A stretch of DNA of 64,000 nucleotides from Pseudomonas fluorescens (GTDB lineage Bacteria; Pseudomonadota; Gammaproteobacteria; Pseudomonadales; Pseudomonadaceae), in contig NZ_CP008896.1 in assembly GCF_000730425.1 (NCBI RefSeq), forward strand, positions 62,001-126,000, read 5' to 3'. Positions 1 through 64,000 of the stretch are shown here, in pieces. Made by a program: the position numbers and the translations under genes. The notes below the pieces were generated by a model. That model was not told the origin of the DNA. It made no database searches and saw only the letters and a program-made list of their open reading frames with translations. How positions within the stretch are numbered: the stretch's first letter is position 1; the number at the start of each line of letters is the position of its first letter.

Positions 1-3000
1 TGGCGTCGTTCCAGGTGCTGTTGCACCGCTACAGCGGCCAATCGGATATCCGTGTCGGTGTACCCACCGCCAACCGCAACCGCGCCGAGACGGAGCGGGT
101 CATCGGCTTTTTCGTCAACACCCAGGTGATGCAGGCCACACTCGACAGCCAGCAGCCGTTTGCCGACTTTGTGCAGACCGTCAAGGCCGCGGCCCACGAA
201 GCCCAGACCTGGCAGGATCTGCCGTTCGAGCAGTTGGTGGAAGCCTTGCAACCCGAGCGCAATAGCCTGCACACGCCGTTGTTCCAGGTCATGTTCAACC
301 ACCAGATGGAAGCTGGCCGGTTTGCCGATGGCCAGTCCCTGGGCGGGTTGCGGTGCACCCCAGTCGACTCGGACAACCTCAGTGCGCCGTTTGACCTGAC
401 CCTCAACACCTTCGACGGTCCCGCTGGCTTGTCCGCAGCACTGACGTACGCCACCGATATCTTTGACGCCTCCACCGTCGAGCGCATGGCGCGGCACTGG
501 CAGGCGTTGTTGCAGGGTATGGTCGATGACCCCCGGCAGCGCATCGGCCAATTGCCGATGCTCACCGCCGCTGAGCAACGCCTGGCGCTGCACACCTGGA
601 ACGCCAGCACCACCGACTACCCCCGCCACAGCGCCATCCATCAGTTGATCGAGGCCCAGGCCGACTGTACTCCGGACGCTGTGGCGCTGGTCTTCGAGAC
701 GCAGTCATTGACCTTTGCCCAGCTCAACCAGCAGGCCAACCGCCTGGCCCATCGCCTGATCGAAGCCGGCGTGGGCCCGGATGTGCTGGTGGGCATTGCG
801 GTGCAGCGCAGTGTCGACCTGGTGGTCGGGCTGCTGGCGATTCTCAAGGCCGGTGGCGCGTATATCCCGCTGGACCCGGCGTACCCCGAGGATCGCCTGG
901 CCTACATGATGCAAGACAGCGGCCTGGCCCTGCTGCTGACCCAGGCACCGTTGCTGGCGCGCTTGCCGATCCCGGCCGGGGTCAACGCGCTGGCCCTGGA
1001 CCAGCCGGGTGCATGGCTCGATGGCTACAGCATCGAAAACCCGCCGCCGCGGACCACGGCTGAACACCTGGCGTATGTGATCTACACCTCCGGCTCCACG
1101 GGCAAACCCAAAGGGGTGATGGTGCGCCATGGCGCCCTGACCAATTTCGTGTGCAGCATGGCCCGCCAACCAGGGCTGGACGCCCATGATCGGTTGCTGT
1201 CGCTGACCACCTTCTCGTTCGATATTTTCGGCCTGGAAATCTACGGGCCGCTGCGGGTCGGCGCGACCCTGGTGCTGACCGGGCAGGACATCAACCTCGA
1301 CCCGCAAGCTTTGCTCGCCCTGGTCAAACAGCAGCGCATCAGCGTGTTGCAGGCCACGCCGTCGACCTGGCGCATGCTGCTCGATCATCCCCAGGCCGAT
1401 GCCCTCATCGGCTGCAAGTTGCTGTGCGGCGGCGAGGCGCTGCCCCTGGAGCTGGCGACCCGCCTTTTGGCCCTATCGCCCCAGGTCTGGAACCTCTACG
1501 GGCCGACCGAAACCACCATCTGGTCGGCGCAGTACCCACTCGCGCCAACCCAGCCACAGCCGTGGCTCGGCGGGCCGATTGCCAATACCCGCCTGTATAT
1601 CCTCGACGATAACCTGGCGCCGGTGGCGGTCGGGGTAGCGGGCGAATTGTTGATTGGCGGCGAAGGCCTGGCACGGGGTTACTTCCAGCGTCCGGCACTC
1701 ACCGCCGAGCGCTTCCTGCCTGACCCCTTTGGCGCTCCCGGTGCGCGTCTGTACCGCACCGGCGACCTGGCGCGCTATCGCGCAGACGGGGTGATCGAGT
1801 ACATCGGTCGGGTGGACCACCAGGTGAAAATCCGTGGGTTGCGCATCGAACTGGGAGAGATTGAAGCGCGGCTGCTGGAGCAACCCCAGGTGCGCGAAGC
1901 GGCTGTGGTGGTGCGGGACATTGCCGGCCATCCACAGCTGGTGGCGTATGTCGTCGCAGCGCAGGTGGCAGGCGATGAGCAGGCTCTACGTGACGCGTTC
2001 AAGCGCCAGCTCAAGGGCGAGCTGCCGGAGTACATGGTGCCCAGCCATTGGGTGTTCCTTGATAGCCTGCCGCTGACCCCCAACGGCAAGCTCGACCGCA
2101 AGGTGTTGCCGGCGCCGGATGCCAGCGCCTTGCAGCAGCACTACATCGCGCCGCGCAATGCTCTGGAGCGGCAGATCGCCGAGGTCTGGCAGCAGGTGCT
2201 GGGCCTGGCGCAGGTGGGGGTGAGCGACAACTTCTTCGAGCTGGGCGGGCACTCGCTGCTGGCCACCCAAGTGATCGCGCGGCTCAAGCAGACCCTGGCC
2301 AGCCGCCCGGGCTTGCGCGACCTGTTCGATGCCCCGGTGCTGGAAGATTTTGCCGCCTTGCTGGCGGGCCGTTCGGTCGCGCAACCGGCGCCGGTCGCCT
2401 TGCACGCCCATGGCCCGCGCAGCACTGCGCCCTTGTCCCTGGCCCAACGTCGCCTGTGGGTGGCCGAGCAGTTCTCGGCCGGCAACGGCGCGTATGGCAT
2501 GCCCTTGGCATTGCGCCTGCGGGGCGAAGTCTCGGTGCCGTTGCTGATCGAAAGCCTCAAGGGCGTGGTGCAACGCCATGAGGTGCTGCGCACGGCCTAT
2601 GTAGCCGACGATGACGGCGATCCACTGGCGGTGATCGCGCCTGAAGTGACCGTGGATTTCCCGCTGGTCGACCTGTCGCACCTGGACCGTATCGAACAGG
2701 AAGCCCAGGTCGCCCAGGCCACGCTGGACAACACCCGACGCCCGATCAACCTGGCGCAGGCGCCATTGTTCCGTGGGCAGATCCTGCGCCTGGGTGCCCA
2801 TGAACATGTGCTGCTGTATTCGATGCACCACATCATTTCCGATGGTTGGTCGATGGCGGTGTTGGTGGGTGAGCTGGTGCAACACTACGCCGCGCTCAAG
2901 CAGGGGCGTGGCATCGACCTGCCGCCGCTGCCCGTGCAATACAGTGACTACGCCCAATGGCAATTGGCGCTGGAACAGGCCGGGGTGTTGCAGCAACAGG

Positions 3001-4853
3001 CCGGCTACTGGAAGGACGCCCTGGCCGGTCACCCTGGGCAACTGCGGCTACCGACAGACTTTGCGCGGCCGCCGATGCCGTCCTTCGAGGGCTCCAGCGA
3101 GTCATTCAGTGTGCCGTCGGCGTTGGGCGAGGCACTGAAAAACCTGTCCGCACGGCAGGGTGTCACGCCTTACACCACGTTGCTGGCCGCGTTCCAGGTG
3201 CTGCTGCATCGCCTGGGCGCGAGCGACGACCTGCTGGTGGGCGCCGATGTAGCGGGGCGCCAGCAGGCCGAGCTGGAAGGCTTGATCGGCTTCTTCGTCA
3301 ATATCCTGCCCCTGCGTTCGCGCTTCGACGCCAAGGCGCGGTTCAGCGATTTCCTCGCCGCTGCCCGGGAAACCACGCTTACGGCCTTCGAGCACCAGGA
3401 CCTGCCCCTGGACATGATCGCCGAAGCCAGCCACGTGCCGCGCCACAAGGGTTTCAACCCGTTGGTGCAAGTGCTGTTCGTGATGAACAACCTGCCGGTG
3501 CACAGCGCGGGCCTGGCGGACATTACCGTGGAAATGGTGCCCAGCCTGGGCGGCTATTCCAAGTTCGACATGGCGCTGTTTATCGACGAAGAGGCTGGAC
3601 AGTGGCAAGGCACCTGGCAGTACGCCAATGACTTATTCAAACAAGAGCGCATCACCGAACTTGTGAGCGCCTGGATGGGAATTCTTCAACAGATTGTCAT
3701 GGATCCAGACATCCGATTAGGGGACATCATCATGCCGTCGAACACCGCTGTTGCTCCTGCCGCACCTGCCAGCCCGAAGGCCGACAAGCTGGGCAAGTTC
3801 CTCAAGAAACCGTCGGGCCCGGTGGCCCGGGCCCCGCTTGCAGCGATGCGTGAATCGCTGTTGAACGCCGACCAGGTGTTCCCATTGCTGATGGAACCCA
3901 ACGATCCGGGGCTCGACCTGGTGACGTGGGTCCAGGCCAATCGCGCCCTGGTCGAAGAGAAACTCGCGCGGCATGCGGGGATCCTGTTCCGTGGTTTTGC
4001 CATGCGCGATATCCACGATTTCGAGGCCTTTGCCGAAGCGGTCCAGCCGGGCCTGTACGGCCAGTACGGCGACCTGCCGAAGAAAGAGGGCGGCAAGAAC
4101 ACCTACCGCTCCACGCCCTACCCGGAAAAGAAAATGATCCTGTTCCATAACGAGAGCTCGCACCAGGATCGTTGGCCGCGCAAGCAGTTGTTCTTCTGTG
4201 AACAACCATCACCCGTGGGTGGGGCCACGCCGGTGGTCGATTGCCGGCAGATGTACCTGCGTTTGCCGCACGCGTTGCGCGACACCTTCGAAAGCAAGGG
4301 CCTGCTGTATGTGCGCACCTTCGCCGATAAGCTCGATGTGTCCTGGCAGCATTTCTTCAAGACCCAAGACCGCGCCCAGGTCGAGCAGCGCTGCGCCCTG
4401 GCGGGCATCCAGTGGACCTGGCTGGACAACGACGAGCTGCAGATCCGCACCCCGTGCCCGGCGATCATTACCCACCCGACCACCGGCGAGAAAACCTTCT
4501 TCAACCAGGTGCAACTGCACCATATCTACTGCCTGGACCCCGATGTGCGCGACGACCTGTTGGGCCTGTTCGGCCCCGAGCGCATGCCGCGCCACGTGTA
4601 CTACGGCGACGGCAGCCCGATTGAAGACGAGGTGATGCAGCAACTGGGCGAACTCTACGAGGCCTGCGCGGTGCGCTTTGACTGGCGCAAGGGCGATGTG
4701 ATCCTGCTGGACAACATGCTCGCCGCCCACGCCCGCGATCCCTTTGAAGGCCCGCGCAAGATTGTCGTGGCCATGGGCGAAATGATCGAACGGCGCGACC
4801 TGGAGACGGTAGCGCCTTGCACACGGATGCAAACTGAAGGGACTGACGCATGA
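1..4853 (+). CDS. Pyoverdine NRPS, Gly module with C-terminal aspartyl beta-hydroxylase domain (5' partial)
   Basis: The gene runs in from the left edge; the reading frame begins at base 3. Domain order: end of a condensation domain (about residues 1-180), adenylation domain (core YTSGSTGKPKG near 361), carrier domain (ELGGHS near 747), a second condensation domain (HHIISDG near 942) and a TauD/SyrP-type Fe(II)/2-oxoglutarate dioxygenase domain (about 1310-1600). The dioxygenase keeps an HNE iron ligand pair near 1381 and a distal His in AAHARD near 1576. The A-domain code, read by alignment to GrsA, is D-I-L-Q-L-G-L-I-W, a glycine code. There is no A or T domain after the second C domain, so that C domain and the hydroxylase probably act on Asp held by the next protein. 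The stop overlaps the next start as ATGA, so translation is coupled. The product is a cytoplasmic assembly-line enzyme of pyoverdine synthesis, PvdI-like in position. Confidence 0.93.
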   Translation, partial: ASFQVLLHRYSGQSDIRVGVPTANRNRAETERVIGFFVNTQVMQATLDSQQPFADFVQTVKAAAHEAQTWQDLPFEQLVEALQPERNSLHTPLFQVMFNHQMEAGRFADGQSLGGLRCTPVDSDNLSAPFDLTLNTFDGPAGLSAALTYATDIFDASTVERMARHWQALLQGMVDDPRQRIGQLPMLTAAEQRLALHTWNASTTDYPRHSAIHQLIEAQADCTPDAVALVFETQSLTFAQLNQQANRLAHRLIEAGVGPDVLVGIAVQRSVDLVVGLLAILKAGGAYIPLDPAYPEDRLAYMMQDSGLALLLTQAPLLARLPIPAGVNALALDQPGAWLDGYSIENPPPRTTAEHLAYVIYTSGSTGKPKGVMVRHGALTNFVCSMARQPGLDAHDRLLSLTTFSFDIFGLEIYGPLRVGATLVLTGQDINLDPQALLALVKQQRISVLQATPSTWRMLLDHPQADALIGCKLLCGGEALPLELATRLLALSPQVWNLYGPTETTIWSAQYPLAPTQPQPWLGGPIANTRLYILDDNLAPVAVGVAGELLIGGEGLARGYFQRPALTAERFLPDPFGAPGARLYRTGDLARYRADGVIEYIGRVDHQVKIRGLRIELGEIEARLLEQPQVREAAVVVRDIAGHPQLVAYVVAAQVAGDEQALRDAFKRQLKGELPEYMVPSHWVFLDSLPLTPNGKLDRKVLPAPDASALQQHYIAPRNALERQIAEVWQQVLGLAQVGVSDNFFELGGHSLLATQVIARLKQTLASRPGLRDLFDAPVLEDFAALLAGRSVAQPAPVALHAHGPRSTAPLSLAQRRLWVAEQFSAGNGAYGMPLALRLRGEVSVPLLIESLKGVVQRHEVLRTAYVADDDGDPLAVIAPEVTVDFPLVDLSHLDRIEQEAQVAQATLDNTRRPINLAQAPLFRGQILRLGAHEHVLLYSMHHIISDGWSMAVLVGELVQHYAALKQGRGIDLPPLPVQYSDYAQWQLALEQAGVLQQQAGYWKDALAGHPGQLRLPTDFARPPMPSFEGSSESFSVPSALGEALKNLSARQGVTPYTTLLAAFQVLLHRLGASDDLLVGADVAGRQQAELEGLIGFFVNILPLRSRFDAKARFSDFLAAARETTLTAFEHQDLPLDMIAEASHVPRHKGFNPLVQVLFVMNNLPVHSAGLADITVEMVPSLGGYSKFDMALFIDEEAGQWQGTWQYANDLFKQERITELVSAWMGILQQIVMDPDIRLGDIIMPSNTAVAPAAPASPKADKLGKFLKKPSGPVARAPLAAMRESLLNADQVFPLLMEPNDPGLDLVTWVQANRALVEEKLARHAGILFRGFAMRDIHDFEAFAEAVQPGLYGQYGDLPKKEGGKNTYRSTPYPEKKMILFHNESSHQDRWPRKQLFFCEQPSPVGGATPVVDCRQMYLRLPHALRDTFESKGLLYVRTFADKLDVSWQHFFKTQDRAQVEQRCALAGIQWTWLDNDELQIRTPCPAIITHPTTGEKTFFNQVQLHHIYCLDPDVRDDLLGLFGPERMPRHVYYGDGSPIEDEVMQQLGELYEACAVRFDWRKGDVILLDNMLAAHARDPFEGPRKIVVAMGEMIERRDLETVAPCTRMQTEGTDA

Positions 4854-7800
4854 GTACGCTAAACGATGCAGGCCTGGCGCTGCTCCCGGAGCAGCAACAG
4901 CGGGTGCTGGACGCCCAGGACGGCGCGAGCTGGGGTGCGATCGCGCACTTGCTGCATATCCAGATCAACGGCGCGCTTGACGTGCCACGGCTGCAAGCGG
5001 CCTTGAGTGGTTTGCGCCAGCGTCACACCGCGTTAGCGGCCCGGTTGGCGACCGCGCCCGGTTACCGTGGCCTGCGGCAGTTCTTTGATGCGGGTGCGGC
5101 GAACGTGGCATTGGCGGTGGATGAGTCCAGCGATACCGCGCAGGTCTTGGCGCTGTGGTGCCAGCGCCCGGTGAGCCTGGCGGCCGGGATGTTTTTCGAG
5201 GGCCTGTTGCAGCGTATCGACACGCAGCACTGGCAACTGACCCTGGGCCTGGCGGGTTTTGTCGGCGATCAGGCGAGCCTGGGGATCCTCTATCAAGACC
5301 TGTGCACCGCCTATGAGCAGGGCAGTTGCAGTGTGGACGAGGAACTGGGGCAGTTTGCCCAGTACCTGGAATGGCACGCAGAAGTGGTGCTGGACGAAGA
5401 CGCGCACACGGCCAAAGCCTATTGGCAAGCCTACCTGCCGGGAGCGGGCGCGCTGGCGCCAGACTTGCCGGGCCGCTACGCCAATACCGTGCAGGGCAAC
5501 GCTGCTGCGCAGTCCCTGAGCAGCGACCTCGACCCGGGTGTGTTGGCGCGCCTGGGCTCGCTCGCCACCCAGCACGACACCCAAGTGACCACGCTCTTGC
5601 AAGCCGCGTGGTGGGTGCTGCTGGCGCGGATCAGCGGCCGCGAAGGGTTTGTCGCTGGCCTGCGGCATGACGCACGCCAGGACTATGAGTTCTTCGCGCC
5701 GACCGTGGGCCTGCTGGAAAGAACCCTGGCGTTGAACCTCAACCTGGCGCCGACGGCCTCGTTCAGCAGCGTATTGACGCAACTGGCGGGCGTGCTGGAC
5801 AGCCATGGCACCTGGCAGGAGTATGCGCCGCTCGACGCTGGCCTGCCGTTGACCCACGGCTTTGGCGTGCGCCAGCAACCGGCCCCGCGCACGCAGGGCA
5901 CCAGCGCCTGGCGCTGCGCTTACCGTGCTGATAGTCGGCCGCTGTTCGAACTGGCGTTGATCGTCAGTGTGGAGGAGAGCGGTGCCGTCTGCGGCCTGTC
6001 GTTGGACTATGCCGGGGCCGTGTACGGCCAGGCCGCGATGCAGACGCTGCTGGCACAGTATCAAGTGCTGCTGGCCAGTTTGCTGGCGCAGCCGGACGCA
6101 GCCATCGCCACCCTGAGTCTTTTGGGTGAGGTGGAACGCCAACGCCTATTGGCCTTGAACCCAGCGCCACAAGTGCTGGAAGAGCGGGTGCTGTTGCCCG
6201 AGCATATTCTCACTTGGGCGGAAATCACCCCGGATGCAGTGGCGCTGGTCGCGGGCGATCAGGCATTGACCTATGCCGAGCTGGAGGTCGGCGTGCGTCA
6301 ACTGGCCAGCCGCCTGCGCGAGCACGGCGTGACTTCGGGGAGCATTGTCGCCCTGGCTTTGCCGCGCGGTGTCGCGCAGGTGCAGACCATTCTCGCCGCC
6401 TGGCGCACAGGTGCCGCCTACCTGCCCCTGGACCCAAGCTGGCCGGCGGCGCGCCAGGCCCAACTGGTGGAACAGGCTGGGGCGCAACTGCTCGTCACCC
6501 AGGGTACGGCGCTGGCTGGTTTGGGCTGCGCAGTGCTGGACCTCGATCAACCGCTGCAGCAGCCATTGCCGCAAGGGCCCAGCGCCAACCTGCAAGGCCA
6601 CGATGCGGCTTACGTGCTGTTTACTTCCGGCACCACCGGTGTGCCCAAGGGCGTGGTGGTGGAGCATCGGCAATTGCTCAACTATGTCGCGGGTGCCAGC
6701 TGTGAACTGGACCTGGCCGCCTGCCGGCATTTCGCCCAGGGCTCGACGGTCGCTGCAGACCTGGGCAATACCAGCCTGTTCGGCGCGCTGTACAACGGTG
6801 CCACCTTGCATATCGCTGATGAAGCCACGATGCAGGACCCGCAGGCCTTTGCAGCATTCATCCAGACCCAGGGCATCGACTGCCTGAAGATCGTCCCGTC
6901 CCATCTCGCCGCCTTGCTCGAGGCGCCGCAGCCGCAAGTGCCGGCCACCCTGATCCTCGGCGGCGAAGCAATCGGCCAGGGGGTGGTGGAGCGCATCTTC
7001 AACCTGCGCCCCGATTGTCGCCTGTTCAACCACTACGGCCCCAGCGAAACCACTGTCGGCGTCGCTGTGCATGCCATCCGCCCGCAGGACTTGCAGCAAC
7101 TGGGCGTTCCCCTGACTCGGGTCCTGCCCAACAACCAGCTGTATATCCTCAACGAGGACCAGCAACTGGTGGCCAGCGGTGAACTGGGTGAGCTGTACAT
7201 CGGCGGGCAGCAGTTGTGCCGTGGCTATCTCAACGACCCGGAGCAGACCGACGCTGCGTTTATCAACAGCCCGTTCGCCCCTGGCGAGCGCCTGTACCGC
7301 AGTGGCGACCTGGCCCGCTACCTGCCCCAGGGTGGCATCGTCCTGTATGGCCGGCGCGACCACCAGGTGAAGGTTCGTGGGTTCCGTATCGAGCTGGCGG
7401 AGATCGAACAGCAACTGCTGCGCGTGCCGGGTGTGAGCGAAGCCGTGGTGCTGCTGGTGCAGGACGAGCCGGTCGCCTGTGTGCTGCCGAGCCAGGACGC
7501 ACCTGCCAACTGGCTGCAAACCCTCAAGCAGCAGATGGCCGAGCGCTTGCCGGCGGTGATGGTGCCGCGTCAGTACCAGGTGGTGCAGCACATGCCCCGC
7601 CTGGCTAACGGCAAAGTCGACCGCCAGGCCTTGCAGCACCTGGAGCGGGCCGATGAAGACGACAACTTCGTCGAACCCCGGGACGCCCTCGAAGCCTTGC
7701 TGGCCAGCCGCATGGCCCAGTTGCTGGGGCGCGAACGCCTCAGTTGCGAGCGTGACTTCTTCGCCGCCGGCGGCCATTCGCTGCTGGTGATCAAGTTGGT

Positions 7801-8017
7801 GGCGGGGATTCGCAAACTGCTGCACTGCGAAGTCCACCCGGGCATCGTGTTCGACCACCCAAGCCCCGGCGAACTGGCCCAGGCCCTGCGTGCCCGGGAG
7901 GACAGCCCTGGCCAACTGGAAAAACTGGCCCAGGCACGCCTGCGCCTGGATGCGATGAGCCCCGAGGAGAAGGCCGCATTGCTGGAGAAGGCGCGCCAGC
8001 AGGCAACCACAGGGTGA
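4850..8017 (+). CDS. Pyoverdine NRPS, interface domain - A(Asp) - T
   Basis: This 1055-residue protein has a condensation-like domain (about 1-420) in which the catalytic HHxxxDG is replaced by FVGDQAS near residue 137. It is followed by an adenylation domain (core FTSGTTGVPKG near 592) and a carrier domain (AAGGHSLL near 973). The A-domain code reads D-L-T-K-I-G-H-V-G, the standard aspartate code. A dead C-like domain next to an Asp module, directly after a fused SyrP-like hydroxylase, matches the interface domains known from beta-hydroxyaspartate siderophores. The inference is that this domain recruits the upstream hydroxylase to the Asp-loaded carrier, giving beta-OH-Asp. There is no epimerase or thioesterase, so the chain must pass to another protein, most likely the one starting at 31709. 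A charged helical tail (about the last 35 residues) may be a docking element. Confidence 0.92.
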   Translation: MSTLNDAGLALLPEQQQRVLDAQDGASWGAIAHLLHIQINGALDVPRLQAALSGLRQRHTALAARLATAPGYRGLRQFFDAGAANVALAVDESSDTAQVLALWCQRPVSLAAGMFFEGLLQRIDTQHWQLTLGLAGFVGDQASLGILYQDLCTAYEQGSCSVDEELGQFAQYLEWHAEVVLDEDAHTAKAYWQAYLPGAGALAPDLPGRYANTVQGNAAAQSLSSDLDPGVLARLGSLATQHDTQVTTLLQAAWWVLLARISGREGFVAGLRHDARQDYEFFAPTVGLLERTLALNLNLAPTASFSSVLTQLAGVLDSHGTWQEYAPLDAGLPLTHGFGVRQQPAPRTQGTSAWRCAYRADSRPLFELALIVSVEESGAVCGLSLDYAGAVYGQAAMQTLLAQYQVLLASLLAQPDAAIATLSLLGEVERQRLLALNPAPQVLEERVLLPEHILTWAEITPDAVALVAGDQALTYAELEVGVRQLASRLREHGVTSGSIVALALPRGVAQVQTILAAWRTGAAYLPLDPSWPAARQAQLVEQAGAQLLVTQGTALAGLGCAVLDLDQPLQQPLPQGPSANLQGHDAAYVLFTSGTTGVPKGVVVEHRQLLNYVAGASCELDLAACRHFAQGSTVAADLGNTSLFGALYNGATLHIADEATMQDPQAFAAFIQTQGIDCLKIVPSHLAALLEAPQPQVPATLILGGEAIGQGVVERIFNLRPDCRLFNHYGPSETTVGVAVHAIRPQDLQQLGVPLTRVLPNNQLYILNEDQQLVASGELGELYIGGQQLCRGYLNDPEQTDAAFINSPFAPGERLYRSGDLARYLPQGGIVLYGRRDHQVKVRGFRIELAEIEQQLLRVPGVSEAVVLLVQDEPVACVLPSQDAPANWLQTLKQQMAERLPAVMVPRQYQVVQHMPRLANGKVDRQALQHLERADEDDNFVEPRDALEALLASRMAQLLGRERLSCERDFFAAGGHSLLVIKLVAGIRKLLHCEVHPGIVFDHPSPGELAQALRAREDSPGQLEKLAQARLRLDAMSPEEKAALLEKARQQATTG

Positions 8018-8055
8018 CCCTGCGCGCTGTCTTCTGGTAAACACGACGTGGAATG

Positions 8056-8086
8056 AAAAGGGACATCGCAAGATGTCCTTTTTTGC
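8056..8086 (+). terminator. Rho-independent terminator after the plus-strand NRPS pair
   Basis: A 7-bp stem GGACATC / GATGTCC (8061-8067 and 8072-8078) with a 4-base loop is followed by a run of six T. It ends the two-gene NRPS unit before fpvA. Confidence 0.85.
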
Positions 8087-8115
8087 TTCTGTTACAAAGT
8101 GATTGAGAATCCTTC

Positions 8116-8138
8116 TAAATTATTTCTATCCCGAACGT
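8116..8138 (+). promoter_or_regulatory. Candidate iron-starvation (PvdS/FpvI-type) promoter of fpvA, N15 spacing
   Basis: TAAAT at 8116-8120 and CGT at 8136-8138 form the -35/-10 pair of a PvdS box, but 15 bases separate them instead of the 16 found in all six other boxes of this window. A weak Fur-like half site (TGAGAAT, 8104-8110) lies just upstream. The distance to the chosen fpvA start is about 150 bases. Confidence 0.5.
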
Positions 8139-8285
8139 TCATTAATGGCTCGATGCCGATTCAAGTCAAAACCGTCCCTCTGCAACAGGGAGTGGGGTCC
8201 GGACGGTTTAACTGTATTCAGGTCATTCCGCCCCAAGAGTGGGAGGCCTTCGACATTAATGATCTATCTGGGGCTAAACCAAACA

Positions 8286-10829
8286 ATGAAACGCGAGAGT
8301 AAAAGGTTCAGACAAAAACGCTTCAATACTCCCCTTTCTTCCTGCCGCAGTTGCCTGTCGGTGGCGGTCCTGGGGCTGGCTCTCAGTGTCTGTGGCGGGG
8401 CTTTCGCCCAGTCCATGCAGGTGAATGTGCCAGCCCAGCCCCTGGACAAGGCCCTGACCGAGCTGGGCAGGCAGACGGGCCTGCAAGTACTGTTTGGGCC
8501 TGATATGGTCGCGGGCAAGAAGTCCACTGCCGTCAATGGCAGCCTGGAGCCTGCTGTCGCTCTTGAAGCGCTGCTCAAAGGTGCAGGCCTGATTTTCCGG
8601 ATTGAAAACAACACGGTCATCCTCAGCCCTGAAAGCGGCGCGAGCGCAGCCCTGGAGCTGGGCGCCACCACCATCCAGGGCCAGGGGATGGGGGAAATGA
8701 CGGAAAACTCCGGCTCCTACACCAGTGGCCTGGTCAGTGCCGGTTCCAAAACACCCACCAGCCTGAAGGACACGCCGCAGTCAGTGACGGTGATTACCCA
8801 ACAGCTGCTGGAAGACCGGCGCATTGTTGATTTGTCCGATGCGATGCGACGCGCGCCAGGCATCACTGTAAAAAGCGCCAACTATCGTCTGCCACAGTTC
8901 ATCTCTCGCGGCTTTCGTATCGATAACATCCAGATTGATGGTACCTCGCCGATGGATATCGGCTCTGGTGTGGGTACGTTCTATGCCAACCAGACCTATG
9001 ACATGGCCGAGTTTGACCATATCGAAGTGTTGAGGGGGTCGGCAGGGCTGTTTGGTGGTACTGGCGATCCGGGCGGCATTATCAACCTTGTACGAAAACG
9101 TCCGCTGGACTTCTTCCAACTCAAGTTCAATACCTCGGCTGGCTCTTGGGACAACTACCGTAGCGAAGTTGATGTAACGGGGCCGATGGCGTTTGACGGC
9201 AAGTTGCGGGGGCGTGTCGTGGTGGCCAATACCGATCGCCAGTACTTCATGGATAAGCGCAGTACCGAGAAGCCTTTCATCTATGGGGTGCTTGAGGCGG
9301 ACGTGACTGATACCGCCAGAGTGACCGTCGGTGGCCGTTACGAGAAGACCCATGAAAATGGCACGGGGGATGGTTTGCCTCGCTTCAGTAGCGGCGAGGA
9401 TTTGAAGCTCAAGCGCAGCAGTTGGTACACGACCAATTGGGCATATGCCGATGTCAGCACCCAGGAGCTGTTCGCCAAGTACGACCAGGAGCTGTCGGAC
9501 GACTGGAAACTCAACGTTTCCTTCACCAATACCCTCAACAAATCCGATACCAAAGGTGTGTTTCTATGGGGCGCTCCGGACCCGGTCACCCTTGAAGGCG
9601 CCACCTGGGGAGGGAGTTTCGTCAGAAGCTGGAGCGAGCAGTCGTTGTTCGATGCCAACGTTTCCGGAAAATTTACCCTGTTCAATCGTGAGCATGAGCT
9701 GTTGGTCGGCGCCGATGCCCAGAAAGTGACCAGTCGCTGGCGCTCGACGTGGGGCATGGCTGGGTTCTATCCGATCGATGTCTACAACCCGGATGTACCG
9801 GCTCTGCCACCTTCCAGCATCGGTAGTGCGCTGGAGCGTGACTACAGCCCCAATACGCGCAAGCAATATGGTTTGTACTCGACCTTGCGCCTGCAATTGA
9901 CTGATCCGCTCAAGTTGATTCTCGGTGCCAGGGTTCAGCGCTACAAGTTTGAACAGACCTACAAGAGCGTCAATGAGAATACGGGCGCATGGGACGTTCA
10001 ATCCCAGAGCAATCACCGTGAACCGACCAAGTTGGTTCCTTTCGGTGGCTTGGTTTATGCCCTTGATGACCAATGGTCGGCGTACGCCAGCTACTCGGAA
10101 ATCTTCAAGCCCCAGGCCCAGCAACTGCAAGGCCCAAGTACCTCTGGAAAAGTCCTGGAACCCATGGTCGGCAAGACTTACGAGACCGGTATAAAGGGTG
10201 AACTGTACGGTGGGGCGTTGAACGTTTCGGCTGCGTTGTTCTATACCAAACGGGAGAAAGAGGCGATTCAAGACCCGCGGTACGTAGCGGAGTCAGTCTT
10301 GTATGGCGGCAGTTGCTGCTACCTGGCCCAGGGCGAAATCATCAGCAAGGGGTTTGAACTTGAAGCCAGCGGTGAGGTGTTGCCTGGATGGATGGTGATG
10401 GGTGGCTACACCTTGAACCTTACAGACAATGGGACCAAGGACACTTTCCTCACGACGGTTACACCCAAGCATTTGGCGAAGCTGTGGACGGCGTACACGC
10501 TGCCTGATCGCCTTTCCGACTGGAAAGTAGGGGGCGGCGTGAACATCCAGAGCGCCAGCTATGCCAGCGGAACGGCTTACCGGGTTAGAAAAAACCCGGC
10601 GGGTAATTTCTACGATACCTACGATGGGCGGCCTTTTGATATGGTTCAGGGCGGCTACGCCGTATGGGACGCCATGGTCGAATACAAAGTCGATGAAAAC
10701 TGGACCGTTGCCCTTAATGGCAACAACCTGTTTGACCGCAAGTACTTCGAGACCCTGAAGACTTCCGAGTACGGCAACTACTACGGTGAACCGCGCAACT
10801 ACATGCTGACGGTACGCGGCACGTTCTAG
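8286..10829 (+). CDS. fpvA: Ferripyoverdine TonB-dependent receptor/transducer FpvA
   Basis: This outer-membrane receptor takes up ferripyoverdine and, through its N-terminal signalling domain, reports binding to an anti-sigma factor. The ATG at 8286 was chosen because it is followed by a basic stretch and a hydrophobic signal peptide ending ...CGGAFA; longer in-frame starts (from 8103) would overlap the promoter region. In the mature protein, about residues 44-125 form a secretin/TonB short N-terminal (STN) domain (QPLDKALTELGRQTGLQVLF), followed by a plug (TPQSVTVITQQLLEDRR) and a 22-strand-type barrel ending in aromatic F (VRGTF). The length of 847 residues fits transducing siderophore receptors. 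It lies between the plus-strand NRPS genes and convergent genes, as expected for the cognate receptor of this pyoverdine. Confidence 0.93.
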   Translation: MKRESKRFRQKRFNTPLSSCRSCLSVAVLGLALSVCGGAFAQSMQVNVPAQPLDKALTELGRQTGLQVLFGPDMVAGKKSTAVNGSLEPAVALEALLKGAGLIFRIENNTVILSPESGASAALELGATTIQGQGMGEMTENSGSYTSGLVSAGSKTPTSLKDTPQSVTVITQQLLEDRRIVDLSDAMRRAPGITVKSANYRLPQFISRGFRIDNIQIDGTSPMDIGSGVGTFYANQTYDMAEFDHIEVLRGSAGLFGGTGDPGGIINLVRKRPLDFFQLKFNTSAGSWDNYRSEVDVTGPMAFDGKLRGRVVVANTDRQYFMDKRSTEKPFIYGVLEADVTDTARVTVGGRYEKTHENGTGDGLPRFSSGEDLKLKRSSWYTTNWAYADVSTQELFAKYDQELSDDWKLNVSFTNTLNKSDTKGVFLWGAPDPVTLEGATWGGSFVRSWSEQSLFDANVSGKFTLFNREHELLVGADAQKVTSRWRSTWGMAGFYPIDVYNPDVPALPPSSIGSALERDYSPNTRKQYGLYSTLRLQLTDPLKLILGARVQRYKFEQTYKSVNENTGAWDVQSQSNHREPTKLVPFGGLVYALDDQWSAYASYSEIFKPQAQQLQGPSTSGKVLEPMVGKTYETGIKGELYGGALNVSAALFYTKREKEAIQDPRYVAESVLYGGSCCYLAQGEIISKGFELEASGEVLPGWMVMGGYTLNLTDNGTKDTFLTTVTPKHLAKLWTAYTLPDRLSDWKVGGGVNIQSASYASGTAYRVRKNPAGNFYDTYDGRPFDMVQGGYAVWDAMVEYKVDENWTVALNGNNLFDRKYFETLKTSEYGNYYGEPRNYMLTVRGTF

Positions 10830-10849
10830 GTTCGCCCCAGGCGCTGCAT

Positions 10850-10881
10850 AAAAAACCACCTCGATCGAGGTGGTTTTTTTG
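10850..10881. terminator. Bidirectional rho-independent terminator between fpvA and the esterase gene
   Basis: A perfect 10-bp inverted repeat ACCACCTCGA / TCGAGGTGGT (10856-10875) is flanked by an A run on the left and a T run on the right. It can therefore stop transcription of fpvA and of the convergent minus-strand gene. Confidence 0.88.
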
Positions 10882-10897
10882 TGCCTGTTCTACTTGA

Positions 10898-11854
10898 TTA
10901 AAGCTGTGCCAACCAACTGTCTACGGCGCTGTAAACCCCTGCAATATCCCCAGTGATCCCGGACATGCGCAAAAAGTCATGGGTCAGACCGTTTTGTGTC
11001 AGCAAGGTCACTGGGGTGCCTGTGCTTTTCAGGTGTTCTGCATACGCCAGGCCTTCGTCATACAGCGGGTCATATTCGGCCAGGCTGATATAGGCCGGCG
11101 CCAGGGCGGTCAGTCCCTGGGCCAGCAAGGGCGAGGTACGCCAGTCGCCACGTTGCTCGGCGTCAGGGGTGTAGTGCCGATAAAACCATTGCAGTGTTTC
11201 GCTTTCCAGCAGGAAGCCTTCGGCATAACGCTGGTGAGAGGGGCGGGTACGCTGGGTATCGGCGACCGGGTAGAACAGCAACTGGGCCTGGGGCGTCAGC
11301 TCCATCCTCTCTGGCTGTTGCACGGCACTGATGGCCAGGACAGTTGCCAGGGTTGCACCGGCACTGTCGCCGGCGACGGTCACCTGGCGTGAGTCCACCT
11401 GTAGCTCGGCCCCCTGATGGGCGAGCCAGTTTGCACTGTCGAGCGCATCATTCACCGCCGTGGGAAAGGGATGTTCAGGCGCCAGGCGATACGCTGGCGC
11501 CAGCACTGCGTGACGGCCGCTGGCGGCCAGGCGCCGACAGATCGAGTCATGGGAATCGAGACTGCCGACCACATAGCCGCCGCCATGAAAATACAGGATC
11601 ACTGGCAGCACACTGTGCTCTGTACCGCTCTTGCGGTAGAGGCGGGCAGCCAGTTGCTGACCGTCGCGAGTCGGGATCTGTAGCGCGCTGACACTGATCG
11701 CACCGGGCGGGCTGGGGTCGAGAATCTGCGAGGTCAGATCGAACTCGACACGCGCGGCTTGCGGTGTGAGTTGGTGCATAGGCTGGCTTTTACCGCTAAG
11801 GCGGCCCATCTCGGCCAGTTCCAGAAAACCTTCGAGGTCAGGGTCCAGAGGCAT
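10898..11854 (-). CDS. Alpha/beta hydrolase, hormone-sensitive lipase (HSL) family esterase
   Basis: This protein of about 318 residues has the HSL-family oxyanion motif HGGGY and the nucleophile motif GDSAG. Candidate catalytic Asp and His lie in the C-terminal third (EYDPLYDEG and THDF). No signal peptide is visible, so it should be cytoplasmic. The ATG at 11854 is preferred over an upstream TTG at 11881 because AAGGAA lies about 8 bases before it. It sits alone between fpvA and the terminal NRPS gene, on the strand of the NRPS operon but separated from it by a strong terminator. The substrate cannot be told from sequence. Its place inside the siderophore locus suggests, without proving, a role in pyoverdine or acyl-precursor processing. 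Confidence 0.85.
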   Translation of the reverse strand: MPLDPDLEGFLELAEMGRLSGKSQPMHQLTPQAARVEFDLTSQILDPSPPGAISVSALQIPTRDGQQLAARLYRKSGTEHSVLPVILYFHGGGYVVGSLDSHDSICRRLAASGRHAVLAPAYRLAPEHPFPTAVNDALDSANWLAHQGAELQVDSRQVTVAGDSAGATLATVLAISAVQQPERMELTPQAQLLFYPVADTQRTRPSHQRYAEGFLLESETLQWFYRHYTPDAEQRGDWRTSPLLAQGLTALAPAYISLAEYDPLYDEGLAYAEHLKSTGTPVTLLTQNGLTHDFLRMSGITGDIAGVYSAVDSWLAQL

Positions 11855-11882
11855 TGCGTGTTCCTTGTCAGGTAGTGCCAAA

Positions 11883-11914
11883 CAAAAAACGCCCCGGACA
11901 AAAATCCGGGGCGC
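11883..11914 (-). terminator. Rho-independent terminator of the minus-strand NRPS operon
   Basis: The 8-bp stem GCCCCGGA / TCCGGGGC (11891-11898 with 11905-11912) is followed on the minus strand by a T-rich run, just after the stop codon of the thioesterase-containing NRPS. Confidence 0.88.
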
Positions 11915-11922
11915 TGGCAGGT

Positions 11923-14900
11923 TTAACCGGTAACCGCTTCATGCTGCGCCAATTGCTGGAGCAGGCTGTGCAGAAGTTGGTTGTTGTTGAGCATCTGGTA
12001 ATGCCCGGCGACGATCCGTTCGTCCAGGACGCTGCCCGCCACCGGGTTGGCGAAGTCTGGGGTACTGGCATCGCAGGCCCACCAGCAACTGGCTGCAGCA
12101 CGTGTCCGGGGCAGTGCCGTCAGCCCCAGGGACAGGGCCTTGAGTTTCATCGCGACCCTAAACGTATGGGCCAATTCCTCGACACTGATCTCGTTGAACG
12201 CACAAGTGCTGGCGACGTGTTGACGGATATCCGTGATCAAGCTCTCCACCCTGGCTTGAGGGCTGTCGGCGGGCAGTTCCACTACCGGCAGCTGTTCGGT
12301 GGCTTGGCCGAAGATCACCGCGAGGAAACCACGCAAGTCATCGCCCCAATCCAGATCGGCGGCAACCGGGGTGGCGGATGGGATAAAACTGTCGACCAGC
12401 CCCAGGAACTCTACTTCCTGACCCTGCTTTTCCAGTTCCTGAGCCACCAGGACCGCGAGGGTCCCTCCCAGCGACCAACCCACCAGTTGATAAGGCCCCA
12501 GGGCCTGTTTCTGGCGGATGTACTGGGCATAGTCGATAGCCATGGATGCCAGCGATTCATCCTGCCAGTCGCGGTCGAGCAGCATTCGGCATTGCAGGCC
12601 GTAGACACTGCGCTTGCCCTCCAGGCGGCGGGCGAGGGTGTCATAGTCGAACACCGTGCCAAAGCCGGCATGCAGGCAAAACAGTGGTTGGGCGTGGGGC
12701 ATGCGGCTATTGAGCAGCAGCAGCGGATCCAGGTCGGTGGCCGGGGCAAAGCCTGACAGTTCGGCAATGGTCGGTTTGCCGATCATGTCCCGCAGTTTCA
12801 ATTCGAGCCCCAGTTCAGGCTGGCTGCGCACTTTGGACAGGACTTTGAGGATACGCAGCGAGTCGCCGCCCAGTTCAAAGAAGTTGTCGGTCACGCCCAC
12901 GCTTTCCAGTTCCAGCACGTGCTGCCAGATGGTCGCCAGGGCTCGCTCCACGGCATTGCGCGGGGCCACGAATTCACGGCCCTTGAAGTCAGGATCGGGC
13001 AGGGCCTTTCGGTCGATTTTGCCGTTGGGATTAAGCGGCAATGCGGCCAGGCGGATGATCTGCGCGGGCACCATGTAATCCGGCAAGTCAGCCTGAAGCA
13101 AACCACGCAGTCGCTCTGCTGGGGCCTCATCGGCCGGTGTCACGACGTAGCCGATCAGTTGCTTGCTGGCCCCTGTCTCGCGGGCGACAACCACGGCATC
13201 CTGCACCCCGGGAATGTCCCGCAACCTGGATTCGATTTCGCCGAGTTCGATGCGAAAGCCACGGATTTTCACCTGATTGTCCAGGCGACCCAGGTAGTCA
13301 ATGACGCCGTCAGGTCGCTGACGTACCAGATCGCCGGTGCGGTACAGGCGTGAGCCATCGGCCGCGAATGGGTCAACCACAAACCGTTCGGCCGTCAGCC
13401 CCGGACGCTGGTGGTAACCCCGGGCCACGCCCTCACCACCGATATACAACTCGCCGGCTGCCCCCTCGGGCAAAGGATTGAGATGTTCATCGAGGACATA
13501 CAGCGTGCGCTCGCCAACGCGTGTCCCAATCGGTGCATACACCGCGCCGCAGGTTTGAGTGGCGGCGACTTTCCACAGCAACGGCGTCACCACGGTTTCG
13601 GTAGGGCCATAGCCGTTGGTCAAGTACGCAGGCTTGAGGGCCTGCTTGACCAGCTCAAAGTTGGCATCGGCCACCGCGTCCCCGCCAAAGCAGTAAATGC
13701 GCACCGCAGGAGGTGCCTTGCCGCAATCACGGGCGTATTCCGCCAGTTGTTGCAGATAGGCCGGTGGGAAGCAGGCAATGCTGATCTTATGGGCGTGCAA
13801 GGCGTGCCAGGTTTCCTCGGGAGTCCATAGGCGGTTTTCGCGCACCACCAGCTGGCCGCCGTGGGCCAATGTGCTCAGCCAGCGCTCCTGGGCCCCGTCG
13901 AAGGCAAACGACATGAACAACAGCTCGCGGGTGGCGCTATCCATTTCATAGCGTTGACCGATGGCCTGGCAGTGCATGCGGATCTGCCCGTGACTGACCG
14001 CCACACCCTTGGGTTTGCCGGTAGAGCCTGAGGTGTAGATCAGGTAGGCAAGGTTGTCGGCGTCGATCAGTGGTGCGGGGCAGGTATCGGGCTGCGTCGC
14101 CAGTGACAGGGTGTCGAGTTCGATCAGCGTGGGCGCCCACGGCTGGTCGAAGCGTTCGCGTAGCGGGCTTTGGGTCAGCAATACCCCCATGGCCGAATCT
14201 TCGACAATCCACTTCACCCGGTCTTCCGGATAGTCGATGTCCAGCGGGACGTAAGCGCCGCCAGTCTTCATCACGGCATAGAAGGCGACAACCACATCCA
14301 CCGAGCGCTCCAGGGCGACGCCAACGAAGGTCTCCGGTCCCACCCCCTGGGCGATCAGGTGATGGCCCAGACGATTGGCACGTTGCTCAAGTTGGCCATA
14401 GGTCAAGCGATTGTGTTCGCAAACCACCGCCACGGTATCGGGAGACCTCTCGGCATGCTGGCGGATCTGTTGCGCCAACAGGTGTTGGCCATGGGGTTGG
14501 GTCGTCAGTTGATTGCGTTGCTGCAACGCCCGTTGCTCTTGTGCATTGAGCGTGGGCAGGCTGCCCAGGGTCGCCGTCGGGTCACCCAGCATGGCCAGCA
14601 ACAGGGTTTCAAAGCTGCGGCGCAGTTGCTCAACGGCCTCGACGGTGAAGCGGTTGCGCAGGTACATGAACTCGATGCTCAGGCGACTGCCAAGGTTGAC
14701 CGCCAGATCCATGGCGAAAGTGGTGACGTCCTGGCTCTTGGTTTCACCGAATCGGAGCTGATCTTGCTCGGCCTCTTGCAGGCGCTCGTCCACCGGGTAG
14801 TTCTCGAACACGATGATGCTGTCGAACAGCGCCTGGCCACCTTGGCCGGACCAGCGTTGCACATCGGCCAGTGACGCATGTTCGTGATCGCGTACTTCCA

Positions 14901-17900
14901 GGTTGTAGGTTTGCAGTTCGAGCAGCCAGTCGGCCACCGTCTGTTGCGGTTGTGGGGTCTGGATGATCGGTAAGGTGTTGATAAACAACCCCAGTATCTC
15001 ATCCGCGGCCACAAGGCCTGGTGGCCGGCCTGCGACGGTGCTGCCAAAGCACACGCTGTCTTGCCCGGTATAGCGTTGTAGCAACAGCAGCCAGGTCGCC
15101 TGGATCAGGGTGTTGGGTGTTACGCGCAGGCGTTGTGCCTGATCTTTCAGGCCCAGGGTTTGTTGCGCATCCCAGTTGAGGTAGAGCGCCTGATGGCCGT
15201 CGTTGCCCGGGTCGGGGCGCGGCGACAGGCTATTGGCAAGTACGGTGGGGCCATTGAGTCCTTGCAGCTTGTGCTTCCAGAAGGCTTCCAGGGACGCCTG
15301 GGGCTGGGCTTGCAGCCAGGCAATGTAGTCGCGGTACTTGCCGCGTTTGGGCGGTTGGGATTTGCCGTTGTAGACCTCGAACACTTCCGCGAGCAGGCGT
15401 GAGCTGCTCCAGCCGTCTAGCAGAATGTGATGGTTGGTCCAGATCAGGTAGAGCTTGTCGCTCGCCAGCTTGACCAGCGTCAGGCGCATCAGGGGCGCGC
15501 TGAGCAAGTCGAAGCCTTCACGGCTGTCGGCTTCGACTTGTTCTTGCAGGTCTTGGGCTGAGACTTCCCGGTCTTGCCAGTCCAGAACCCGCAGGGGCAG
15601 GACGGCGGTTTTGAACACCAGTTGCAGCGGCTCATTCAGATGGCTGGCGCCCCAGAAACCGGTACGCAGGATTTCATGGCGCTCGATGACGGCATTCCAG
15701 GCGGCGGCAAAACGCGTGATATCCAGGCCACTGACCGGGACTGCCGTCTGATTGATGTAAGCCGCAGCCTCTGAGGCTTCAAGGGTGTGGAACAGCATGC
15801 CTTGCTGCATCGGCGAGAGCGGGTAGATGTCTTCGATCTGCCGGATCGGCACGCTCAGGGCGTCCAGTTGTGCCTGGTTCAGCCTGGCCAACGGGAAGTC
15901 GGACGGCGTGGCCCCCTGATGACGGGGATCACAGCAATAGGCAATCAGTTGCTCCAGCGCTTGCAGGCAGCGGTTGGCAAGGGTCTGGATGACGTCGACA
16001 GGGAATACGTCCTGGCTGAAGATCCAGCCCATGCTTAGCTGGTTGTTGTAGACCTGACTGTTGACGGTCAGCCAGTTATCCAGCGGGGCGTCATTATCCT
16101 TTTCGCAGCCCTGTGCTTCGCCCGACGGGGCAAACAGCGCCCCTTCGGCACTGTCAAAGCTGCTGTCGAACTGGCCCAGGTAGTTGAAGGTAATGCGCGG
16201 CATCGGTAATGCCCCCAGGCGTGCCTGAGCCTGGGCGTCACCCAGGTAGCGTAGAACCCCAAACCCAATGCCTTTGTCAGGAATGGCCCGCAGTTGCTCC
16301 TTGACCTGCTTGATGGCGTCGCCCAGGTCTGGGTGGGCGGTCAACCTGACCGGGTACAGGCTGGTGAACCAGCCCACGGTGCGGGTCAGGTCGATGTCAT
16401 CGAACAGCGCTTCGCGGCCATGGCTTTCCAGTTGGATCAAGACGTCGTCGCGTGTGGTCCATTGGCTGACTGCGCGGGTCAGGGCCGTCAGCAGCAGGTC
16501 ATTGATTTGCGTGCGATAGGCTGCGGGCGCGACTTGCAGCAGTTGTTGGGTCAGGGTTTTGCTCAGTTGGACATCGACAGTCGTCGCCTGGGTATGCCGC
16601 TGGCTGCCTTGCGGGTTGGCTTGGGGCAAGTGGTGACTGGCCGCGTTCAGTTGCTGCTCCCAATAGGCCAGTTCCTGTTGCAGGACGTCGTGGCGACTGT
16701 AGGCCTGCAACTTTTCGCCCCAGGTTTTGTAGGCGCTGGTCTTCTCTGGCAAAGCGATAGCCTGGCCCGTTTGCAGTTGGCGGTAGGTGCTTTGCAGGTC
16801 ATCGAAAAGGATGCGCCAGGACACGCCATCCACCACCAGGTGATGAATCGCCAGCAACAACCGCTGGCTGCCATTGCCCAGGCTGACCAGTACCGCCCTT
16901 AGCAGCGGCCCGTCTTGCAGGTTGAGGCTGCGCTGGGCTTCGTCGCCCAAGGATTGCAGGTGTGTGGCGTCGTCAATCCGGGTTTGCCAGAGCACCGGGG
17001 CCGTGGTCGGGCGGTATTCGGCGTGCCAGTGGTGTTCATCGTAGGTGAAGCTCAGGCGCAGGGCGTCGTGGTGCTGGATCAGGGCGTCGAGGGCCTGTTC
17101 CAGCAGGTGCGGGTCCAGGGCCGTGGCGGGTTTGAGCAGGACCGACTGGTTCCAGTGGTGACGCTCGGGAATATCGGTGTCGAAGAACAGGTGCTGGATC
17201 GGCAGCAACGGTGCCAGGCCGGTGACCGGGCCCTGGTCGATCGCAAGGCCCTGGCCCTGGGTTTTCGCCACGCTGGCCAGGCCCTGGATGGTCTGGTGCT
17301 GGAACAGGTCCTTGGGGGTGAAGTGGATGCCGGCCTGGCGCGCGCGGCTGACCACCTGGATGGAGATGATCGAGTCGCCGCCCAGCTCGAAGAAGTTGTC
17401 GTTCAGGCCGATTTTTTCCAGCTTGAGCACGTCTTGCCAGATGCCGGCGATGCGCTGTTGCACCTCGTTCTGCGGGGCCACGTAGGCGTGCAGGGCCTGG
17501 CTCGCGTCGGGGGCGGGCAGGGCCTTGCGGTCGAGTTTGCCGTTGGGAGTCAGGGGCAGGTTGGCGAGGAACACCCAGTGGCTGGGCACCATGTATTCGG
17601 GCAGGCTTTCCTTGAGCTGACGCTTGAGCGTGTCACGCAGCAGTGCTTGCGCAGCCTCATCGCCAAGGGGGCCGGTGGTGGTGGCATAAGCGACCAGTTG
17701 CAGGTTGTCGGTGACTGTCAGTGCCAGCACGACGGCTTCGCGAAGGCTGTCTTGCGCCAATAGGCGAGCTTCGATTTCCCCCAGCTCGATACGGAACCCA
17801 CGGATCTTCACTTGGTGGTCAATGCGCCCGATGTACTCGATGACCCCATCGGCGTCATAGCGGGTCAGGTCGCCTGTGCGGTACAGCCGTTCACCCGTTG

Positions 17901-20499
17901 TGGAAAACGGGTTGGGTACATATTTCTCCGCCGTCATGGCCGCCCGGCCGAGGTAGCCTCGGGTAATTCCTGCACCGGCCAGGTGCAGCTCGGCAGCCAC
18001 CCCGGTGGGCACCGGTTGCAGGTCGGCATCGAGCAGGTAGCTTTGGGTGTTGTGCAATGGCCGGCCAATGTTGGCCTGGCCGCCGGCCTCGCGGCGAGTC
18101 CAGGTGGAGTAGGTGGTGTCTTCGGACGGGCCGTAAAGATCGAAGACGTGTTTGATCGTGGCCTGTTGGTAGAGGCTGTCCACCAGGGACTGCTTCAGCG
18201 GTTCGCCGGCCAGGTTGATGATGCGCACGCTGTCGGGGATTTGTCCGGCGCGCTGCAGGGCATTGACCGCCGATGGCACGGTATTGATCAGGCGGACCTG
18301 GTCGCGGGCCGGCAAGTCCGGCAGCTCCAGAGCATTGCGGGCAAGAATGATCGAGCCGCCGTTGGCCAGGGTGACAAAGATTTCCCAGACCGACAGGTCA
18401 AAACACACCGAAGTGGAGGCCAGTACGCCCTGGATATCCTCGCGACTGTAGACTTGCTGCGACCAATGGATCAGCGCCAGCACGTTGCGGTGGGCAATCG
18501 CCACGCCCTTGGGTTTGCCGGTGGAGCCGGAGGTGTAGATCACGTAGGCCAGGTTGTCTGGGCTGACCTGGGTGATCGGGACGGTCTGCGGGTAGTCGGC
18601 CAACTGATCCATCAGTAACACTTGCGCGCCGGTGTCGGGCAGGTCGGCGAGCAGCTCGGCTTCGGTCAAGAGGACCTGGGCGCGACTGTCTTGCAGCATG
18701 TAGGCAACGCGATCGGCAGGGTAATCGGGATCCAGCGGCACGTAGGCGCCACCGGCCTTGAGCACACCGAGCAAGGCGACAATCAGCGCATCGGAACGTT
18801 GCATGGCCACGCCAACCCGTACTTCGGGGCCGACGCCGAGCTCAATCAACTTGTGGGCCAGTTGGTTGGCCCGGGCGTCCAGTTCGCGATAGCTCAGGGT
18901 TGCAAGGCCATGGGTCAGGGCAACAGCCTCGGGCCTGCGCTCCACGTGTTGCTCGATCCACTGGTGAGTACAACGCTCACGCGGGTAGGGTGAGGTGGTG
19001 GTGTTCCAATCGTGCAGGATCTGTTGTTGTTCCGCCGTGCCAAGCAAGGACAGGCTTGCAATCGGCTGATGTGGTGCGTTGATACAACGTTCGAGCAGGT
19101 TCAGCCAATGCTGGCCGAGGCGTTCAATGGTGTTTGCCTCAAACAGGTCGCTGGCATAGTTCAGGGTGGCCGACAGCCCTTGCGTGGACTCGAAGGTATT
19201 GAAAGTCAGGTCAAATTGCGCGGTGCGACTGCCCCAGGTCATCCCTTCGATGTGCAGCGAGGACGGTGAGAATCCTTGAGCGGCTGCCATGTCCTGATGC
19301 TCACTGAGGTGGTTGTACATCACCTGGAACAGTGGGTTGACGCTCAGGTGACGCTCCGGTTGCAGGGCCTCGACCAGTTGCTCGAAGGGCAAGTCCTGGT
19401 GGGCCTGGGCATCCAGTGCGGTTTGCTTGACCTGCGCGAGCAGTTGGCTGAAGGACAGCGGCTCATCGAAGCGCGCCCTGAGCACTTGCGTGTTAACGAA
19501 AAAGCCCAGTAGATGTTCGGTTTCCACACGATTGCGGTTGGCTACCGGCACGCCCACACGAATATCGGCCTGGCGACTGTAGCGGTGCAGCAAGGCCTGG
19601 AACGAAGCGAGCAACAACATGAACAAGGTCACGCTGTGTTGCTGGGCAAGCTGCTTGAGTTTCTGTTCCAGCGCTGCTGGAAGCGCAACGCTGATGTTCG
19701 CTCCGCGAAAGCTCTGCACAGCGGGTCTTGGATGATCGTTGGGCAACTCCAGGACGGGTTGTTCGCCGCCCAACTGGTCTTTCCAATAGTTCAGTTGGCG
19801 TTCACTTTCCCCTGCTTCCATCCAGTGGCGCTGCCAGATGGCGTAGTCGGCGTACTGGATTGCCAGCTCAGGTAATGTACTTGGCCGGCCCTGCTGGAAG
19901 GCGGAATACAGAGCGATCAACTCCTTGATCATCACCTGCATCGACCAGTCATCGCAGACGATATGGTGCTGGGTCAGTACCAACACATGATCATCGTCGC
20001 CCAGGCGCAGTAACGCGACACGCAGCAGTGGGCCTTCGTGCAAATCGAACGGCCGGGAAGCCTGGGCCTGGATAAATGCCTTGATCGCTGCCGTGTCGAG
20101 TGCCTTGGCGGTGTTTTGTTGAATCTGCAGCGGCCTGTCCGGATGAATGACTTGCAGCGGTCGCTCTTGGCCCGCGGCAAACGTGGTGCGCAGCGTCTGG
20201 TGGCGGGCGATCAAGGCATTGAAGCTTTGCTCCAGTACCGCAACGTCCAGCGGGCCCTTGAGGCGCAGGGCCGTGGGAATGTTATAGGCAGCGCTGTCGG
20301 GGTCCAGTTGCCAGAGCACCCACTGGCGCTCCTGAGCAAAAGACAGGGGGACCGACTCGAAGGCTGACTGCACCTCTGGGATCGGCAGGTTGGCGGGTGA
20401 GACCCCTTCAGCCAACATTTTTTCCAGGTACAGCTTGCGCTTTTCCAGGGGCAGGGTGATGAAGCGCCGGGCAATGCGGGCGGCAACAGCCTTATCCAT
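11923..20499 (-). CDS. pvdD: Pyoverdine terminal NRPS, C-A(Ala)-T-E-C-A(OHOrn)-T-TE
   Basis: A 2858-residue bimodular enzyme that finishes the peptide. Domains: N-terminal helical segment (RRFITLP, about 1-45), LCL-type C, A1, T (ELGGDS near 1037), epimerization domain (HHLVVDG near 1218), C of the type following D-residues (LSPMQQGML near 1566; HHILLDG near 1690), A2 (YTSGSTGKPKG near 2156), T (ELGGDS near 2543) and thioesterase (GWSLGG near 2676). The A1 code reads D-L-W-N-N-A-L-T-Y, close to an Ala code, and with E gives D-Ala. The A2 code reads D-G-E-(A/C)-C-G-G-V-T, matching hydroxyornithine-type codes of pyoverdine synthetases. The C-terminal position next to TE suggests release as cyclo-hydroxyornithine. 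The start overlaps the previous stop by one base (TGATG). The E-domain DNA is almost identical to that at 27358-28616. Confidence 0.93.
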   Translation of the reverse strand: MDKAVAARIARRFITLPLEKRKLYLEKMLAEGVSPANLPIPEVQSAFESVPLSFAQERQWVLWQLDPDSAAYNIPTALRLKGPLDVAVLEQSFNALIARHQTLRTTFAAGQERPLQVIHPDRPLQIQQNTAKALDTAAIKAFIQAQASRPFDLHEGPLLRVALLRLGDDDHVLVLTQHHIVCDDWSMQVMIKELIALYSAFQQGRPSTLPELAIQYADYAIWQRHWMEAGESERQLNYWKDQLGGEQPVLELPNDHPRPAVQSFRGANISVALPAALEQKLKQLAQQHSVTLFMLLLASFQALLHRYSRQADIRVGVPVANRNRVETEHLLGFFVNTQVLRARFDEPLSFSQLLAQVKQTALDAQAHQDLPFEQLVEALQPERHLSVNPLFQVMYNHLSEHQDMAAAQGFSPSSLHIEGMTWGSRTAQFDLTFNTFESTQGLSATLNYASDLFEANTIERLGQHWLNLLERCINAPHQPIASLSLLGTAEQQQILHDWNTTTSPYPRERCTHQWIEQHVERRPEAVALTHGLATLSYRELDARANQLAHKLIELGVGPEVRVGVAMQRSDALIVALLGVLKAGGAYVPLDPDYPADRVAYMLQDSRAQVLLTEAELLADLPDTGAQVLLMDQLADYPQTVPITQVSPDNLAYVIYTSGSTGKPKGVAIAHRNVLALIHWSQQVYSREDIQGVLASTSVCFDLSVWEIFVTLANGGSIILARNALELPDLPARDQVRLINTVPSAVNALQRAGQIPDSVRIINLAGEPLKQSLVDSLYQQATIKHVFDLYGPSEDTTYSTWTRREAGGQANIGRPLHNTQSYLLDADLQPVPTGVAAELHLAGAGITRGYLGRAAMTAEKYVPNPFSTTGERLYRTGDLTRYDADGVIEYIGRIDHQVKIRGFRIELGEIEARLLAQDSLREAVVLALTVTDNLQLVAYATTTGPLGDEAAQALLRDTLKRQLKESLPEYMVPSHWVFLANLPLTPNGKLDRKALPAPDASQALHAYVAPQNEVQQRIAGIWQDVLKLEKIGLNDNFFELGGDSIISIQVVSRARQAGIHFTPKDLFQHQTIQGLASVAKTQGQGLAIDQGPVTGLAPLLPIQHLFFDTDIPERHHWNQSVLLKPATALDPHLLEQALDALIQHHDALRLSFTYDEHHWHAEYRPTTAPVLWQTRIDDATHLQSLGDEAQRSLNLQDGPLLRAVLVSLGNGSQRLLLAIHHLVVDGVSWRILFDDLQSTYRQLQTGQAIALPEKTSAYKTWGEKLQAYSRHDVLQQELAYWEQQLNAASHHLPQANPQGSQRHTQATTVDVQLSKTLTQQLLQVAPAAYRTQINDLLLTALTRAVSQWTTRDDVLIQLESHGREALFDDIDLTRTVGWFTSLYPVRLTAHPDLGDAIKQVKEQLRAIPDKGIGFGVLRYLGDAQAQARLGALPMPRITFNYLGQFDSSFDSAEGALFAPSGEAQGCEKDNDAPLDNWLTVNSQVYNNQLSMGWIFSQDVFPVDVIQTLANRCLQALEQLIAYCCDPRHQGATPSDFPLARLNQAQLDALSVPIRQIEDIYPLSPMQQGMLFHTLEASEAAAYINQTAVPVSGLDITRFAAAWNAVIERHEILRTGFWGASHLNEPLQLVFKTAVLPLRVLDWQDREVSAQDLQEQVEADSREGFDLLSAPLMRLTLVKLASDKLYLIWTNHHILLDGWSSSRLLAEVFEVYNGKSQPPKRGKYRDYIAWLQAQPQASLEAFWKHKLQGLNGPTVLANSLSPRPDPGNDGHQALYLNWDAQQTLGLKDQAQRLRVTPNTLIQATWLLLLQRYTGQDSVCFGSTVAGRPPGLVAADEILGLFINTLPIIQTPQPQQTVADWLLELQTYNLEVRDHEHASLADVQRWSGQGGQALFDSIIVFENYPVDERLQEAEQDQLRFGETKSQDVTTFAMDLAVNLGSRLSIEFMYLRNRFTVEAVEQLRRSFETLLLAMLGDPTATLGSLPTLNAQEQRALQQRNQLTTQPHGQHLLAQQIRQHAERSPDTVAVVCEHNRLTYGQLEQRANRLGHHLIAQGVGPETFVGVALERSVDVVVAFYAVMKTGGAYVPLDIDYPEDRVKWIVEDSAMGVLLTQSPLRERFDQPWAPTLIELDTLSLATQPDTCPAPLIDADNLAYLIYTSGSTGKPKGVAVSHGQIRMHCQAIGQRYEMDSATRELLFMSFAFDGAQERWLSTLAHGGQLVVRENRLWTPEETWHALHAHKISIACFPPAYLQQLAEYARDCGKAPPAVRIYCFGGDAVADANFELVKQALKPAYLTNGYGPTETVVTPLLWKVAATQTCGAVYAPIGTRVGERTLYVLDEHLNPLPEGAAGELYIGGEGVARGYHQRPGLTAERFVVDPFAADGSRLYRTGDLVRQRPDGVIDYLGRLDNQVKIRGFRIELGEIESRLRDIPGVQDAVVVARETGASKQLIGYVVTPADEAPAERLRGLLQADLPDYMVPAQIIRLAALPLNPNGKIDRKALPDPDFKGREFVAPRNAVERALATIWQHVLELESVGVTDNFFELGGDSLRILKVLSKVRSQPELGLELKLRDMIGKPTIAELSGFAPATDLDPLLLLNSRMPHAQPLFCLHAGFGTVFDYDTLARRLEGKRSVYGLQCRMLLDRDWQDESLASMAIDYAQYIRQKQALGPYQLVGWSLGGTLAVLVAQELEKQGQEVEFLGLVDSFIPSATPVAADLDWGDDLRGFLAVIFGQATEQLPVVELPADSPQARVESLITDIRQHVASTCAFNEISVEELAHTFRVAMKLKALSLGLTALPRTRAAASCWWACDASTPDFANPVAGSVLDERIVAGHYQMLNNNQLLHSLLQQLAQHEAVTG
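16127..17385. repeat. Near-identical epimerization-domain repeat, copy 1
   Basis: By eye, this segment matches 27358-28616 base for base over about 1.26 kb, at a constant offset of 11231. The one difference noticed encodes N versus D in the L-G-(N/D)-G-S stretch. Similarity falls off on the left and declines gradually on the right into the carrier domain. It covers nearly the whole E domain. Confidence 0.9.
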
Positions 20500-23400
20500 C
20501 AGAACTCCTCCATTTCATCGAGCAGGGCTTCAAGCGTGTCCAGCTTTTGCGCGCTGACGGGCCCGGCCTGCTGCTCAAGCTGGGCCGCAAACGCGCCCAG
20601 GGTCGGGTGTTGGAACATCAACTGCGGCGTCAACTGCATGCCCAGCTCCAATTGCAGGCGCGAGACCACGCTGACGACCAACAGCGAATGCCCACCCAGT
20701 TCAAAGAAGTGATCTTCAAGCCCGATGGGCTCGATTTTCAGGACGTCCTGCCAGATCGCCGCTATCTGCTGTTGCAGGGGGCTATTGGGGGCGACGTAGG
20801 TTTTTTGTACCTGACTGATGTCCGGTTTTGGCAGTGCCTTGCGCTCCAGCTTTCCATTCGGACTCAACGGCAATCGATCGAGGAAAAGCCAATGTGCCGG
20901 CACCATGTAGTCCGGCAGATGCACCTTGAGGCGCGCCTTGAGCAGGTCGCGCAGGGCCAGGCTGTCGCTGCCCGAAGCGGGAACGATGTACCCGACCAGC
21001 TGCAAGCCGGTGGCGGTATCAACGGCCAGCACGGCGGCTTCATGCACCTCGTCTTGCGCCAGCAACAGTGCCTCGATTTCACCCAGCTCGATGCGCAAAC
21101 CACGAATTTTCACTTGATGGTCGATACGCCCGACGTACTCGATAACCCCGTCAGGACGCTGGCGCGCCAGGTCGCCCGTGCGGTAGAGGCGTTCGCCTTT
21201 GGCATAGGGGCTGGCGACAAAGCGCTCGGCCGTCAGCGCCGGTCGTTGGTGGTAACCCCGGGCAAGGCCTTCGCCAGCGAGGTACAGCTCGCCGATCACT
21301 CCAGGCGGGACGAGCGCCAGCTCTGCGTTGAGGACCCAGGTGCTGAGGTTGGCGATAGGCTGGCCGATCGGGACGCTGCTGCGCCCCTCTTCACGGCAGG
21401 TCCAATGGGTCACGTCGATGGCGGCTTCGGTCGGGCCATAGAGGTTGTACAGCCGCGCGCCCGGCAATTTGGCGAACACCTGCCGCTGGGCATCGGCTGA
21501 CAGTGCCTCGCCGCTGCACACGATACGTTGCAAGCCGCTGCACCGGGACACTTGCGCGTCGGCCAGGAACACTTGAAGCATCGACGGCACGAAGTGCAGG
21601 GTGGTGACGTGATGCCGATTGATCAACTCGACCAGTCGGGCCGGATCACGATGGTCGCCAGGGTTGGCAATCGCCAGGCGAGCGCCGGTCATCAACGGCC
21701 AGAAAAATTCCCAGACGGATACGTCAAAACTGAATGGGGTTTTTTGCAGTACCGTATCGTGCGCCGTGAGGCCGTAGGCCTGTTGCATCCAGCACAAACG
21801 GTTGACCAGTGCGCAATGTCGGTTGGCCGCACCTTTGGGCTTGCCGGTCGAGCCGGAGGTGTAGATCACATAGGCCAGGTTTTGCGGGTTAAGGCAAACC
21901 TGGGGGTTGGTGCTGGCGTAAGTGTCCGGGGCCGGTTCATCCAGGCACAGTGTGCGAACGTTTGCAGGCACTGGCAGGGTATCAAGCAAGGACCGTTGGC
22001 TGAGCAGCAAGGTAATGCCGCTGTCCTGCATCATGTAGGCCAGGCGGTCGCTCGGGTATTCAGGGTCCAGTGGCACATAGGCACCGCCGGCCTTGAGGAT
22101 GGCCAGCAGGCCAATGACCATTTCCAGGCTGCGCTCGAGCGCAATGCCCACCAGCCCGTCGGGGCCTGCGCCCTGGTCGATCAGGCGATGGGCCAACGCG
22201 TTGGCCTGCTGATTGAGCTCGGCATAGGTCAGCCGCTGCTCGCCAAAAATCAGTGCTGGCGCGTCGGGAGTGCGTTCGACTTGCTGTTCGATCCACTGGT
22301 GAACACAGCGCTCAAGGGGGTAGGCCGTGTCGGTATGGTTCCAGCCCAATAGACGCTGCTGCTGCACGTCGCTGAGTAACGACAAGGTGTCGATAGGCTG
22401 CTGCGGCGCCGCCATGCAGCGTTCCAGCAAGTTCAGCCAATGTTGCCCGAGGCGCTCAATGGTGCTGGCGTCAAACAGGTCGGTGGCGTAGTTCAGGGTT
22501 GCAGACAGACCCTGGGCTGATTCAAAGGTGTTGAGGGTCAGGTCGAATTGCGCGGTAGAGTGCTCCCTGCCCAGGCTCTCGACGTGCAGGGCGGAGGAAG
22601 GTGACGGTTGGCCGGCTGCGGCGCCCTGGTGTTCGCTGAGGTGGTTGAACATCACCTGGAACAACGGGTTGAGGCTCAGGTTACGCGCTGGTTGCAGGGC
22701 TTCGACCAGTTGCTCGAAGGGCAGGTCCTGATGCGCTTGGGCTTCTAGCGCCGTTTGTTTGACCTGGGCCAACAGTTCGCGAAAGGACAGCGGTTCATCG
22801 AAACGTGCCCTGAGCACTTGGGTGTTAACAAAAAAGCCCAGCAGACGCTCGGTTTCTACCCGGTTGCGATTGGCCACGGGCACGCCGACACGAATGTCGG
22901 CCTGGCGGCTGTAATGGTGCAAAAGTGCCTGGAACGAGGCGAGCAGCAGCATGAACAGCGTCACATTGCTCTGTTGGGCAAGCTGCTTGAGTTCCTGTGC
23001 CAGTGCCGGGGGAACCGTGACCGTGACGTTCGCCCCACGGTAGCTCTGTACGGCGGGTCGCGAACGATCAGTGGGCAACTCCAGGACCGGTTGCTCGCCG
23101 CCCAGTTGGCCCCTCCAGTAAGCCAGCTGGCGTTCGCTTTCCCCGGCTTCCATCCAGCGGCGCTGCCAGATAGCGTAATCGGTGTACTGAATCGGCAGTG
23201 CTTCCAGCTCGACGGACAGCCCTTGGGAGTAGCCACCGTACAGCTCTACCAATTCCTGGACCATCATGTGCATCGACCAGTCATCGGAGACGATATGGTG
23301 CTGAACCAGCGCCAGCACATGATCGTCGTCAGCAACGCGCAGCAACTTCACCCGCAGCAACGGATCGTGGCGCAAATCGAATGGTTGACGGCTCTGGCGT

Positions 23401-23831
23401 TCGACGAAGTCCTTGATAAAACCAGCGGTGGCGCTGTTTTCACGCGTGACCTCCAGCACCAGCGCGCTTCGCGGCTCGATCACCTGCATCACGCCCTGCG
23501 GCTCTTCGACAAATCGGGTACGCAGGCTCTGGTGCCGCTCGATCAGGGTATCGAAGCTGCGTTGCAGCGCATCGATATCCAGCGGGCCACGCAGGCGCAA
23601 GGCCGTCGGCAGGTTATAGGCCGCGCTGGCAGGGTCCAGCAGCCATAGAAACCACTGGCGTTCCTGGGCGAACGACAAGGGTATTTGCGCGAAGGCATGC
23701 CGGGTTTGTGGAATCGGCAGGCGCGACAAGCTCATACCCTTGGCGCTCATTTGCTCATAAAGGGTTTTGCGCTGGGTAACCGGCAACTTGATAAAACGGT
23801 CAATCAAGTCGTTCAGGGCATTGGCTTGCAT
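20499..23831 (-). CDS. Pyoverdine NRPS, C-A(Ser)-T
   Basis: This single-module, 1110-residue enzyme opens with a helical segment (DRFIKLP) like that of the downstream NRPS. An LCL-type condensation domain follows (HHIVSDD near 180, with D in place of the final G), then an adenylation domain (YTSGSTGKPKG near 657) and a carrier domain (ELGGHSLL near 1047). The A-domain code reads D-V-W-H-V-S-L-I-D, a serine code. There is no epimerase. It starts one base after the upstream NRPS stop and its own stop overlaps the next start, so the three proteins are translationally coupled and are probably made in equal amounts. The acidic Leu-rich tail (LDTLEALLDEMEEF) resembles the tail of the upstream NRPS and may dock onto the RFIxLP helix of the next enzyme. 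Confidence 0.93.
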   Translation of the reverse strand: MQANALNDLIDRFIKLPVTQRKTLYEQMSAKGMSLSRLPIPQTRHAFAQIPLSFAQERQWFLWLLDPASAAYNLPTALRLRGPLDIDALQRSFDTLIERHQSLRTRFVEEPQGVMQVIEPRSALVLEVTRENSATAGFIKDFVERQSRQPFDLRHDPLLRVKLLRVADDDHVLALVQHHIVSDDWSMHMMVQELVELYGGYSQGLSVELEALPIQYTDYAIWQRRWMEAGESERQLAYWRGQLGGEQPVLELPTDRSRPAVQSYRGANVTVTVPPALAQELKQLAQQSNVTLFMLLLASFQALLHHYSRQADIRVGVPVANRNRVETERLLGFFVNTQVLRARFDEPLSFRELLAQVKQTALEAQAHQDLPFEQLVEALQPARNLSLNPLFQVMFNHLSEHQGAAAGQPSPSSALHVESLGREHSTAQFDLTLNTFESAQGLSATLNYATDLFDASTIERLGQHWLNLLERCMAAPQQPIDTLSLLSDVQQQRLLGWNHTDTAYPLERCVHQWIEQQVERTPDAPALIFGEQRLTYAELNQQANALAHRLIDQGAGPDGLVGIALERSLEMVIGLLAILKAGGAYVPLDPEYPSDRLAYMMQDSGITLLLSQRSLLDTLPVPANVRTLCLDEPAPDTYASTNPQVCLNPQNLAYVIYTSGSTGKPKGAANRHCALVNRLCWMQQAYGLTAHDTVLQKTPFSFDVSVWEFFWPLMTGARLAIANPGDHRDPARLVELINRHHVTTLHFVPSMLQVFLADAQVSRCSGLQRIVCSGEALSADAQRQVFAKLPGARLYNLYGPTEAAIDVTHWTCREEGRSSVPIGQPIANLSTWVLNAELALVPPGVIGELYLAGEGLARGYHQRPALTAERFVASPYAKGERLYRTGDLARQRPDGVIEYVGRIDHQVKIRGLRIELGEIEALLLAQDEVHEAAVLAVDTATGLQLVGYIVPASGSDSLALRDLLKARLKVHLPDYMVPAHWLFLDRLPLSPNGKLERKALPKPDISQVQKTYVAPNSPLQQQIAAIWQDVLKIEPIGLEDHFFELGGHSLLVVSVVSRLQLELGMQLTPQLMFQHPTLGAFAAQLEQQAGPVSAQKLDTLEALLDEMEEF

Positions 23832-26800
23832 TTATTGGGTCTCCAGCACATCGAGCAGATCAAACAGATCATTCAATGAGTCATCAGGGGGTTGTTCGCC
23901 GGCGGGCTCGATGTGGCGTGCGTAATCTTCCAGCGAGGCACTCTCGAAAATCGCTGCCAGTGGCACCTCGACCCCCAGGTTCAGGTGCACGCGGGAGGTC
24001 ACTTGAGTGGCCAGCAACGAGTTGCCGCCAAGGGCGAAGAAGTTGTCATCCAGGCCGATGCGCTGGGTTTTCAGCACGGCTCGCCAGATGTCGGCAATGT
24101 CGCTTTGCAAGCCACGTTGCGGTTCACGGTATTCCTGGGCTGCGCTTTGCACGTCTACCGTCGCCAGGGCCTTGCGGTCGAGCTTGCCGTTGGGGTTGCG
24201 CGGCATTTGCTCCAACAGGTGCACTTGGGCGGGAATCATGTAGGCCGGCAAGCGTGCCTTGAGGAACGCCCGTAGGGCCTCGATGCCCGAGTGGTCGTGG
24301 CCTTCCTCCAGGGTCAGGTAGGCAATCAACTGCTTGCCCAGTGGGTTCTCGCCAACCAGTACGGCAGCCTCGCGAACCCCGGGGAACAGCGCGATTTGCG
24401 CCTCTATCTCCCCCAGTTCGATACGGAAACCATGGATTTTCACCTGCTGGTCGACACGTCCCAGGTACTCCAGGGCGGCGTCTTCCTTGCGTCGGCGTGC
24501 CAGGTCACCGCTCTTGTACAAACGCTCGCCGGGTACCAGGGCAAAGGGGTTGGGCACAAAGCTGGTGGCGGTGCGCACCGGGTCGCCACAGTAGCCGCGC
24601 CCCACGCCGATGCCGGCGATGCAGATTTCACCGGTGGCCCCGGTGGGGATCGGCGACAGGTCGTCGTCCAGCACATACAGGCGATTGTTGTCGGTTGGGT
24701 AACCGATAGGGATGTAGGTGCGCTGGGTCGAGGCCGGGTCGATGTCGTAGAACGCCACATCATCAGAACACTCGGCAGGGCCATAGGCGTTGATCAATCG
24801 GATTTGCGGGTAGCGCGCGAGCCAGTCAGCGGCGGTTTCTGCCGGCAGCGCTTCGCCGGTGGGCAGCAACCAGCGCAGATCGGGAAGCGCGCTGTGTCGT
24901 TCGGTCAGAAGCGCCTGGATCAGGGCCGGGACAATTTCCAGCACGGTGATGCGTTGTTCTTCAATGTGCTTGAGCAGGGCGTGTGGGTTTTTCGAAATAG
25001 CATCGGCAAAAATACACACCTTGGCGCCGCACAGCAGCGCGGTGAGGAACTGCCAGACAGAAATATCGAAGGATTGGGAAGCGGTCTGGGCAATGATGTC
25101 CCGGTCGGTCAGTTGCAGGTACGGCACTTTGCTCAACTGGTTATTGAGCATGCCGGCCTGTTCCACCATGACCCCCTTGGGTTGCCCGGTGGAGCCGGAA
25201 GTGAAAATCACATAAGCCAGGTTGTTCGGGCCGCTGTAGCGTCCCGGGCGCTGCCGGTTGGCGTTTTCGGGCGGCTGATCTTCCCACACCAACAGGCTTA
25301 CGGTGTGGCCGGGAGCGCTGGCGGCCAGCTCGGCCAGCAGGGCCTGGGCCAGCTCACGGTACTTGGCCGTGCAGACCAGCAGCGGTGTCTTGCTCAAGAG
25401 CAGGATGTTCTTGATCCGTTCGCCAGGGTGGCTCGGATCCAGCGGCAGGTAGCCGGCACCTGCCTTGAAGGTGCCGACAATCATTGCCAGCAGTTCCAGG
25501 TCGCGATCGGCCAGCAATGCCACGGGCTGGTCCAGGCCTACGCCACGCTCAATCAAACGGTGGCCGAGGCTGTTGGCGTGGTGGTCAAGTTGCTCGTAGG
25601 TCCAACTGCGGTCCTGGCACACGGCGGCCACGCGTTGTGGGCTGGCATCGACATGCTGTTCGAACTGTTCGATGAACGAGCGTTGCAGATCGTGTGGCAC
25701 CTGCGATTGGTTGTGTTCAAGCACCCAATCGCCCAGGCGTGCCGGATCAAGCAGCGTGATCTGGGCCAACGGCTGGTGCAGATGATGACGCAGGGCGACC
25801 AACCATTGCTTGAACTCCTCCAGCAGGCTGTCCATGGTCGAACGTTCAAAGAAACGGGTGTCGTAGGACAAGTGCAAGCCAACCTTGTCGCTCGGGTAGA
25901 CCACCACGGTCACCGGGTAGTTGGTGTGGGTCCGTGAGGACTCGGAGATCACGCCCATGTCCTGGGCATCCTGGCCGACGGAATCTTCCATCGGTGCGTT
26001 TTCGTAGACGAACAGGCTGTTGAACAGCGGCTGGCCTTTGAGAATCTCGCTGCACTCCTGGATGTCGACCAGGGGCAGGTAGTCATATTCACGCAGCGAC
26101 ACGTTCTTGTGCAGGATGCTTTGCAGCCAGGCGAGGGTGCTGAGTTGACTGTCCGGGGTGGGGATGGCGACCCGCAACGGTACGCTGTTGATAAACAACC
26201 CCACCGTATTTTGCATCTCGGGAATATGCGCTGGGCGGCCGGAGACCGTGACGCCAAACACCACGTCCCGCGAGCGACTGTGGTTATGCAGGGTCAAGGC
26301 CCAGGCCGCCTGGACAAAGGTGTTGAGGGTGAGGTGGTAGCGCGTCGCGGCTTCTTGCAGGGCGGTACTGTCTTGCTGGCTGAGCCAGGTGTAATTGTCG
26401 CCAATCACGGACACCGAGTGAGCCGCCACTTGCGGATGATCCACGGGGAGCGAAGTGGTGTGCTCCAGGCCTGCAAGCTGGTCTTGCCAGAAGGTCGTGG
26501 CGGCGTTGCGATCCTGTTGCTGCAACCACTGGATAAAGTCGCGGAAGCGGTAGGGCGTGGCCAGCTCACAGGGTTTGCCCGCCAACATGGCGTGGTAGAT
26601 CTCGAAGAAGTCCGACATCAGCAACGAGCGGCACCAGGCATCCAGCAGGATATGGTGGTTACTCATGACAAACCGATGGGATTGGTCGGCCAGCAGGATC
26701 AGCTTGAACCGAATTGGTGGCTGCGCGGCGAGATCGAAGCCGGCTTCGCGTTCGACCTTGAGCAGGTGTTCGATTTGCGCTTGCACCTGGTTCATTGGCA

Positions 26801-29800
26801 CATGGCTCAAGTCCAGGCGTTCGACCTGCACGCTGCTGTTTTTGTGGATGATTTGCAGCAGCGTGCCGCCGGTGTTCCACAGGAATGACGCCCGAATCGC
26901 TTCATAGCGTTGCACCACCTGCTGCCAGGCCGCTTCGAAGCGCGGATAGTCCAGCGTTTCCTTGATGGTGTAGCACTCTTGCATGAAGTAAATGCCGGAG
27001 TTTTTTTCCAGCAGTGTGTGCACCAGCAAGCCTTCCTGCATGGGCGACAACGGGTAGATGTCTTCGATCTGCTGGAGCGGGATGCTCAGGGTGTCCAGTT
27101 GTGCCTGGCTCAACCCGGCCAATGGGAAGTCAGACGGCGTGGCCCCCTGATGACGGGGATCACAGCAATAGGCAATCAGTTGCTCCAGTGCTTGCAGGCA
27201 GTGGCTGGCAAGGGTCTGGATGACGTCGACAGGGAACACGTCCTGGCTGAAGGTCCAGCCCATGCTCAACTGGTTGTCATAGACCTGGCTGTTGATGGTC
27301 AACCAGTTACCCAAAGGCGTTTCGCTGTCTTTCTCGGCACCGCGTTCCTCGCCAGTTGGGGCAAACAGCGCCCCTTCGGCACTGTCAAAGCTGCTGTCGA
27401 ACTGGCCCAGGTAGTTGAAGGTAATGCGCGGCATCGGTAATGCCCCCAGGCGTGCCTGAGCCTGGGCGTCACCCAGGTAGCGTAGAACCCCAAACCCAAT
27501 GCCTTTGTCAGGAATGGCCCGCAGTTGCTCCTTGACCTGCTTGATGGCGTCGCCCAGGTCTGGGTGGGCGGTCAACCTGACCGGGTACAGGCTGGTGAAC
27601 CAGCCCACGGTGCGGGTCAGGTCGATGTCATCGAACAGCGCTTCGCGGCCATGGCTTTCCAGTTGGATCAAGACGTCGTCGCGTGTGGTCCATTGGCTGA
27701 CTGCGCGGGTCAGGGCCGTCAGCAGCAGGTCATTGATTTGCGTGCGATAGGCTGCGGGCGCGACTTGCAGCAGTTGTTGGGTCAGGGTTTTGCTCAGTTG
27801 GACATCGACAGTCGTCGCCTGGGTATGCCGCTGGCTGCCTTGCGGGTTGGCTTGGGGCAAGTGGTGACTGGCCGCGTTCAGTTGCTGCTCCCAATAGGCC
27901 AGTTCCTGTTGCAGGACGTCGTGGCGACTGTAGGCCTGCAACTTTTCGCCCCAGGTTTTGTAGGCGCTGGTCTTCTCTGGCAAAGCGATAGCCTGGCCCG
28001 TTTGCAGTTGGCGGTAGGTGCTTTGCAGGTCATCGAAAAGGATGCGCCAGGACACGCCATCCACCACCAGGTGATGAATCGCCAGCAACAACCGCTGGCT
28101 GCCATCGCCCAGGCTGACCAGTACCGCCCTTAGCAGCGGCCCGTCTTGCAGGTTGAGGCTGCGCTGGGCTTCGTCGCCCAAGGATTGCAGGTGTGTGGCG
28201 TCGTCAATCCGGGTTTGCCAGAGCACCGGGGCCGTGGTCGGGCGGTATTCGGCGTGCCAGTGGTGTTCATCGTAGGTGAAGCTCAGGCGCAGGGCGTCGT
28301 GGTGCTGGATCAGGGCGTCGAGGGCCTGTTCCAGCAGGTGCGGGTCCAGGGCCGTGGCGGGTTTGAGCAGGACCGACTGGTTCCAGTGGTGACGCTCGGG
28401 AATATCGGTGTCGAAGAACAGGTGCTGGATCGGCAGCAACGGTGCCAGGCCGGTGACCGGGCCCTGGTCGATCGCAAGGCCCTGGCCCTGGGTTTTCGCC
28501 ACGCTGGCCAGGCCCTGGATGGTCTGGTGCTGGAACAGGTCCTTGGGGGTGAAGTGGATGCCGGCCTGGCGCGCGCGGCTGACCACCTGGATGGAGATGA
28601 TCGAGTCGCCGCCCAGTTCGAAGAAGTTGTCGTTCAGGCCGATTTTTTCCAGTTTGAGCACGTCTTGCCAGATGCCTGCGATGCGCTGTTGCACTTCGTT
28701 TTGCGGGGCCACGTAGGCGTGCAGGGCCTGGTTGGCATCGGGGGCCGGCAGGGCCTTGCGGTCGAGCTTGCCGTTGGGCGTCAGGGGCAATTGCGCCAGC
28801 ATCAGCAGGTGGCCAGGGACCATGTAGTCCGGCAGGTGTTCGCCGAGGTGGGCCTTGAGGGTGTCGCGCAAGGCGTCCTGGTGGGTGATCTCCGTTGCCG
28901 GTTCTGTCGGCACCACATAGCCCACTAACTGCACGCCGCCCGGGGTTGGGTGGGCGATGACCACGGCTTCGCGCACCGCCTGGTGTTGCAGCAGTTGCGC
29001 TTCAATTTCCCCCAGTTCGATGCGCAAACCGCGGATTTTGACCTGATGGTCGATGCGCCCGATGTAGTCGATGACCCCATCGGCGCGGTAGCGGGTCAGG
29101 TCGCCGCTGCGATACAGGCGCGCGCCATTGCCGGCAAACGGGTCGGGAATAAAGCGTTCGGCGGTCAGGCCCGGGCGCAGGTGGTAGCCCTGCGCCAGGG
29201 AGTCGCCGCCGATCAACAGCTCGGCGTGGGTGCCTACTGGGCACAACTGCAGATCGTGGTCGAGCAGGTAGGTGCGCACGTTGGCGATGGGCCGGCCGAT
29301 AGGGGCGATGGCGCCCTCTGGCAGGCGGTCGACATCAAACAACGTGGTGTCGATGGTGGCTTCGGTTGGGCCGTAGAGGTTGCACAGACGGCCGTTCCAG
29401 CGCTCGCGCAATTGGGCCACCAGCGGGGTGCCCAGGGCTTCGCCGCCGAGCAGCAGCAAGCGCAGGGATTGCATTTGCGTGCCCTGTTCGTCGGCCAGCA
29501 AGGCTTGCAGCAGCGAAGGGGCCATTTGTAACACGCTGATGCGCTGGGCGGCCACTTGCGACCAGAGCATCGACAGGTCTGCGGACAGCTCGCTGGATGC
29601 GAGGACCAGCTGCGCACCGTTGAGCAATGGCAGCCAGAACTCCCACACCGAGGCGTCGAAGCTGAAGGCGGTTTTTTGCAAGACCCGGTCCGCAGCGCTC
29701 AGGCCCAATTCGCCTTGCATCCACAGCATATGATTGGTCAGGGCGCCATGGCGCACTTGCACACCCTTGGGCTGCCCGGTGGAGCCGGAGGTGTAGATCA

Positions 29801-31709
29801 TGTACGCCAGGTTATCGGCGCTGACCGTGACCTGTGGGTTGGCGCTGTCATAACCTTCCAGCCAGTCGCTGTCCTGGTCCAGGCTCAGGGAGGGCAGGCG
29901 GTCCGGGACGGGCAATGCCAGGCTGCTTTGGGTCAGCAGCAGGCCGATGCCGCTGTCGTTGATCATGTAGGCCAGGCGGTCGGCGGGGTAGGCCGGGTCC
30001 AGCGGGACATAGGCGCCACCGGCCTTGAGCACGGCCAGCAGGGCGATCACCATTTCCAGGCTGCGTTCCAGGCCAAGGCCCACGCAGGTATTGGGGCCCA
30101 CGCCCAGTTCCAGCAGTTTATGGGCCAGTTGGTTGGCGCGACGGTTGAGCTGGTCCAGGGTCAGTTGCTGTTCGCCGAACTCGACGGCAACGGCACGGGG
30201 CAGGCGTTCGGCTTGTTCCGCGAACAAGACATGCACCGGTGCGGCGTTGGGGTAATCGACCGCCGTGGCATTCCACTGCACCAACTGCTGGCCACGCTCC
30301 TCGGCGCTGAGCATCGGCAGTTCGCCGATCCGTGCGTGGGGCTGCTCGAGCATCGCCTGCAACAGGTTCTGGAAGTGCCCGGCCAGGGTGGCGATGGTCG
30401 CCGGGGCGAAGCAAGCGGCGTCGTATTCAAAATGCGCAGTGATCTGCTGCTGGCTGTATTCCACATCCAGCGACAGGTCGAACTTGGCCTGCAGCGGGTG
30501 GCTGTCCATAAATCTCAATTGCAGCGGGCCCAGGTGCAGGGCCGCCTCCTGCACGGCGCCGACACGCCAGTTGAACAGGGTCTGGAACAGCGGGTTGGCC
30601 TGGGGGCTACGTTGCAGGTGCAGGTCTTCGAGGATCAGCTCGATGGGGTAGTCGGCATGTTCCAGGGCAGCAAGGGATTGCTGGCGCAGGCCCTGGAGGA
30701 ACGCGCTGCAGGTTTGTTCGGGCGCCAGTCGCGCGCGATACACCTGGCTGCTGACAAAAAAGCCCACCAGGTCCTGGATCTGCGCCTGGTTACGGGTGGC
30801 GTTGGGCACGCCGACGGTGAAGTCGACTTGGCCGCTGTAGCGCCCCAGCAGCAACTGCCAGGCGCCCAGGAGCACCACGAAGGGTGTCAGGCCCTGTTGC
30901 TGGCAAAAGATCTGCAGGCGCTCGCTGAAAAGGGCGGGCAGCGCGTGCGCATGATGGCCGGCGCCTGCGTGTTGTTCCAGGCGCTCGCGGGGCAGCTCCA
31001 GGGTCGGGATTTCGTCGCCCAGGCAGGCTTTCCAATACTGCGCGGCGGCGTTGTGCTGCGGCGTCAGCGGGTAGTCTTGGCGCTGCCACTGGGCGTAGTC
31101 GGCGTACTGGATGGCCGGGCGCGGCAGGGTCTGGCCCGGTTGGCGAAGGGCGCTGGCCAGGTCGTGGATCAGGATCGGGTTGGACCATGCGTCCGAGACG
31201 ATGTGATGCATATTGAGCAGCAGCACGTAGTCCTGTTCGGCCTGTTTGAGCAGGGTGCTGCGAATCAGCGGCGCCTGGCGCAGGTCGAAGGGGTGCGTGG
31301 CGTGCTGGCGGATGCGCTGTTGCAGCTGCAGGTCGCGCTGCTGGCTATCCAGGGTGCTCAGGTCCTCTTCCAGCAGGGTCAGCCGCGCGTCGGGGTCGAT
31401 GACTTGCAGGAGCGTGCCATCGGTGTCGCGAAAGGCGGTGCGCAGGATATCGTGGCGGTCGATCACCCGGTTCAGGGCCGCCTCCAGGGTGCGCGGGTCC
31501 ACCGGGCCCTTGAGGGCGATCGCCCGGGGCAGGTTATAGGCGTGGCTCTGGGGATCGAACTGTTGCAGGAACCACAGGCGCTGCTGGGCGAACGACAGCG
31601 GCACCGGGTCGTGCCCGGCGAGGTTCTGGATGGACTGCCCGGCGCCTGCTTCATCGGCCAGCAATAAGGCCAGCAGGTCGTCGTCGGGAAGTTGGTTCAA
31701 TGGGGTCAT
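23832..31709 (-). CDS. Pyoverdine NRPS, C-A(Gln)-T-E-C-A(probably Dab)-T
   Basis: A bimodular enzyme of 2625 residues and the first gene of the minus-strand NRPS operon. Domains: C (HHIVSDA), A1 (YTSGSTGQPKG near 640), T (ELGGDS near 1033), E (HHLVVDG near 1211), C following a D-residue (LSPMQEGLL near 1555; HHILLDA near 1686), A2 (FTSGSTGQPKG near 2173) and T (ALGGNSLL near 2562). Both C domains carry Ala for the last Gly of HHxxxDG. The A1 code D-A-W-Q-L-G-L-I-D is close to the known Gln code, and E makes it D-Gln. The A2 code D-I-W-E-L-T-A-D-D cannot be assigned from the code alone; diaminobutyrate is inferred from the pyoverdine the order predicts. A strict PvdS box lies about 48 bases upstream of the ATG. 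The N terminus lacks the RFIxLP helix of the other two minus-strand NRPSs. Confidence 0.92.
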   Translation of the reverse strand: MTPLNQLPDDDLLALLLADEAGAGQSIQNLAGHDPVPLSFAQQRLWFLQQFDPQSHAYNLPRAIALKGPVDPRTLEAALNRVIDRHDILRTAFRDTDGTLLQVIDPDARLTLLEEDLSTLDSQQRDLQLQQRIRQHATHPFDLRQAPLIRSTLLKQAEQDYVLLLNMHHIVSDAWSNPILIHDLASALRQPGQTLPRPAIQYADYAQWQRQDYPLTPQHNAAAQYWKACLGDEIPTLELPRERLEQHAGAGHHAHALPALFSERLQIFCQQQGLTPFVVLLGAWQLLLGRYSGQVDFTVGVPNATRNQAQIQDLVGFFVSSQVYRARLAPEQTCSAFLQGLRQQSLAALEHADYPIELILEDLHLQRSPQANPLFQTLFNWRVGAVQEAALHLGPLQLRFMDSHPLQAKFDLSLDVEYSQQQITAHFEYDAACFAPATIATLAGHFQNLLQAMLEQPHARIGELPMLSAEERGQQLVQWNATAVDYPNAAPVHVLFAEQAERLPRAVAVEFGEQQLTLDQLNRRANQLAHKLLELGVGPNTCVGLGLERSLEMVIALLAVLKAGGAYVPLDPAYPADRLAYMINDSGIGLLLTQSSLALPVPDRLPSLSLDQDSDWLEGYDSANPQVTVSADNLAYMIYTSGSTGQPKGVQVRHGALTNHMLWMQGELGLSAADRVLQKTAFSFDASVWEFWLPLLNGAQLVLASSELSADLSMLWSQVAAQRISVLQMAPSLLQALLADEQGTQMQSLRLLLLGGEALGTPLVAQLRERWNGRLCNLYGPTEATIDTTLFDVDRLPEGAIAPIGRPIANVRTYLLDHDLQLCPVGTHAELLIGGDSLAQGYHLRPGLTAERFIPDPFAGNGARLYRSGDLTRYRADGVIDYIGRIDHQVKIRGLRIELGEIEAQLLQHQAVREAVVIAHPTPGGVQLVGYVVPTEPATEITHQDALRDTLKAHLGEHLPDYMVPGHLLMLAQLPLTPNGKLDRKALPAPDANQALHAYVAPQNEVQQRIAGIWQDVLKLEKIGLNDNFFELGGDSIISIQVVSRARQAGIHFTPKDLFQHQTIQGLASVAKTQGQGLAIDQGPVTGLAPLLPIQHLFFDTDIPERHHWNQSVLLKPATALDPHLLEQALDALIQHHDALRLSFTYDEHHWHAEYRPTTAPVLWQTRIDDATHLQSLGDEAQRSLNLQDGPLLRAVLVSLGDGSQRLLLAIHHLVVDGVSWRILFDDLQSTYRQLQTGQAIALPEKTSAYKTWGEKLQAYSRHDVLQQELAYWEQQLNAASHHLPQANPQGSQRHTQATTVDVQLSKTLTQQLLQVAPAAYRTQINDLLLTALTRAVSQWTTRDDVLIQLESHGREALFDDIDLTRTVGWFTSLYPVRLTAHPDLGDAIKQVKEQLRAIPDKGIGFGVLRYLGDAQAQARLGALPMPRITFNYLGQFDSSFDSAEGALFAPTGEERGAEKDSETPLGNWLTINSQVYDNQLSMGWTFSQDVFPVDVIQTLASHCLQALEQLIAYCCDPRHQGATPSDFPLAGLSQAQLDTLSIPLQQIEDIYPLSPMQEGLLVHTLLEKNSGIYFMQECYTIKETLDYPRFEAAWQQVVQRYEAIRASFLWNTGGTLLQIIHKNSSVQVERLDLSHVPMNQVQAQIEHLLKVEREAGFDLAAQPPIRFKLILLADQSHRFVMSNHHILLDAWCRSLLMSDFFEIYHAMLAGKPCELATPYRFRDFIQWLQQQDRNAATTFWQDQLAGLEHTTSLPVDHPQVAAHSVSVIGDNYTWLSQQDSTALQEAATRYHLTLNTFVQAAWALTLHNHSRSRDVVFGVTVSGRPAHIPEMQNTVGLFINSVPLRVAIPTPDSQLSTLAWLQSILHKNVSLREYDYLPLVDIQECSEILKGQPLFNSLFVYENAPMEDSVGQDAQDMGVISESSRTHTNYPVTVVVYPSDKVGLHLSYDTRFFERSTMDSLLEEFKQWLVALRHHLHQPLAQITLLDPARLGDWVLEHNQSQVPHDLQRSFIEQFEQHVDASPQRVAAVCQDRSWTYEQLDHHANSLGHRLIERGVGLDQPVALLADRDLELLAMIVGTFKAGAGYLPLDPSHPGERIKNILLLSKTPLLVCTAKYRELAQALLAELAASAPGHTVSLLVWEDQPPENANRQRPGRYSGPNNLAYVIFTSGSTGQPKGVMVEQAGMLNNQLSKVPYLQLTDRDIIAQTASQSFDISVWQFLTALLCGAKVCIFADAISKNPHALLKHIEEQRITVLEIVPALIQALLTERHSALPDLRWLLPTGEALPAETAADWLARYPQIRLINAYGPAECSDDVAFYDIDPASTQRTYIPIGYPTDNNRLYVLDDDLSPIPTGATGEICIAGIGVGRGYCGDPVRTATSFVPNPFALVPGERLYKSGDLARRRKEDAALEYLGRVDQQVKIHGFRIELGEIEAQIALFPGVREAAVLVGENPLGKQLIAYLTLEEGHDHSGIEALRAFLKARLPAYMIPAQVHLLEQMPRNPNGKLDRKALATVDVQSAAQEYREPQRGLQSDIADIWRAVLKTQRIGLDDNFFALGGNSLLATQVTSRVHLNLGVEVPLAAIFESASLEDYARHIEPAGEQPPDDSLNDLFDLLDVLETQ
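27358..28616. repeat. Near-identical epimerization-domain repeat, copy 2
   Basis: This is the partner of 16127-17385, in the same orientation and inside the E domain of the Gln module. One mismatch was noticed over about 1.26 kb, although the flanking modules differ clearly. Confidence 0.9.
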
Positions 31710-31756
31710 GATCGATCTCGTCGCCGTCGGCAGAGGAAATAAGCTGTGTCAGGAAG

Positions 31757-31780
31757 ACGAAGTTCGATCGATGAGATTTA
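31757..31780 (-). promoter_or_regulatory. PvdS iron-starvation promoter of the minus-strand NRPS operon
   Basis: On the minus strand TAAAT (31780-31776) and CGT (31759-31757) are separated by exactly 16 bases, matching the known IS-box pattern. The -10 element is about 48 bases before the NRPS ATG at 31709. Confidence 0.88.
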
Positions 31781-31803
31781 GGCGCCATGGCCGGCGGGGA
31801 GCG

Positions 31804-31834
31804 TTGTAGGCGCCGGCTTGCCGGCTCCTACAGG
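31804..31834. repeat. REP-type palindrome (GCCGGCTTGCCGGC core)
   Basis: A short imperfect palindrome with the core gccggcttgccggc flanked by TGTAGG / CCTACA, located between the NRPS promoter and the pvdE stop. The same core recurs near 37271 and 39059, which is typical of Pseudomonas REP elements. Confidence 0.65.
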
Positions 31835-31841
31835 GGGGAGA

Positions 31842-33491
31842 TCAGGCGCAGGCTTTTTCGCTGATGACGCGGCCGGCCTGCATGCGTACCAGTTGGTCGG
31901 CGACGTCGAAGTAACGGTCGTCGTGGGAGATGACGATGATGGTCTTGCCCAGGCGTTTGAGGTCTGGCAGCAGTTCGGTGTAGAAAATTCGCCGGAAGGT
32001 CGGGTCCTGGTCGGCGGCCCACTCGTCAAACACCAGCACCGGGCGCTCATCGAGCCAGGCGTTGACCAGGGCCAGGCGCTTGCGTTGCCCGGTGGACAGG
32101 TCGGTGGTGGTGAACGCGCCGTCGCGCACACTGACCTTGTGGGCGATCTCCAGGCGCTCCAGGTATTGGGTGGCGTCGTCGGGCAGGGCCTTGTCGTTCT
32201 GCACCAGGTCGTCGAACAGGAAGTAGTCGGCAAAGATCGTGGTGAACATCTGGCGGTAGTCATCCAGGCCCAGGGCGTCCACGGGCAGGCCGTTGAGGCG
32301 GATTTCGCCTTGTTGCGGGGTGTACAGGCCCAGCAGCAGCTTGATCAGGGTGGTCTTGCCGCAGCCGTTTTCGCCGACGATAAACAGGATTTCCCCAGGC
32401 TCGATGCTCAGGTTGACCGGCCCCAGCTTGAACGGTTCGCTGCCTTCCACGGGCGGGAAGGCGTACTGCACGTTGCGCAGTTCCAGGTGCTTCATCACTG
32501 GCACGCTTTTGTCGGCGTCATCGAGCAGCAGGTGCGGCTCCGGCGAGGAGAAACGCTCCGACAGGTCGGCAATGCGGCGGAAGGCGATCTGTGCGCGGCT
32601 GATGATCGGCAGGTTGCCGATCAGGTTTTCCAGCGGGCCTTTCATGTACAGCAGCACCAGGACAAAGCCGCTCATCACCGCCGGATCCGAGCTGGGCCAG
32701 AATTGTTGCAGGGTCAGGGCCAGGCCGATCACCACGAAAAACAGCATCGAGCCCAGGCTCTTGGCGACCACGAAAATATTGATCGAGCGGATATGGGTGT
32801 CGCAGATATGGTCGGCGGTGCCCTGGATGTTGCGGGTGTGCATGGCATGCCGGCGCGGGCGGTGGATGCGCAGTTCCTTGGCGCCCTCGGCGATCGCCGA
32901 GTAGTGTTTTTGCAGGTTGTCTTCGGCGTCGCGGGCGGCGTAGAAGCCTTTGATACCCTTGCTTTGGGCGATGAACTGCACTGCCGAACCAATCCCGATG
33001 GCCAGCAGGGTCATCAGGAAGATCGGCCAGGACAGCACTGCCAGGTAGCCCAGGCAGCCAAGGATCACCGTGGTCGAAATCGCCAGCGGCGCAAAGGCGA
33101 AGGCGAAGTCGCTGATGGTGTCCACGTCATGGGTCAGCACCGGGATCAGGCGGTGGGTGCGGTAGCGCTCGATCTGTTCGATGGGCGCGGCGAGCACCTT
33201 GGCACCCAGGTCCTTGCGCAGTTTGGCAATCACTTTCTGCCCGACGAAGTTGGTGCCGATATCGGCGCCGATGCTGCTGAGCAAGGCCAAAAGGCACAGC
33301 CCGGCGAAGGCCAGGACCACGCCGGTGCCCATGCCGTCGGCGCTGTGCAGGCCGCGGTTGACTGTGGCCAGCAGCGCGGTGACGCTGAGGCCGCCGATGA
33401 TGCCCAGGGTGATGGAAGAAATGACAATCGGCCGATAGGGCTTGAGCAGGCTCAAGAGTTCGCGAATGGCGCTGCGCGGTGCTGCGGTCAT
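31842..33491 (-). CDS. pvdE: Pyoverdine precursor exporter PvdE (fused ABC permease-ATPase)
   Basis: This inner-membrane half-transporter of 549 residues has about six hydrophobic segments in the first 300 residues and a C-terminal ATPase domain. The ATPase has Walker A GENGCGKTT, signature LSTGQRKR and Walker B VLVFDEW. This is the cyclic-peptide exporter arrangement of PvdE, which moves the acylated ferribactin precursor into the periplasm for maturation. A strict IS box lies about 92 bases upstream of its ATG, in the gap after pvdO, so it is likely transcribed on its own under PvdS. It lies between the NRPS operon and the pvdMNO operon on the same strand. Confidence 0.95.
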   Translation of the reverse strand: MTAAPRSAIRELLSLLKPYRPIVISSITLGIIGGLSVTALLATVNRGLHSADGMGTGVVLAFAGLCLLALLSSIGADIGTNFVGQKVIAKLRKDLGAKVLAAPIEQIERYRTHRLIPVLTHDVDTISDFAFAFAPLAISTTVILGCLGYLAVLSWPIFLMTLLAIGIGSAVQFIAQSKGIKGFYAARDAEDNLQKHYSAIAEGAKELRIHRPRRHAMHTRNIQGTADHICDTHIRSINIFVVAKSLGSMLFFVVIGLALTLQQFWPSSDPAVMSGFVLVLLYMKGPLENLIGNLPIISRAQIAFRRIADLSERFSSPEPHLLLDDADKSVPVMKHLELRNVQYAFPPVEGSEPFKLGPVNLSIEPGEILFIVGENGCGKTTLIKLLLGLYTPQQGEIRLNGLPVDALGLDDYRQMFTTIFADYFLFDDLVQNDKALPDDATQYLERLEIAHKVSVRDGAFTTTDLSTGQRKRLALVNAWLDERPVLVFDEWAADQDPTFRRIFYTELLPDLKRLGKTIIVISHDDRYFDVADQLVRMQAGRVISEKACA

Positions 33492-33582
33492 GAAACTACC
33501 TCGATCGCGACGTGGCTACGTGCTGTGGGCAAGTGAAGGCCTGTGCGCGAAGTGTTACCGCTGGCAGGCCGATAGTAGGAGG

Positions 33583-33606
33583 ACGAGTCGGGCGGGGCGA
33601 GATTTA
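33583..33606 (-). promoter_or_regulatory. PvdS iron-starvation promoter of pvdE
   Basis: Minus-strand TAAAT (33606-33602), 16 bases, CGT (33585-33583). It is located between the pvdO stop and the pvdE start and oriented towards pvdE. Confidence 0.88.
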
Positions 33607-33629
33607 GCCGCGTCCCGGGTGGCGCTGGC

Positions 33630-34508
33630 TCAAAGATCCCGCGCCACGCGAAAGCCCAGCCAGTCGCCGCGCACGTTGGGGTAGAGGTTGTTGCGGTTGC
33701 CGGAGCGGGAAAACACCGGTGCTTCGCCCCAGTCATTGCCGCGAATCTGCCGCACCTCGCATTGCCCGGTCAGCCAGGCACTGCCATCGCTGGGCGCTCC
33801 GACATAGCTGTCGTTTTCACAATCTTCGACCCACTCATAGACGTTGCCGTGCATGTCATACACGCCGAACGCATTGGGCGCATAGCTGCCGGCCGGTGCG
33901 GTATAGCTGTAGCCATCCGCCGGCCCGTAGGTATTGGCGTGCTTGGCGATGCTGTATTCCTTGCCCTCGTCGAACGGGAACGGGAAGGGGCCGGAGGTGC
34001 CGCCACGGGCGGCGTACTCGCGCAGGGACTCGCTGACCATACGGTATTGTTTGCCGGTTTTTTTCGACAGCCAGGCGACATAGGCGTTGGCTTCGGCAAA
34101 GTCCATGCACACGGCCGGATGTTTGGGGCTTGTCTTGTAGGTGGGCTTGCCGGCTGTGCATTGGCGGCCTGGGCGGTCGTCACCGTCGGGCATTTTGTAG
34201 CCGGTTTCTTGTATATAGCTGTCCCATTCCCCGGCCAATACCTGGAAACGGCTGATAGCCACGGGTTTGGCAAAGGTCACGTCATGGATCGGGCCTTCAT
34301 CGGGCTGGCGGCCGACTTCATCGTCCGGGGTGCCCATCTTGAAGGTGCCGGTGGGCAGTACCACCATTTCCGGGCAGTGCTTGCAGTCCTTGAACACGGT
34401 GCCGGGCTTGGGCGGTGCTGCGGCCTGGGCGGACGGCGCCAGGCCGGTCATCAATGCCGCCAGGGCCAGGGATTTGAGCAGCGTCGGGGTGAGCGGTTCA
34501 TCGTTCAT
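33630..34508 (-). CDS. pvdO: Periplasmic pyoverdine maturation protein PvdO (FGE-sulfatase fold)
   Basis: This 292-residue protein has an N-terminal signal peptide (hydrophobic stretch ending APSAQA) and a formylglycine-generating-enzyme/sulfatase-modifying domain. Visible family features are MVVLPTGTFKMG near the start, DMHGNVYEWVED in the middle and NLYPNVRGDWLGFRVAR at the end. PvdO acts in the periplasm on dihydropyoverdine, in the oxidation that completes the chromophore. It is the last gene of the pvdM-pvdN-pvdO operon, with about 28 bases between it and pvdN. Confidence 0.93.
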   Translation of the reverse strand: MNDEPLTPTLLKSLALAALMTGLAPSAQAAAPPKPGTVFKDCKHCPEMVVLPTGTFKMGTPDDEVGRQPDEGPIHDVTFAKPVAISRFQVLAGEWDSYIQETGYKMPDGDDRPGRQCTAGKPTYKTSPKHPAVCMDFAEANAYVAWLSKKTGKQYRMVSESLREYAARGGTSGPFPFPFDEGKEYSIAKHANTYGPADGYSYTAPAGSYAPNAFGVYDMHGNVYEWVEDCENDSYVGAPSDGSAWLTGQCEVRQIRGNDWGEAPVFSRSGNRNNLYPNVRGDWLGFRVARDL

Positions 34509-34536
34509 GAGTCGTCTCGATAGCAGGAAAAAGGCG

Positions 34537-35808
34537 TCAAAGGGTTTTGTCGAGCAGCGCCAGGAAGCGGTCGACTTCCTCTTCGGTGTTGAGCAGGCCC
34601 GGCGCGGTGCGCACCACCGGGCCGACGTCGCGGTTCACCGCGTCGCTGACCACGCGGTTGCGCATCAGGTAGGCGGCCACCTTGTCGCTGTCCTGGTTCT
34701 TGACCCGGAAGAAGCTGAAGCCGGCTGACAGCTGTGGGTTGGCCGGGGTGACCAGCTCGATTTGCGATCGCGCCTGCAGGCGGTCCTTGAGGTAGGTGTT
34801 GAGGTGGTGGATGCGCTGCTGGACCTCGGCCTTGCCCAGTTGCAGGTGCAGCTTGAAGGCCTCGTCCAGCGCCCAGCGGTGTTCATAGGCGTGATAGCCG
34901 CCGGGGGAGAAAGAGGTGGCGAAATCGGTGTCTTCGGAGAACGTCGGCATGCTGGGGGTGAGGCTGGTCACTTGCTCCGACGCGGCACACACCAGGCCGG
35001 TGCCCCGTGGCCCGAACATCCATTTATGGGTGCCGGCGATGAAAAAGTCGCAGTGCATGTCCGGGAAGGCCAGGTCTTCGACGCCAAAACCATGCACGCC
35101 GTCGACCACGTAGAGAATGCGGTCGTTTTCGTCGCGTCCCTGGTTGTGGCGCTTGACCAGTTGGCCGATTTCGCCGATGGGCAGCTTCACGCCGCTGCCC
35201 GACTGCACCCAGGTCATGCCCAGCACCCGGGTGTTGGGACGGATGTTGCGCTCGATGGCCGCCAGTACTTCATCGACTGACACTTGGCTGGCATTGGCGA
35301 ACAGCTTGATCTTGCGCACCTGGGTGCCATCGCGCTGGGTGCGCAACGCCAGGATGCTGTCGGTGGAAAAGTGTTCGTGTTCGGTGGTGAGAATTTCCTG
35401 GCCGGGGCGCACGTGGAGGCCGCCGTAGATCATCGCCAGCCCCTCGGTGGTGCTGCCGGTGAGGGCGATCTGGCCGGGTTTGGCTTGCAGGTAACGAGCG
35501 GCCCATTCGCGCACCTGGCCTTCACGTTTCCAGGGCTCCTGCAGGTCCCAATCCATGGTCAGGCCGGGGTTGCGGTCAATGGCGGCGCGGTGGCGCTCAA
35601 TGGCTTCGCGCACTGGCCTTGGGTGTGAGGTGATCAGGAAGTTGGAGAAGTGGATGTAGTTGGGGTCCTGGTCGAACAGCTGACGCAGGCCGGCCCATTT
35701 ATCGGTGGGAGCCTTGGCGCTGGTTGCCTGAGCGTGCAGGCTGGCCCCCAGCGGCAGGCTGGCCGCGAGAAGGCCCGCCTGCTTGAGAAAGGTGCGGCGG
35801 TCGGTCAT
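34537..35808 (-). CDS. pvdN: Periplasmic PLP-dependent enzyme PvdN
   Basis: A class-V aminotransferase-fold protein of about 423 residues with a twin-arginine signal (MTDRRTFLKQAG) followed by a hydrophobic stretch. The PLP lysine is in the AGTHKWMFGP region, and DGVHGFG is a cofactor-contacting segment. PvdN modifies the glutamate side chain of the pyoverdine chromophore to succinamide in the periplasm. The ATG at 35808 overlaps the pvdM stop by four bases (ATGA) and gives the Tat motif directly; an upstream in-frame start at 35889 would overlap pvdM further and put extra residues before the signal. Confidence 0.94.
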   Translation of the reverse strand: MTDRRTFLKQAGLLAASLPLGASLHAQATSAKAPTDKWAGLRQLFDQDPNYIHFSNFLITSHPRPVREAIERHRAAIDRNPGLTMDWDLQEPWKREGQVREWAARYLQAKPGQIALTGSTTEGLAMIYGGLHVRPGQEILTTEHEHFSTDSILALRTQRDGTQVRKIKLFANASQVSVDEVLAAIERNIRPNTRVLGMTWVQSGSGVKLPIGEIGQLVKRHNQGRDENDRILYVVDGVHGFGVEDLAFPDMHCDFFIAGTHKWMFGPRGTGLVCAASEQVTSLTPSMPTFSEDTDFATSFSPGGYHAYEHRWALDEAFKLHLQLGKAEVQQRIHHLNTYLKDRLQARSQIELVTPANPQLSAGFSFFRVKNQDSDKVAAYLMRNRVVSDAVNRDVGPVVRTAPGLLNTEEEVDRFLALLDKTL

Positions 35809-37172
35809 GGCAGTTGCTCGCTTGGCAGCACGCCAGGCTTGGCGGCCTTCTGCACCTGTTCCCACACCCGCAGAAAGTTGCCGCCCCATAGCTTGGCGAT
35901 GTCGGCTTCGGAGTAGCCACGGGTGATCAGCTCGGCGGTCACGTTGCGCACTTCGCTGACATCGTTCCAGCCCTTGACGCCGCCGCCTTCGTTGAAGTCC
36001 GAGGCGATGCCGACGTGGTCGATGCCGATCTTGCGCACGGTGTAGTCGATGGCGTCCCCCAGGTCCTTGAGACTGGCCTTGGGTTCCTCTTCGAGAATCG
36101 CGTAGAGCTCGCTGGCGTACTCGCCGAACTTCTGCTCCGGCCAGGCGGCAATGATCGGGTCGCCGGGCATCAGCGCCATTGCCAGGTTGGGCAGGGACGG
36201 CAGATCGAAACGTGCGCGCAGAGCGTTGAGCTTGTCCTGGATCGGCTGGCTCAGCGGGCGCAGATACCCGCCGAACGCTACCACGTGCACCACGCCGCCA
36301 CTGTTCTTGATCAGTTGCAGTTCTTTGTCGCTGAGGTTGCGCGGGATATCCACCGAGGCGCGGGGCGCGGAGTGGGAGGCGACCATGGGGGTGCGGCTCA
36401 GCTGGGCGACCTGCTCCAGGGCGGTGGTGGACATTTGCGACACGTCGATGATCACGCCCAGGTCGTTCAGGCGCTGCACCGCTTGCTTGCCGATGGCCGA
36501 GAGGCCACCAAGGGCGTCCGGCGAGTCATTGAAAAACGGCAGCGGCCGCGAGGAATCGGCCCAGCTGTTATTGCCGATGTAGCTGAAGCCGAACATGCGC
36601 ATGCCCCGCGCCGTCCACATGTCCAGCAGGTTCAGGTCATGGCCCAGGGGGTAGGCGTTGAGCATGCTGATGAAAATCGCAAACTTGCCCTCGCCATGCA
36701 GGCGGCGAAAGTCGGCAGGGGTATAGGCAATGCCCACCTGGTTGGGAAAGTCGCGGACCATGCCGGCGATGATCTTGTAGCGCACTTCTTGCTGGTGCCG
36801 GGCTTCGTCGACAAAGCCTGGGGTGGGTTTGTGCGGTGCGTTGGGGCCATTCCACAGCTCGGGCCAGCCGAAAATCGTCAGCGCCGCCCCCGACAGGCGC
36901 CCGCGGCTGGCCTTGGCGAGGTCGAACTGGCCACTGCCGTCCTTGTCCGCTTCATGGCCGGCAGTGCCGAAGTCCAGGGGCACGGTGATATGGCTGTCGA
37001 AGGAGAGCAGGCGATCCTGCAGTTCATTGGCCTGCTTGATCACTTCCAGCGGGTAGCCGGCATTGCCGCCAAACCAGTGATTCCAGGCCAGGCCAGCACC
37101 GGCAGCAATCGCCAGGGCCAAGGGCAGGCCGATATATAGAGCCTTTTTCGAACGTGGTTTTGTCATTGCCAT
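35805..37172 (-). CDS. pvdM: Periplasmic dipeptidase-like maturation protein PvdM
   Basis: A membrane-dipeptidase (peptidase M19) family protein of about 455 residues. It begins with a basic stretch and one hydrophobic segment (LYIGLPLALAIAAGAGLAW) that acts as a signal anchor. DSH (FDSHITVPLDF), SHSAPR and HVGIASDFN carry residues of the zinc-binding M19 fold. PvdM is needed for periplasmic chromophore oxidation together with PvdP. Starts at 37172 (MAM) and 37166 (MTK) are both possible; longer ones would run through the PvdS box at 37229-37252 and are rejected. First gene of the pvdMNO operon. Confidence 0.92.
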   Translation of the reverse strand: MAMTKPRSKKALYIGLPLALAIAAGAGLAWNHWFGGNAGYPLEVIKQANELQDRLLSFDSHITVPLDFGTAGHEADKDGSGQFDLAKASRGRLSGAALTIFGWPELWNGPNAPHKPTPGFVDEARHQQEVRYKIIAGMVRDFPNQVGIAYTPADFRRLHGEGKFAIFISMLNAYPLGHDLNLLDMWTARGMRMFGFSYIGNNSWADSSRPLPFFNDSPDALGGLSAIGKQAVQRLNDLGVIIDVSQMSTTALEQVAQLSRTPMVASHSAPRASVDIPRNLSDKELQLIKNSGGVVHVVAFGGYLRPLSQPIQDKLNALRARFDLPSLPNLAMALMPGDPIIAAWPEQKFGEYASELYAILEEEPKASLKDLGDAIDYTVRKIGIDHVGIASDFNEGGGVKGWNDVSEVRNVTAELITRGYSEADIAKLWGGNFLRVWEQVQKAAKPGVLPSEQLP

Positions 37173-37228
37173 CTCAGTCGGTTCGCCTTTGAGGTGCAGG
37201 CGCAAGGGGCCTTTGCTATCTGGGAAGA

Positions 37229-37252
37229 ACGAGCGCAGGTCCGGGAAATTTA
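37229..37252 (-). promoter_or_regulatory. PvdS iron-starvation promoter of pvdMNO
   Basis: Minus-strand TAAAT (37252-37248), 16 bases, CGT (37231-37229), about 57 bases upstream of the pvdM start. It lies back to back with the pvdP box 89 bases away. Confidence 0.88.
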
Positions 37253-37270
37253 AGCCCCCCAACCATCACC

Positions 37271-37300
37271 TGTTGGAGCCGGCTTGCCGGCAATGGCGCT
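37271..37300. repeat. REP-type palindrome
   Basis: This copy reads TGTTGGAGCCGGCTTGCCGG and continues CAATGGCG, sharing the core with the elements at 31804 and 39059. It sits between the divergent pvdM and pvdP promoters. Confidence 0.6.
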
Positions 37301-37340
37301 AGGTCAGGCAGGGAGGCATCGACAGGGCGGCTGCCATCAG

Positions 37341-37364
37341 TAAATTTGCTGCCCGACTAAACGT
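37341..37364 (+). promoter_or_regulatory. PvdS iron-starvation promoter of pvdP
   Basis: TAAAT (37341-37345), 16 bases, CGT (37362-37364), 45 bases before the pvdP ATG and on its strand. Confidence 0.88.
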
Positions 37365-37409
37365 TCTAGCTTGGATAAAGCCTGCCCCAAGGCTGACACA
37401 GGTAGGAAC

Positions 37410-39038
37410 ATGACGATTTCTCGACGAGGGTTTATCGCAGGCCTGGCGCTGACCGGCGCCGCCGTACCTGCAGCCTTTTATGCCCATCGCGAGCTGACGC
37501 GTGAGGAGTTTCCCATCACGCCCGAGGAAGCCACGGTGGACCTGGCGGACACCGCTGGCCAGCAGTTGGCGAACAGCCTGCGCGGGATCTGGAGCGTGCG
37601 CCTTGAGGGCCGTGATGCCGGGCTGCAAGGCCTGCCCCTCGACGATCTGGAACTGTTTCTTGATATTGCGCCGCGTGGCCGTGGGGTGCGTGGCTACCTG
37701 GACACCGCCGGGCAGCTGCGTGGGCAGGGTGAGCCGCGTTACCAGGTGCTGGGTGACCTGGCGCCAGGCGACGCGGCGTTGTTGTACTGGCGGCTGATCG
37801 ACCGCGACTCGCCCGATGGCATGCCGGCCTATGAATTCAAGATGCGCCTGGACGAGGTCTGGGGCAGCTTCGGCAACGCCGGCAGCGGCACCCTCAGCGG
37901 GCAGATCCTCAGCCTCGAGCGACCCCTGGCGTTGCTGGAGCTGGATAACCATTTTGTCGCCACCAAACAGCTGTTCCCCGAGGCCCGCGAACGTATCGGC
38001 CTTAACCCGACGCTGCTGGCATGGTTGATTGCCCCCGAACACCGCCTGTTCCATCAGCTCTGGCACGCCTCGCGGGACCAGTGGCACAAGCTTCCCGAAG
38101 ACAAGCGCAATGCCCTGCGCGGTATTGGCTGGCAGCCCGGGCCACGGGATCAGGAGCGCGACGCCCGTGGTCCGCGCAAGGACCGCAATGGCTCGGGCAT
38201 CGACTTTTTCTTTATGCATCGGCATATGCTCGGCACGGCGCGCTCCATGCAGGACTTGCCGTCCTGGCCACGTTTCCCGCAGCCGCAGCCCGAGCTTGAG
38301 CGTGATCGCCAGGGCTTTGCGCGTTACTTCGACAATCACGATGGCTTTGCACTGCCGCCGACCTGGATGGCCAGTGGTGATGAGCAGTACACCCAGTGGG
38401 TCAGTGACATCAAGGCTGCCGAGACCTACCACAGTAATTTCCAGGCCTGGGAGTCGCAGTACCGCGACCCGCGCTACCTGGCCAAGTTGACCCTGGGCCA
38501 GTTCGGCTCGGAGGTTGAGCTGGGGTTGCACGATTGGCTGCATATGCGCTGGGCCTCGGTGCCGCGCGACCCGTCCAACGGCGCGCCGGTGCCGTTTGCA
38601 CGGGATCCGGCGGATTTTGCGGCACGGTGGTATGAGGCTGAGAATGACTTTCTGGGGGACCCGTTTTCCTCCCATGTGAGCCCGGTGTTCTGGTATTTCC
38701 ACGGCTGGATCGATGACCGGCTGGAGGATTGGTTTCGTGCTCACCAGCGTTTTCATCCAGGTGAACTGAGCCGCCTGGAAGTCAACGGTGTGCCATGGTT
38801 TGCACCGGGGCGCTGGGTCGAGGTGGGGGATCCATGGCTGGGGCCGGATACCCATGGTTGCAGCACCACCCCGGGGTTGCAGATGGGGCGCACCGTGGAG
38901 ATGGATCCGGAGACCATGAAACTGGCCTTGCGCATCACCTTCGGTGCCGATGACGACCGGTTGCAGGACTTGTTCCGCAAGGTGCCGAAGCGGCCGTGGT
39001 ATGCGCGGCATTTGAAGGTCAAGGAACGCACGATTTGA
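37410..39038 (+). CDS. pvdP: Pyoverdine chromophore tyrosinase PvdP
   Basis: A protein of about 542 residues with a twin-arginine signal (MTISRRGFIAGLALTG), so folded export to the periplasm is expected. The His clusters of a binuclear copper tyrosinase are visible: HQLWHASRDQWH, FMHRHMLG and HVSPVFWYFHGW. PvdP oxidises ferribactin to dihydropyoverdine, forming the fluorescent chromophore. The ATG at 37410 was chosen because the Tat motif starts there; the upstream ATG at 37371 would fall only seven bases after the IS box. Divergent from pvdMNO, with a private PvdS promoter. Confidence 0.94.
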   Translation: MTISRRGFIAGLALTGAAVPAAFYAHRELTREEFPITPEEATVDLADTAGQQLANSLRGIWSVRLEGRDAGLQGLPLDDLELFLDIAPRGRGVRGYLDTAGQLRGQGEPRYQVLGDLAPGDAALLYWRLIDRDSPDGMPAYEFKMRLDEVWGSFGNAGSGTLSGQILSLERPLALLELDNHFVATKQLFPEARERIGLNPTLLAWLIAPEHRLFHQLWHASRDQWHKLPEDKRNALRGIGWQPGPRDQERDARGPRKDRNGSGIDFFFMHRHMLGTARSMQDLPSWPRFPQPQPELERDRQGFARYFDNHDGFALPPTWMASGDEQYTQWVSDIKAAETYHSNFQAWESQYRDPRYLAKLTLGQFGSEVELGLHDWLHMRWASVPRDPSNGAPVPFARDPADFAARWYEAENDFLGDPFSSHVSPVFWYFHGWIDDRLEDWFRAHQRFHPGELSRLEVNGVPWFAPGRWVEVGDPWLGPDTHGCSTTPGLQMGRTVEMDPETMKLALRITFGADDDRLQDLFRKVPKRPWYARHLKVKERTI

Positions 39039-39058
39039 CTGACGGCCCCCCGATCAAG

Positions 39059-39090
39059 CTGTAGGAGCCGGCTTGCCGGCGATGGCGTAC
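39059..39090. repeat. REP-type palindrome
   Basis: TGTAGGAGCCGGCTTGCCGG core in the gap between the convergent pvdP and opmQ stops. No T-run terminator is visible in the same gap. Confidence 0.65.
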
Positions 39091-39121
39091 GCAAGACCTG
39101 CAGAGGGCTTGCGGGCCTGAT

Positions 39122-40525
39122 CTACAGGCTTGTTGGTGCCTGCCAACCGCCTCCCAGGGCCTTGTACAGGGCAATGCTCGCCTCCAGCCGCGCCTGGCGC
39201 AGTTGCACGTTCAAGTCCTGGGCGGCATACAGGGTGCGCTGGGTTTCCAGCACCGTGAGCAAGTCTTCCGCGCCGGCTTCGTAGCGGCTCTGGGCGATAC
39301 GGAACGCCGTCTGCGCCTGGTCCAATTCCTCATGCTGCCACTGACGCTGTTCGTCCAGCCGGCGAATGCTGCTCAAGGCTTTTTCCACATCGGCGAAGCC
39401 GTTGATGATCGCCCCGCGATAGGTTTGCAGCAGTTCATCCTGGCGGGCCGTGGCCCTGTCGCGTTCGGCGCTGAGGCGGCCGTTGTTGAAGATCGGTGCG
39501 ACCAGAGCGCCTGTGAGGTCATAGAACGGGTTGCGCAGCATATCGCCAGCCCGGTTGGCGCCGGAGCCCAGATTGGCGGTGAGGGTGACGTTGGGCAGCA
39601 TGGCGGCGCGGGCGACAATGATGTCGGCCTGGGCTGCGGCCAGTTGTGCTTCGGCGCTGGCGATGTCCGGGCGGCGGCTGAGCAGGTCGCTGGGCATGCC
39701 GGCGGCGATGCTCGGCCAGCGCAGTTGGTCAAAGGCCTGGGGCGTCAGGTGCAGTGTTTGCACTGGTTGACCGAGCAGGGCGGCCAGGCTGATCCGTGCG
39801 GCTTCGGCGCGCTGGCGCACTTCCGGCAATTGGCGTTGCTGCGCGGCGACCAGGCTCTTTTGCTGGGCCAGTTCCAGGTGGGTGGCAGAGCCGGCGTCAT
39901 GGCGGGTCTGTACCAGCTTGAGCACGCTCTGCGCATTGGCCAGGTTCAGCTCGGCGATGCGTTGTTGTTCGTGCAAGGCCAGGAGCTGGGTGTAGGTGGT
40001 GGCCACGCCGCTGAGCAGGGTCAATTCCACCGTGGCGCGCTCGAACTCACTGGCGCGCACTGCCAGTTCGGCACTGTCGCGCGCGGCGCGCTTACCGCCC
40101 CAGAAGTCGATCTCGTAGGTGGCTGTCAGGCTGGCATTGAAGTAGTCCACCGCGTCGTTGTTGCTGTTGGTATCCAGCTCGCTGTAGCCGTTGCCGCGCA
40201 GCAGTTTCTGCCGGTTGGCGTTGAGCCCGCCAGTGAGTTCGGGCAGCAGCGGAGCGCCGGCCACCACAGCGCCGGCCTGGGCCTGGCGCACTCGCGCCAT
40301 GGCGCTGGCCAGGTCATAGCTGCCGATACGGGCCTGTTCGATCAGTTGGTCGAGTTGCGGGCTGGCAAAGGCCGTCCACCATTGCTGGTTGACGTGCAGG
40401 GCGTCGGCCTGGCTCGCGGTGTCCCAGGCCACGGGTGGCTGCAGACCGCTGTCCGGACGCGACATCGGGTTGCTGCACGCGGCCAGCAGCAGGCTGGCGA
40501 CGACGAGGGGCAAGTGCGCTTTCAT
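39122..40525 (-). CDS. opmQ: Outer-membrane efflux lipoprotein OpmQ
   Basis: A TolC/NodT-family outer-membrane factor of about 467 residues. The ATG at 40525 gives a lipoprotein signal with lipobox LLAAC, as in NodT-type proteins; an upstream start at 40660 would overlap pvdT. Two related halves with long coiled-coil stretches are visible (repeated DLASAMARVRQAQA-type and QLAAAQADIIVARA-type heptads). With PvdR and PvdT it forms the tripartite pump that secretes and recycles pyoverdine from the periplasm. Last gene of the pvdR-pvdT-opmQ operon, 7 bases after the pvdT stop. Confidence 0.94.
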   Translation of the reverse strand: MKAHLPLVVASLLLAACSNPMSRPDSGLQPPVAWDTASQADALHVNQQWWTAFASPQLDQLIEQARIGSYDLASAMARVRQAQAGAVVAGAPLLPELTGGLNANRQKLLRGNGYSELDTNSNNDAVDYFNASLTATYEIDFWGGKRAARDSAELAVRASEFERATVELTLLSGVATTYTQLLALHEQQRIAELNLANAQSVLKLVQTRHDAGSATHLELAQQKSLVAAQQRQLPEVRQRAEAARISLAALLGQPVQTLHLTPQAFDQLRWPSIAAGMPSDLLSRRPDIASAEAQLAAAQADIIVARAAMLPNVTLTANLGSGANRAGDMLRNPFYDLTGALVAPIFNNGRLSAERDRATARQDELLQTYRGAIINGFADVEKALSSIRRLDEQRQWQHEELDQAQTAFRIAQSRYEAGAEDLLTVLETQRTLYAAQDLNVQLRQARLEASIALYKALGGGWQAPTSL

Positions 40526-40532
40526 AGGGCGA

Positions 40533-42506
40533 TCATTCACTGGTAAGGGCCGTGACCGGGTCGAGCCGGGCAGCTTTGCGGGCTGGCATAAAGCCGAAAA
40601 TGACGCCGGTGACCAGCGCACAGGCGAAGGCGCCCAGGGCAGCGGGCAGCGAGAAAGCAACGGCCACGCTGCTCAGGATCAGCGCGCCACCGACCAGCAA
40701 GGCCAGGCCGATCCCGGTCACTCCGCCGACCACTGTCAGCATCACCGCTTCGGTGAGGAACTGGCGCAGGATGTCCCGTTGCCGGGCGCCGGTGGCCATG
40801 CGGATGCCGATTTCCCGGGTGCGTTCGCGCACGGTCATCAACATGATGTTCATCACGCCGATGCCACCGACCAGCAGCGAGATGGCGGCAATCGAGCCGA
40901 GCATCAGCGACAGGGTGTTCTGGGTCCGGGCCTCGGCCTGGATCATCGCGGCGTTGTTGGTCAGTTCGAAATCGCGCTTGCCGTTGTGCAAGCGCAGCAG
41001 CAACTGCTCGATGGCTTTTTCGGCTTCATGCACTTTGCGCGCGTCGGCGGCGGCAATCACCACGTATTCCGGGTTGTAGCTGCCGAACAGGCGGATACTC
41101 GCGGCGGAGTAGGGGATGGCGATACGGTCGTCGCTGTCCTTGTCGCCGGAACTGGCGCCTTTTTCGGCGAGCACGCCGATCACCTGGAATGGTACGTTTT
41201 CGATCAGGATGTATTGCCCGATGGGGCTGGGCAGGTCCTTGAACAGCTTGTCGCGCACTCGCTTGCCAATCACCGCGACGGTGGCGGCGGCACGTTCGTC
41301 AGCTTCGGTGAAGTAGCTGCCCTCGACCACCGGCCAGTTGAAGATCGCCGGGAAGTTGGTGTCGTTGCCGCCGACGTAGGCCATGTGGTCGACATTGCCG
41401 AAGCGCACCCCGGCCTCCGCGCCATTGACCGGCATGATGCGCTTGACCTGGGGCAGGGCGGCCATGGCCGCGACGTCGTTCATGGTGATAATGCCGGGCG
41501 GCGTGCGCGGGTTTGGGGCCGAGCCGCTGACGTAGAGGATATTGGAGCCAAAGGCGCCCATCTGGGCCATGACCTGGCGCTTGCTGCCTTCGCCCACGGC
41601 CAGCATCACCACCACCGAGGCCACGCCAATAATGATCCCCAGCAAGGTCAGGGCGGTGCGGAAGCGGTTGATCCACATCACCCGCCAGGCCGCCTGTACC
41701 GCATCCAGCAGTTCGCCTTTCCACGCGCCATTGTGCTCGGCGCCGTCGGCCAGGCGCCGGCGCAGGTCCACCGCTTGCAGGGCCTTGGGGTTGGCCTCGG
41801 CGGCAGGTTGGTCGTGGGTGTTGGGGGTGTCGCTGATGATCAGGCCGTCGCGGATTTCGATGATGCGCTTGGCCCGGGCCGCCACTTCACGGTCGTGGGT
41901 GATCAGGATCACCACGTGGCCCTGGCTGGCCAGCTCGTCGAGCAGGGTCATGACCTCGGCGCCACTATGGCTGTCGAGGGCGCCGGTGGGTTCGTCGGCG
42001 AGGATGATATGGCCGCCGTTCATCAAGGCCCGGGCTATCGACACCCGTTGCTGTTGGCCGCCGGACAGTTGGTGTGGGCGGTTGCCGGTGCGCCCGGCCA
42101 GCCCCAGGCGGGTGAGCAGGGCGGCGGCGCGGGCGTGACGCTCGGCGGCGGGCGTGCCGGCGTAGATCGCTGGCATCTCGACGTTTTCCTGGGCCGAGCC
42201 GGAGGGGATCAGGTGGTAGCCCTGGAACACAAAGCCAAAGGCCTCGCGACGTAGCCAGGCCAGTTCGTCGGTGTCCAACTGGGCAACGTTTTCCCCGGCG
42301 AACAGGTAGTGGCCGACGGTGGGGCGGTCGAGGCAGCCGAGGATATTCATCAAGGTCGACTTGCCGGAGCCCGAGGCCCCGACAATCGCCACGAATTCTC
42401 CGGCATGGATCGACAGGTCGATCCCGCGCAGCACGTCGACCTGAGGCGCATCACCACCACCATAGGATTTGCGGATGTCCCGAAGTTCGATCAGCGGCGT
42501 CAACAT
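40533..42506 (-). CDS. pvdT: Pyoverdine efflux ABC transporter PvdT (MacB family)
   Basis: This 657-residue MacB-type protein has an N-terminal ATPase (Walker [10 protein letters not shown], signature LSGGQQQR, Walker [12 protein letters not shown]) and a membrane segment near residue 275. A large periplasmic domain follows, with three C-terminal membrane segments in the FtsX-like region ([20 protein letters not shown]). It powers the PvdRT-OpmQ pump. Its ATG directly abuts the pvdR stop, so the two are coupled. Confidence 0.95.
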
Positions 42507-43679
42507 TCAGCCTCCACTGCTTTCGGCGGGGCCGATCAGCAGATGATCGCCTTCGTTGAGGCCATCGAGGATCTGGATGCGCAGGCGATCACTGATACCG
42601 ACCCGCACCTCGCGGTCTTCGATGCTGCCATCCTTGGCCACCACGCGGGCCAGTTGCCTGTCGGGGCGGGTGCTGCCTTGCAGGGCTGCGACGGGGGCGG
42701 TCAGCGCATCGGTGACGCGGTTGGCGACGAAAAATACCTGGGCGGTCATTTCCGCCATCAGCGCGTTGTCGGCGTTGTCCACATCCAGCAGCACGGTGTA
42801 GAGCACCACCCGACCACTGCCGCTCTTGCTCGAACTGCTGGGGCTGCCGCCGCCCTGGCTGGTTTCGTTGAGGGGCTTGGGGGGCACCGGCAGGATCTGG
42901 CGGACGGTGCTGGTCCAGCGCCGGTTGCCACCGCTCAAAGTGGTGAAATAGGCCTGCATGCCGGGTTTGACATGGCCGATATCGGCTTCCGAGACTTCCG
43001 CCCAGACGGTCATGGGCGACAGGTTGGCGATGCGTAGGATCAGTGGCGTTTGCTGCTGGCTGTTGAGGGTCTGGCCTTCGCGGGCGTCGACGGCCACGAC
43101 GGTGCCGGAAATCGGCGCATAGATACGCGTGTAGCCAAGCTCGGCCTGGTCGACCCGCAACGTGGCCTGGGCCTGGCTGATCTGCGCCTTGAACATGTTG
43201 ATGCGTGCCTGGGTGGCGTCCAGTTCGGCCTGGGCGGTCTGCACGTCTTCGTCGCGAGTGGCGCCCCCGGCGGCCAGGCGTTGCTGGCGCTGGTACTTCT
43301 GCCGCGCCAGGCGGTGTTGTGCGTGCTGCTCCTGCAGTTGGGCCTGCAGGTTGGCGATGGAATAACGGGTGGCGTCGAGCTTGGCTTGTTGGGTGGCGGG
43401 ATCGATCTCTACCAGCAGGTCGCCTTCCTTGACCTGGGCGCCGGCTTCCACGTGGATCTTGCGGATCTGCCCGGACGCCTGGGCGCCGACATCGACGTAA
43501 CGCCGTGGTTGCAGGGTGCCGAGGGCGGTCACGCTGCTTTCGATATCGCCCCGGTGTACTTGCAGGGTGGCAAATTTATCCCGGCCGGGCGGGATCAGTT
43601 GCCAGGCGGCGAAGGCGGCCACGGGGATCAGGCAAAGTGCAGCCAGCAGCGCGCGCCGGGTGTGTCGGGGACGGTTCAT
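42507..43679 (-). CDS. pvdR: Pyoverdine efflux membrane-fusion protein PvdR
   Basis: A periplasmic adaptor (HlyD/MacA family) of about 390 residues. It has an N-terminal membrane anchor (LLAALCLIPVAAFAAW), a biotinyl-lipoyl half domain (VEAGAQVKEGDLLVEID), a coiled-coil hairpin rich in Gln and Ala and beta-barrel sequence. The C-terminal region has a Ser/Gly-rich insertion (GGGSPSSSSKSGSG). It links PvdT to OpmQ. The ATG at 43679 is favoured over an in-frame codon at 43718. First gene of the operon, with a PvdS box about 83 bases upstream. Confidence 0.93.
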   Translation of the reverse strand: MNRPRHTRRALLAALCLIPVAAFAAWQLIPPGRDKFATLQVHRGDIESSVTALGTLQPRRYVDVGAQASGQIRKIHVEAGAQVKEGDLLVEIDPATQQAKLDATRYSIANLQAQLQEQHAQHRLARQKYQRQQRLAAGGATRDEDVQTAQAELDATQARINMFKAQISQAQATLRVDQAELGYTRIYAPISGTVVAVDAREGQTLNSQQQTPLILRIANLSPMTVWAEVSEADIGHVKPGMQAYFTTLSGGNRRWTSTVRQILPVPPKPLNETSQGGGSPSSSSKSGSGRVVLYTVLLDVDNADNALMAEMTAQVFFVANRVTDALTAPVAALQGSTRPDRQLARVVAKDGSIEDREVRVGISDRLRIQILDGLNEGDHLLIGPAESSGG

Positions 43680-43761
43680 GCACGGGTTCCAGCCAGGAAA
43701 GTTCGGACCGCCGCTCAATCGCCCGCAGGGGCAGAGACAGGAGCGGGAAGCTGTCAGGTAA

Positions 43762-43785
43762 ACGAGGTATTCGCCCTGAAATTTA
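43762..43785 (-). promoter_or_regulatory. PvdS iron-starvation promoter of pvdRT-opmQ
   Basis: Minus-strand TAAAT (43785-43781), 16 bases, CGT (43764-43762), in the pvdR-pvdA intergenic region and oriented to pvdR. Confidence 0.87.
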
Positions 43786-43855
43786 AGCGCTTACATATGT
43801 CGTTACAGGTGGGCGAAGCGCCAGTATTGGATAGCGGGCGTGAGGCTTTTTAAAT

Positions 43856-43874
43856 CTATATGAGAATCACTATA
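43856..43874. promoter_or_regulatory. Candidate Fur box between pvdR and pvdA
   Basis: The 19 bases ctatatgagaatcactata agree with the classical Fur consensus GATAATGATAATCATTATC at about 12 positions. It lies midway in the 387-base divergent region, between the two PvdS boxes. No other protein-coding signal was seen in this gap. Confidence 0.4.
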
Positions 43875-43956
43875 AATTAGACTGGCCCAAACTGCCATCG
43901 TTGTGCGGCCATGGCAGCCGTCGCCGCGCCTGTCAGGGTGAATCCGGTAGCCGTCT

Positions 43957-43980
43957 TAAATTTTTTTTCATTGTCCTCGT
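43957..43980 (+). promoter_or_regulatory. PvdS iron-starvation promoter of pvdA
   Basis: TAAAT (43957-43961), 16 bases (T-rich), CGT (43978-43980), 86 bases upstream of the pvdA ATG. Confidence 0.87.
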
Positions 43981-44066
43981 TTCCTATCAACACATGGCCT
44001 GTTGTTCAGCAGGCCGCCCAGGCTTTCCCGCCCCACCGCCACGGGGCTTATCCAGAGGACACTGGA

Positions 44067-45404
44067 ATGACACAGGCAATTGCATCGCCCGCGGTTCACG
44101 ACCTGATCGGTATTGGTTTCGGTCCTTCGAACCTGGCGCTGGCCATCGCCCTGCAAGAGCGCGAGAAAGCCCAAGGCAAGCTCGATGTGCTGTTTCTCGA
44201 CAAGCAGGCCGACTACCGTTGGCACGGCAACACCCTGGTGAGCCAGAGCGAGCTGCAGATTTCCTTCCTCAAGGACCTGGTGACCCTGCGCAACCCCACC
44301 AGCCCGTATTCCTTCGTCAACTACCTCAAGGCCCACGGGCGCCTGGTGGACTTCATCAACCTGGGCACGTTCTACCCGTGCCGCATGGAGTACAACGACT
44401 ACCTGCGCTGGGTCGCCGGGCAATTTACCGAACAAAGCCGCTATGGCGAGGATGTGCTGGCCATCGAGCCAATCCTGCATCAGCAGCAGGTCGAAGCGCT
44501 GCGGGTGATCTCCCGCGATGCCCACGGCGAGCAACTGGTACGCACCGCGCGCTCGGTGGTGGTCAGCGCCGGTGGCACGCCACGGATTCCCGAGGCGTTC
44601 AAGGCGCTCAAGGAGGACGGGCGGGTGTTCCACCATTCCCAGTACCTGTCACGCATGGCCCAGCAGCCGTGCGTGGAGGGCAGACCGATGCGCATTGCGA
44701 TCATTGGCGGTGGGCAGAGCGCGGCGGAGGCGTTTATCGATCTCAATGACAGCTTCCCCTCGGTGCAGGTGGATATCATCCTGCGCGGCTCGGCGCTCAA
44801 GCCGGCCGATGACAGCCCGTTCGTCAACGAAGTGTTCTCCCCAGAGTTCACCGACCTGGTGTTCCAGCAGCCCAGCAGCGAGCGCGAGCGCCTGGTCAAC
44901 GAGTACCACAACACCAACTATTCAGTGGTGGACCTGGACCTAATCGAGCGTATCTATGGGATCTTCTACCGCCAGAAAGTCTCCGGGATCGCCCGTCACG
45001 CATTCCGCACCCTGACCACCGTGGAAAAGGCCAGTGCCGGCTCCCTGGGCATCGAGCTGGTGGTGCGTCACAACGCTACCGGTGAAACCGTGATCAACCA
45101 CTACGATGCGGTGGTCCTGGCCACTGGCTACGAGCGCCAGATGCATCGCCAGTTACTGGCGCCGCTCGAAGCCTATATGGGTGACTTTGAAGTGAGCCGC
45201 GACTACCGCGTGGTCACCGATGAGCGCTGCAAGGCGGGCATCTACATGCAGGGTTTCAGCCAGGCCAGCCACGGCTTGAGCGATACCTTGCTGTCGATCC
45301 TGCCGATTCGTGCCGATGAGATTGCGGCCTCGCTGCATGAGCATGACCGCAGCCGGGGCCAGGGGCGCTCAGTGCGCGACTTGCTGCTGGCAACGGCAAG
45401 CTGA
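44067..45404 (+). CDS. pvdA: L-ornithine N5-monooxygenase PvdA
   Basis: A flavoprotein of 445 residues that hydroxylates L-ornithine with NADPH and O2 to N5-hydroxyornithine, the precursor of the hydroxamate ligand loaded by the last NRPS module. The FAD site GIGFGPSNLALA is at the N terminus, the NADPH site IGGGQSAAEAF is near residue 215 and ATGYER is near the C terminus. The ATG at 44067 follows GAGGAC and starts right before the FAD motif; an in-frame ATG at 43911 is rejected because it lies upstream of the PvdS promoter. No pvdF (transformylase) gene was seen here, which would fit an unformylated, cyclised OHOrn. Confidence 0.95.
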   Translation: MTQAIASPAVHDLIGIGFGPSNLALAIALQEREKAQGKLDVLFLDKQADYRWHGNTLVSQSELQISFLKDLVTLRNPTSPYSFVNYLKAHGRLVDFINLGTFYPCRMEYNDYLRWVAGQFTEQSRYGEDVLAIEPILHQQQVEALRVISRDAHGEQLVRTARSVVVSAGGTPRIPEAFKALKEDGRVFHHSQYLSRMAQQPCVEGRPMRIAIIGGGQSAAEAFIDLNDSFPSVQVDIILRGSALKPADDSPFVNEVFSPEFTDLVFQQPSSERERLVNEYHNTNYSVVDLDLIERIYGIFYRQKVSGIARHAFRTLTTVEKASAGSLGIELVVRHNATGETVINHYDAVVLATGYERQMHRQLLAPLEAYMGDFEVSRDYRVVTDERCKAGIYMQGFSQASHGLSDTLLSILPIRADEIAASLHEHDRSRGQGRSVRDLLLATAS

Positions 45405-45703
45405 CACAGTGGTGGAGCGTTCCCGCGCCCGCGGGAGCGATCCCTGGCTGAACCCTGGCTGAAGAGTCCGCCGATTCGCCGTACTGTCACTTTCCTCCCT
45501 CAGACTGCGGGCGTAAGCTGCGCCGGTTTTCATCCTTGCTGGCAAAGAGCCCGAGAACAACGGTGGGGGGATCAGGCAGTTCGCGTTATTGCTGACGTTT
45601 TTCGCTGGCAAGCCAGCTTCTACAGTGGGTCTTGTTTGGCCTGACTGACGCGTTCTCCCTTTTTTCGACACCGATTCTGCGGGCAATCAAAGGGAGACTC
45701 ACC
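45405..45703. other. Intergenic region with hairpins, no gene seen
   Basis: The 299 bases after pvdA hold a GC-rich hairpin (GTTCCCGCG / CGCGGGAGC near 45419-45440, no T run) and a REP-like palindrome TCGCTGGCAAGCCAGC at 45602-45617. No convincing coding sequence or PvdS box was found. Confidence 0.5.
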
Positions 45704-46420
45704 ATGCAAGCGCTCAATAACATCAATCTGGATTCCCTGATCGACACCGTGGTCAGCCTCAGCGCGGCCTTTATCCTGGGTGGGCTGATCGGTTTCGAGC
45801 GCCAGTTCCGCCAGCGCACGGCGGGGCTGCGTACCAATGTGCTGGTGGCGGTGGGGGCGGCGATCTTTGTCGACATGGCCAACCGCCTGGCCGGGGCCGA
45901 AGGCGCCGTGCGGGTGGTGGCGTACGTGGTGTCCGGCATTGGCTTTCTCGGCGCCGGGGTGATCATGCGCGAGGAGGGCAACGTACGGGGGCTCAATACC
46001 GCAGCCACGTTGTGGACGTCCGCCGCCGTGGGCGCCTGCGCCGGTGCCGATCTGATCCTTGAGGCGTTCCTGGGCACGATGTTTGTGCTGGCGGCCAATA
46101 CGTTGCTGCGCCCGATCGTCAACAACATCAACCGCCAGCCCCTGGACGTGGTGTCGGCCGAGGTCACCAATATCCTCTACGTGATCGCCCGGCGTACCCA
46201 GCAGCAAGCGGTCATGGCCTTGCTGGAGTCGGAACTGGCGCGCTGCAACTACCCGGCCAGTGATGTTGATGTACGACCTTTTGGCAGTGAGGAGGTTGAG
46301 ATCGAGGCCACGTTGGCGGCCAATTCGGTCGACGGTGACGAACTCGATGCCCTGGTGACACGGATCTCCCAGTCGACCCTGGTGGTGCAAGCCTTCTGGA
46401 GTCCCAGCACCACCGATTGA
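45704..46420 (+). CDS. MgtC/SapB family inner-membrane protein
   Basis: A protein of about 238 residues with four or five hydrophobic segments in the first 140 and a soluble C-terminal ACT-like domain. The MgtC hallmarks [35 protein letters not shown] and GLNTAATLW are present. The ATG at 45704 follows AGGGAGA at good spacing. MgtC proteins are linked to Mg2+ limitation, acid growth and regulation of membrane energetics; the substrate, if any, is not known. It is monocistronic, with its own terminator, and has no visible link to pyoverdine apart from position. Confidence 0.88.
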
Positions 46421-46443
46421 GGGTGCCTCGCTTGTCCGGCCGC

Positions 46444-46477
46444 AAAGCCGCCTCCTGTTATGGGGGGCGGCTTTTTT
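46444..46477 (+). terminator. Rho-independent terminator after the MgtC-family gene
   Basis: Stem AAAGCCGCC / GGCGGCTTT with a loop of about 12 bases and a T run. Confidence 0.85.
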
Positions 46478-46746
46478 CGTATGTTTGACTACGCTTTTGT
46501 GAGGAATAATCCTACATATGAGGCGGATTTTCCCTTCGGGCGAAACATCATTCCGTTGTTAATGTCACGCCGTTGCACCTAACCAAATTCCGTTGAAACG
46601 TTCTGTGAAAGCAGTGCCGCTGGTCGGAACTGGTAGTTCTCACAGGTACAGGGGTTTCGTGTGATGTGTAAGGGTATTGGCGCTCCTGAAATGAGCCGTC
46701 GCCAATGAAGCAACTAAACAATCGTGGTGTCTTCCAAGGGAGTCGC
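46478..46746. other. Upstream region of the BvgA-like gene, no gene seen
   Basis: These 269 bases are moderately AT-rich and hold no supported ORF. Presumably they carry the promoter of the two-component operon, but no specific operator was recognised. Confidence 0.4.
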
Positions 46747-47373
46747 ATGAGCAAAGCGTTAATCGTGGACGATCATCCGTTCATTCGTGCAACCGTCAAG
46801 TACCTGTTGCGCCAGGAGGGCTTCGAGACCATTTTCGAGGCCGCCAATGGTGCCGATGCGTTACAGATTGCCAGGGAGGAGCGACCAGACCTGGTCATTC
46901 TCGACCTGGCGATGCCCAAGCTGGGCGGGCTGGAGGTCATCAGCCGGATCAAGGCCTTGGGCCTGCCCTGCAAGATCCTGGTACTGACTTCTTATCTGGC
47001 GGTGTTTTTCTCGACGCGTTGCATGCGCGCCGGGGCGATGGGGTTTGTCGCAAAAACCGGCGAGCTGGATGAGTTGCAAAAAGCCATTAAAGCCGTCATG
47101 TCCAACTACAGCTGCTTTCCCAGCCTGCCCACGAGCTCCGTGCGCAAGGACGACTTGCAGACCACGGAACAGCAACTGGTAGAAGCGCTTTCCGATCGCG
47201 AGCTGATGGTCCTGCAGAAGCTGGCGCTGGGCCTGGGCAACAACGAAATCGCCAAGGACATGCTGTTGAGTCACAAGACCATCAGTACTTACAAGACCCG
47301 GTTAAAGGAGAAACTGCACATGTCTTCGGTGGTGCATTTATCCAAGTTCGCCCAGCGCAATCATTTGATCTGA
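46747..47373 (+). CDS. LuxR-family response regulator (BvgA/EvgA-like)
   Basis: A 208-residue protein with an N-terminal receiver (acidic pair in VDDHPF, phospho-acceptor Asp in LVILDLAMP, Lys in FVAKTG) and a C-terminal LuxR helix-turn-helix (LSDRELMVLQKLALGLGNNE, then SHKTISTYKTRL). The start at 46747 follows AGGGAG seven bases before the ATG. It ends one base before the adjoining hybrid kinase ATG (TGATATG), so the pair is an operon. The kinase's receiver and Hpt domains would feed this regulator by phosphorelay, as in BvgAS/EvgAS. Confidence 0.92.
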   Translation: MSKALIVDDHPFIRATVKYLLRQEGFETIFEAANGADALQIAREERPDLVILDLAMPKLGGLEVISRIKALGLPCKILVLTSYLAVFFSTRCMRAGAMGFVAKTGELDELQKAIKAVMSNYSCFPSLPTSSVRKDDLQTTEQQLVEALSDRELMVLQKLALGLGNNEIAKDMLLSHKTISTYKTRLKEKLHMSSVVHLSKFAQRNHLI

Positions 47374-47374
47374 T

Positions 47375-50300
47375 ATGTCGACAGCCCTGGGCAAGTGGCT
47401 CGCCGCCTTCTGGCTGGCGGGCCTGTCACTCACCTTCAACGTGGCTCTGGGTGAGCCACAGTTCCTGCACCTGCTGGGGCATTCGAGTCTTGACATCCCG
47501 CAGGTGAACCTCAATGAAGCGGATTGGCGCTGGCTGCGCGAGCGCCGCACGCTGGTAATGGGGGTTTCGGCCCCTGATTATGCCCCCTTCGATCTGACGA
47601 ACAATAACGACGAGCTGGAAGGCATCACCGCCGATTATGCGGCGTTGGTCGGCCAGGTCCTGAACGTTACGATTCAGGTGCAGCGCTACGAACATCGGGA
47701 TGAAGTCATTGCAGCCCTCAAGCGCGGCGATGTGGATTTCCTGGGGACGGCCAATGGCTACGAGGCAGCGGACCGCCAGCTGAGGCTGTCGCGTTCGTAT
47801 GCCAATGACCAGCCGACACTGGTGACACGCGTCGATGACACTCAAGCCTTGAGTGCGGAGCTGGAAGGCAAGCGCCTGGCCATGCTCTATCACTACATGC
47901 AGCCCGAGATGGTCGCGGCCTATTACTCCAATGCCTCACTGCAGCTGTATTCATCGACCATCGAGGCGCTTGGCGCCGTGGCCTTTGGCCAGGCGGACGT
48001 TTATCTGGGCGATGCGATCAGCGCCAACTATCTGATCAACAAAAACCACCTCAATAATGTGCGCATGGCGGACTTTTCCAGCCTGGAGGTCAACCCTTTC
48101 GCGTTTGCCGTGACCGCGGAAAATATCCGCCTATTGCGCATCATCAACGCGGCGCTGGCGGTGATCCCGGCCAACGAACAAATGGAGATCCTGCGGCGCT
48201 GGAGCGCCGGCAACCTGGGGGTGGTGGGGCGTGAGCGCCTGCGCTTGAGCGCCAGTGAGCAGCGCTGGCTGGACAAGCATCCACGGGTCAAGGTGACGGC
48301 GCTGGATAAATTCCAACCCTTGTCATTTTTCAATGAGCGAGGGCAATTGCAGGGCTTGAGTGCCGAGGTGCTGGCCCAGATCAGCTTGCGTACCGGCTTG
48401 AAGTTCGATGTGGTGCGCGGCAGCTCGCTGACTCGGCAAGTCGAGCAGGTCAGCGAGGGGGATGCGGACATGATCGCGTTCATCACGCCGAGCATGGCCC
48501 GAGAAGACAAAATCCGCTTTACCCGGCCGTACCTCAACAACCCGTTCGTGCTGGTCACGCGCGACGATGGCGGCAGCCCGATGACCCTGGATGATATGGC
48601 GGGCAAGCGCCTGGCCGTGCTGGGCCGCAGCGTGCAGCGGGACATCATCAGCCGGGACTATCCCAAGGTCGTGCTGGTGGACGTCGAGAGCCCGGCGCAG
48701 GCCATGGCCTTGGTCGCCAGCGCGAGTGTGGATGCGTCGGTCAACGCACTGATCATTGCGCGCTACATGATTGCCCATCAGTACCGGGATCGCCTGCGTA
48801 TCACCAGTACGGTGGGTTCGCAGCCGGCGCGACTCGCCTTTGGCGTGGGCCGTGGCCAGTTGGAGTTGTACTCGATCCTGGACAAGGCGCTACTGAGCAT
48901 CTCCCCCCAGGAGATGGATGAGTTGACCAATCGTTGGCGCAGCGAGTTGGTGAGCAACGACAGCTACTGGCTACGCCACCGCAACACGATTATCCAGGGC
49001 TTCTCGCTGGCCGCGTTGTTACTGTTGATCACCCTGGGCTGGGCCATTTACCTGCGCCGCCTGATCCGCAGGCGCGCCCAGGCCGAACGCGCCTTGAGCG
49101 ACCAGATGCGCTTTATGAGTGTGCTGATCGACGGCACGCCACACCCGATTTACGTGCGCGACCGCCTGGGCCGGCTGATGGCCTGCAACAGTGCCTATCT
49201 CAATGTGTTCGGCTTTCGGCTCGAAGACGTTATCGGCAAGACCGTGGTCGAGACTGACACTGGCAATCACCCCCAGGCCCAGTCTTACCACGAGGACTAC
49301 TTGCGTCTGATGGAGCTCGGCGAGCCGCAGATTCACGACCGTGTACTCAAGGTGCCAGGGGGCGCAACCCTGACCATTTATCACTGGATGCTGCCGTACC
49401 GTGATGGCGATGAGAAGGTCGTGGGCATGATTGCCGGCTGGGTAGACGTCAGCGAGCGCCAGCGTTTGCTGGGGCAATTGCAGGAGGCCAAGGAAGAGGC
49501 GGATGCTGCCAACCGTGCCAAGACCACCTTCCTGGCGACCATGAGCCATGAGATCCGCACGCCGATGAATGCGGTGATCGGCATGATCGAGCTGGCGCTC
49601 AAGAATGCCGAGCAGGGGCGTATCGACCACGATGCCCTGGCAGTGGCCTCCGACGCATCGCGCGGCATGCTGGAATTGATCGGCGATATTCTCGACATCG
49701 CTCGCATCGAGTCCGGCCACCTGTCCCTGACCCTGGAGCCCTCGAACCTGCGCGAGCTGCTGCTTTCGGCGGCCCGGATCTTCGAGGGGCTGGCGCGTAC
49801 CAAGGGCCTGGCCTTGCAGGTGGAACTGGATCCGCTGGTTGACCGCTACGTATTGATCGACCCGCTGCGCTTCAAGCAGGTGGTCTCCAACCTGTTGAGC
49901 AACGCGATCAAGTTTACCGCCCAGGGCCACGTGCGCCTGTACGCCAGCGGTTTACCGGCGGTTGCCAACGGTTACCTGAGCCTCAGGCTGGTGGTGGAGG
50001 ACACCGGTATTGGGATCGGCATGGAAGACCAGATGCGCTTGTTCAATCCTTTTGTGCAAGGGCGCAACACCGACCAGTCGGCTCGCAGTGGTTCCGGCCT
50101 GGGGCTGGTGATCAGCCGCAGCCTGTGCGAGATGATGGGCGGCCAGCTGAAGCTGAGTAGCGTGCTGGGGCAAGGCACGCGGGTAGAGGTCACGCTGCTC
50201 CTGGCGGTGGCCGCGTCGGCAATCGCACACGCCGAGCCGGTTGTTCTGGAGGCGCCGCCTGCCCATGTGTTGAGCATCCTGGTGGTCGATGACTACCCCG

Positions 50301-51013
50301 CCAACCGGCAATTGTTGACCCGGCAACTGAGTTTCCTGGGGCACCGGATCACCACCGCCAACGATGGGGTGCAGGGCTTTGAGTGCTGGCAGGCCGAGCG
50401 ATTCGACGGGGTGATCACTGACTGCAATATGCCGCTGAAAAATGGCTATGACCTGGCGCGGGACATTCGTGCCGATGAGCGTGCCCGTGGCTTGGCACCT
50501 TGTCTGCTGCTCGGGTTTACCGCCAATGCCCAACCGGAGGAGACCGAGCGCTGCATCGCTGCCGGCATGGACGGTTGCCTGTTCAAGCCCACCGGGCTTG
50601 AGGACCTGCATGCCGCGCTGGCATCACGCACGGCCAGGCCTTCGGTCAATGAGCCGCAGCAAGCCGCTCCAGCCAAGGCACTCGACTTGAGCCGCTTGTT
50701 GAAGCTGACCGGCTCCGACACTGACGCCGTCAAGGAATTGCTCATGCAACTGCTCGACAGCCTCGCCGCCGATCGTGCGCAAGTGCAGGCCCTGCTCGAA
50801 GCAAACGACTACGCCCAGTTACATGACCTGGCCCATAGGACCAAGGGCGGGGCACGACTGGTCGCGGCACAGGCATTGGTGAATCACTGCGAAGCGCTGG
50901 AAGCGGCCTGTGAGCAACGGGATCCCGGGGCGCTGGTCCTGGCAGTGGCGGGGTTGCGGGACGCTATTGATCAATTGCATCAGGCCCTGACGGACTATTG
51001 CAAACAGGCATAA
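47375..51013 (+). CDS. BvgS/EvgS-like hybrid sensor histidine kinase
   Basis: An inner-membrane unorthodox kinase of 1212 residues. It has a signal peptide, two tandem periplasmic solute-binding-like (SBP_bac_3) domains (about 50-275 and 290-530) and a transmembrane helix (SLAALLLLITLGWAIYL near 550). A PAS domain (about 580-690) and kinase core follow, with H-box ATMSHEIRTPMNAVIGM near 725, N-box NLLSNAIKF near 838 and GSGLGLVISR. A receiver (VVDDYPANR near 970, acceptor Asp in ITDCNMPL) and Hpt domain (LAHRTKGGARL near 1152) complete it. All phosphorelay residues are present, so it looks functional. The ligand is unknown. Confidence 0.93.
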   Translation: MSTALGKWLAAFWLAGLSLTFNVALGEPQFLHLLGHSSLDIPQVNLNEADWRWLRERRTLVMGVSAPDYAPFDLTNNNDELEGITADYAALVGQVLNVTIQVQRYEHRDEVIAALKRGDVDFLGTANGYEAADRQLRLSRSYANDQPTLVTRVDDTQALSAELEGKRLAMLYHYMQPEMVAAYYSNASLQLYSSTIEALGAVAFGQADVYLGDAISANYLINKNHLNNVRMADFSSLEVNPFAFAVTAENIRLLRIINAALAVIPANEQMEILRRWSAGNLGVVGRERLRLSASEQRWLDKHPRVKVTALDKFQPLSFFNERGQLQGLSAEVLAQISLRTGLKFDVVRGSSLTRQVEQVSEGDADMIAFITPSMAREDKIRFTRPYLNNPFVLVTRDDGGSPMTLDDMAGKRLAVLGRSVQRDIISRDYPKVVLVDVESPAQAMALVASASVDASVNALIIARYMIAHQYRDRLRITSTVGSQPARLAFGVGRGQLELYSILDKALLSISPQEMDELTNRWRSELVSNDSYWLRHRNTIIQGFSLAALLLLITLGWAIYLRRLIRRRAQAERALSDQMRFMSVLIDGTPHPIYVRDRLGRLMACNSAYLNVFGFRLEDVIGKTVVETDTGNHPQAQSYHEDYLRLMELGEPQIHDRVLKVPGGATLTIYHWMLPYRDGDEKVVGMIAGWVDVSERQRLLGQLQEAKEEADAANRAKTTFLATMSHEIRTPMNAVIGMIELALKNAEQGRIDHDALAVASDASRGMLELIGDILDIARIESGHLSLTLEPSNLRELLLSAARIFEGLARTKGLALQVELDPLVDRYVLIDPLRFKQVVSNLLSNAIKFTAQGHVRLYASGLPAVANGYLSLRLVVEDTGIGIGMEDQMRLFNPFVQGRNTDQSARSGSGLGLVISRSLCEMMGGQLKLSSVLGQGTRVEVTLLLAVAASAIAHAEPVVLEAPPAHVLSILVVDDYPANRQLLTRQLSFLGHRITTANDGVQGFECWQAERFDGVITDCNMPLKNGYDLARDIRADERARGLAPCLLLGFTANAQPEETERCIAAGMDGCLFKPTGLEDLHAALASRTARPSVNEPQQAAPAKALDLSRLLKLTGSDTDAVKELLMQLLDSLAADRAQVQALLEANDYAQLHDLAHRTKGGARLVAAQALVNHCEALEAACEQRDPGALVLAVAGLRDAIDQLHQALTDYCKQA

Positions 51014-51144
51014 GGGGAGAATGTCGGGAGATTTGGGAGAACTCCTACGCGCGGAGGGAACTACGCTGATTTTTTTGTCTAATTATGTCTGGAAGAGTAG
51101 GCCGCTCCTTCCTGCCACGAGCAATGCCTGCTCAGGGACCTGCC

Positions 51145-51579
51145 ATGCCAACCAAAGCACTGACCATCCTGATTGCTGATGAACAGCACCTGCAACGGTT
51201 GCACATCGAGAAAATGCTCAACCAGTTGGGCTACTACCGGATCGTCCCGGTGCAGACTTTCGATGAAGTACTGATCCTGACCGATATCTCGGCGGAGCCA
51301 TTCGATGTGTTGATTGTTCATGCCGGACTGGCCACCAGCGCAGTGGGCGCGCTGGCGTTCCAGCAGCAACATCCGCAGGTGCGTCATGTGCTGGTGTATG
51401 ACGACCAGGACCTGGGGTTGCCGGCCGCGCTGACGCCCCAGGTCCTGGTGCGCTTGCCGGGATCGCCCGACAGCGTCACGTTGGAACACTTCATGGACAT
51501 CATCGACCCGCCGTCATCCGCCAGCGGCTTGCGGGTCTTGCCGTGGCTGCGGGAACTGTCGCGCAGCCCGGCAGCCTAG
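51145..51579 (+). CDS. Small receiver-like protein without phospho-acceptor Asp
   Basis: A protein of about 144 residues that follows the hybrid kinase after about 130 bases. The fold pattern of a CheY-like receiver is visible: LTILIADEQHLQRLHIEKML at the start gives an acidic pair. The stretch that normally reads ILDxxMP is FDVLIVHAGL, with His where the phospho-acceptor Asp should be, and no conserved Lys is evident near the end. It is probably an unphosphorylated partner, for example a competitor or adaptor of the neighbouring phosphorelay. Starts at 51145 and 51124 are both possible; 51145 puts the start just before the first beta strand. Confidence 0.7.
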   Translation: MPTKALTILIADEQHLQRLHIEKMLNQLGYYRIVPVQTFDEVLILTDISAEPFDVLIVHAGLATSAVGALAFQQQHPQVRHVLVYDDQDLGLPAALTPQVLVRLPGSPDSVTLEHFMDIIDPPSSASGLRVLPWLRELSRSPAA

Positions 51580-51580
51580 C

Positions 51581-52384
51581 TCAGTCCCACTGCGGTGCGA
51601 TGCCCTTGGGGCTGGTCAGGCGATGGCCGCGCTCCAGGCCGGCAATCTGTGCCATATCGGCTTCGCTCAAGGTCAGTTGCACGGCCTTGAGGTTGCTTTG
51701 CAGGTGGGTGCGCTGGGTCGAGGAAGGAATCACCGCATACCCCGATTGCATGGCCCATGCGAGGGTCACCTGTGCCGGTGTAGCCTGGTAGCGTTCGGCA
51801 ATTGCCTGGATCACCGGGTCTTTCAGCACTTCGCCGTAGGCCAGGGTCATGTACGAGGTAATCTGGATGCCGTGGTGCTTGGCCAAATCCACCACCTTAC
51901 GGTTCTGCAGATACGGGTGCAGTTCGATCTGGTGGGTGGCGATATTCTCGGCGCCGACGGCGGCAATGGCTTCTTCCATCAGCGCTACGGTGAAGTTGGA
52001 GACACCGATCTGCCGGGTCAGGCCCAGGCGCCTGGCTTCGAGCAACTGTTCCATGAACACGGTGACGGGTACCTGGTTTTGTGGTGACGGCCAATGGATC
52101 AGGGTCAAGTCCAGGTAGTCGGTCTTGAGCTTGCGCAGGCTTTCCTTGAGGCTGGGGATCAGCTTGCCTTCGGCAAAATGGGCAATCCATATCTTGCTGG
52201 TGATGAACAGCTCATCGCGGGGAATACCGCTGTCGGCGATGGCTTGGCCGACATCGGCTTCGTTCTCGTAGATCTGCGCGGTATCGACGGCCCGGTAGCC
52301 CAGGTCGAGGGCGTTGCCGACAGAGTCGACAACCACTTGGCCTTGCAGGCGAAACGTACCAAGGCCGAAGGCGGGAATAGACAT
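51581..52384 (-). CDS. dkgB: Aldo/keto reductase, DkgB-like (2,5-diketo-D-gluconate reductase family)
   Basis: A cytoplasmic NADPH-dependent reductase of 267 residues. AKR landmarks are [21 protein letters not shown] (with the catalytic Asp and Tyr), ITSKIW (Lys), LTLIHWPSP (His) and a C-terminal [13 protein letters not shown] for NADP binding. The length and the spacing resemble DkgB. The ATG at 52384 begins just before the first strand; in-frame codons further upstream lack support. Its stop lies one base from the stop of the convergent receiver-like gene, with no terminator between them. Confidence 0.85.
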
Positions 52385-52498
52385 GAGTGACTCCAGTGGT
52401 GGCGTGAACAATGGCGGCGAGTATCTGCCCAGGGCGCCAGGGGAAACACCCACGATTGTTCAAATGACTCTTGACCACAGGTCACGAGTCGCCGGCTC

Positions 52499-53413
52499 CT
52501 ACAGGGTGTGGAGCTGGCGTGCCAGGTCCAGCACCACTTTGCCGCTGCCGACATTGGGCACCAGGTGGGTAAACGGGATATCGATCATGCGGTTTTCCCG
52601 TACCGCCCGCAGGCGCGACAGTACCGGGTCGCGGGTCAGCAACTGGCGTTTACGGCTGGCCGGGGACCATACGGCATCGGCCAGCAGAATCACGTCCGGG
52701 TCGCTCATTAATAACGTCTCACTGCTGACCGTGACCCGGTGTTGATTGACCCCAGCCAACAGGTTGCGTGCCCCGGCAGCAGCCAGCAGGGCGGTGACAA
52801 AACCTTGCCGTCCCTCGCTGTCCAGGCCGTTGACCTCACTGTCGAGGTAAAACACCGACAAGGGTTTTGCCGGCTTGGCCAGTGCCTGGGCCCTGGCCAG
52901 GTCGGCATCCAGGGCGTCAATCAGTTCGCGGGCCCGCGGCAGTTTATGCAGCAGGCTGCCCAGGGTCAGCAGGTCATTGCGAATGTGGCCGAAGTAGTCC
53001 AGGGAGTGTCCGGCACAGGCCGACTCCAGCAGATACGAAGCCACACCGTTGCCGGCGAGCCCGCTGCGCGAGGTGACGCCGTTGCCAAAGGCGGTGGCAA
53101 AGCCGCCCACCACCAGGTCCGGCTTCTGCCCATACAGCACCTCGCTGGCCGGGTAGCGGGGGGCAATCACTGGCACTCCAACATATTCACCCGGCTTGCG
53201 CGCGGCCTCGTTGTCATCCAGGTACGCCACGCCTACCAGTGTCGGGCCGGCGTCCAGGGCCAGCAGCAGATCGGCGGCGTGCTGGTTGAGGGCGACAATG
53301 CGCGACGGTGGCGTCTGGGGCAGATACCAGTCCTGCTGGCAATTGCGATAACCGCCAGCCAGGGCGGTTGCGCTGCACAACAGGCTAATGGCAAGCCCTC
53401 CCAGGCGTTTCAT
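52499..53413 (-). CDS. btuF: Periplasmic cobalamin-type ABC substrate-binding protein (BtuF-like)
   Basis: A protein of about 304 residues with a clear signal peptide (LGGLAISLLCSATALA) and the helical-backbone binding-protein fold: RIVALNQHAADLLLALD, KPDLVVGGFATAF and SDPDVILLADAVW. The cobalamin assignment comes mainly from context, as the third gene behind a cobalamin riboswitch. An iron-siderophore or haem ligand is possible from sequence alone. The ATG overlaps the preceding stop by four bases, so translation is coupled. No btuCD permease or ATPase genes are in the window. Confidence 0.75.
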   Translation of the reverse strand: MKRLGGLAISLLCSATALAGGYRNCQQDWYLPQTPPSRIVALNQHAADLLLALDAGPTLVGVAYLDDNEAARKPGEYVGVPVIAPRYPASEVLYGQKPDLVVGGFATAFGNGVTSRSGLAGNGVASYLLESACAGHSLDYFGHIRNDLLTLGSLLHKLPRARELIDALDADLARAQALAKPAKPLSVFYLDSEVNGLDSEGRQGFVTALLAAAGARNLLAGVNQHRVTVSSETLLMSDPDVILLADAVWSPASRKRQLLTRDPVLSRLRAVRENRMIDIPFTHLVPNVGSGKVVLDLARQLHTL

Positions 53414-53769
53414 GGGCGCTCCCGGATCAACAGCTCTTCGAGCACTTCGCCGCCCACCAGGTGTACATCCACCAGGCGCACGGCATCGGCCTTGTTGCGC
53501 ACGCCATACCAGCAGCGCTCCGGGTACACCGTGAGCACCGGCCCCAGGTTGCACGGGAACTGGCAATGGGTGCGTGTCAGCAGTACGCCGCCGGGCACTT
53601 CGATGTGCTGGTGTTCCAGCAGGCGCCGGCGCAGGGTTTTCCACAGCTGCAAGGCGCCGCGCTGGGTACAGCGCGGGCCGGTGCATAGCAGCACATGCCG
53701 GGCGTGGTCGGGGATACGGGACCAGTCGGGGTGGGTGTCAACCCCGTCGATTTGCGTGATTTGAGTCAT
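53410..53769 (-). CDS. Thioredoxin-like [2Fe-2S] ferredoxin domain protein
   Basis: A small protein of 119 residues. Four cysteines are arranged as LLCTGPRCTQRG and THCQFPCNLGP, the pattern of thioredoxin-fold [2Fe-2S] proteins. The C-terminal half (VYPERCWYG, VDVHLVGGEVLEELL) also fits that family. It has no signal peptide and is expected in the cytoplasm. It sits between the btuB-like receptor and btuF-like genes, with a one-base overlap upstream and a four-base overlap downstream, so it belongs to the cobalamin operon. Its function there is not established; a redox role on the corrin or cobalt is an inference. Confidence 0.8.
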   Translation of the reverse strand: MTQITQIDGVDTHPDWSRIPDHARHVLLCTGPRCTQRGALQLWKTLRRRLLEHQHIEVPGGVLLTRTHCQFPCNLGPVLTVYPERCWYGVRNKADAVRLVDVHLVGGEVLEELLIRERP

Positions 53770-55709
53770 CAAAAACGATACGTGTAACGCACCTCTGAGG
53801 TGAACGGTCGGCCCAGGTTGTCGACATTGCTGGAGCGGCTGGTGACGTAGTCGCGGTCGAAGAGGTTTTCTACCAGCAGGCTCACCCGATGTTGATGGGC
53901 ATTGTCGAGGTAGCGGTAGGCATCGGCATCCACCACCGAATAATGGCCGTACTCGATCCGTTTCGAGCTGATCACATCGTGGATATAGCGGATGGCCGCG
54001 CCGGCGCCCCACAGGCGATTCTGCGACTCGAAACCCACCCGCGAGCGGGCGAAGAAACTCGGCACATCATTGATGGTGACTCCGGCGCGCGACTCGGTGA
54101 GGTTGCGGGTCATGTCCGCCTGCAGGCTCCACTGCTCGTTGAGTGCCAACTGGGCGTCGGCCTCGAAGCCGCGCATCTGGATCTGCCCCTGGCCGTTGAC
54201 CCACTGGCTATCGTCGAGGGTGATCAGGTCGGTGATCTTGCGCTTGAACAGGGTCACGCTGGCGCTGAATTCACGGTCGGCCAGCAGGCCCTTGTAGTCC
54301 AGGCCCAGCTCGGCGTTGCGGCTTTTCTCCGGCTTGAGGTTACGGTTGCCGATCTCGTCGCCGGGCTCGTTGACGAACAATTGCTCGGCATTCGGCAGCT
54401 TGTAGGCGGTGCCGTACTGGCCGCGCAAGGCCCAGTTGGCGTTGAGGTCATACAGCGAGGTGAGCATGCCGACAGTGGCACTGTCACCGCCGCTCATGGT
54501 TTCGTGGCGCACGCCGAGGCTCGGGTGCCAGTCGGGCAGGGCGTCGATCTGCGGTCGCAATTGGGTGTACAAGGCATGGGCTTCGGCCTTGTTGTTGTCG
54601 ATGACCATCACGTCGTCCTGGCCCTTGAACCACTGGTTATCGGAGCCGAACACCAGCACATGGCCGCCCGTAAGCTCAGCCTTGCCTTCGGCCTGTACGC
54701 CCCAGTCGGTAAAGCCCCAGTAATCGTTGTGATTGCGCACCACGGTGCCGCCGCCGGCGGTGTTGTTGACCCGTGAGTAGCGGGTGTCCCAATCGTTGAT
54801 ATGGCCTTTGACGAAGTAGCTCAGCCGCTCGTTGACGCGCTGTTCGAAGGTCGTCGTAGCAATCTGCTGCACGCGATCGTTGGTGGTCTTGCGGTGGTTG
54901 GTGGCGCCGGCGAAGTCCAGGTTGGCATCGGAGTACTGGTAAAACAGCTCCAGGCGTGAGTCATCGCCAAAGGACTGGATGGCCTTGGCACCGAAGGTGG
55001 TGACTTCGTAGGAACGTTTCTTGTCGGTGACATTGCTCATGTCGCGGTTGCGAAACGGCTGGTAGCCCTCGGACGCGTTATGGCTGACGTAGGCCAGCAG
55101 CCCCAGGTCGCCCAGGCCATTGCGCAAAATCCGCTCGGCCCGGGCATCGCCGGTGGTACCGCCGAAGGTATCGACGCCGAGGTTGGTTTCGCCGGAAACG
55201 TCACGGGTCTGCGGGCTGCGTGTGACGATGTTGATGACCCCAGCCACCGCCTGGGTGCCGAACAACAGGCTTTGCCCACCCTTGAGCACTTCGATGCGCT
55301 CCACGGCGTTGGCCGGTAGGGTGTCCAGGTACAGGCCGCCGTACAGGCGATTGTTCAGGCGTACGCCGTCGAGCAGGATCAGGGTGTCGTCATTGCGTCC
55401 GCCCAGCAGGGAATAGGTGCCGTAATCGAACGGGCCGTTTTTCGGTGCGACGTAGAAGCCGGGGATGAACATCTGCATTGCCCGGGTGATATCCGCGCTG
55501 GGGCCGGCGCGTTCAATCTGCTCGCGGGTGACAATCTCGACCTTGCTGCCGTATTGGGCCATCTCGGCCACCGTGGTGGACTCCACCGACGGTGCGGAAA
55601 CGGTCTGTGGCTTGAGCTCCAAGGTGCTGTTGTCTGCAAGCAGCAGGGGGCTGAACAGGCAACCCAGCAGGAGGGTCGAGCCAGAGGTAGAGGAACGTTG
55701 GAACATCAT
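53769..55709 (-). CDS. btuB: TonB-dependent cobalamin receptor, BtuB-like
   Basis: A protein of about 646 residues with a signal peptide (STLLLGCLFSPLLLA), a plug domain (KVEIVTREQIERAG, LLDGVRLNNRLYGG, GGQSLLFGTQAVAGVINIVT) and a beta barrel ending YTYRF with a terminal aromatic residue. It lacks an STN domain, unlike FpvA, and its size is close to that of BtuB. A cobalamin riboswitch in its 5' leader identifies the likely substrate as vitamin B12 or a related corrinoid. The ATGs at 55709 and 55706 are equivalent. Confidence 0.88.
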   Translation of the reverse strand: MMFQRSSTSGSTLLLGCLFSPLLLADNSTLELKPQTVSAPSVESTTVAEMAQYGSKVEIVTREQIERAGPSADITRAMQMFIPGFYVAPKNGPFDYGTYSLLGGRNDDTLILLDGVRLNNRLYGGLYLDTLPANAVERIEVLKGGQSLLFGTQAVAGVINIVTRSPQTRDVSGETNLGVDTFGGTTGDARAERILRNGLGDLGLLAYVSHNASEGYQPFRNRDMSNVTDKKRSYEVTTFGAKAIQSFGDDSRLELFYQYSDANLDFAGATNHRKTTNDRVQQIATTTFEQRVNERLSYFVKGHINDWDTRYSRVNNTAGGGTVVRNHNDYWGFTDWGVQAEGKAELTGGHVLVFGSDNQWFKGQDDVMVIDNNKAEAHALYTQLRPQIDALPDWHPSLGVRHETMSGGDSATVGMLTSLYDLNANWALRGQYGTAYKLPNAEQLFVNEPGDEIGNRNLKPEKSRNAELGLDYKGLLADREFSASVTLFKRKITDLITLDDSQWVNGQGQIQMRGFEADAQLALNEQWSLQADMTRNLTESRAGVTINDVPSFFARSRVGFESQNRLWGAGAAIRYIHDVISSKRIEYGHYSVVDADAYRYLDNAHQHRVSLLVENLFDRDYVTSRSSNVDNLGRPFTSEVRYTYRF

Positions 55710-55816
55710 AGGTCTTCTCGAAAGTATCTTCGCAGAAGCACGCAAGAGAAGGCACCGGGCACACACCGATACCGGCCCATGCCCGCCCACCGCAGGATTA
55801 TGCCAAACAGAAATTC

Positions 55817-55990
55817 CAGGCCGGTCTCCGGGCTCTCGCGTATCGAACCCTTCACCTTCCCATGGCGTTCTGGCCACAGTGGTGTGTCGAAGGGGTCACG
55901 CGAATACCGTTGCGGGGGCAGCACCGGACTTGCTCGAACGAGCGTACCGGTTTCCCGTTTCACCCCATGCACGGCGGCATGAGGCACCTG
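55817..55990 (-). promoter_or_regulatory. Cobalamin riboswitch controlling the btuB operon
   Basis: On the minus strand the leader holds, in order, GGTGCC, AAACGGGAA, the core TGCCCCCGCAACGGTA, CCACTGTGG, GGGAAGGTGAAG and the B12-box-like GAGCCCGGAGACCGGCCT. These are the landmarks of the AdoCbl riboswitch family, at the usual order and distances. It ends about 107 bases before the btuB ATG. It fills most of the gap between the divergent btuB and phosphatase genes. Confidence 0.93.
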
Positions 55991-56105
55991 AAACAGGCCG
56001 GCATCTGAACATTCCCACGACCGTTGGTCAACATTGCGATGCACTGCTGCGAGATCTGATCGTTGTAAGATGCGTCCTTCACCTGATCACCCGAGATCCA
56101 TACCC

Positions 56106-56657
56106 ATGCAGAGCACACGCCTGACGCTGATTTGCCATGACGCGACCCGGGCTCAGAAACGCGGGCAATGGCCCCTCGACGAGGCCCTGCAAGTACCGCC
56201 CACACCCTTGAGACTGGCCGGCCGTTTTAAAAAAGCGCCACGCTTGCTATGTGGGCCAGAACGGCGGACCCGGCAAACGGCGATGCTGTTTGGCGAGGAC
56301 GCCAGGGTCGATGACGGCCTGCGTGATATGGATGTGGGCCGTTGGCATGGCCAGGATGTCAACGCCATCGATCATGAGGAGATGGCAACCTGGCTTGCCG
56401 ACAGCACCCGTGCTCCACACGGCGGTGAGTCGGTAGTACAGCTCTGTGAGCGGGTAGGCCAGTGGATGCAGGCCCTGCAAGACCAGCCCGGCCATGTGCT
56501 GGCGGTGACGCACCCATCGGTGATTCGCGCGGCCCTGCTGCATGTCATGCAATGCCCGGTTGGTCTGTTCTACCTGATCGATGTGGAGCCGCTGTCCTCC
56601 ACTGACCTGCGCTTCAACCGTGTCTGGCGTTTGCGCCTGGACGGGCACCGTGAATAA
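56106..56657 (+). CDS. Histidine phosphatase, CobC-like (alpha-ribazole phosphatase family)
   Basis: A 183-residue phosphoglycerate-mutase-fold protein divergent from btuB. The usual N-terminal LIRHG reads LICHDATRAQ, so the catalytic His is kept but Arg and Gly of the RHG motif are replaced by Cys and Asp. Downstream landmarks remain: RRTRQTA, DVGRWHGQ, GGES and VTHPSVIRAAL with the second His. In the cobalamin context it may be the alpha-ribazole-5'-phosphate phosphatase of nucleotide-loop assembly, but the altered RHG makes activity uncertain. The ATG at 56106 lies just before the first strand. Confidence 0.75.
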   Translation: MQSTRLTLICHDATRAQKRGQWPLDEALQVPPTPLRLAGRFKKAPRLLCGPERRTRQTAMLFGEDARVDDGLRDMDVGRWHGQDVNAIDHEEMATWLADSTRAPHGGESVVQLCERVGQWMQALQDQPGHVLAVTHPSVIRAALLHVMQCPVGLFYLIDVEPLSSTDLRFNRVWRLRLDGHRE

Positions 56658-56673
56658 CGGATGAGGTGGCAAA

Positions 56674-56757
56674 ATGAAATCATTTGCGTTTATATACGGC
56701 GCTGTTTCGGCGATGGCCGTCGTGCGCTATCGAGTGCGTATACATTTTGCAGATTGA
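56674..56757 (+). CDS. Possible small ORF (27 aa) ahead of the ATPase-nuclease cassette
   Basis: ATG at 56674 is preceded by GAGG seven bases upstream and encodes MKSFAFIYGAVSAMAVVRYR plus seven residues, ending at TGA 12 bases before the ATPase start. It is part hydrophobic. It may be a leader peptide, a tiny cassette component or chance. Confidence 0.25.
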   Translation: MKSFAFIYGAVSAMAVVRYRVRIHFAD

Positions 56758-56769
56758 GCAAGGACGTTT

Positions 56770-58260
56770 ATGAGGGCAAGAAAGCTGATTGCGGTGGAAA
56801 CCGGCAAGCACACCTTTGAGTTTGAAAACAAAGAAAGCTTGAAGTGGCAGGGCTTTTTTGATGTGGACACGGTCCGCCTGGTCCTGGGTAACAACGGCTC
56901 TGGTAAGACGTCACTCTTGAGCGACATGGCGGCGTCGATCTCCTCGATGCGTGCATTGCCTCAACGTTCTGTGTTTGGTCAGTACGAAGAAGGTGTCGGT
57001 AAATTGTCAGCGGCCGAGTTGAGCAAAGTGGGTGTTATCTATTTTTCGCCTTTGCCGTATCGCAGAAGAATCCCGCTCAGAAATAGATTTGTCGATGCCT
57101 CGCCTCGATTTGAAAAAAATGCAAGCCTGGATCAGTTGGAACAGTTTTATTCGGTTGCAGCGGAGTTGGGGCTGAGTTCGAGTCTGCGTGCTGCGATCAC
57201 TTATAGCTCAACGTTATGCAAGGACATCCTTGCGCCGGCACTGCTCTCATTGGTGCGCTCGAAAACAGGGCATTTAAATTCGCCAGTGCTCGAAAGTTTT
57301 ATCATTGAATATCGAAAGCTGGTGATGAGTGAGGAAGATTTTCGATCACCCTATTATGAACGGGGTCACCCCAATAGTTTATTTGAAAAACGCTTCGATG
57401 CGCTCTTGCTGAAGATTGAAGGGGCAGTGTTAAGCAACTTGCCCGCAGGGAAGGGCAGGCTTGCAATGCTGGCTACTTTGGAAAAAATGGTAGAGAAGCA
57501 TTCAAGTAAGTTGCGTGTGGGTCGGGCTTTTCTAAAATTGAACAGTATGGCCGACTACATGCAGGACCGGCGTGATGACCTGATTACGAAAGATATCGTG
57601 AAAAGCTTTGATTCTACGTTGGAGTGGTTGCGCCTCGGGAAAAAGAACCCTGAAAGAAAAAAACGGAGCTATACGTTTACCATTGAGTCGGCTGTGCAAG
57701 CTGCGCAGTTGGTCTCCTCCCCAGCAGCCGTCGAGATACTGTTGGGGGAACAGAGTTCGGGTGTGAGGGCATTGGTTGATCAGTTTTTTCTGTTGCGAAA
57801 AGCCTTTGAGCGGATGCGTGATAAACGGTTGAATCATGTGCTTGTGTTGATTGATGAGGGGGACGCCTATTTGCATTTGGCTTGGCAGCGTCGTTACATA
57901 TCTTTATTGAATAAATTTATGGCGGCGGCCAAGAAAAAATTCGATGTTGACGTTTTGCAGCTGGTTGTTGCCACTCACTCTCCGGTGATAACCGGTGATT
58001 TTCCAACGTGCATGGTCACTAATCTGGATAAAGAACAAGGATTGGGGGCGACCTTCGCTACACCATTGGAAGATATCGTTTTCAAAGCGTTTGATTCGGT
58101 TGCATTAGGTGAGTTTGCTGCAGAAAAAATCAATCAGTTGCACGCACGAATAACAGATCACGCGCTGTTGCCGCAGGATCAGTTATTGCTGGACAGCATT
58201 GGTGACGCGGGCATCAAAAATGCGCTGCTGCGTGTGCGCAAGGACAGTCAGAAATCATGA
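56770..58260 (+). CDS. AAA/ABC-type ATPase of a PtuA-like (Septu-like) defence cassette
   Basis: A 496-residue cytoplasmic ATPase of the RecF/SMC-like class. Walker A GNNGSGKTS is at 40-48, a possible signature LGEQSSGVRALV is near 320, Walker B LVLIDEGDAYLHL is near 360 and the H-loop ATHSPVITGDF is near 402. The middle region is long and charged, as in overcoming-lysogenization and PtuA-type ATPases, but no TOPRIM nuclease is visible. The DNA is visibly richer in A and T than its neighbours. It overlaps the following HNH gene by ATGA, so the two act together. ATPase plus HNH is the core of Septu anti-phage systems; whether this is a true Septu or a related undescribed type cannot be told without searches. 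The first 30 residues form a short N-terminal strand region before the P-loop. Confidence 0.85.
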   Translation: MRARKLIAVETGKHTFEFENKESLKWQGFFDVDTVRLVLGNNGSGKTSLLSDMAASISSMRALPQRSVFGQYEEGVGKLSAAELSKVGVIYFSPLPYRRRIPLRNRFVDASPRFEKNASLDQLEQFYSVAAELGLSSSLRAAITYSSTLCKDILAPALLSLVRSKTGHLNSPVLESFIIEYRKLVMSEEDFRSPYYERGHPNSLFEKRFDALLLKIEGAVLSNLPAGKGRLAMLATLEKMVEKHSSKLRVGRAFLKLNSMADYMQDRRDDLITKDIVKSFDSTLEWLRLGKKNPERKKRSYTFTIESAVQAAQLVSSPAAVEILLGEQSSGVRALVDQFFLLRKAFERMRDKRLNHVLVLIDEGDAYLHLAWQRRYISLLNKFMAAAKKKFDVDVLQLVVATHSPVITGDFPTCMVTNLDKEQGLGATFATPLEDIVFKAFDSVALGEFAAEKINQLHARITDHALLPQDQLLLDSIGDAGIKNALLRVRKDSQKS

Positions 58261-59219
58261 TCATTAATGTCTCTGATATGTGGTATAAGGCGCGTACTCG
58301 GCATCGAACATTTGTCGCGAGTAAAATCGACGACATGTTGATCGCCCTGCGTCAGTTCAAGGGGCCTTGCCAGGCTGGCGTTATGGTGCAGTATCGATTG
58401 GCTGATTTCATGGCGCAGTATAAAAACCAGATATGCCGGGAGTTGGCCGGAAGTTTGCGCGCAATCGCTGAGGACTTTCGTAAAAGATTCAAGTCGAAGT
58501 CCGAACGCAAGGCTGTTCGCCAGCTTTTGGAGAACTACTTGAATTATAAGAGTTTCAGCGCCAAGCCTTCGGTTTTTCCGCCAGTTAACTGGTGTGCGTA
58601 TGCGCTGTGCTCTACGGTTGATTATGTCATTTGTCCGTATTGCCATATGGCAAGCATTGATGTGAGGGAGGGGGACGAGAGCATTTCGGGATACCGGGGG
58701 AGCCTTGACCATTATTATCCCAAGGCCGCAATACCATTCCTTTCCCTGACATTGGGTAACTTGGTGCTTGCCTGCGAACAATGCAATGGCTCGTCCATGA
58801 AGGGCTCTAAGCGCTTCGACAAAATTGCCCACCTTCATCCTTTTCTGGATCAGGAAAGCATTGGGTTCTCATTGGTGTTCAGAGGCAAGAAACTCAGTGT
58901 ACAGCACTGGGCACTCGACCTTGATTCAACGATGTATAAAATACGGCTCTCGTTACCGACGGATAATCAGGAACGTAAAAAGGCTATTCATTCAATCCGA
59001 ACGTTTCAATTGGGCGCGCGCTATCAGCTTTTTGTCGAAAAGGCATTGTCCGTGCAGAGAATCTCCAGGGTTGAAACGCGCCCGTTAGCGGTTAATAGTC
59101 AGCTGACCAACTTTAAAGTTACGCGCAATGACTATATAGGCGTGGACCCCCTGAATTATAAAAATACCCTGGCCGGAAAGTTCATGGTGGATATTGCCAA
59201 ACAATTTGATTTTATTTGA
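58257..59219 (+). CDS. HNH endonuclease of a PtuB-like (Septu-like) defence cassette
   Basis: A 320-residue protein. A zinc-binding HNH core is visible: CPYC near 125, the catalytic-region LDHYYPK near 150, LGNLVLACEQCNGSSMKGSK near 165-185. The N-terminal ~120 residues are basic and helical (FRKRFKSKSERKAVRQLLEN), and the C-terminal ~130 residues are also basic. The likely role is DNA or tRNA cleavage triggered by the partner ATPase on infection. It is translationally coupled to the ATPase and low in GC. Together they interrupt the cobC-like/cobF neighbourhood. No restriction-modification methylase, reverse transcriptase or integrase is nearby. Confidence 0.85.
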   Translation: MIINVSDMWYKARTRHRTFVASKIDDMLIALRQFKGPCQAGVMVQYRLADFMAQYKNQICRELAGSLRAIAEDFRKRFKSKSERKAVRQLLENYLNYKSFSAKPSVFPPVNWCAYALCSTVDYVICPYCHMASIDVREGDESISGYRGSLDHYYPKAAIPFLSLTLGNLVLACEQCNGSSMKGSKRFDKIAHLHPFLDQESIGFSLVFRGKKLSVQHWALDLDSTMYKIRLSLPTDNQERKKAIHSIRTFQLGARYQLFVEKALSVQRISRVETRPLAVNSQLTNFKVTRNDYIGVDPLNYKNTLAGKFMVDIAKQFDFI

Positions 59220-59360
59220 GTGCTGCCCGGTTGTTGAATGCCTGGAACGAACAGTCTGGAGCGCAGGGGCGGGGTGCTGGTGTTTAATCCTGCCGCCAGC
59301 GGCCTTTGCATGGCAAAATCCGCACCCTCAGCTTGACCCGTTATCGAGAACACCTGACCC

Positions 59361-60119
59361 ATGAAAAAAATCCTGATCATCGGCATTGGCGCCGGCAACC
59401 CCGACTACATCACGATGCAGGCGGTGAAGGCGTTGAACCGCACCGACGTGTTTTTCCTGATGGACAAGGGCCAGAGCAAGGACAAGCTGATCGACCTGCG
59501 GCGGGAAATCTGCCAGACCCATATCGATGCCGGGCATGCCTACCGCTTTGTCGAAGCCGACTGCCCCGAGCGGGTGCGTGGCGAGATCGACTACACCACG
59601 GCTGTGCAGGATCTGAACCGCGACAAGCAACAAACCTTCGAGCGCATGATCAACGAAGAATTGGCCGACGGTGAAGTGGGCGCCTTCCTGGCCTGGGGCG
59701 ATCCGGCGTTGTACGACAGCACTATCCGCATCTTGCAGGCGATCCTGGCCGGTGGCGGCAGTGTGTTCGAGTTCGAGGTCATCCCCGGCATCACCAGCGT
59801 CCAGGCCCTGGCCGCCCAGCATAAGGTGCCGCTCAACCGCATCGGCCGCTCCATCGAGATCACCACCGGACGGCGGCTCGCCGCCGGGCAGGCCAGTGAT
59901 GCCGATACCCTGGTGGTGATGCTCGATGCCGAGGATTCCTACCGCAGCGTGGCGGACCAGGACCTGGAGATCTACTGGGGCGCGTACCTGGGCACGCCGG
60001 ATGAAATCCTGATCAGTGGCAAGGTGGCCGAGGTGGCCGAGGACATCGAGCGCGTGCGCAAGGCGGCGCGCCAGGCCAATGGCTGGATCATGGACACCTA
60101 CCTGCTGCGCAAGCCGTAG
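59361..60119 (+). CDS. cobF: Precorrin-6A synthase (deacetylating) CobF
   Basis: A cytoplasmic SAM-dependent methyltransferase of 252 residues that methylates C-1 of precorrin-5 and releases the C-20 fragment as acetate in aerobic cobalamin synthesis. The N-terminal GIGAGNPDYITMQAVKALN is the tetrapyrrole-methylase P-loop, followed by FLMDKGQSKDKLIDLR and the EVIPGITSVQALAA motif. The start is the ATG after CACCTGACCC; no strong Shine-Dalgarno is evident. It supports the view that the locus is part of the cobalamin region. Confidence 0.92.
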   Translation: MKKILIIGIGAGNPDYITMQAVKALNRTDVFFLMDKGQSKDKLIDLRREICQTHIDAGHAYRFVEADCPERVRGEIDYTTAVQDLNRDKQQTFERMINEELADGEVGAFLAWGDPALYDSTIRILQAILAGGGSVFEFEVIPGITSVQALAAQHKVPLNRIGRSIEITTGRRLAAGQASDADTLVVMLDAEDSYRSVADQDLEIYWGAYLGTPDEILISGKVAEVAEDIERVRKAARQANGWIMDTYLLRKP

Positions 60120-60147
60120 GTGTTCTGGCTGTTGGAATGCAATCAAA

Positions 60148-60247
60148 AAATGTGGGAGCGGGCTTGCTCGCGAAAGCGGTGTGTCAGTCAATACATCTAC
60201 TGACTGATCCGCCGCTTTCGCGAGCAAGCCCGCTCCCACATTGGATT
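60148..60247. repeat. REPIN: two inverted REP sequences
   Basis: Two arms of about 30 bases, beginning ATGTGGGAGCGGGCTTGCTC (60150-60179) and its reverse complement (60212-60241), flank a 32-base spacer that is itself partly palindromic. This is the typical GTGGGAGCGGGCTTGCTCGCG REP family of P. fluorescens. It lies between convergent cobF and the small exported protein gene, and could also work as a terminator. Confidence 0.88.
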
Positions 60248-60266
60248 TTTGGTGCTTAGGGGGATG

Positions 60267-60851
60267 TCACTTGCCGCTGGTAATCTGCCTGACCAGCAGT
60301 TCATGCCCCGTCACATCCTCGGCCCGGGAAATGGCCTGGATCACCAGCAAGCGGTTGCCGGAGCCGGCCAGGAAGACCGAGTTCAAGGTCTTGCCGCCCC
60401 CCATGCTTGCCGTGCCATCAATCTGGCGCAGGCCCACGCCTTTGATCAGCAGTTTCTTCTGTGCCAGTTTCTTGTAGTCCGGCAGGCTGGTGCCTACGTC
60501 CTTGAGGAAACCTTCAGCCGCGCTATCGAGAAACAGCGGTTCGTCGTCCTTCAGGTCGATACCGTCATTGCGCAGGGTCTGGGCCACCACCACCACGCTT
60601 TTTGACGCCTGGTTGATATACATCGTGCCGTTGGCGCCAGCATTGCCCTTGGCTTGCGCGCCGGCAGGCAAGGCATCGGCGACATAGCCTTTGGGCAGGG
60701 TGAAGGTGAATTTGCCGTCCAGGGTCGAGACGATCTGGAAGTCGTCTGGCTTCGCGGTGTCTGGCTTGGCTGCCGCGAACAGCGGGCTGGCGCCCAGGCT
60801 GACGGTCAGCGCCAGGGCCAGGCGGGCGGCAGTGTTGCTGAGGCTGAGCAT
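60267..60851 (-). CDS. Small exported protein of unknown function
   Basis: A 194-residue protein with a signal peptide (ALALTVSLGASPLFA, cleavage likely after AAA) and a soluble domain of alternating beta strands (GKFTFTLPKGYVADALP, KSVVVVAQTL, GKTLNSVFLAGSGNRLLVIQ). No catalytic motif was recognised; a DcrB-like periplasmic or lipid-side protein is possible. The ATG at 60851 is chosen because the signal peptide begins there. It is 73 bases downstream of the antiporter gene on the same strand. Confidence 0.7.
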   Translation of the reverse strand: MLSLSNTAARLALALTVSLGASPLFAAAKPDTAKPDDFQIVSTLDGKFTFTLPKGYVADALPAGAQAKGNAGANGTMYINQASKSVVVVAQTLRNDGIDLKDDEPLFLDSAAEGFLKDVGTSLPDYKKLAQKKLLIKGVGLRQIDGTASMGGGKTLNSVFLAGSGNRLLVIQAISRAEDVTGHELLVRQITSGK

Positions 60852-60924
60852 GAGGTCTTCCAATGGATGAACGAAATTGCGCAGTATTCTGTCAGAAAAT
60901 TCGCAATTTCGTTCGAGTCCATCC

Positions 60925-62733
60925 TCAAACCTTCCCGGACTCTTCCTCAAGACGGTCCATTTCAAACAACCGCGCCAGTTCCGCCCGGGCTTCCTGGGCC
61001 GACTGCATCACCTTGGCTGCGTCATCGTATACCGCGTGCTGTGCTGCCAGCAGTTGCAGGTCGTGATGCTTGAAGCGGTTGATCCGCGCCTCGGCCTGGG
61101 CCTCGCTCAACCCTAGGCCGACCAGGGTGCGGCGGCTCATTTCCAGGCTGGAATAGAAGGTTTCGCGCACCGGTGACGCCTCCAGGTCCACCAGGCGATG
61201 AACGTGCTGGCGGTTACGGGCGCGGGCGATGATCTTCATGTGCGGGTAGAGGTTGCGCACCAGCTCGGCAGTCTTGATGTTGATTTCGGGATCATCCATG
61301 GCGATCACGAAATACTCGGCCTGGTCGACCTTGGCCGCATGCAGGATCTCTGGCCGCTGGGGATCGCCGTAGAACACCGGCATGCCGCCGAAACTGCGGG
61401 TCAGCTCGATGGTTTCCACTGAGGTGTCGAGGGCGATAAACGAGATGTTCTGGGCCCGCAGAATCCGCGCCACGATCTGCCCCATACGGCCCATCCCGGC
61501 GATCACCACCCGTGGCGCATCGCTCTCGATGGTGCGGTATTCCTGCGGTACTTCCACCGGCTTGGCCTTGGGCCGAAACAGCTTGGGGCACAGCAGCAGC
61601 AGCAGGGGGGTGAGGGCCATGGACAGGGTGATGGTCAACACCAGCACGTCGTACAGGTGTGGGGCGAACAGGCCCTGGTCGCGGCCGATCTTGAACACCA
61701 CGAAGGCGAATTCACCGCCGGCGGCCAGCACCACGCCCAGGCGTACCGCGCTCTCGCGGTTCAGCTCACCGACCATCTGCCCGACGGCGTACAGCAGCGG
61801 CAACTTGATGGCGATCAGCAGCAGCGTCAGCCCCAGCACCACAACGGGCGTGCTGAACAACAGGCTGATGTTGGCGCCCATGCCCACGCTGATAAAGAAC
61901 AGCCCCAGCAACAGGCCCTTGAACGGTTCGATTTGCGATTCCAGTTCGTGGCGGTATTCCGAGTCGGCCAGCAGCAGGCCGGCGAGGAACGCGCCGAGGG
62001 CCATGGACACCCCCACCAGCTCCATCAGCCAGGCTGTACCGATCACCACCAGCAGCGCGGTGGCGGTGGACACTTCGCGCAGGCCGGTCTTGGCGACGAT
62101 GCGAAACACCGGGCGCAGCAAGTAGCGACCGCCGATGATCACCACGGCGATGCTGCCCAGCACCTGCAACCCATGGTTCAGGTCCTGGGCGGTAGTGGTG
62201 GTGTCGTTGCTGCCGGCCAGCAGCGGCACCATGGCGATCAACGGAATGGCCGCGATGTCCTGGAACAGCAGGATCGCAAAGGCCAGGCGCCCGTGGGGGC
62301 TGTTCAGCTCCTTGCGTTCGGCCAGGCTTTGCAGGCCGAAGGCGGTAGAGGACAGCGCCAGGCCCAGGCCCAGCACAATCGCGCTGTTCCACGACTGGCC
62401 AAACGCCCAGAGCGCCACTGCGCCTATCACCATGGCAGTCAGCAGCACTTGCGCAAGCCCCACGCCAAACACCGCCTTGCGCATCACCCACAGGCGTTTG
62501 GGCGACAGTTCCAGGCCGATGATGAACAGCAACAACACCACCCCCAGCTCGGAGAATTGCGCGACGCTCTGCGGGTTGCCCACCAGGCCCAGGGCCGAGG
62601 GGCCGATAATCACGCCAGCGAACAGATAGCCCAGCACCGCACCCAGTTTCAGGTGCTTGGCCAGGGGCACGGTGAGCACGGCGGCCAACAGGAATACCAC
62701 GGCCGCTTGTAACAGGTTGCCTTCATGGGGCAT
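60925..62733 (-). CDS. CPA2-family K+/H+ antiporter, KefB/KefC-like, with TrkA-N domain
   Basis: A 602-residue protein. Roughly the first 385 residues form about 12 membrane segments of the monovalent cation:proton antiporter-2 family (YLFAGVIIGPSALGL, LLFIIGLELSPKRLW, LFQDIAAIPLIAMVPLL with the Asp-containing QDxxAIP). The rest is a cytosolic RCK/TrkA-N domain with the Rossmann motif VVIAGMGRMGQIVARIL and an ALDTSVETIEL strand. This is the glutathione-regulated potassium efflux type, which protects against electrophiles in E. coli. No KefF or KefG-like ancillary gene is adjacent. Confidence 0.9.
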   Translation of the reverse strand: MPHEGNLLQAAVVFLLAAVLTVPLAKHLKLGAVLGYLFAGVIIGPSALGLVGNPQSVAQFSELGVVLLLFIIGLELSPKRLWVMRKAVFGVGLAQVLLTAMVIGAVALWAFGQSWNSAIVLGLGLALSSTAFGLQSLAERKELNSPHGRLAFAILLFQDIAAIPLIAMVPLLAGSNDTTTTAQDLNHGLQVLGSIAVVIIGGRYLLRPVFRIVAKTGLREVSTATALLVVIGTAWLMELVGVSMALGAFLAGLLLADSEYRHELESQIEPFKGLLLGLFFISVGMGANISLLFSTPVVVLGLTLLLIAIKLPLLYAVGQMVGELNRESAVRLGVVLAAGGEFAFVVFKIGRDQGLFAPHLYDVLVLTITLSMALTPLLLLLCPKLFRPKAKPVEVPQEYRTIESDAPRVVIAGMGRMGQIVARILRAQNISFIALDTSVETIELTRSFGGMPVFYGDPQRPEILHAAKVDQAEYFVIAMDDPEINIKTAELVRNLYPHMKIIARARNRQHVHRLVDLEASPVRETFYSSLEMSRRTLVGLGLSEAQAEARINRFKHHDLQLLAAQHAVYDDAAKVMQSAQEARAELARLFEMDRLEEESGKV

Positions 62734-63046
62734 CGCTTACTCCAGGATCTTTGAGGCCAATTGACAGGGCGCCATTAGAGCGCGCTTTTACGTTGCTGAA
62801 TCTGAATTTTTGCCAGGGTGCCGCGCTGTGCGCCAGCGCCTGTTGGATGTCGTCCAAATCCTACAGGACGCTTACGAAAGTATTAATACCATTTATTTCA
62901 ATGACTTTTGCGCGCGTCAGCTACGGTTCTGACAACAGGATTGTTGTCATCACGGTCAGGTAATTCGCTTTCGGTGCGTGTTGGATCTGTTGCACTGGGC
63001 TTCTACGCATTCACGGACGAAAGGCTTGAACCACAAGGAGTAAACC
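62734..63046. other. Intergenic region between antiporter and autotransporter genes
   Basis: These 313 bases hold the divergent promoters. A symmetrical palindrome TGACAACA-GGAT-TGTTGTCA lies at 62930-62949 and could be an operator. No gene is supported. Confidence 0.45.
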
Positions 63047-64000
63047 GTGGAAAGAAGACTTGTTGCCGGCGCCAAAACCCGTGTTTCTCCCCTCACTCTT
63101 GCGATTCGCCTGGGTCTGCTCGGGCTGGTGGCTAGCCTGGCGAGCCCCGAGGCGTTGGCGGCGTGCTCACCGGGCGCGCCGGTACAGGGAGACGCGGTCT
63201 TGTGTACCGGGGTTGCGGTTATACCGGTCGCGCCGAATAACTTTGCCAGCGCGGTGAATGGCCTGCGGGTCACGGTTGACGCCCTGGCGCGGATGAATAC
63301 GGTGGTGGGTTCAGTGTTGAGCCTGACCGGCAGCGGGGTTTCCCTGACGAACCTGGGTGTCATCAATCCTGCCTTCCTCGGCCCTATCGGCGTCCTGAGC
63401 AGTGGGGTGGTCATCGGCAACTCTTCAACCTCGGGCAACGTATCGGTGCTCAACAGCGGCACGATCATGGGCACCATTCCCTTGGTGGATGTGGCCTCGC
63501 TGCTCGGCGGCGCAGCGCTGAATATCACCAACGGCGCAGGCTTCACCACGATCCTCAATAACAGCGGCACCATTGGCGCCTCCAGCATCGGCGTATCGGT
63601 GCTGCAACCGGCCGATGCGCCCATGGTGGTGGTGCAGGGTGGTTCCCAGGTCAATATGACCAACAGCGGCGTGGTGACGGGCAGGATCGGTTTTGAAGCC
63701 TCTGGCAGCGTTGGCGGGGTCGGCAACGCCTTTATCAACGCCGGCACGCTTAACGGCGGCGTATCCCTGGGCGCCGGGCGCGGCGGCAACACCTTTACAG
63801 CGGTCACCGGCTCTTTGGTGAGTGCCGGGGCGGGCTTGAGCCTGGGTGGGCTGGTCAATGTCAACCTATCGTTTGCGCCCACCGGCACGGTCGACGGTGG
63901 TGCGGGCGGCACCCAGAACACTCTGGTGCTGGATAACCAACTGGCGGGGGTGAACGCGACAACCCAGACAGGCACGGCCTCCAGCGGCCAATACATCAAC
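63047..64000 (+). CDS. Autotransporter-like surface protein, N-terminal part (3' partial)
   Basis: An open frame of 318 codons starts at GTG 63047, preceded by AAGGAG, and runs off the window. A signal peptide with a basic start (MERRLVAGAKTR) and a long hydrophobic core ends EALA/A. The passenger is poor in Cys and rich in Gly, Asn, Ser, Thr and Val, with repeating strand patterns of the form N-S-G-T-I-x-G and N-x-G-x-(L/V)-x-G (for example LNSGTIMGTI, LNNSGTIGAS, INAGTLNGGV). This is the parallel beta-helix pattern of AIDA/pertactin-type autotransporters. A C-terminal translocation barrel is expected beyond the window. The region 63047-64000 also has a long spurious open frame on the other strand. 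Confidence 0.75.
   Translation, partial: MERRLVAGAKTRVSPLTLAIRLGLLGLVASLASPEALAACSPGAPVQGDAVLCTGVAVIPVAPNNFASAVNGLRVTVDALARMNTVVGSVLSLTGSGVSLTNLGVINPAFLGPIGVLSSGVVIGNSSTSGNVSVLNSGTIMGTIPLVDVASLLGGAALNITNGAGFTTILNNSGTIGASSIGVSVLQPADAPMVVVQGGSQVNMTNSGVVTGRIGFEASGSVGGVGNAFINAGTLNGGVSLGAGRGGNTFTAVTGSLVSAGAGLSLGGLVNVNLSFAPTGTVDGGAGGTQNTLVLDNQLAGVNATTQTGTASSGQYIN

Follow-up and report, generated by a model that had tools for sequence, protein, structure and literature searches.

Septu is an operon of adjacent genes for an ABC/SMC-type ATPase (PtuA) and an HNH nuclease (PtuB) (e.g., PDB 8eea), and PtuA/PtuB pairs are also the effectors of I-A retrons (retron-Eco7/Ec78 and Ec83). According to the available text of PMC13096335, the immunity conferred by Septu EcB88 is abolished by loss of the Walker A/B and H-N-H residues, and tRNA-Tyr is the substrate of the Septu studied there. 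The accessible part of PMC11555353 attributes depletion of tRNA-Tyr to the retron-Eco7 pair and states that nicked DNA was reported for the Septu of E. coli ATCC 25922. PDC-M62 is a phage defence candidate in PADLOC-DB 2.0.0. The sole paper that we found to name it in the open-access literature is PMC11811056, in the available portions of which 203 pairs received the call Septu from one tool and PDC-M62 from PADLOC, with most such pairs called Septu by DefenseFinder; we found no experimental test of PDC-M62 in the same literature. Here, we describe a pair of genes, A and B, from a 64,000-nucleotide stretch of the Pseudomonas fluorescens contig NZ_CP008896.1 (referred to as the window).

An AT-rich ATPase-HNH cassette next to cobF

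The cassette consists of A (positions 56770 to 58260), which encodes a 496-aa SMC/ABC-type ATPase, and B (58257 to 59219), which encodes a 320-aa HNH nuclease; both genes, like their two neighbors and all motifs given below, are on the forward strand. As a first-pass annotation made from the sequence alone had stated, the two genes overlap by 4 bp (ATGA at 58257 to 58260) and are AT-richer than their surroundings (GC content, 0.480; mean of 1,133 overlapping 2,450-base segments elsewhere in the 64 kb, 0.624; standard deviation, 0.022; minimum, 0.554). Family models also agreed with its naming of both neighbors. The left neighbor (56106 to 56657) is a CobC-like histidine phosphatase gene, scoring 73.6 bits against TIGR03162 and thus below the cut-off of 162.9, and the right neighbor (59361 to 60119) is cobF (347.6 bits; cut-off, 195.8). 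A scan for sigma-70-type promoters found 4, compared with 2.9 expected.

Two other elements lie nearby. A cobalamin riboswitch (Rfam RF00174; 105.2 bits) occupies 55802 to 56006 on the reverse strand, ahead of a TonB-receptor ORF (53769 to 55877, reverse strand). Downstream of cobF, a long inverted repeat that is almost perfect and has GCGGGCTTGCTCGCGAAAGCGG-type arms (60142 to 60254) yielded sub-threshold miRNA rows only in Rfam; it resembles a Pseudomonas REP pair.

The head of A is of the ABC/SMC type, with a Walker A motif (GNNGSGKT, residues 40 to 47; 56887 to 56910), SSG at residues 329 to 331, a Walker B motif (D362-E363; 57853 to 57858), and an H-loop histidine (H403 within ATHSP; 57976 to 57978). 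Residues G40, N42, G43, G45, K46, T47, D362, E363, and H403 were invariant in all 30 aligned relatives, which bears out the initial description of a P-loop ATPase with an ABC-like Walker B/H-loop end. Pfam AAA_15 matched A above its cut-off (E value, 1.3e-10).

The HNH core of B, as delimited by the alignment of relatives, extends from C126 to K182 (58632 to 58802) and matched Pfam HNH below threshold (18.8 bits; cut-off, 21.4). C126, C129, D151, H152, N168, C176, N177, and K182 did not vary among the 26 aligned relatives, and C173 was kept in 24 of them. This alignment represents 26 of the 28 distinct loci (L121 and L129 were omitted, and the duplicates L117, L119, L124, L127, L128, and L132 were not repeated). 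Ahead of the core lie approximately 120 residues that are predicted to be largely helical. The basic N terminus reported earlier holds for the protein of the window (21 K/R and 9 D/E in residues 1 to 110) and does not hold as a family feature, with a net charge ahead of the first CxYC of -5 to +14 across 21 pairs. Given this variation among relatives, we rejected a family-wide, basic nucleic-acid-binding extension.

Assignment to PDC-M62 and comparison with Septu

The top PADLOC rows were PDC-M62A for A (9.7e-20) and PDC-M62B for B (2.4e-32), and PDC-M62 models were matched by 30 of 30 relatives of A and 24 of 24 relatives of B. The order of the two genes, A and then B, is also that of PDC-M62. 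The best model covers residues 319 to 461 of A and 48 to 258 of B. The M62A models differ in being at least 597 aa long among the matches listed and in aligning only to residues 319 to 461 or 328 to 488 of A; the clade of the window is shorter and diverged. By best sequence match, the pair is assigned to PDC-M62. Because PADLOC already contains this branch, and DefenseFinder mostly calls such pairs Septu (PMC11811056, available portions), the pair is not the new defence system that had been considered possible.

The predicted folds of the single chains had Septu/retron PtuA and PtuB as their best matches, in line with the PtuA/PtuB-like pairing proposed from the sequence. For B, a plain Foldseek search gave no match at an E value of ≤0.001 in either the PDB or BFVD, and the PtuB match came only from a second, follow-up structure comparison. 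Like Septu, the pair is an operon of adjacent ATPase and HNH nuclease genes, and a canonical Septu pair near one relative (locus L121) allowed a direct profile comparison: the Walker B/H-loop part of A matched that PtuA with 98.3% probability, and the HNH core of B matched that PtuB with 71% probability. The His-Asn spacing of 16 in the HNH of B is that of the PtuB in the available text of PMC13096335. Judged by motif, the residues reported there as essential in Septu EcB88 have equivalents in K46 and D362 of A and H152 and N168 of B, all of which are present and invariant in our alignments.

There are also differences from Septu. The curated cut-offs were missed for NF041760 (28.8 bits; cut-off, 500) and NF041761 (14.3; 150), which are models of retron Ec78 proteins, and for TIGR02646 (13.5; 52.15). 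For this reason, we do not file the pair as a Septu member. In L121, the canonical Septu pair and the PDC-M62-type pair are separate operons side by side. The catalytic His of B is at position 152, compared with 75 in the PtuB described in the accessible part of PMC13096335, a shift of 77 residues away from the N terminus. The earlier suggestion of long extra regions in both proteins therefore applies to B; it does not apply to A (496 aa), since solved PtuA chains are 456 to 552 aa long. Similarly, the proposed separate subtype agrees with the position of the pair outside the curated PtuA, PtuB, and TIGR02646 cut-offs, although the branch is already catalogued as PDC-M62. The pair most likely works like Septu.

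Three other known systems were considered and rejected. Among solved structures, those of the retron I-A effectors PtuA/PtuB are the nearest to A and B, but there is no reverse transcriptase among the genes flanking the pair (cobC-like and cobF), and Rfam detected no retron family at an E value of ≤1 in positions 55800 to 60300; we thus rejected a retron effector. AriA of PARIS has a related ATPase head (PADLOC, 1.2e-12; solved AriA, 5.1e-8). PARIS pairs AriA with AriB, an effector other than an HNH protein, so that the HNH partner of A is the wrong one for this system. Gabija was rejected for want of a UvrD-like partner and was absent from the best 25 PADLOC rows.

Distribution and surroundings of the pair

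At an E value of ≤1e-20, A was detected in 9 of 398 Pseudomonas genomes (its own included), with B directly downstream in all 9. Across the 28 distinct loci, a B-type ORF followed A in 27 (exception, L129). The genes overlapped by 4 bp in 13 of the 22 loci tallied and by 11 bp in 4 (window included; one, G116/L127, with a split A). Tree distances of A and B were correlated (r = 0.87; 21 pairs), and none of 5,000 permutations gave a value as high. This comparison covered 21 of the 28 loci, with L049, L051, L054, L055, L056, L129, and L130 omitted for a split, short, or distant A. A and B have co-diversified. In a large protein collection, the closest proteins were 84% identical, one of those for B being from P. 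proteolytica. The pair had no match in plasmids (blastn), and A had none in phage records (tblastn).

We scanned the neighbors of the pair with family models in six nonviral loci (L046, L121, L122, L126, L127, and L128) and three viral ones (L131, L133, and L136). Defence genes were found next to several relatives: Lamassu in L122 (LmuB, 1.9e-82; LmuA, 1.1e-24; LmuC, 1.3e-18), together with an nSTAND3 protein; Hachiman in L128 (HamA, 6.3e-277; HamB, 8.6e-250); Gabija in L127 (GajA, 4.1e-150; GajB, 1.4e-111), together with a phage integrase; and canonical Septu in L121 (PtuA, 1.8e-143; PtuB, 1.6e-78). L126 contains two integrases and, a few kilobases from the pair, a type II methyltransferase. 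In L046 (Pseudomonas sp. Root562), a phage-integrase-family gene (11916 to 13151, reverse strand) ends inside the start of A and may represent a mobile carrier for the pair. The neighbors in L048 and L123 look metabolic by eye.

Six viral contigs contained the pair, two of which had almost identical entries in the match table. In a P2-like prophage (L136, 6890 to 10920), it lies between tail-completion and baseplate-assembly genes, a position that differs from the P2-like phage defence hotspot between gpA and gpQ described in the available text of PMC9122126. In L133, it lies between replication-initiation and endolysin genes.

Two loci have unusual arrangements. In L121 (Caballeronia megalochromosomata; 5775 to 10816), the PDC-M62-type and canonical Septu pairs are on opposite strands and less than 1 kb apart. 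In Pseudomonas parafulva (L049/L127), A consists of two overlapping ORFs (202 and 351 aa) instead of one, and this copy may therefore be broken.

Occupied, empty, and scarred cobC-cobF junctions

Of the 398 genomes, 360 have cobF. We read the cobC-cobF junction in 63 genomes, namely, that of the window, two others with occupied junctions, and the 60 nearest by cobF identity. The junction was empty in 59 (12 to 69 bp; median, 52 bp), occupied by the pair in 3, and scarred in 1; conservation of the pair at this position across nearly the whole genus is thus not seen. Of the nine A-bearing Pseudomonas genomes, six lie outside these three, and from them the set includes the junction of G301 alone, which was empty (L071). 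Together with P. khavaziana and P. haemolytica, which are additional to the 63, five genomes have an occupied junction (the window, P. paracarnis [G262], P. palleroniana [G157], and these two), and they group in a single clade in the A tree (support, 1.00) as well as in the B tree (support, 0.94). The horizontal gain suggested by the first-pass annotation is supported by the AT richness of the cassette, the presence of A in only 9 of 398 genomes, and the 59 empty junctions among 63.

The scarred junction (genome G349; 127 bp; L083, 8158 to 8290) retains the end of B, namely its final codons and stop, together with the 3' flank of the gene. It includes a 19-base string identical to L117 to L119, the next stretch resembles P. 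haemolytica (L120), and on its left side there is a TGGCAAAAT-like element with one mismatch. The remnants of B and its flank indicate that the pair was formerly present and was then deleted.

The element TGGCAAAAT occurs once in empty sites, before cobF, and on both sides of the pair in occupied sites. In the window, the left copy (56667 to 56675, forward strand) is between the CobC-like gene and A, and the right copy (59311 to 59319, forward strand), the one that empty sites share, is upstream of cobF. Upstream of cobF, it was exact in 57 of the 63 junctions, had one mismatch in 5, and was lacking in 1, mostly at 34 to 35 bases from the first codon of the cobF match. In the five occupied sites, the left copy was exact in all five and the right copy in three. 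These are the only two copies in the window (0.49 expected), and 10 of 100 shuffles had at least two; the genome has 48 copies, compared with 11 for the reversed control. Given its conservation before cobF, its 48 genomic copies, and the shuffling result, we rejected the view that TGGCAAAAT proves transposition. A cobF promoter element duplicated along with the insertion may account for the second copy. A 27-codon ORF (56674 to 56757) begins within the left copy, after a GGATGAGG-like ribosome site, and the sequence of this region is unlike that in the other occupied sites.

Divergence of the pair and its flanking genes

Between the window and the other four occupied species, amino acid identity was 92 to 93% for cobF, 61 to 64% for cobC, 48 to 54% for A, and 37 to 39% for B. 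Synonymous divergence (dS) was saturated for A and B against all four species while that of cobF was 0.60 to 0.71, and we thus rejected purely vertical inheritance. Because dS was also high for cobC (1.6 to 2.0), the entire cobC side may have been exchanged, or evolution may have been faster. Between P. paracarnis and P. khavaziana, dS was similar in all four genes (0.32 to 0.52), as under common descent, and dN/dS was 0.16 for A and 0.14 for B. Between P. paracarnis and P. haemolytica, the dS of A (1.81) exceeded those of B (0.83), cobC (0.61), and cobF (0.35). Descent mixed with allele replacement fits these values; the dS contrast may alternatively reflect codon bias in cobF and rapid evolution of A and B. 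The CobC-like gene is much more diverged between species than cobF, at synonymous sites too.

Discussion

We propose, with a probability of about 78%, that the pair is a PtuA/PtuB-type anti-phage module of the PDC-M62 branch. Several lines of evidence point to this function: the overlapping pair with intact catalytic residues, the PtuA/PtuB-like predicted folds, the co-diversification of A and B, the defence-island or prophage surroundings of several relatives, the low dN/dS in a comparison of two closely related species, and the variation of the junction among species (occupied, empty, or scarred). By analogy with the published PtuAB (accessible parts of PMC13096335 and PMC11555353), A would form an oligomer through its ATP-binding heads and hold B. 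Infection would alter the nucleotide state or contacts of A, thereby freeing B, and the freed B would cut nucleic acid and stop phage production, probably with cell arrest. Regarding its substrate, we lean slightly towards RNA, at roughly even odds, over DNA, which is somewhat less probable.

An HNH nuclease is able to cut DNA, and A has a weak match to NCBIfam TIGR04435 ("restriction system-associated AAA family ATPase"; 31.8 bits; cut-off, 300). These features, and the methyltransferase of L126, would also suit a general, restriction-like barrier to DNA uptake acting on plasmid or transforming DNA rather than phage. We regard such a barrier as improbable, given that ORFs and family models revealed neither a methyltransferase nor a specificity gene at the window locus, that the presence of the pair in prophages suggests use against competing phages, and that its closest solved relatives are phage-defence proteins. 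Even less probable is a toxin-antitoxin-like maintenance or stress module, in which toxin B, held by A, would stabilize the locus rather than defend the cell. Its precedent is the retron-Eco7 setting, in which growth arrest was caused by PtuAB together and not singly (PMC11555353, available text), but the empty site, a clean loss, and the deletion scar in relatives imply that the pair is not strongly addictive, and relatives have defence-gene neighbors. An accessory role in the cobalamin pathway is highly improbable, being suggested only by the strand of the pair and its position between the CobC-like gene and cobF, whereas 59 of 63 junctions have no pair and one has lost it, cobC and cobF were both without a match (E value of ≤1e-8) in 18 other pair-containing loci, and Pfam detected no domain of that pathway in the pair.

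Beyond the anti-phage function, we tentatively suggest, as a possibility short of even odds, that the junction is a chromosomal slot for one defence pair. An old insertion would have duplicated a cobF promoter-like element, leaving one copy each to the cargo and cobF; diverged alleles would then have been exchanged between Pseudomonas species via the conserved flanks and lost by deletion, and B, the N-terminal part of which is enlarged, may have a substrate that differs from those of the PtuBs examined to date. If so, the slot would be a chromosomal counterpart of phage-borne defence hotspots.

Our analysis adds to the catalogued branch a model-based link between the PDC-M62 and PtuAB folds, as well as a site in the chromosome at which alleles have diverged and a deletion has left a scar. 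Tying this candidate branch to the PtuA/PtuB fold predicts how it would work and which residues to mutate. The occupied, empty, and scarred versions of one site constitute a small natural experiment, in which one may trace, base by base, how a defence system is gained, diverges, and is lost.
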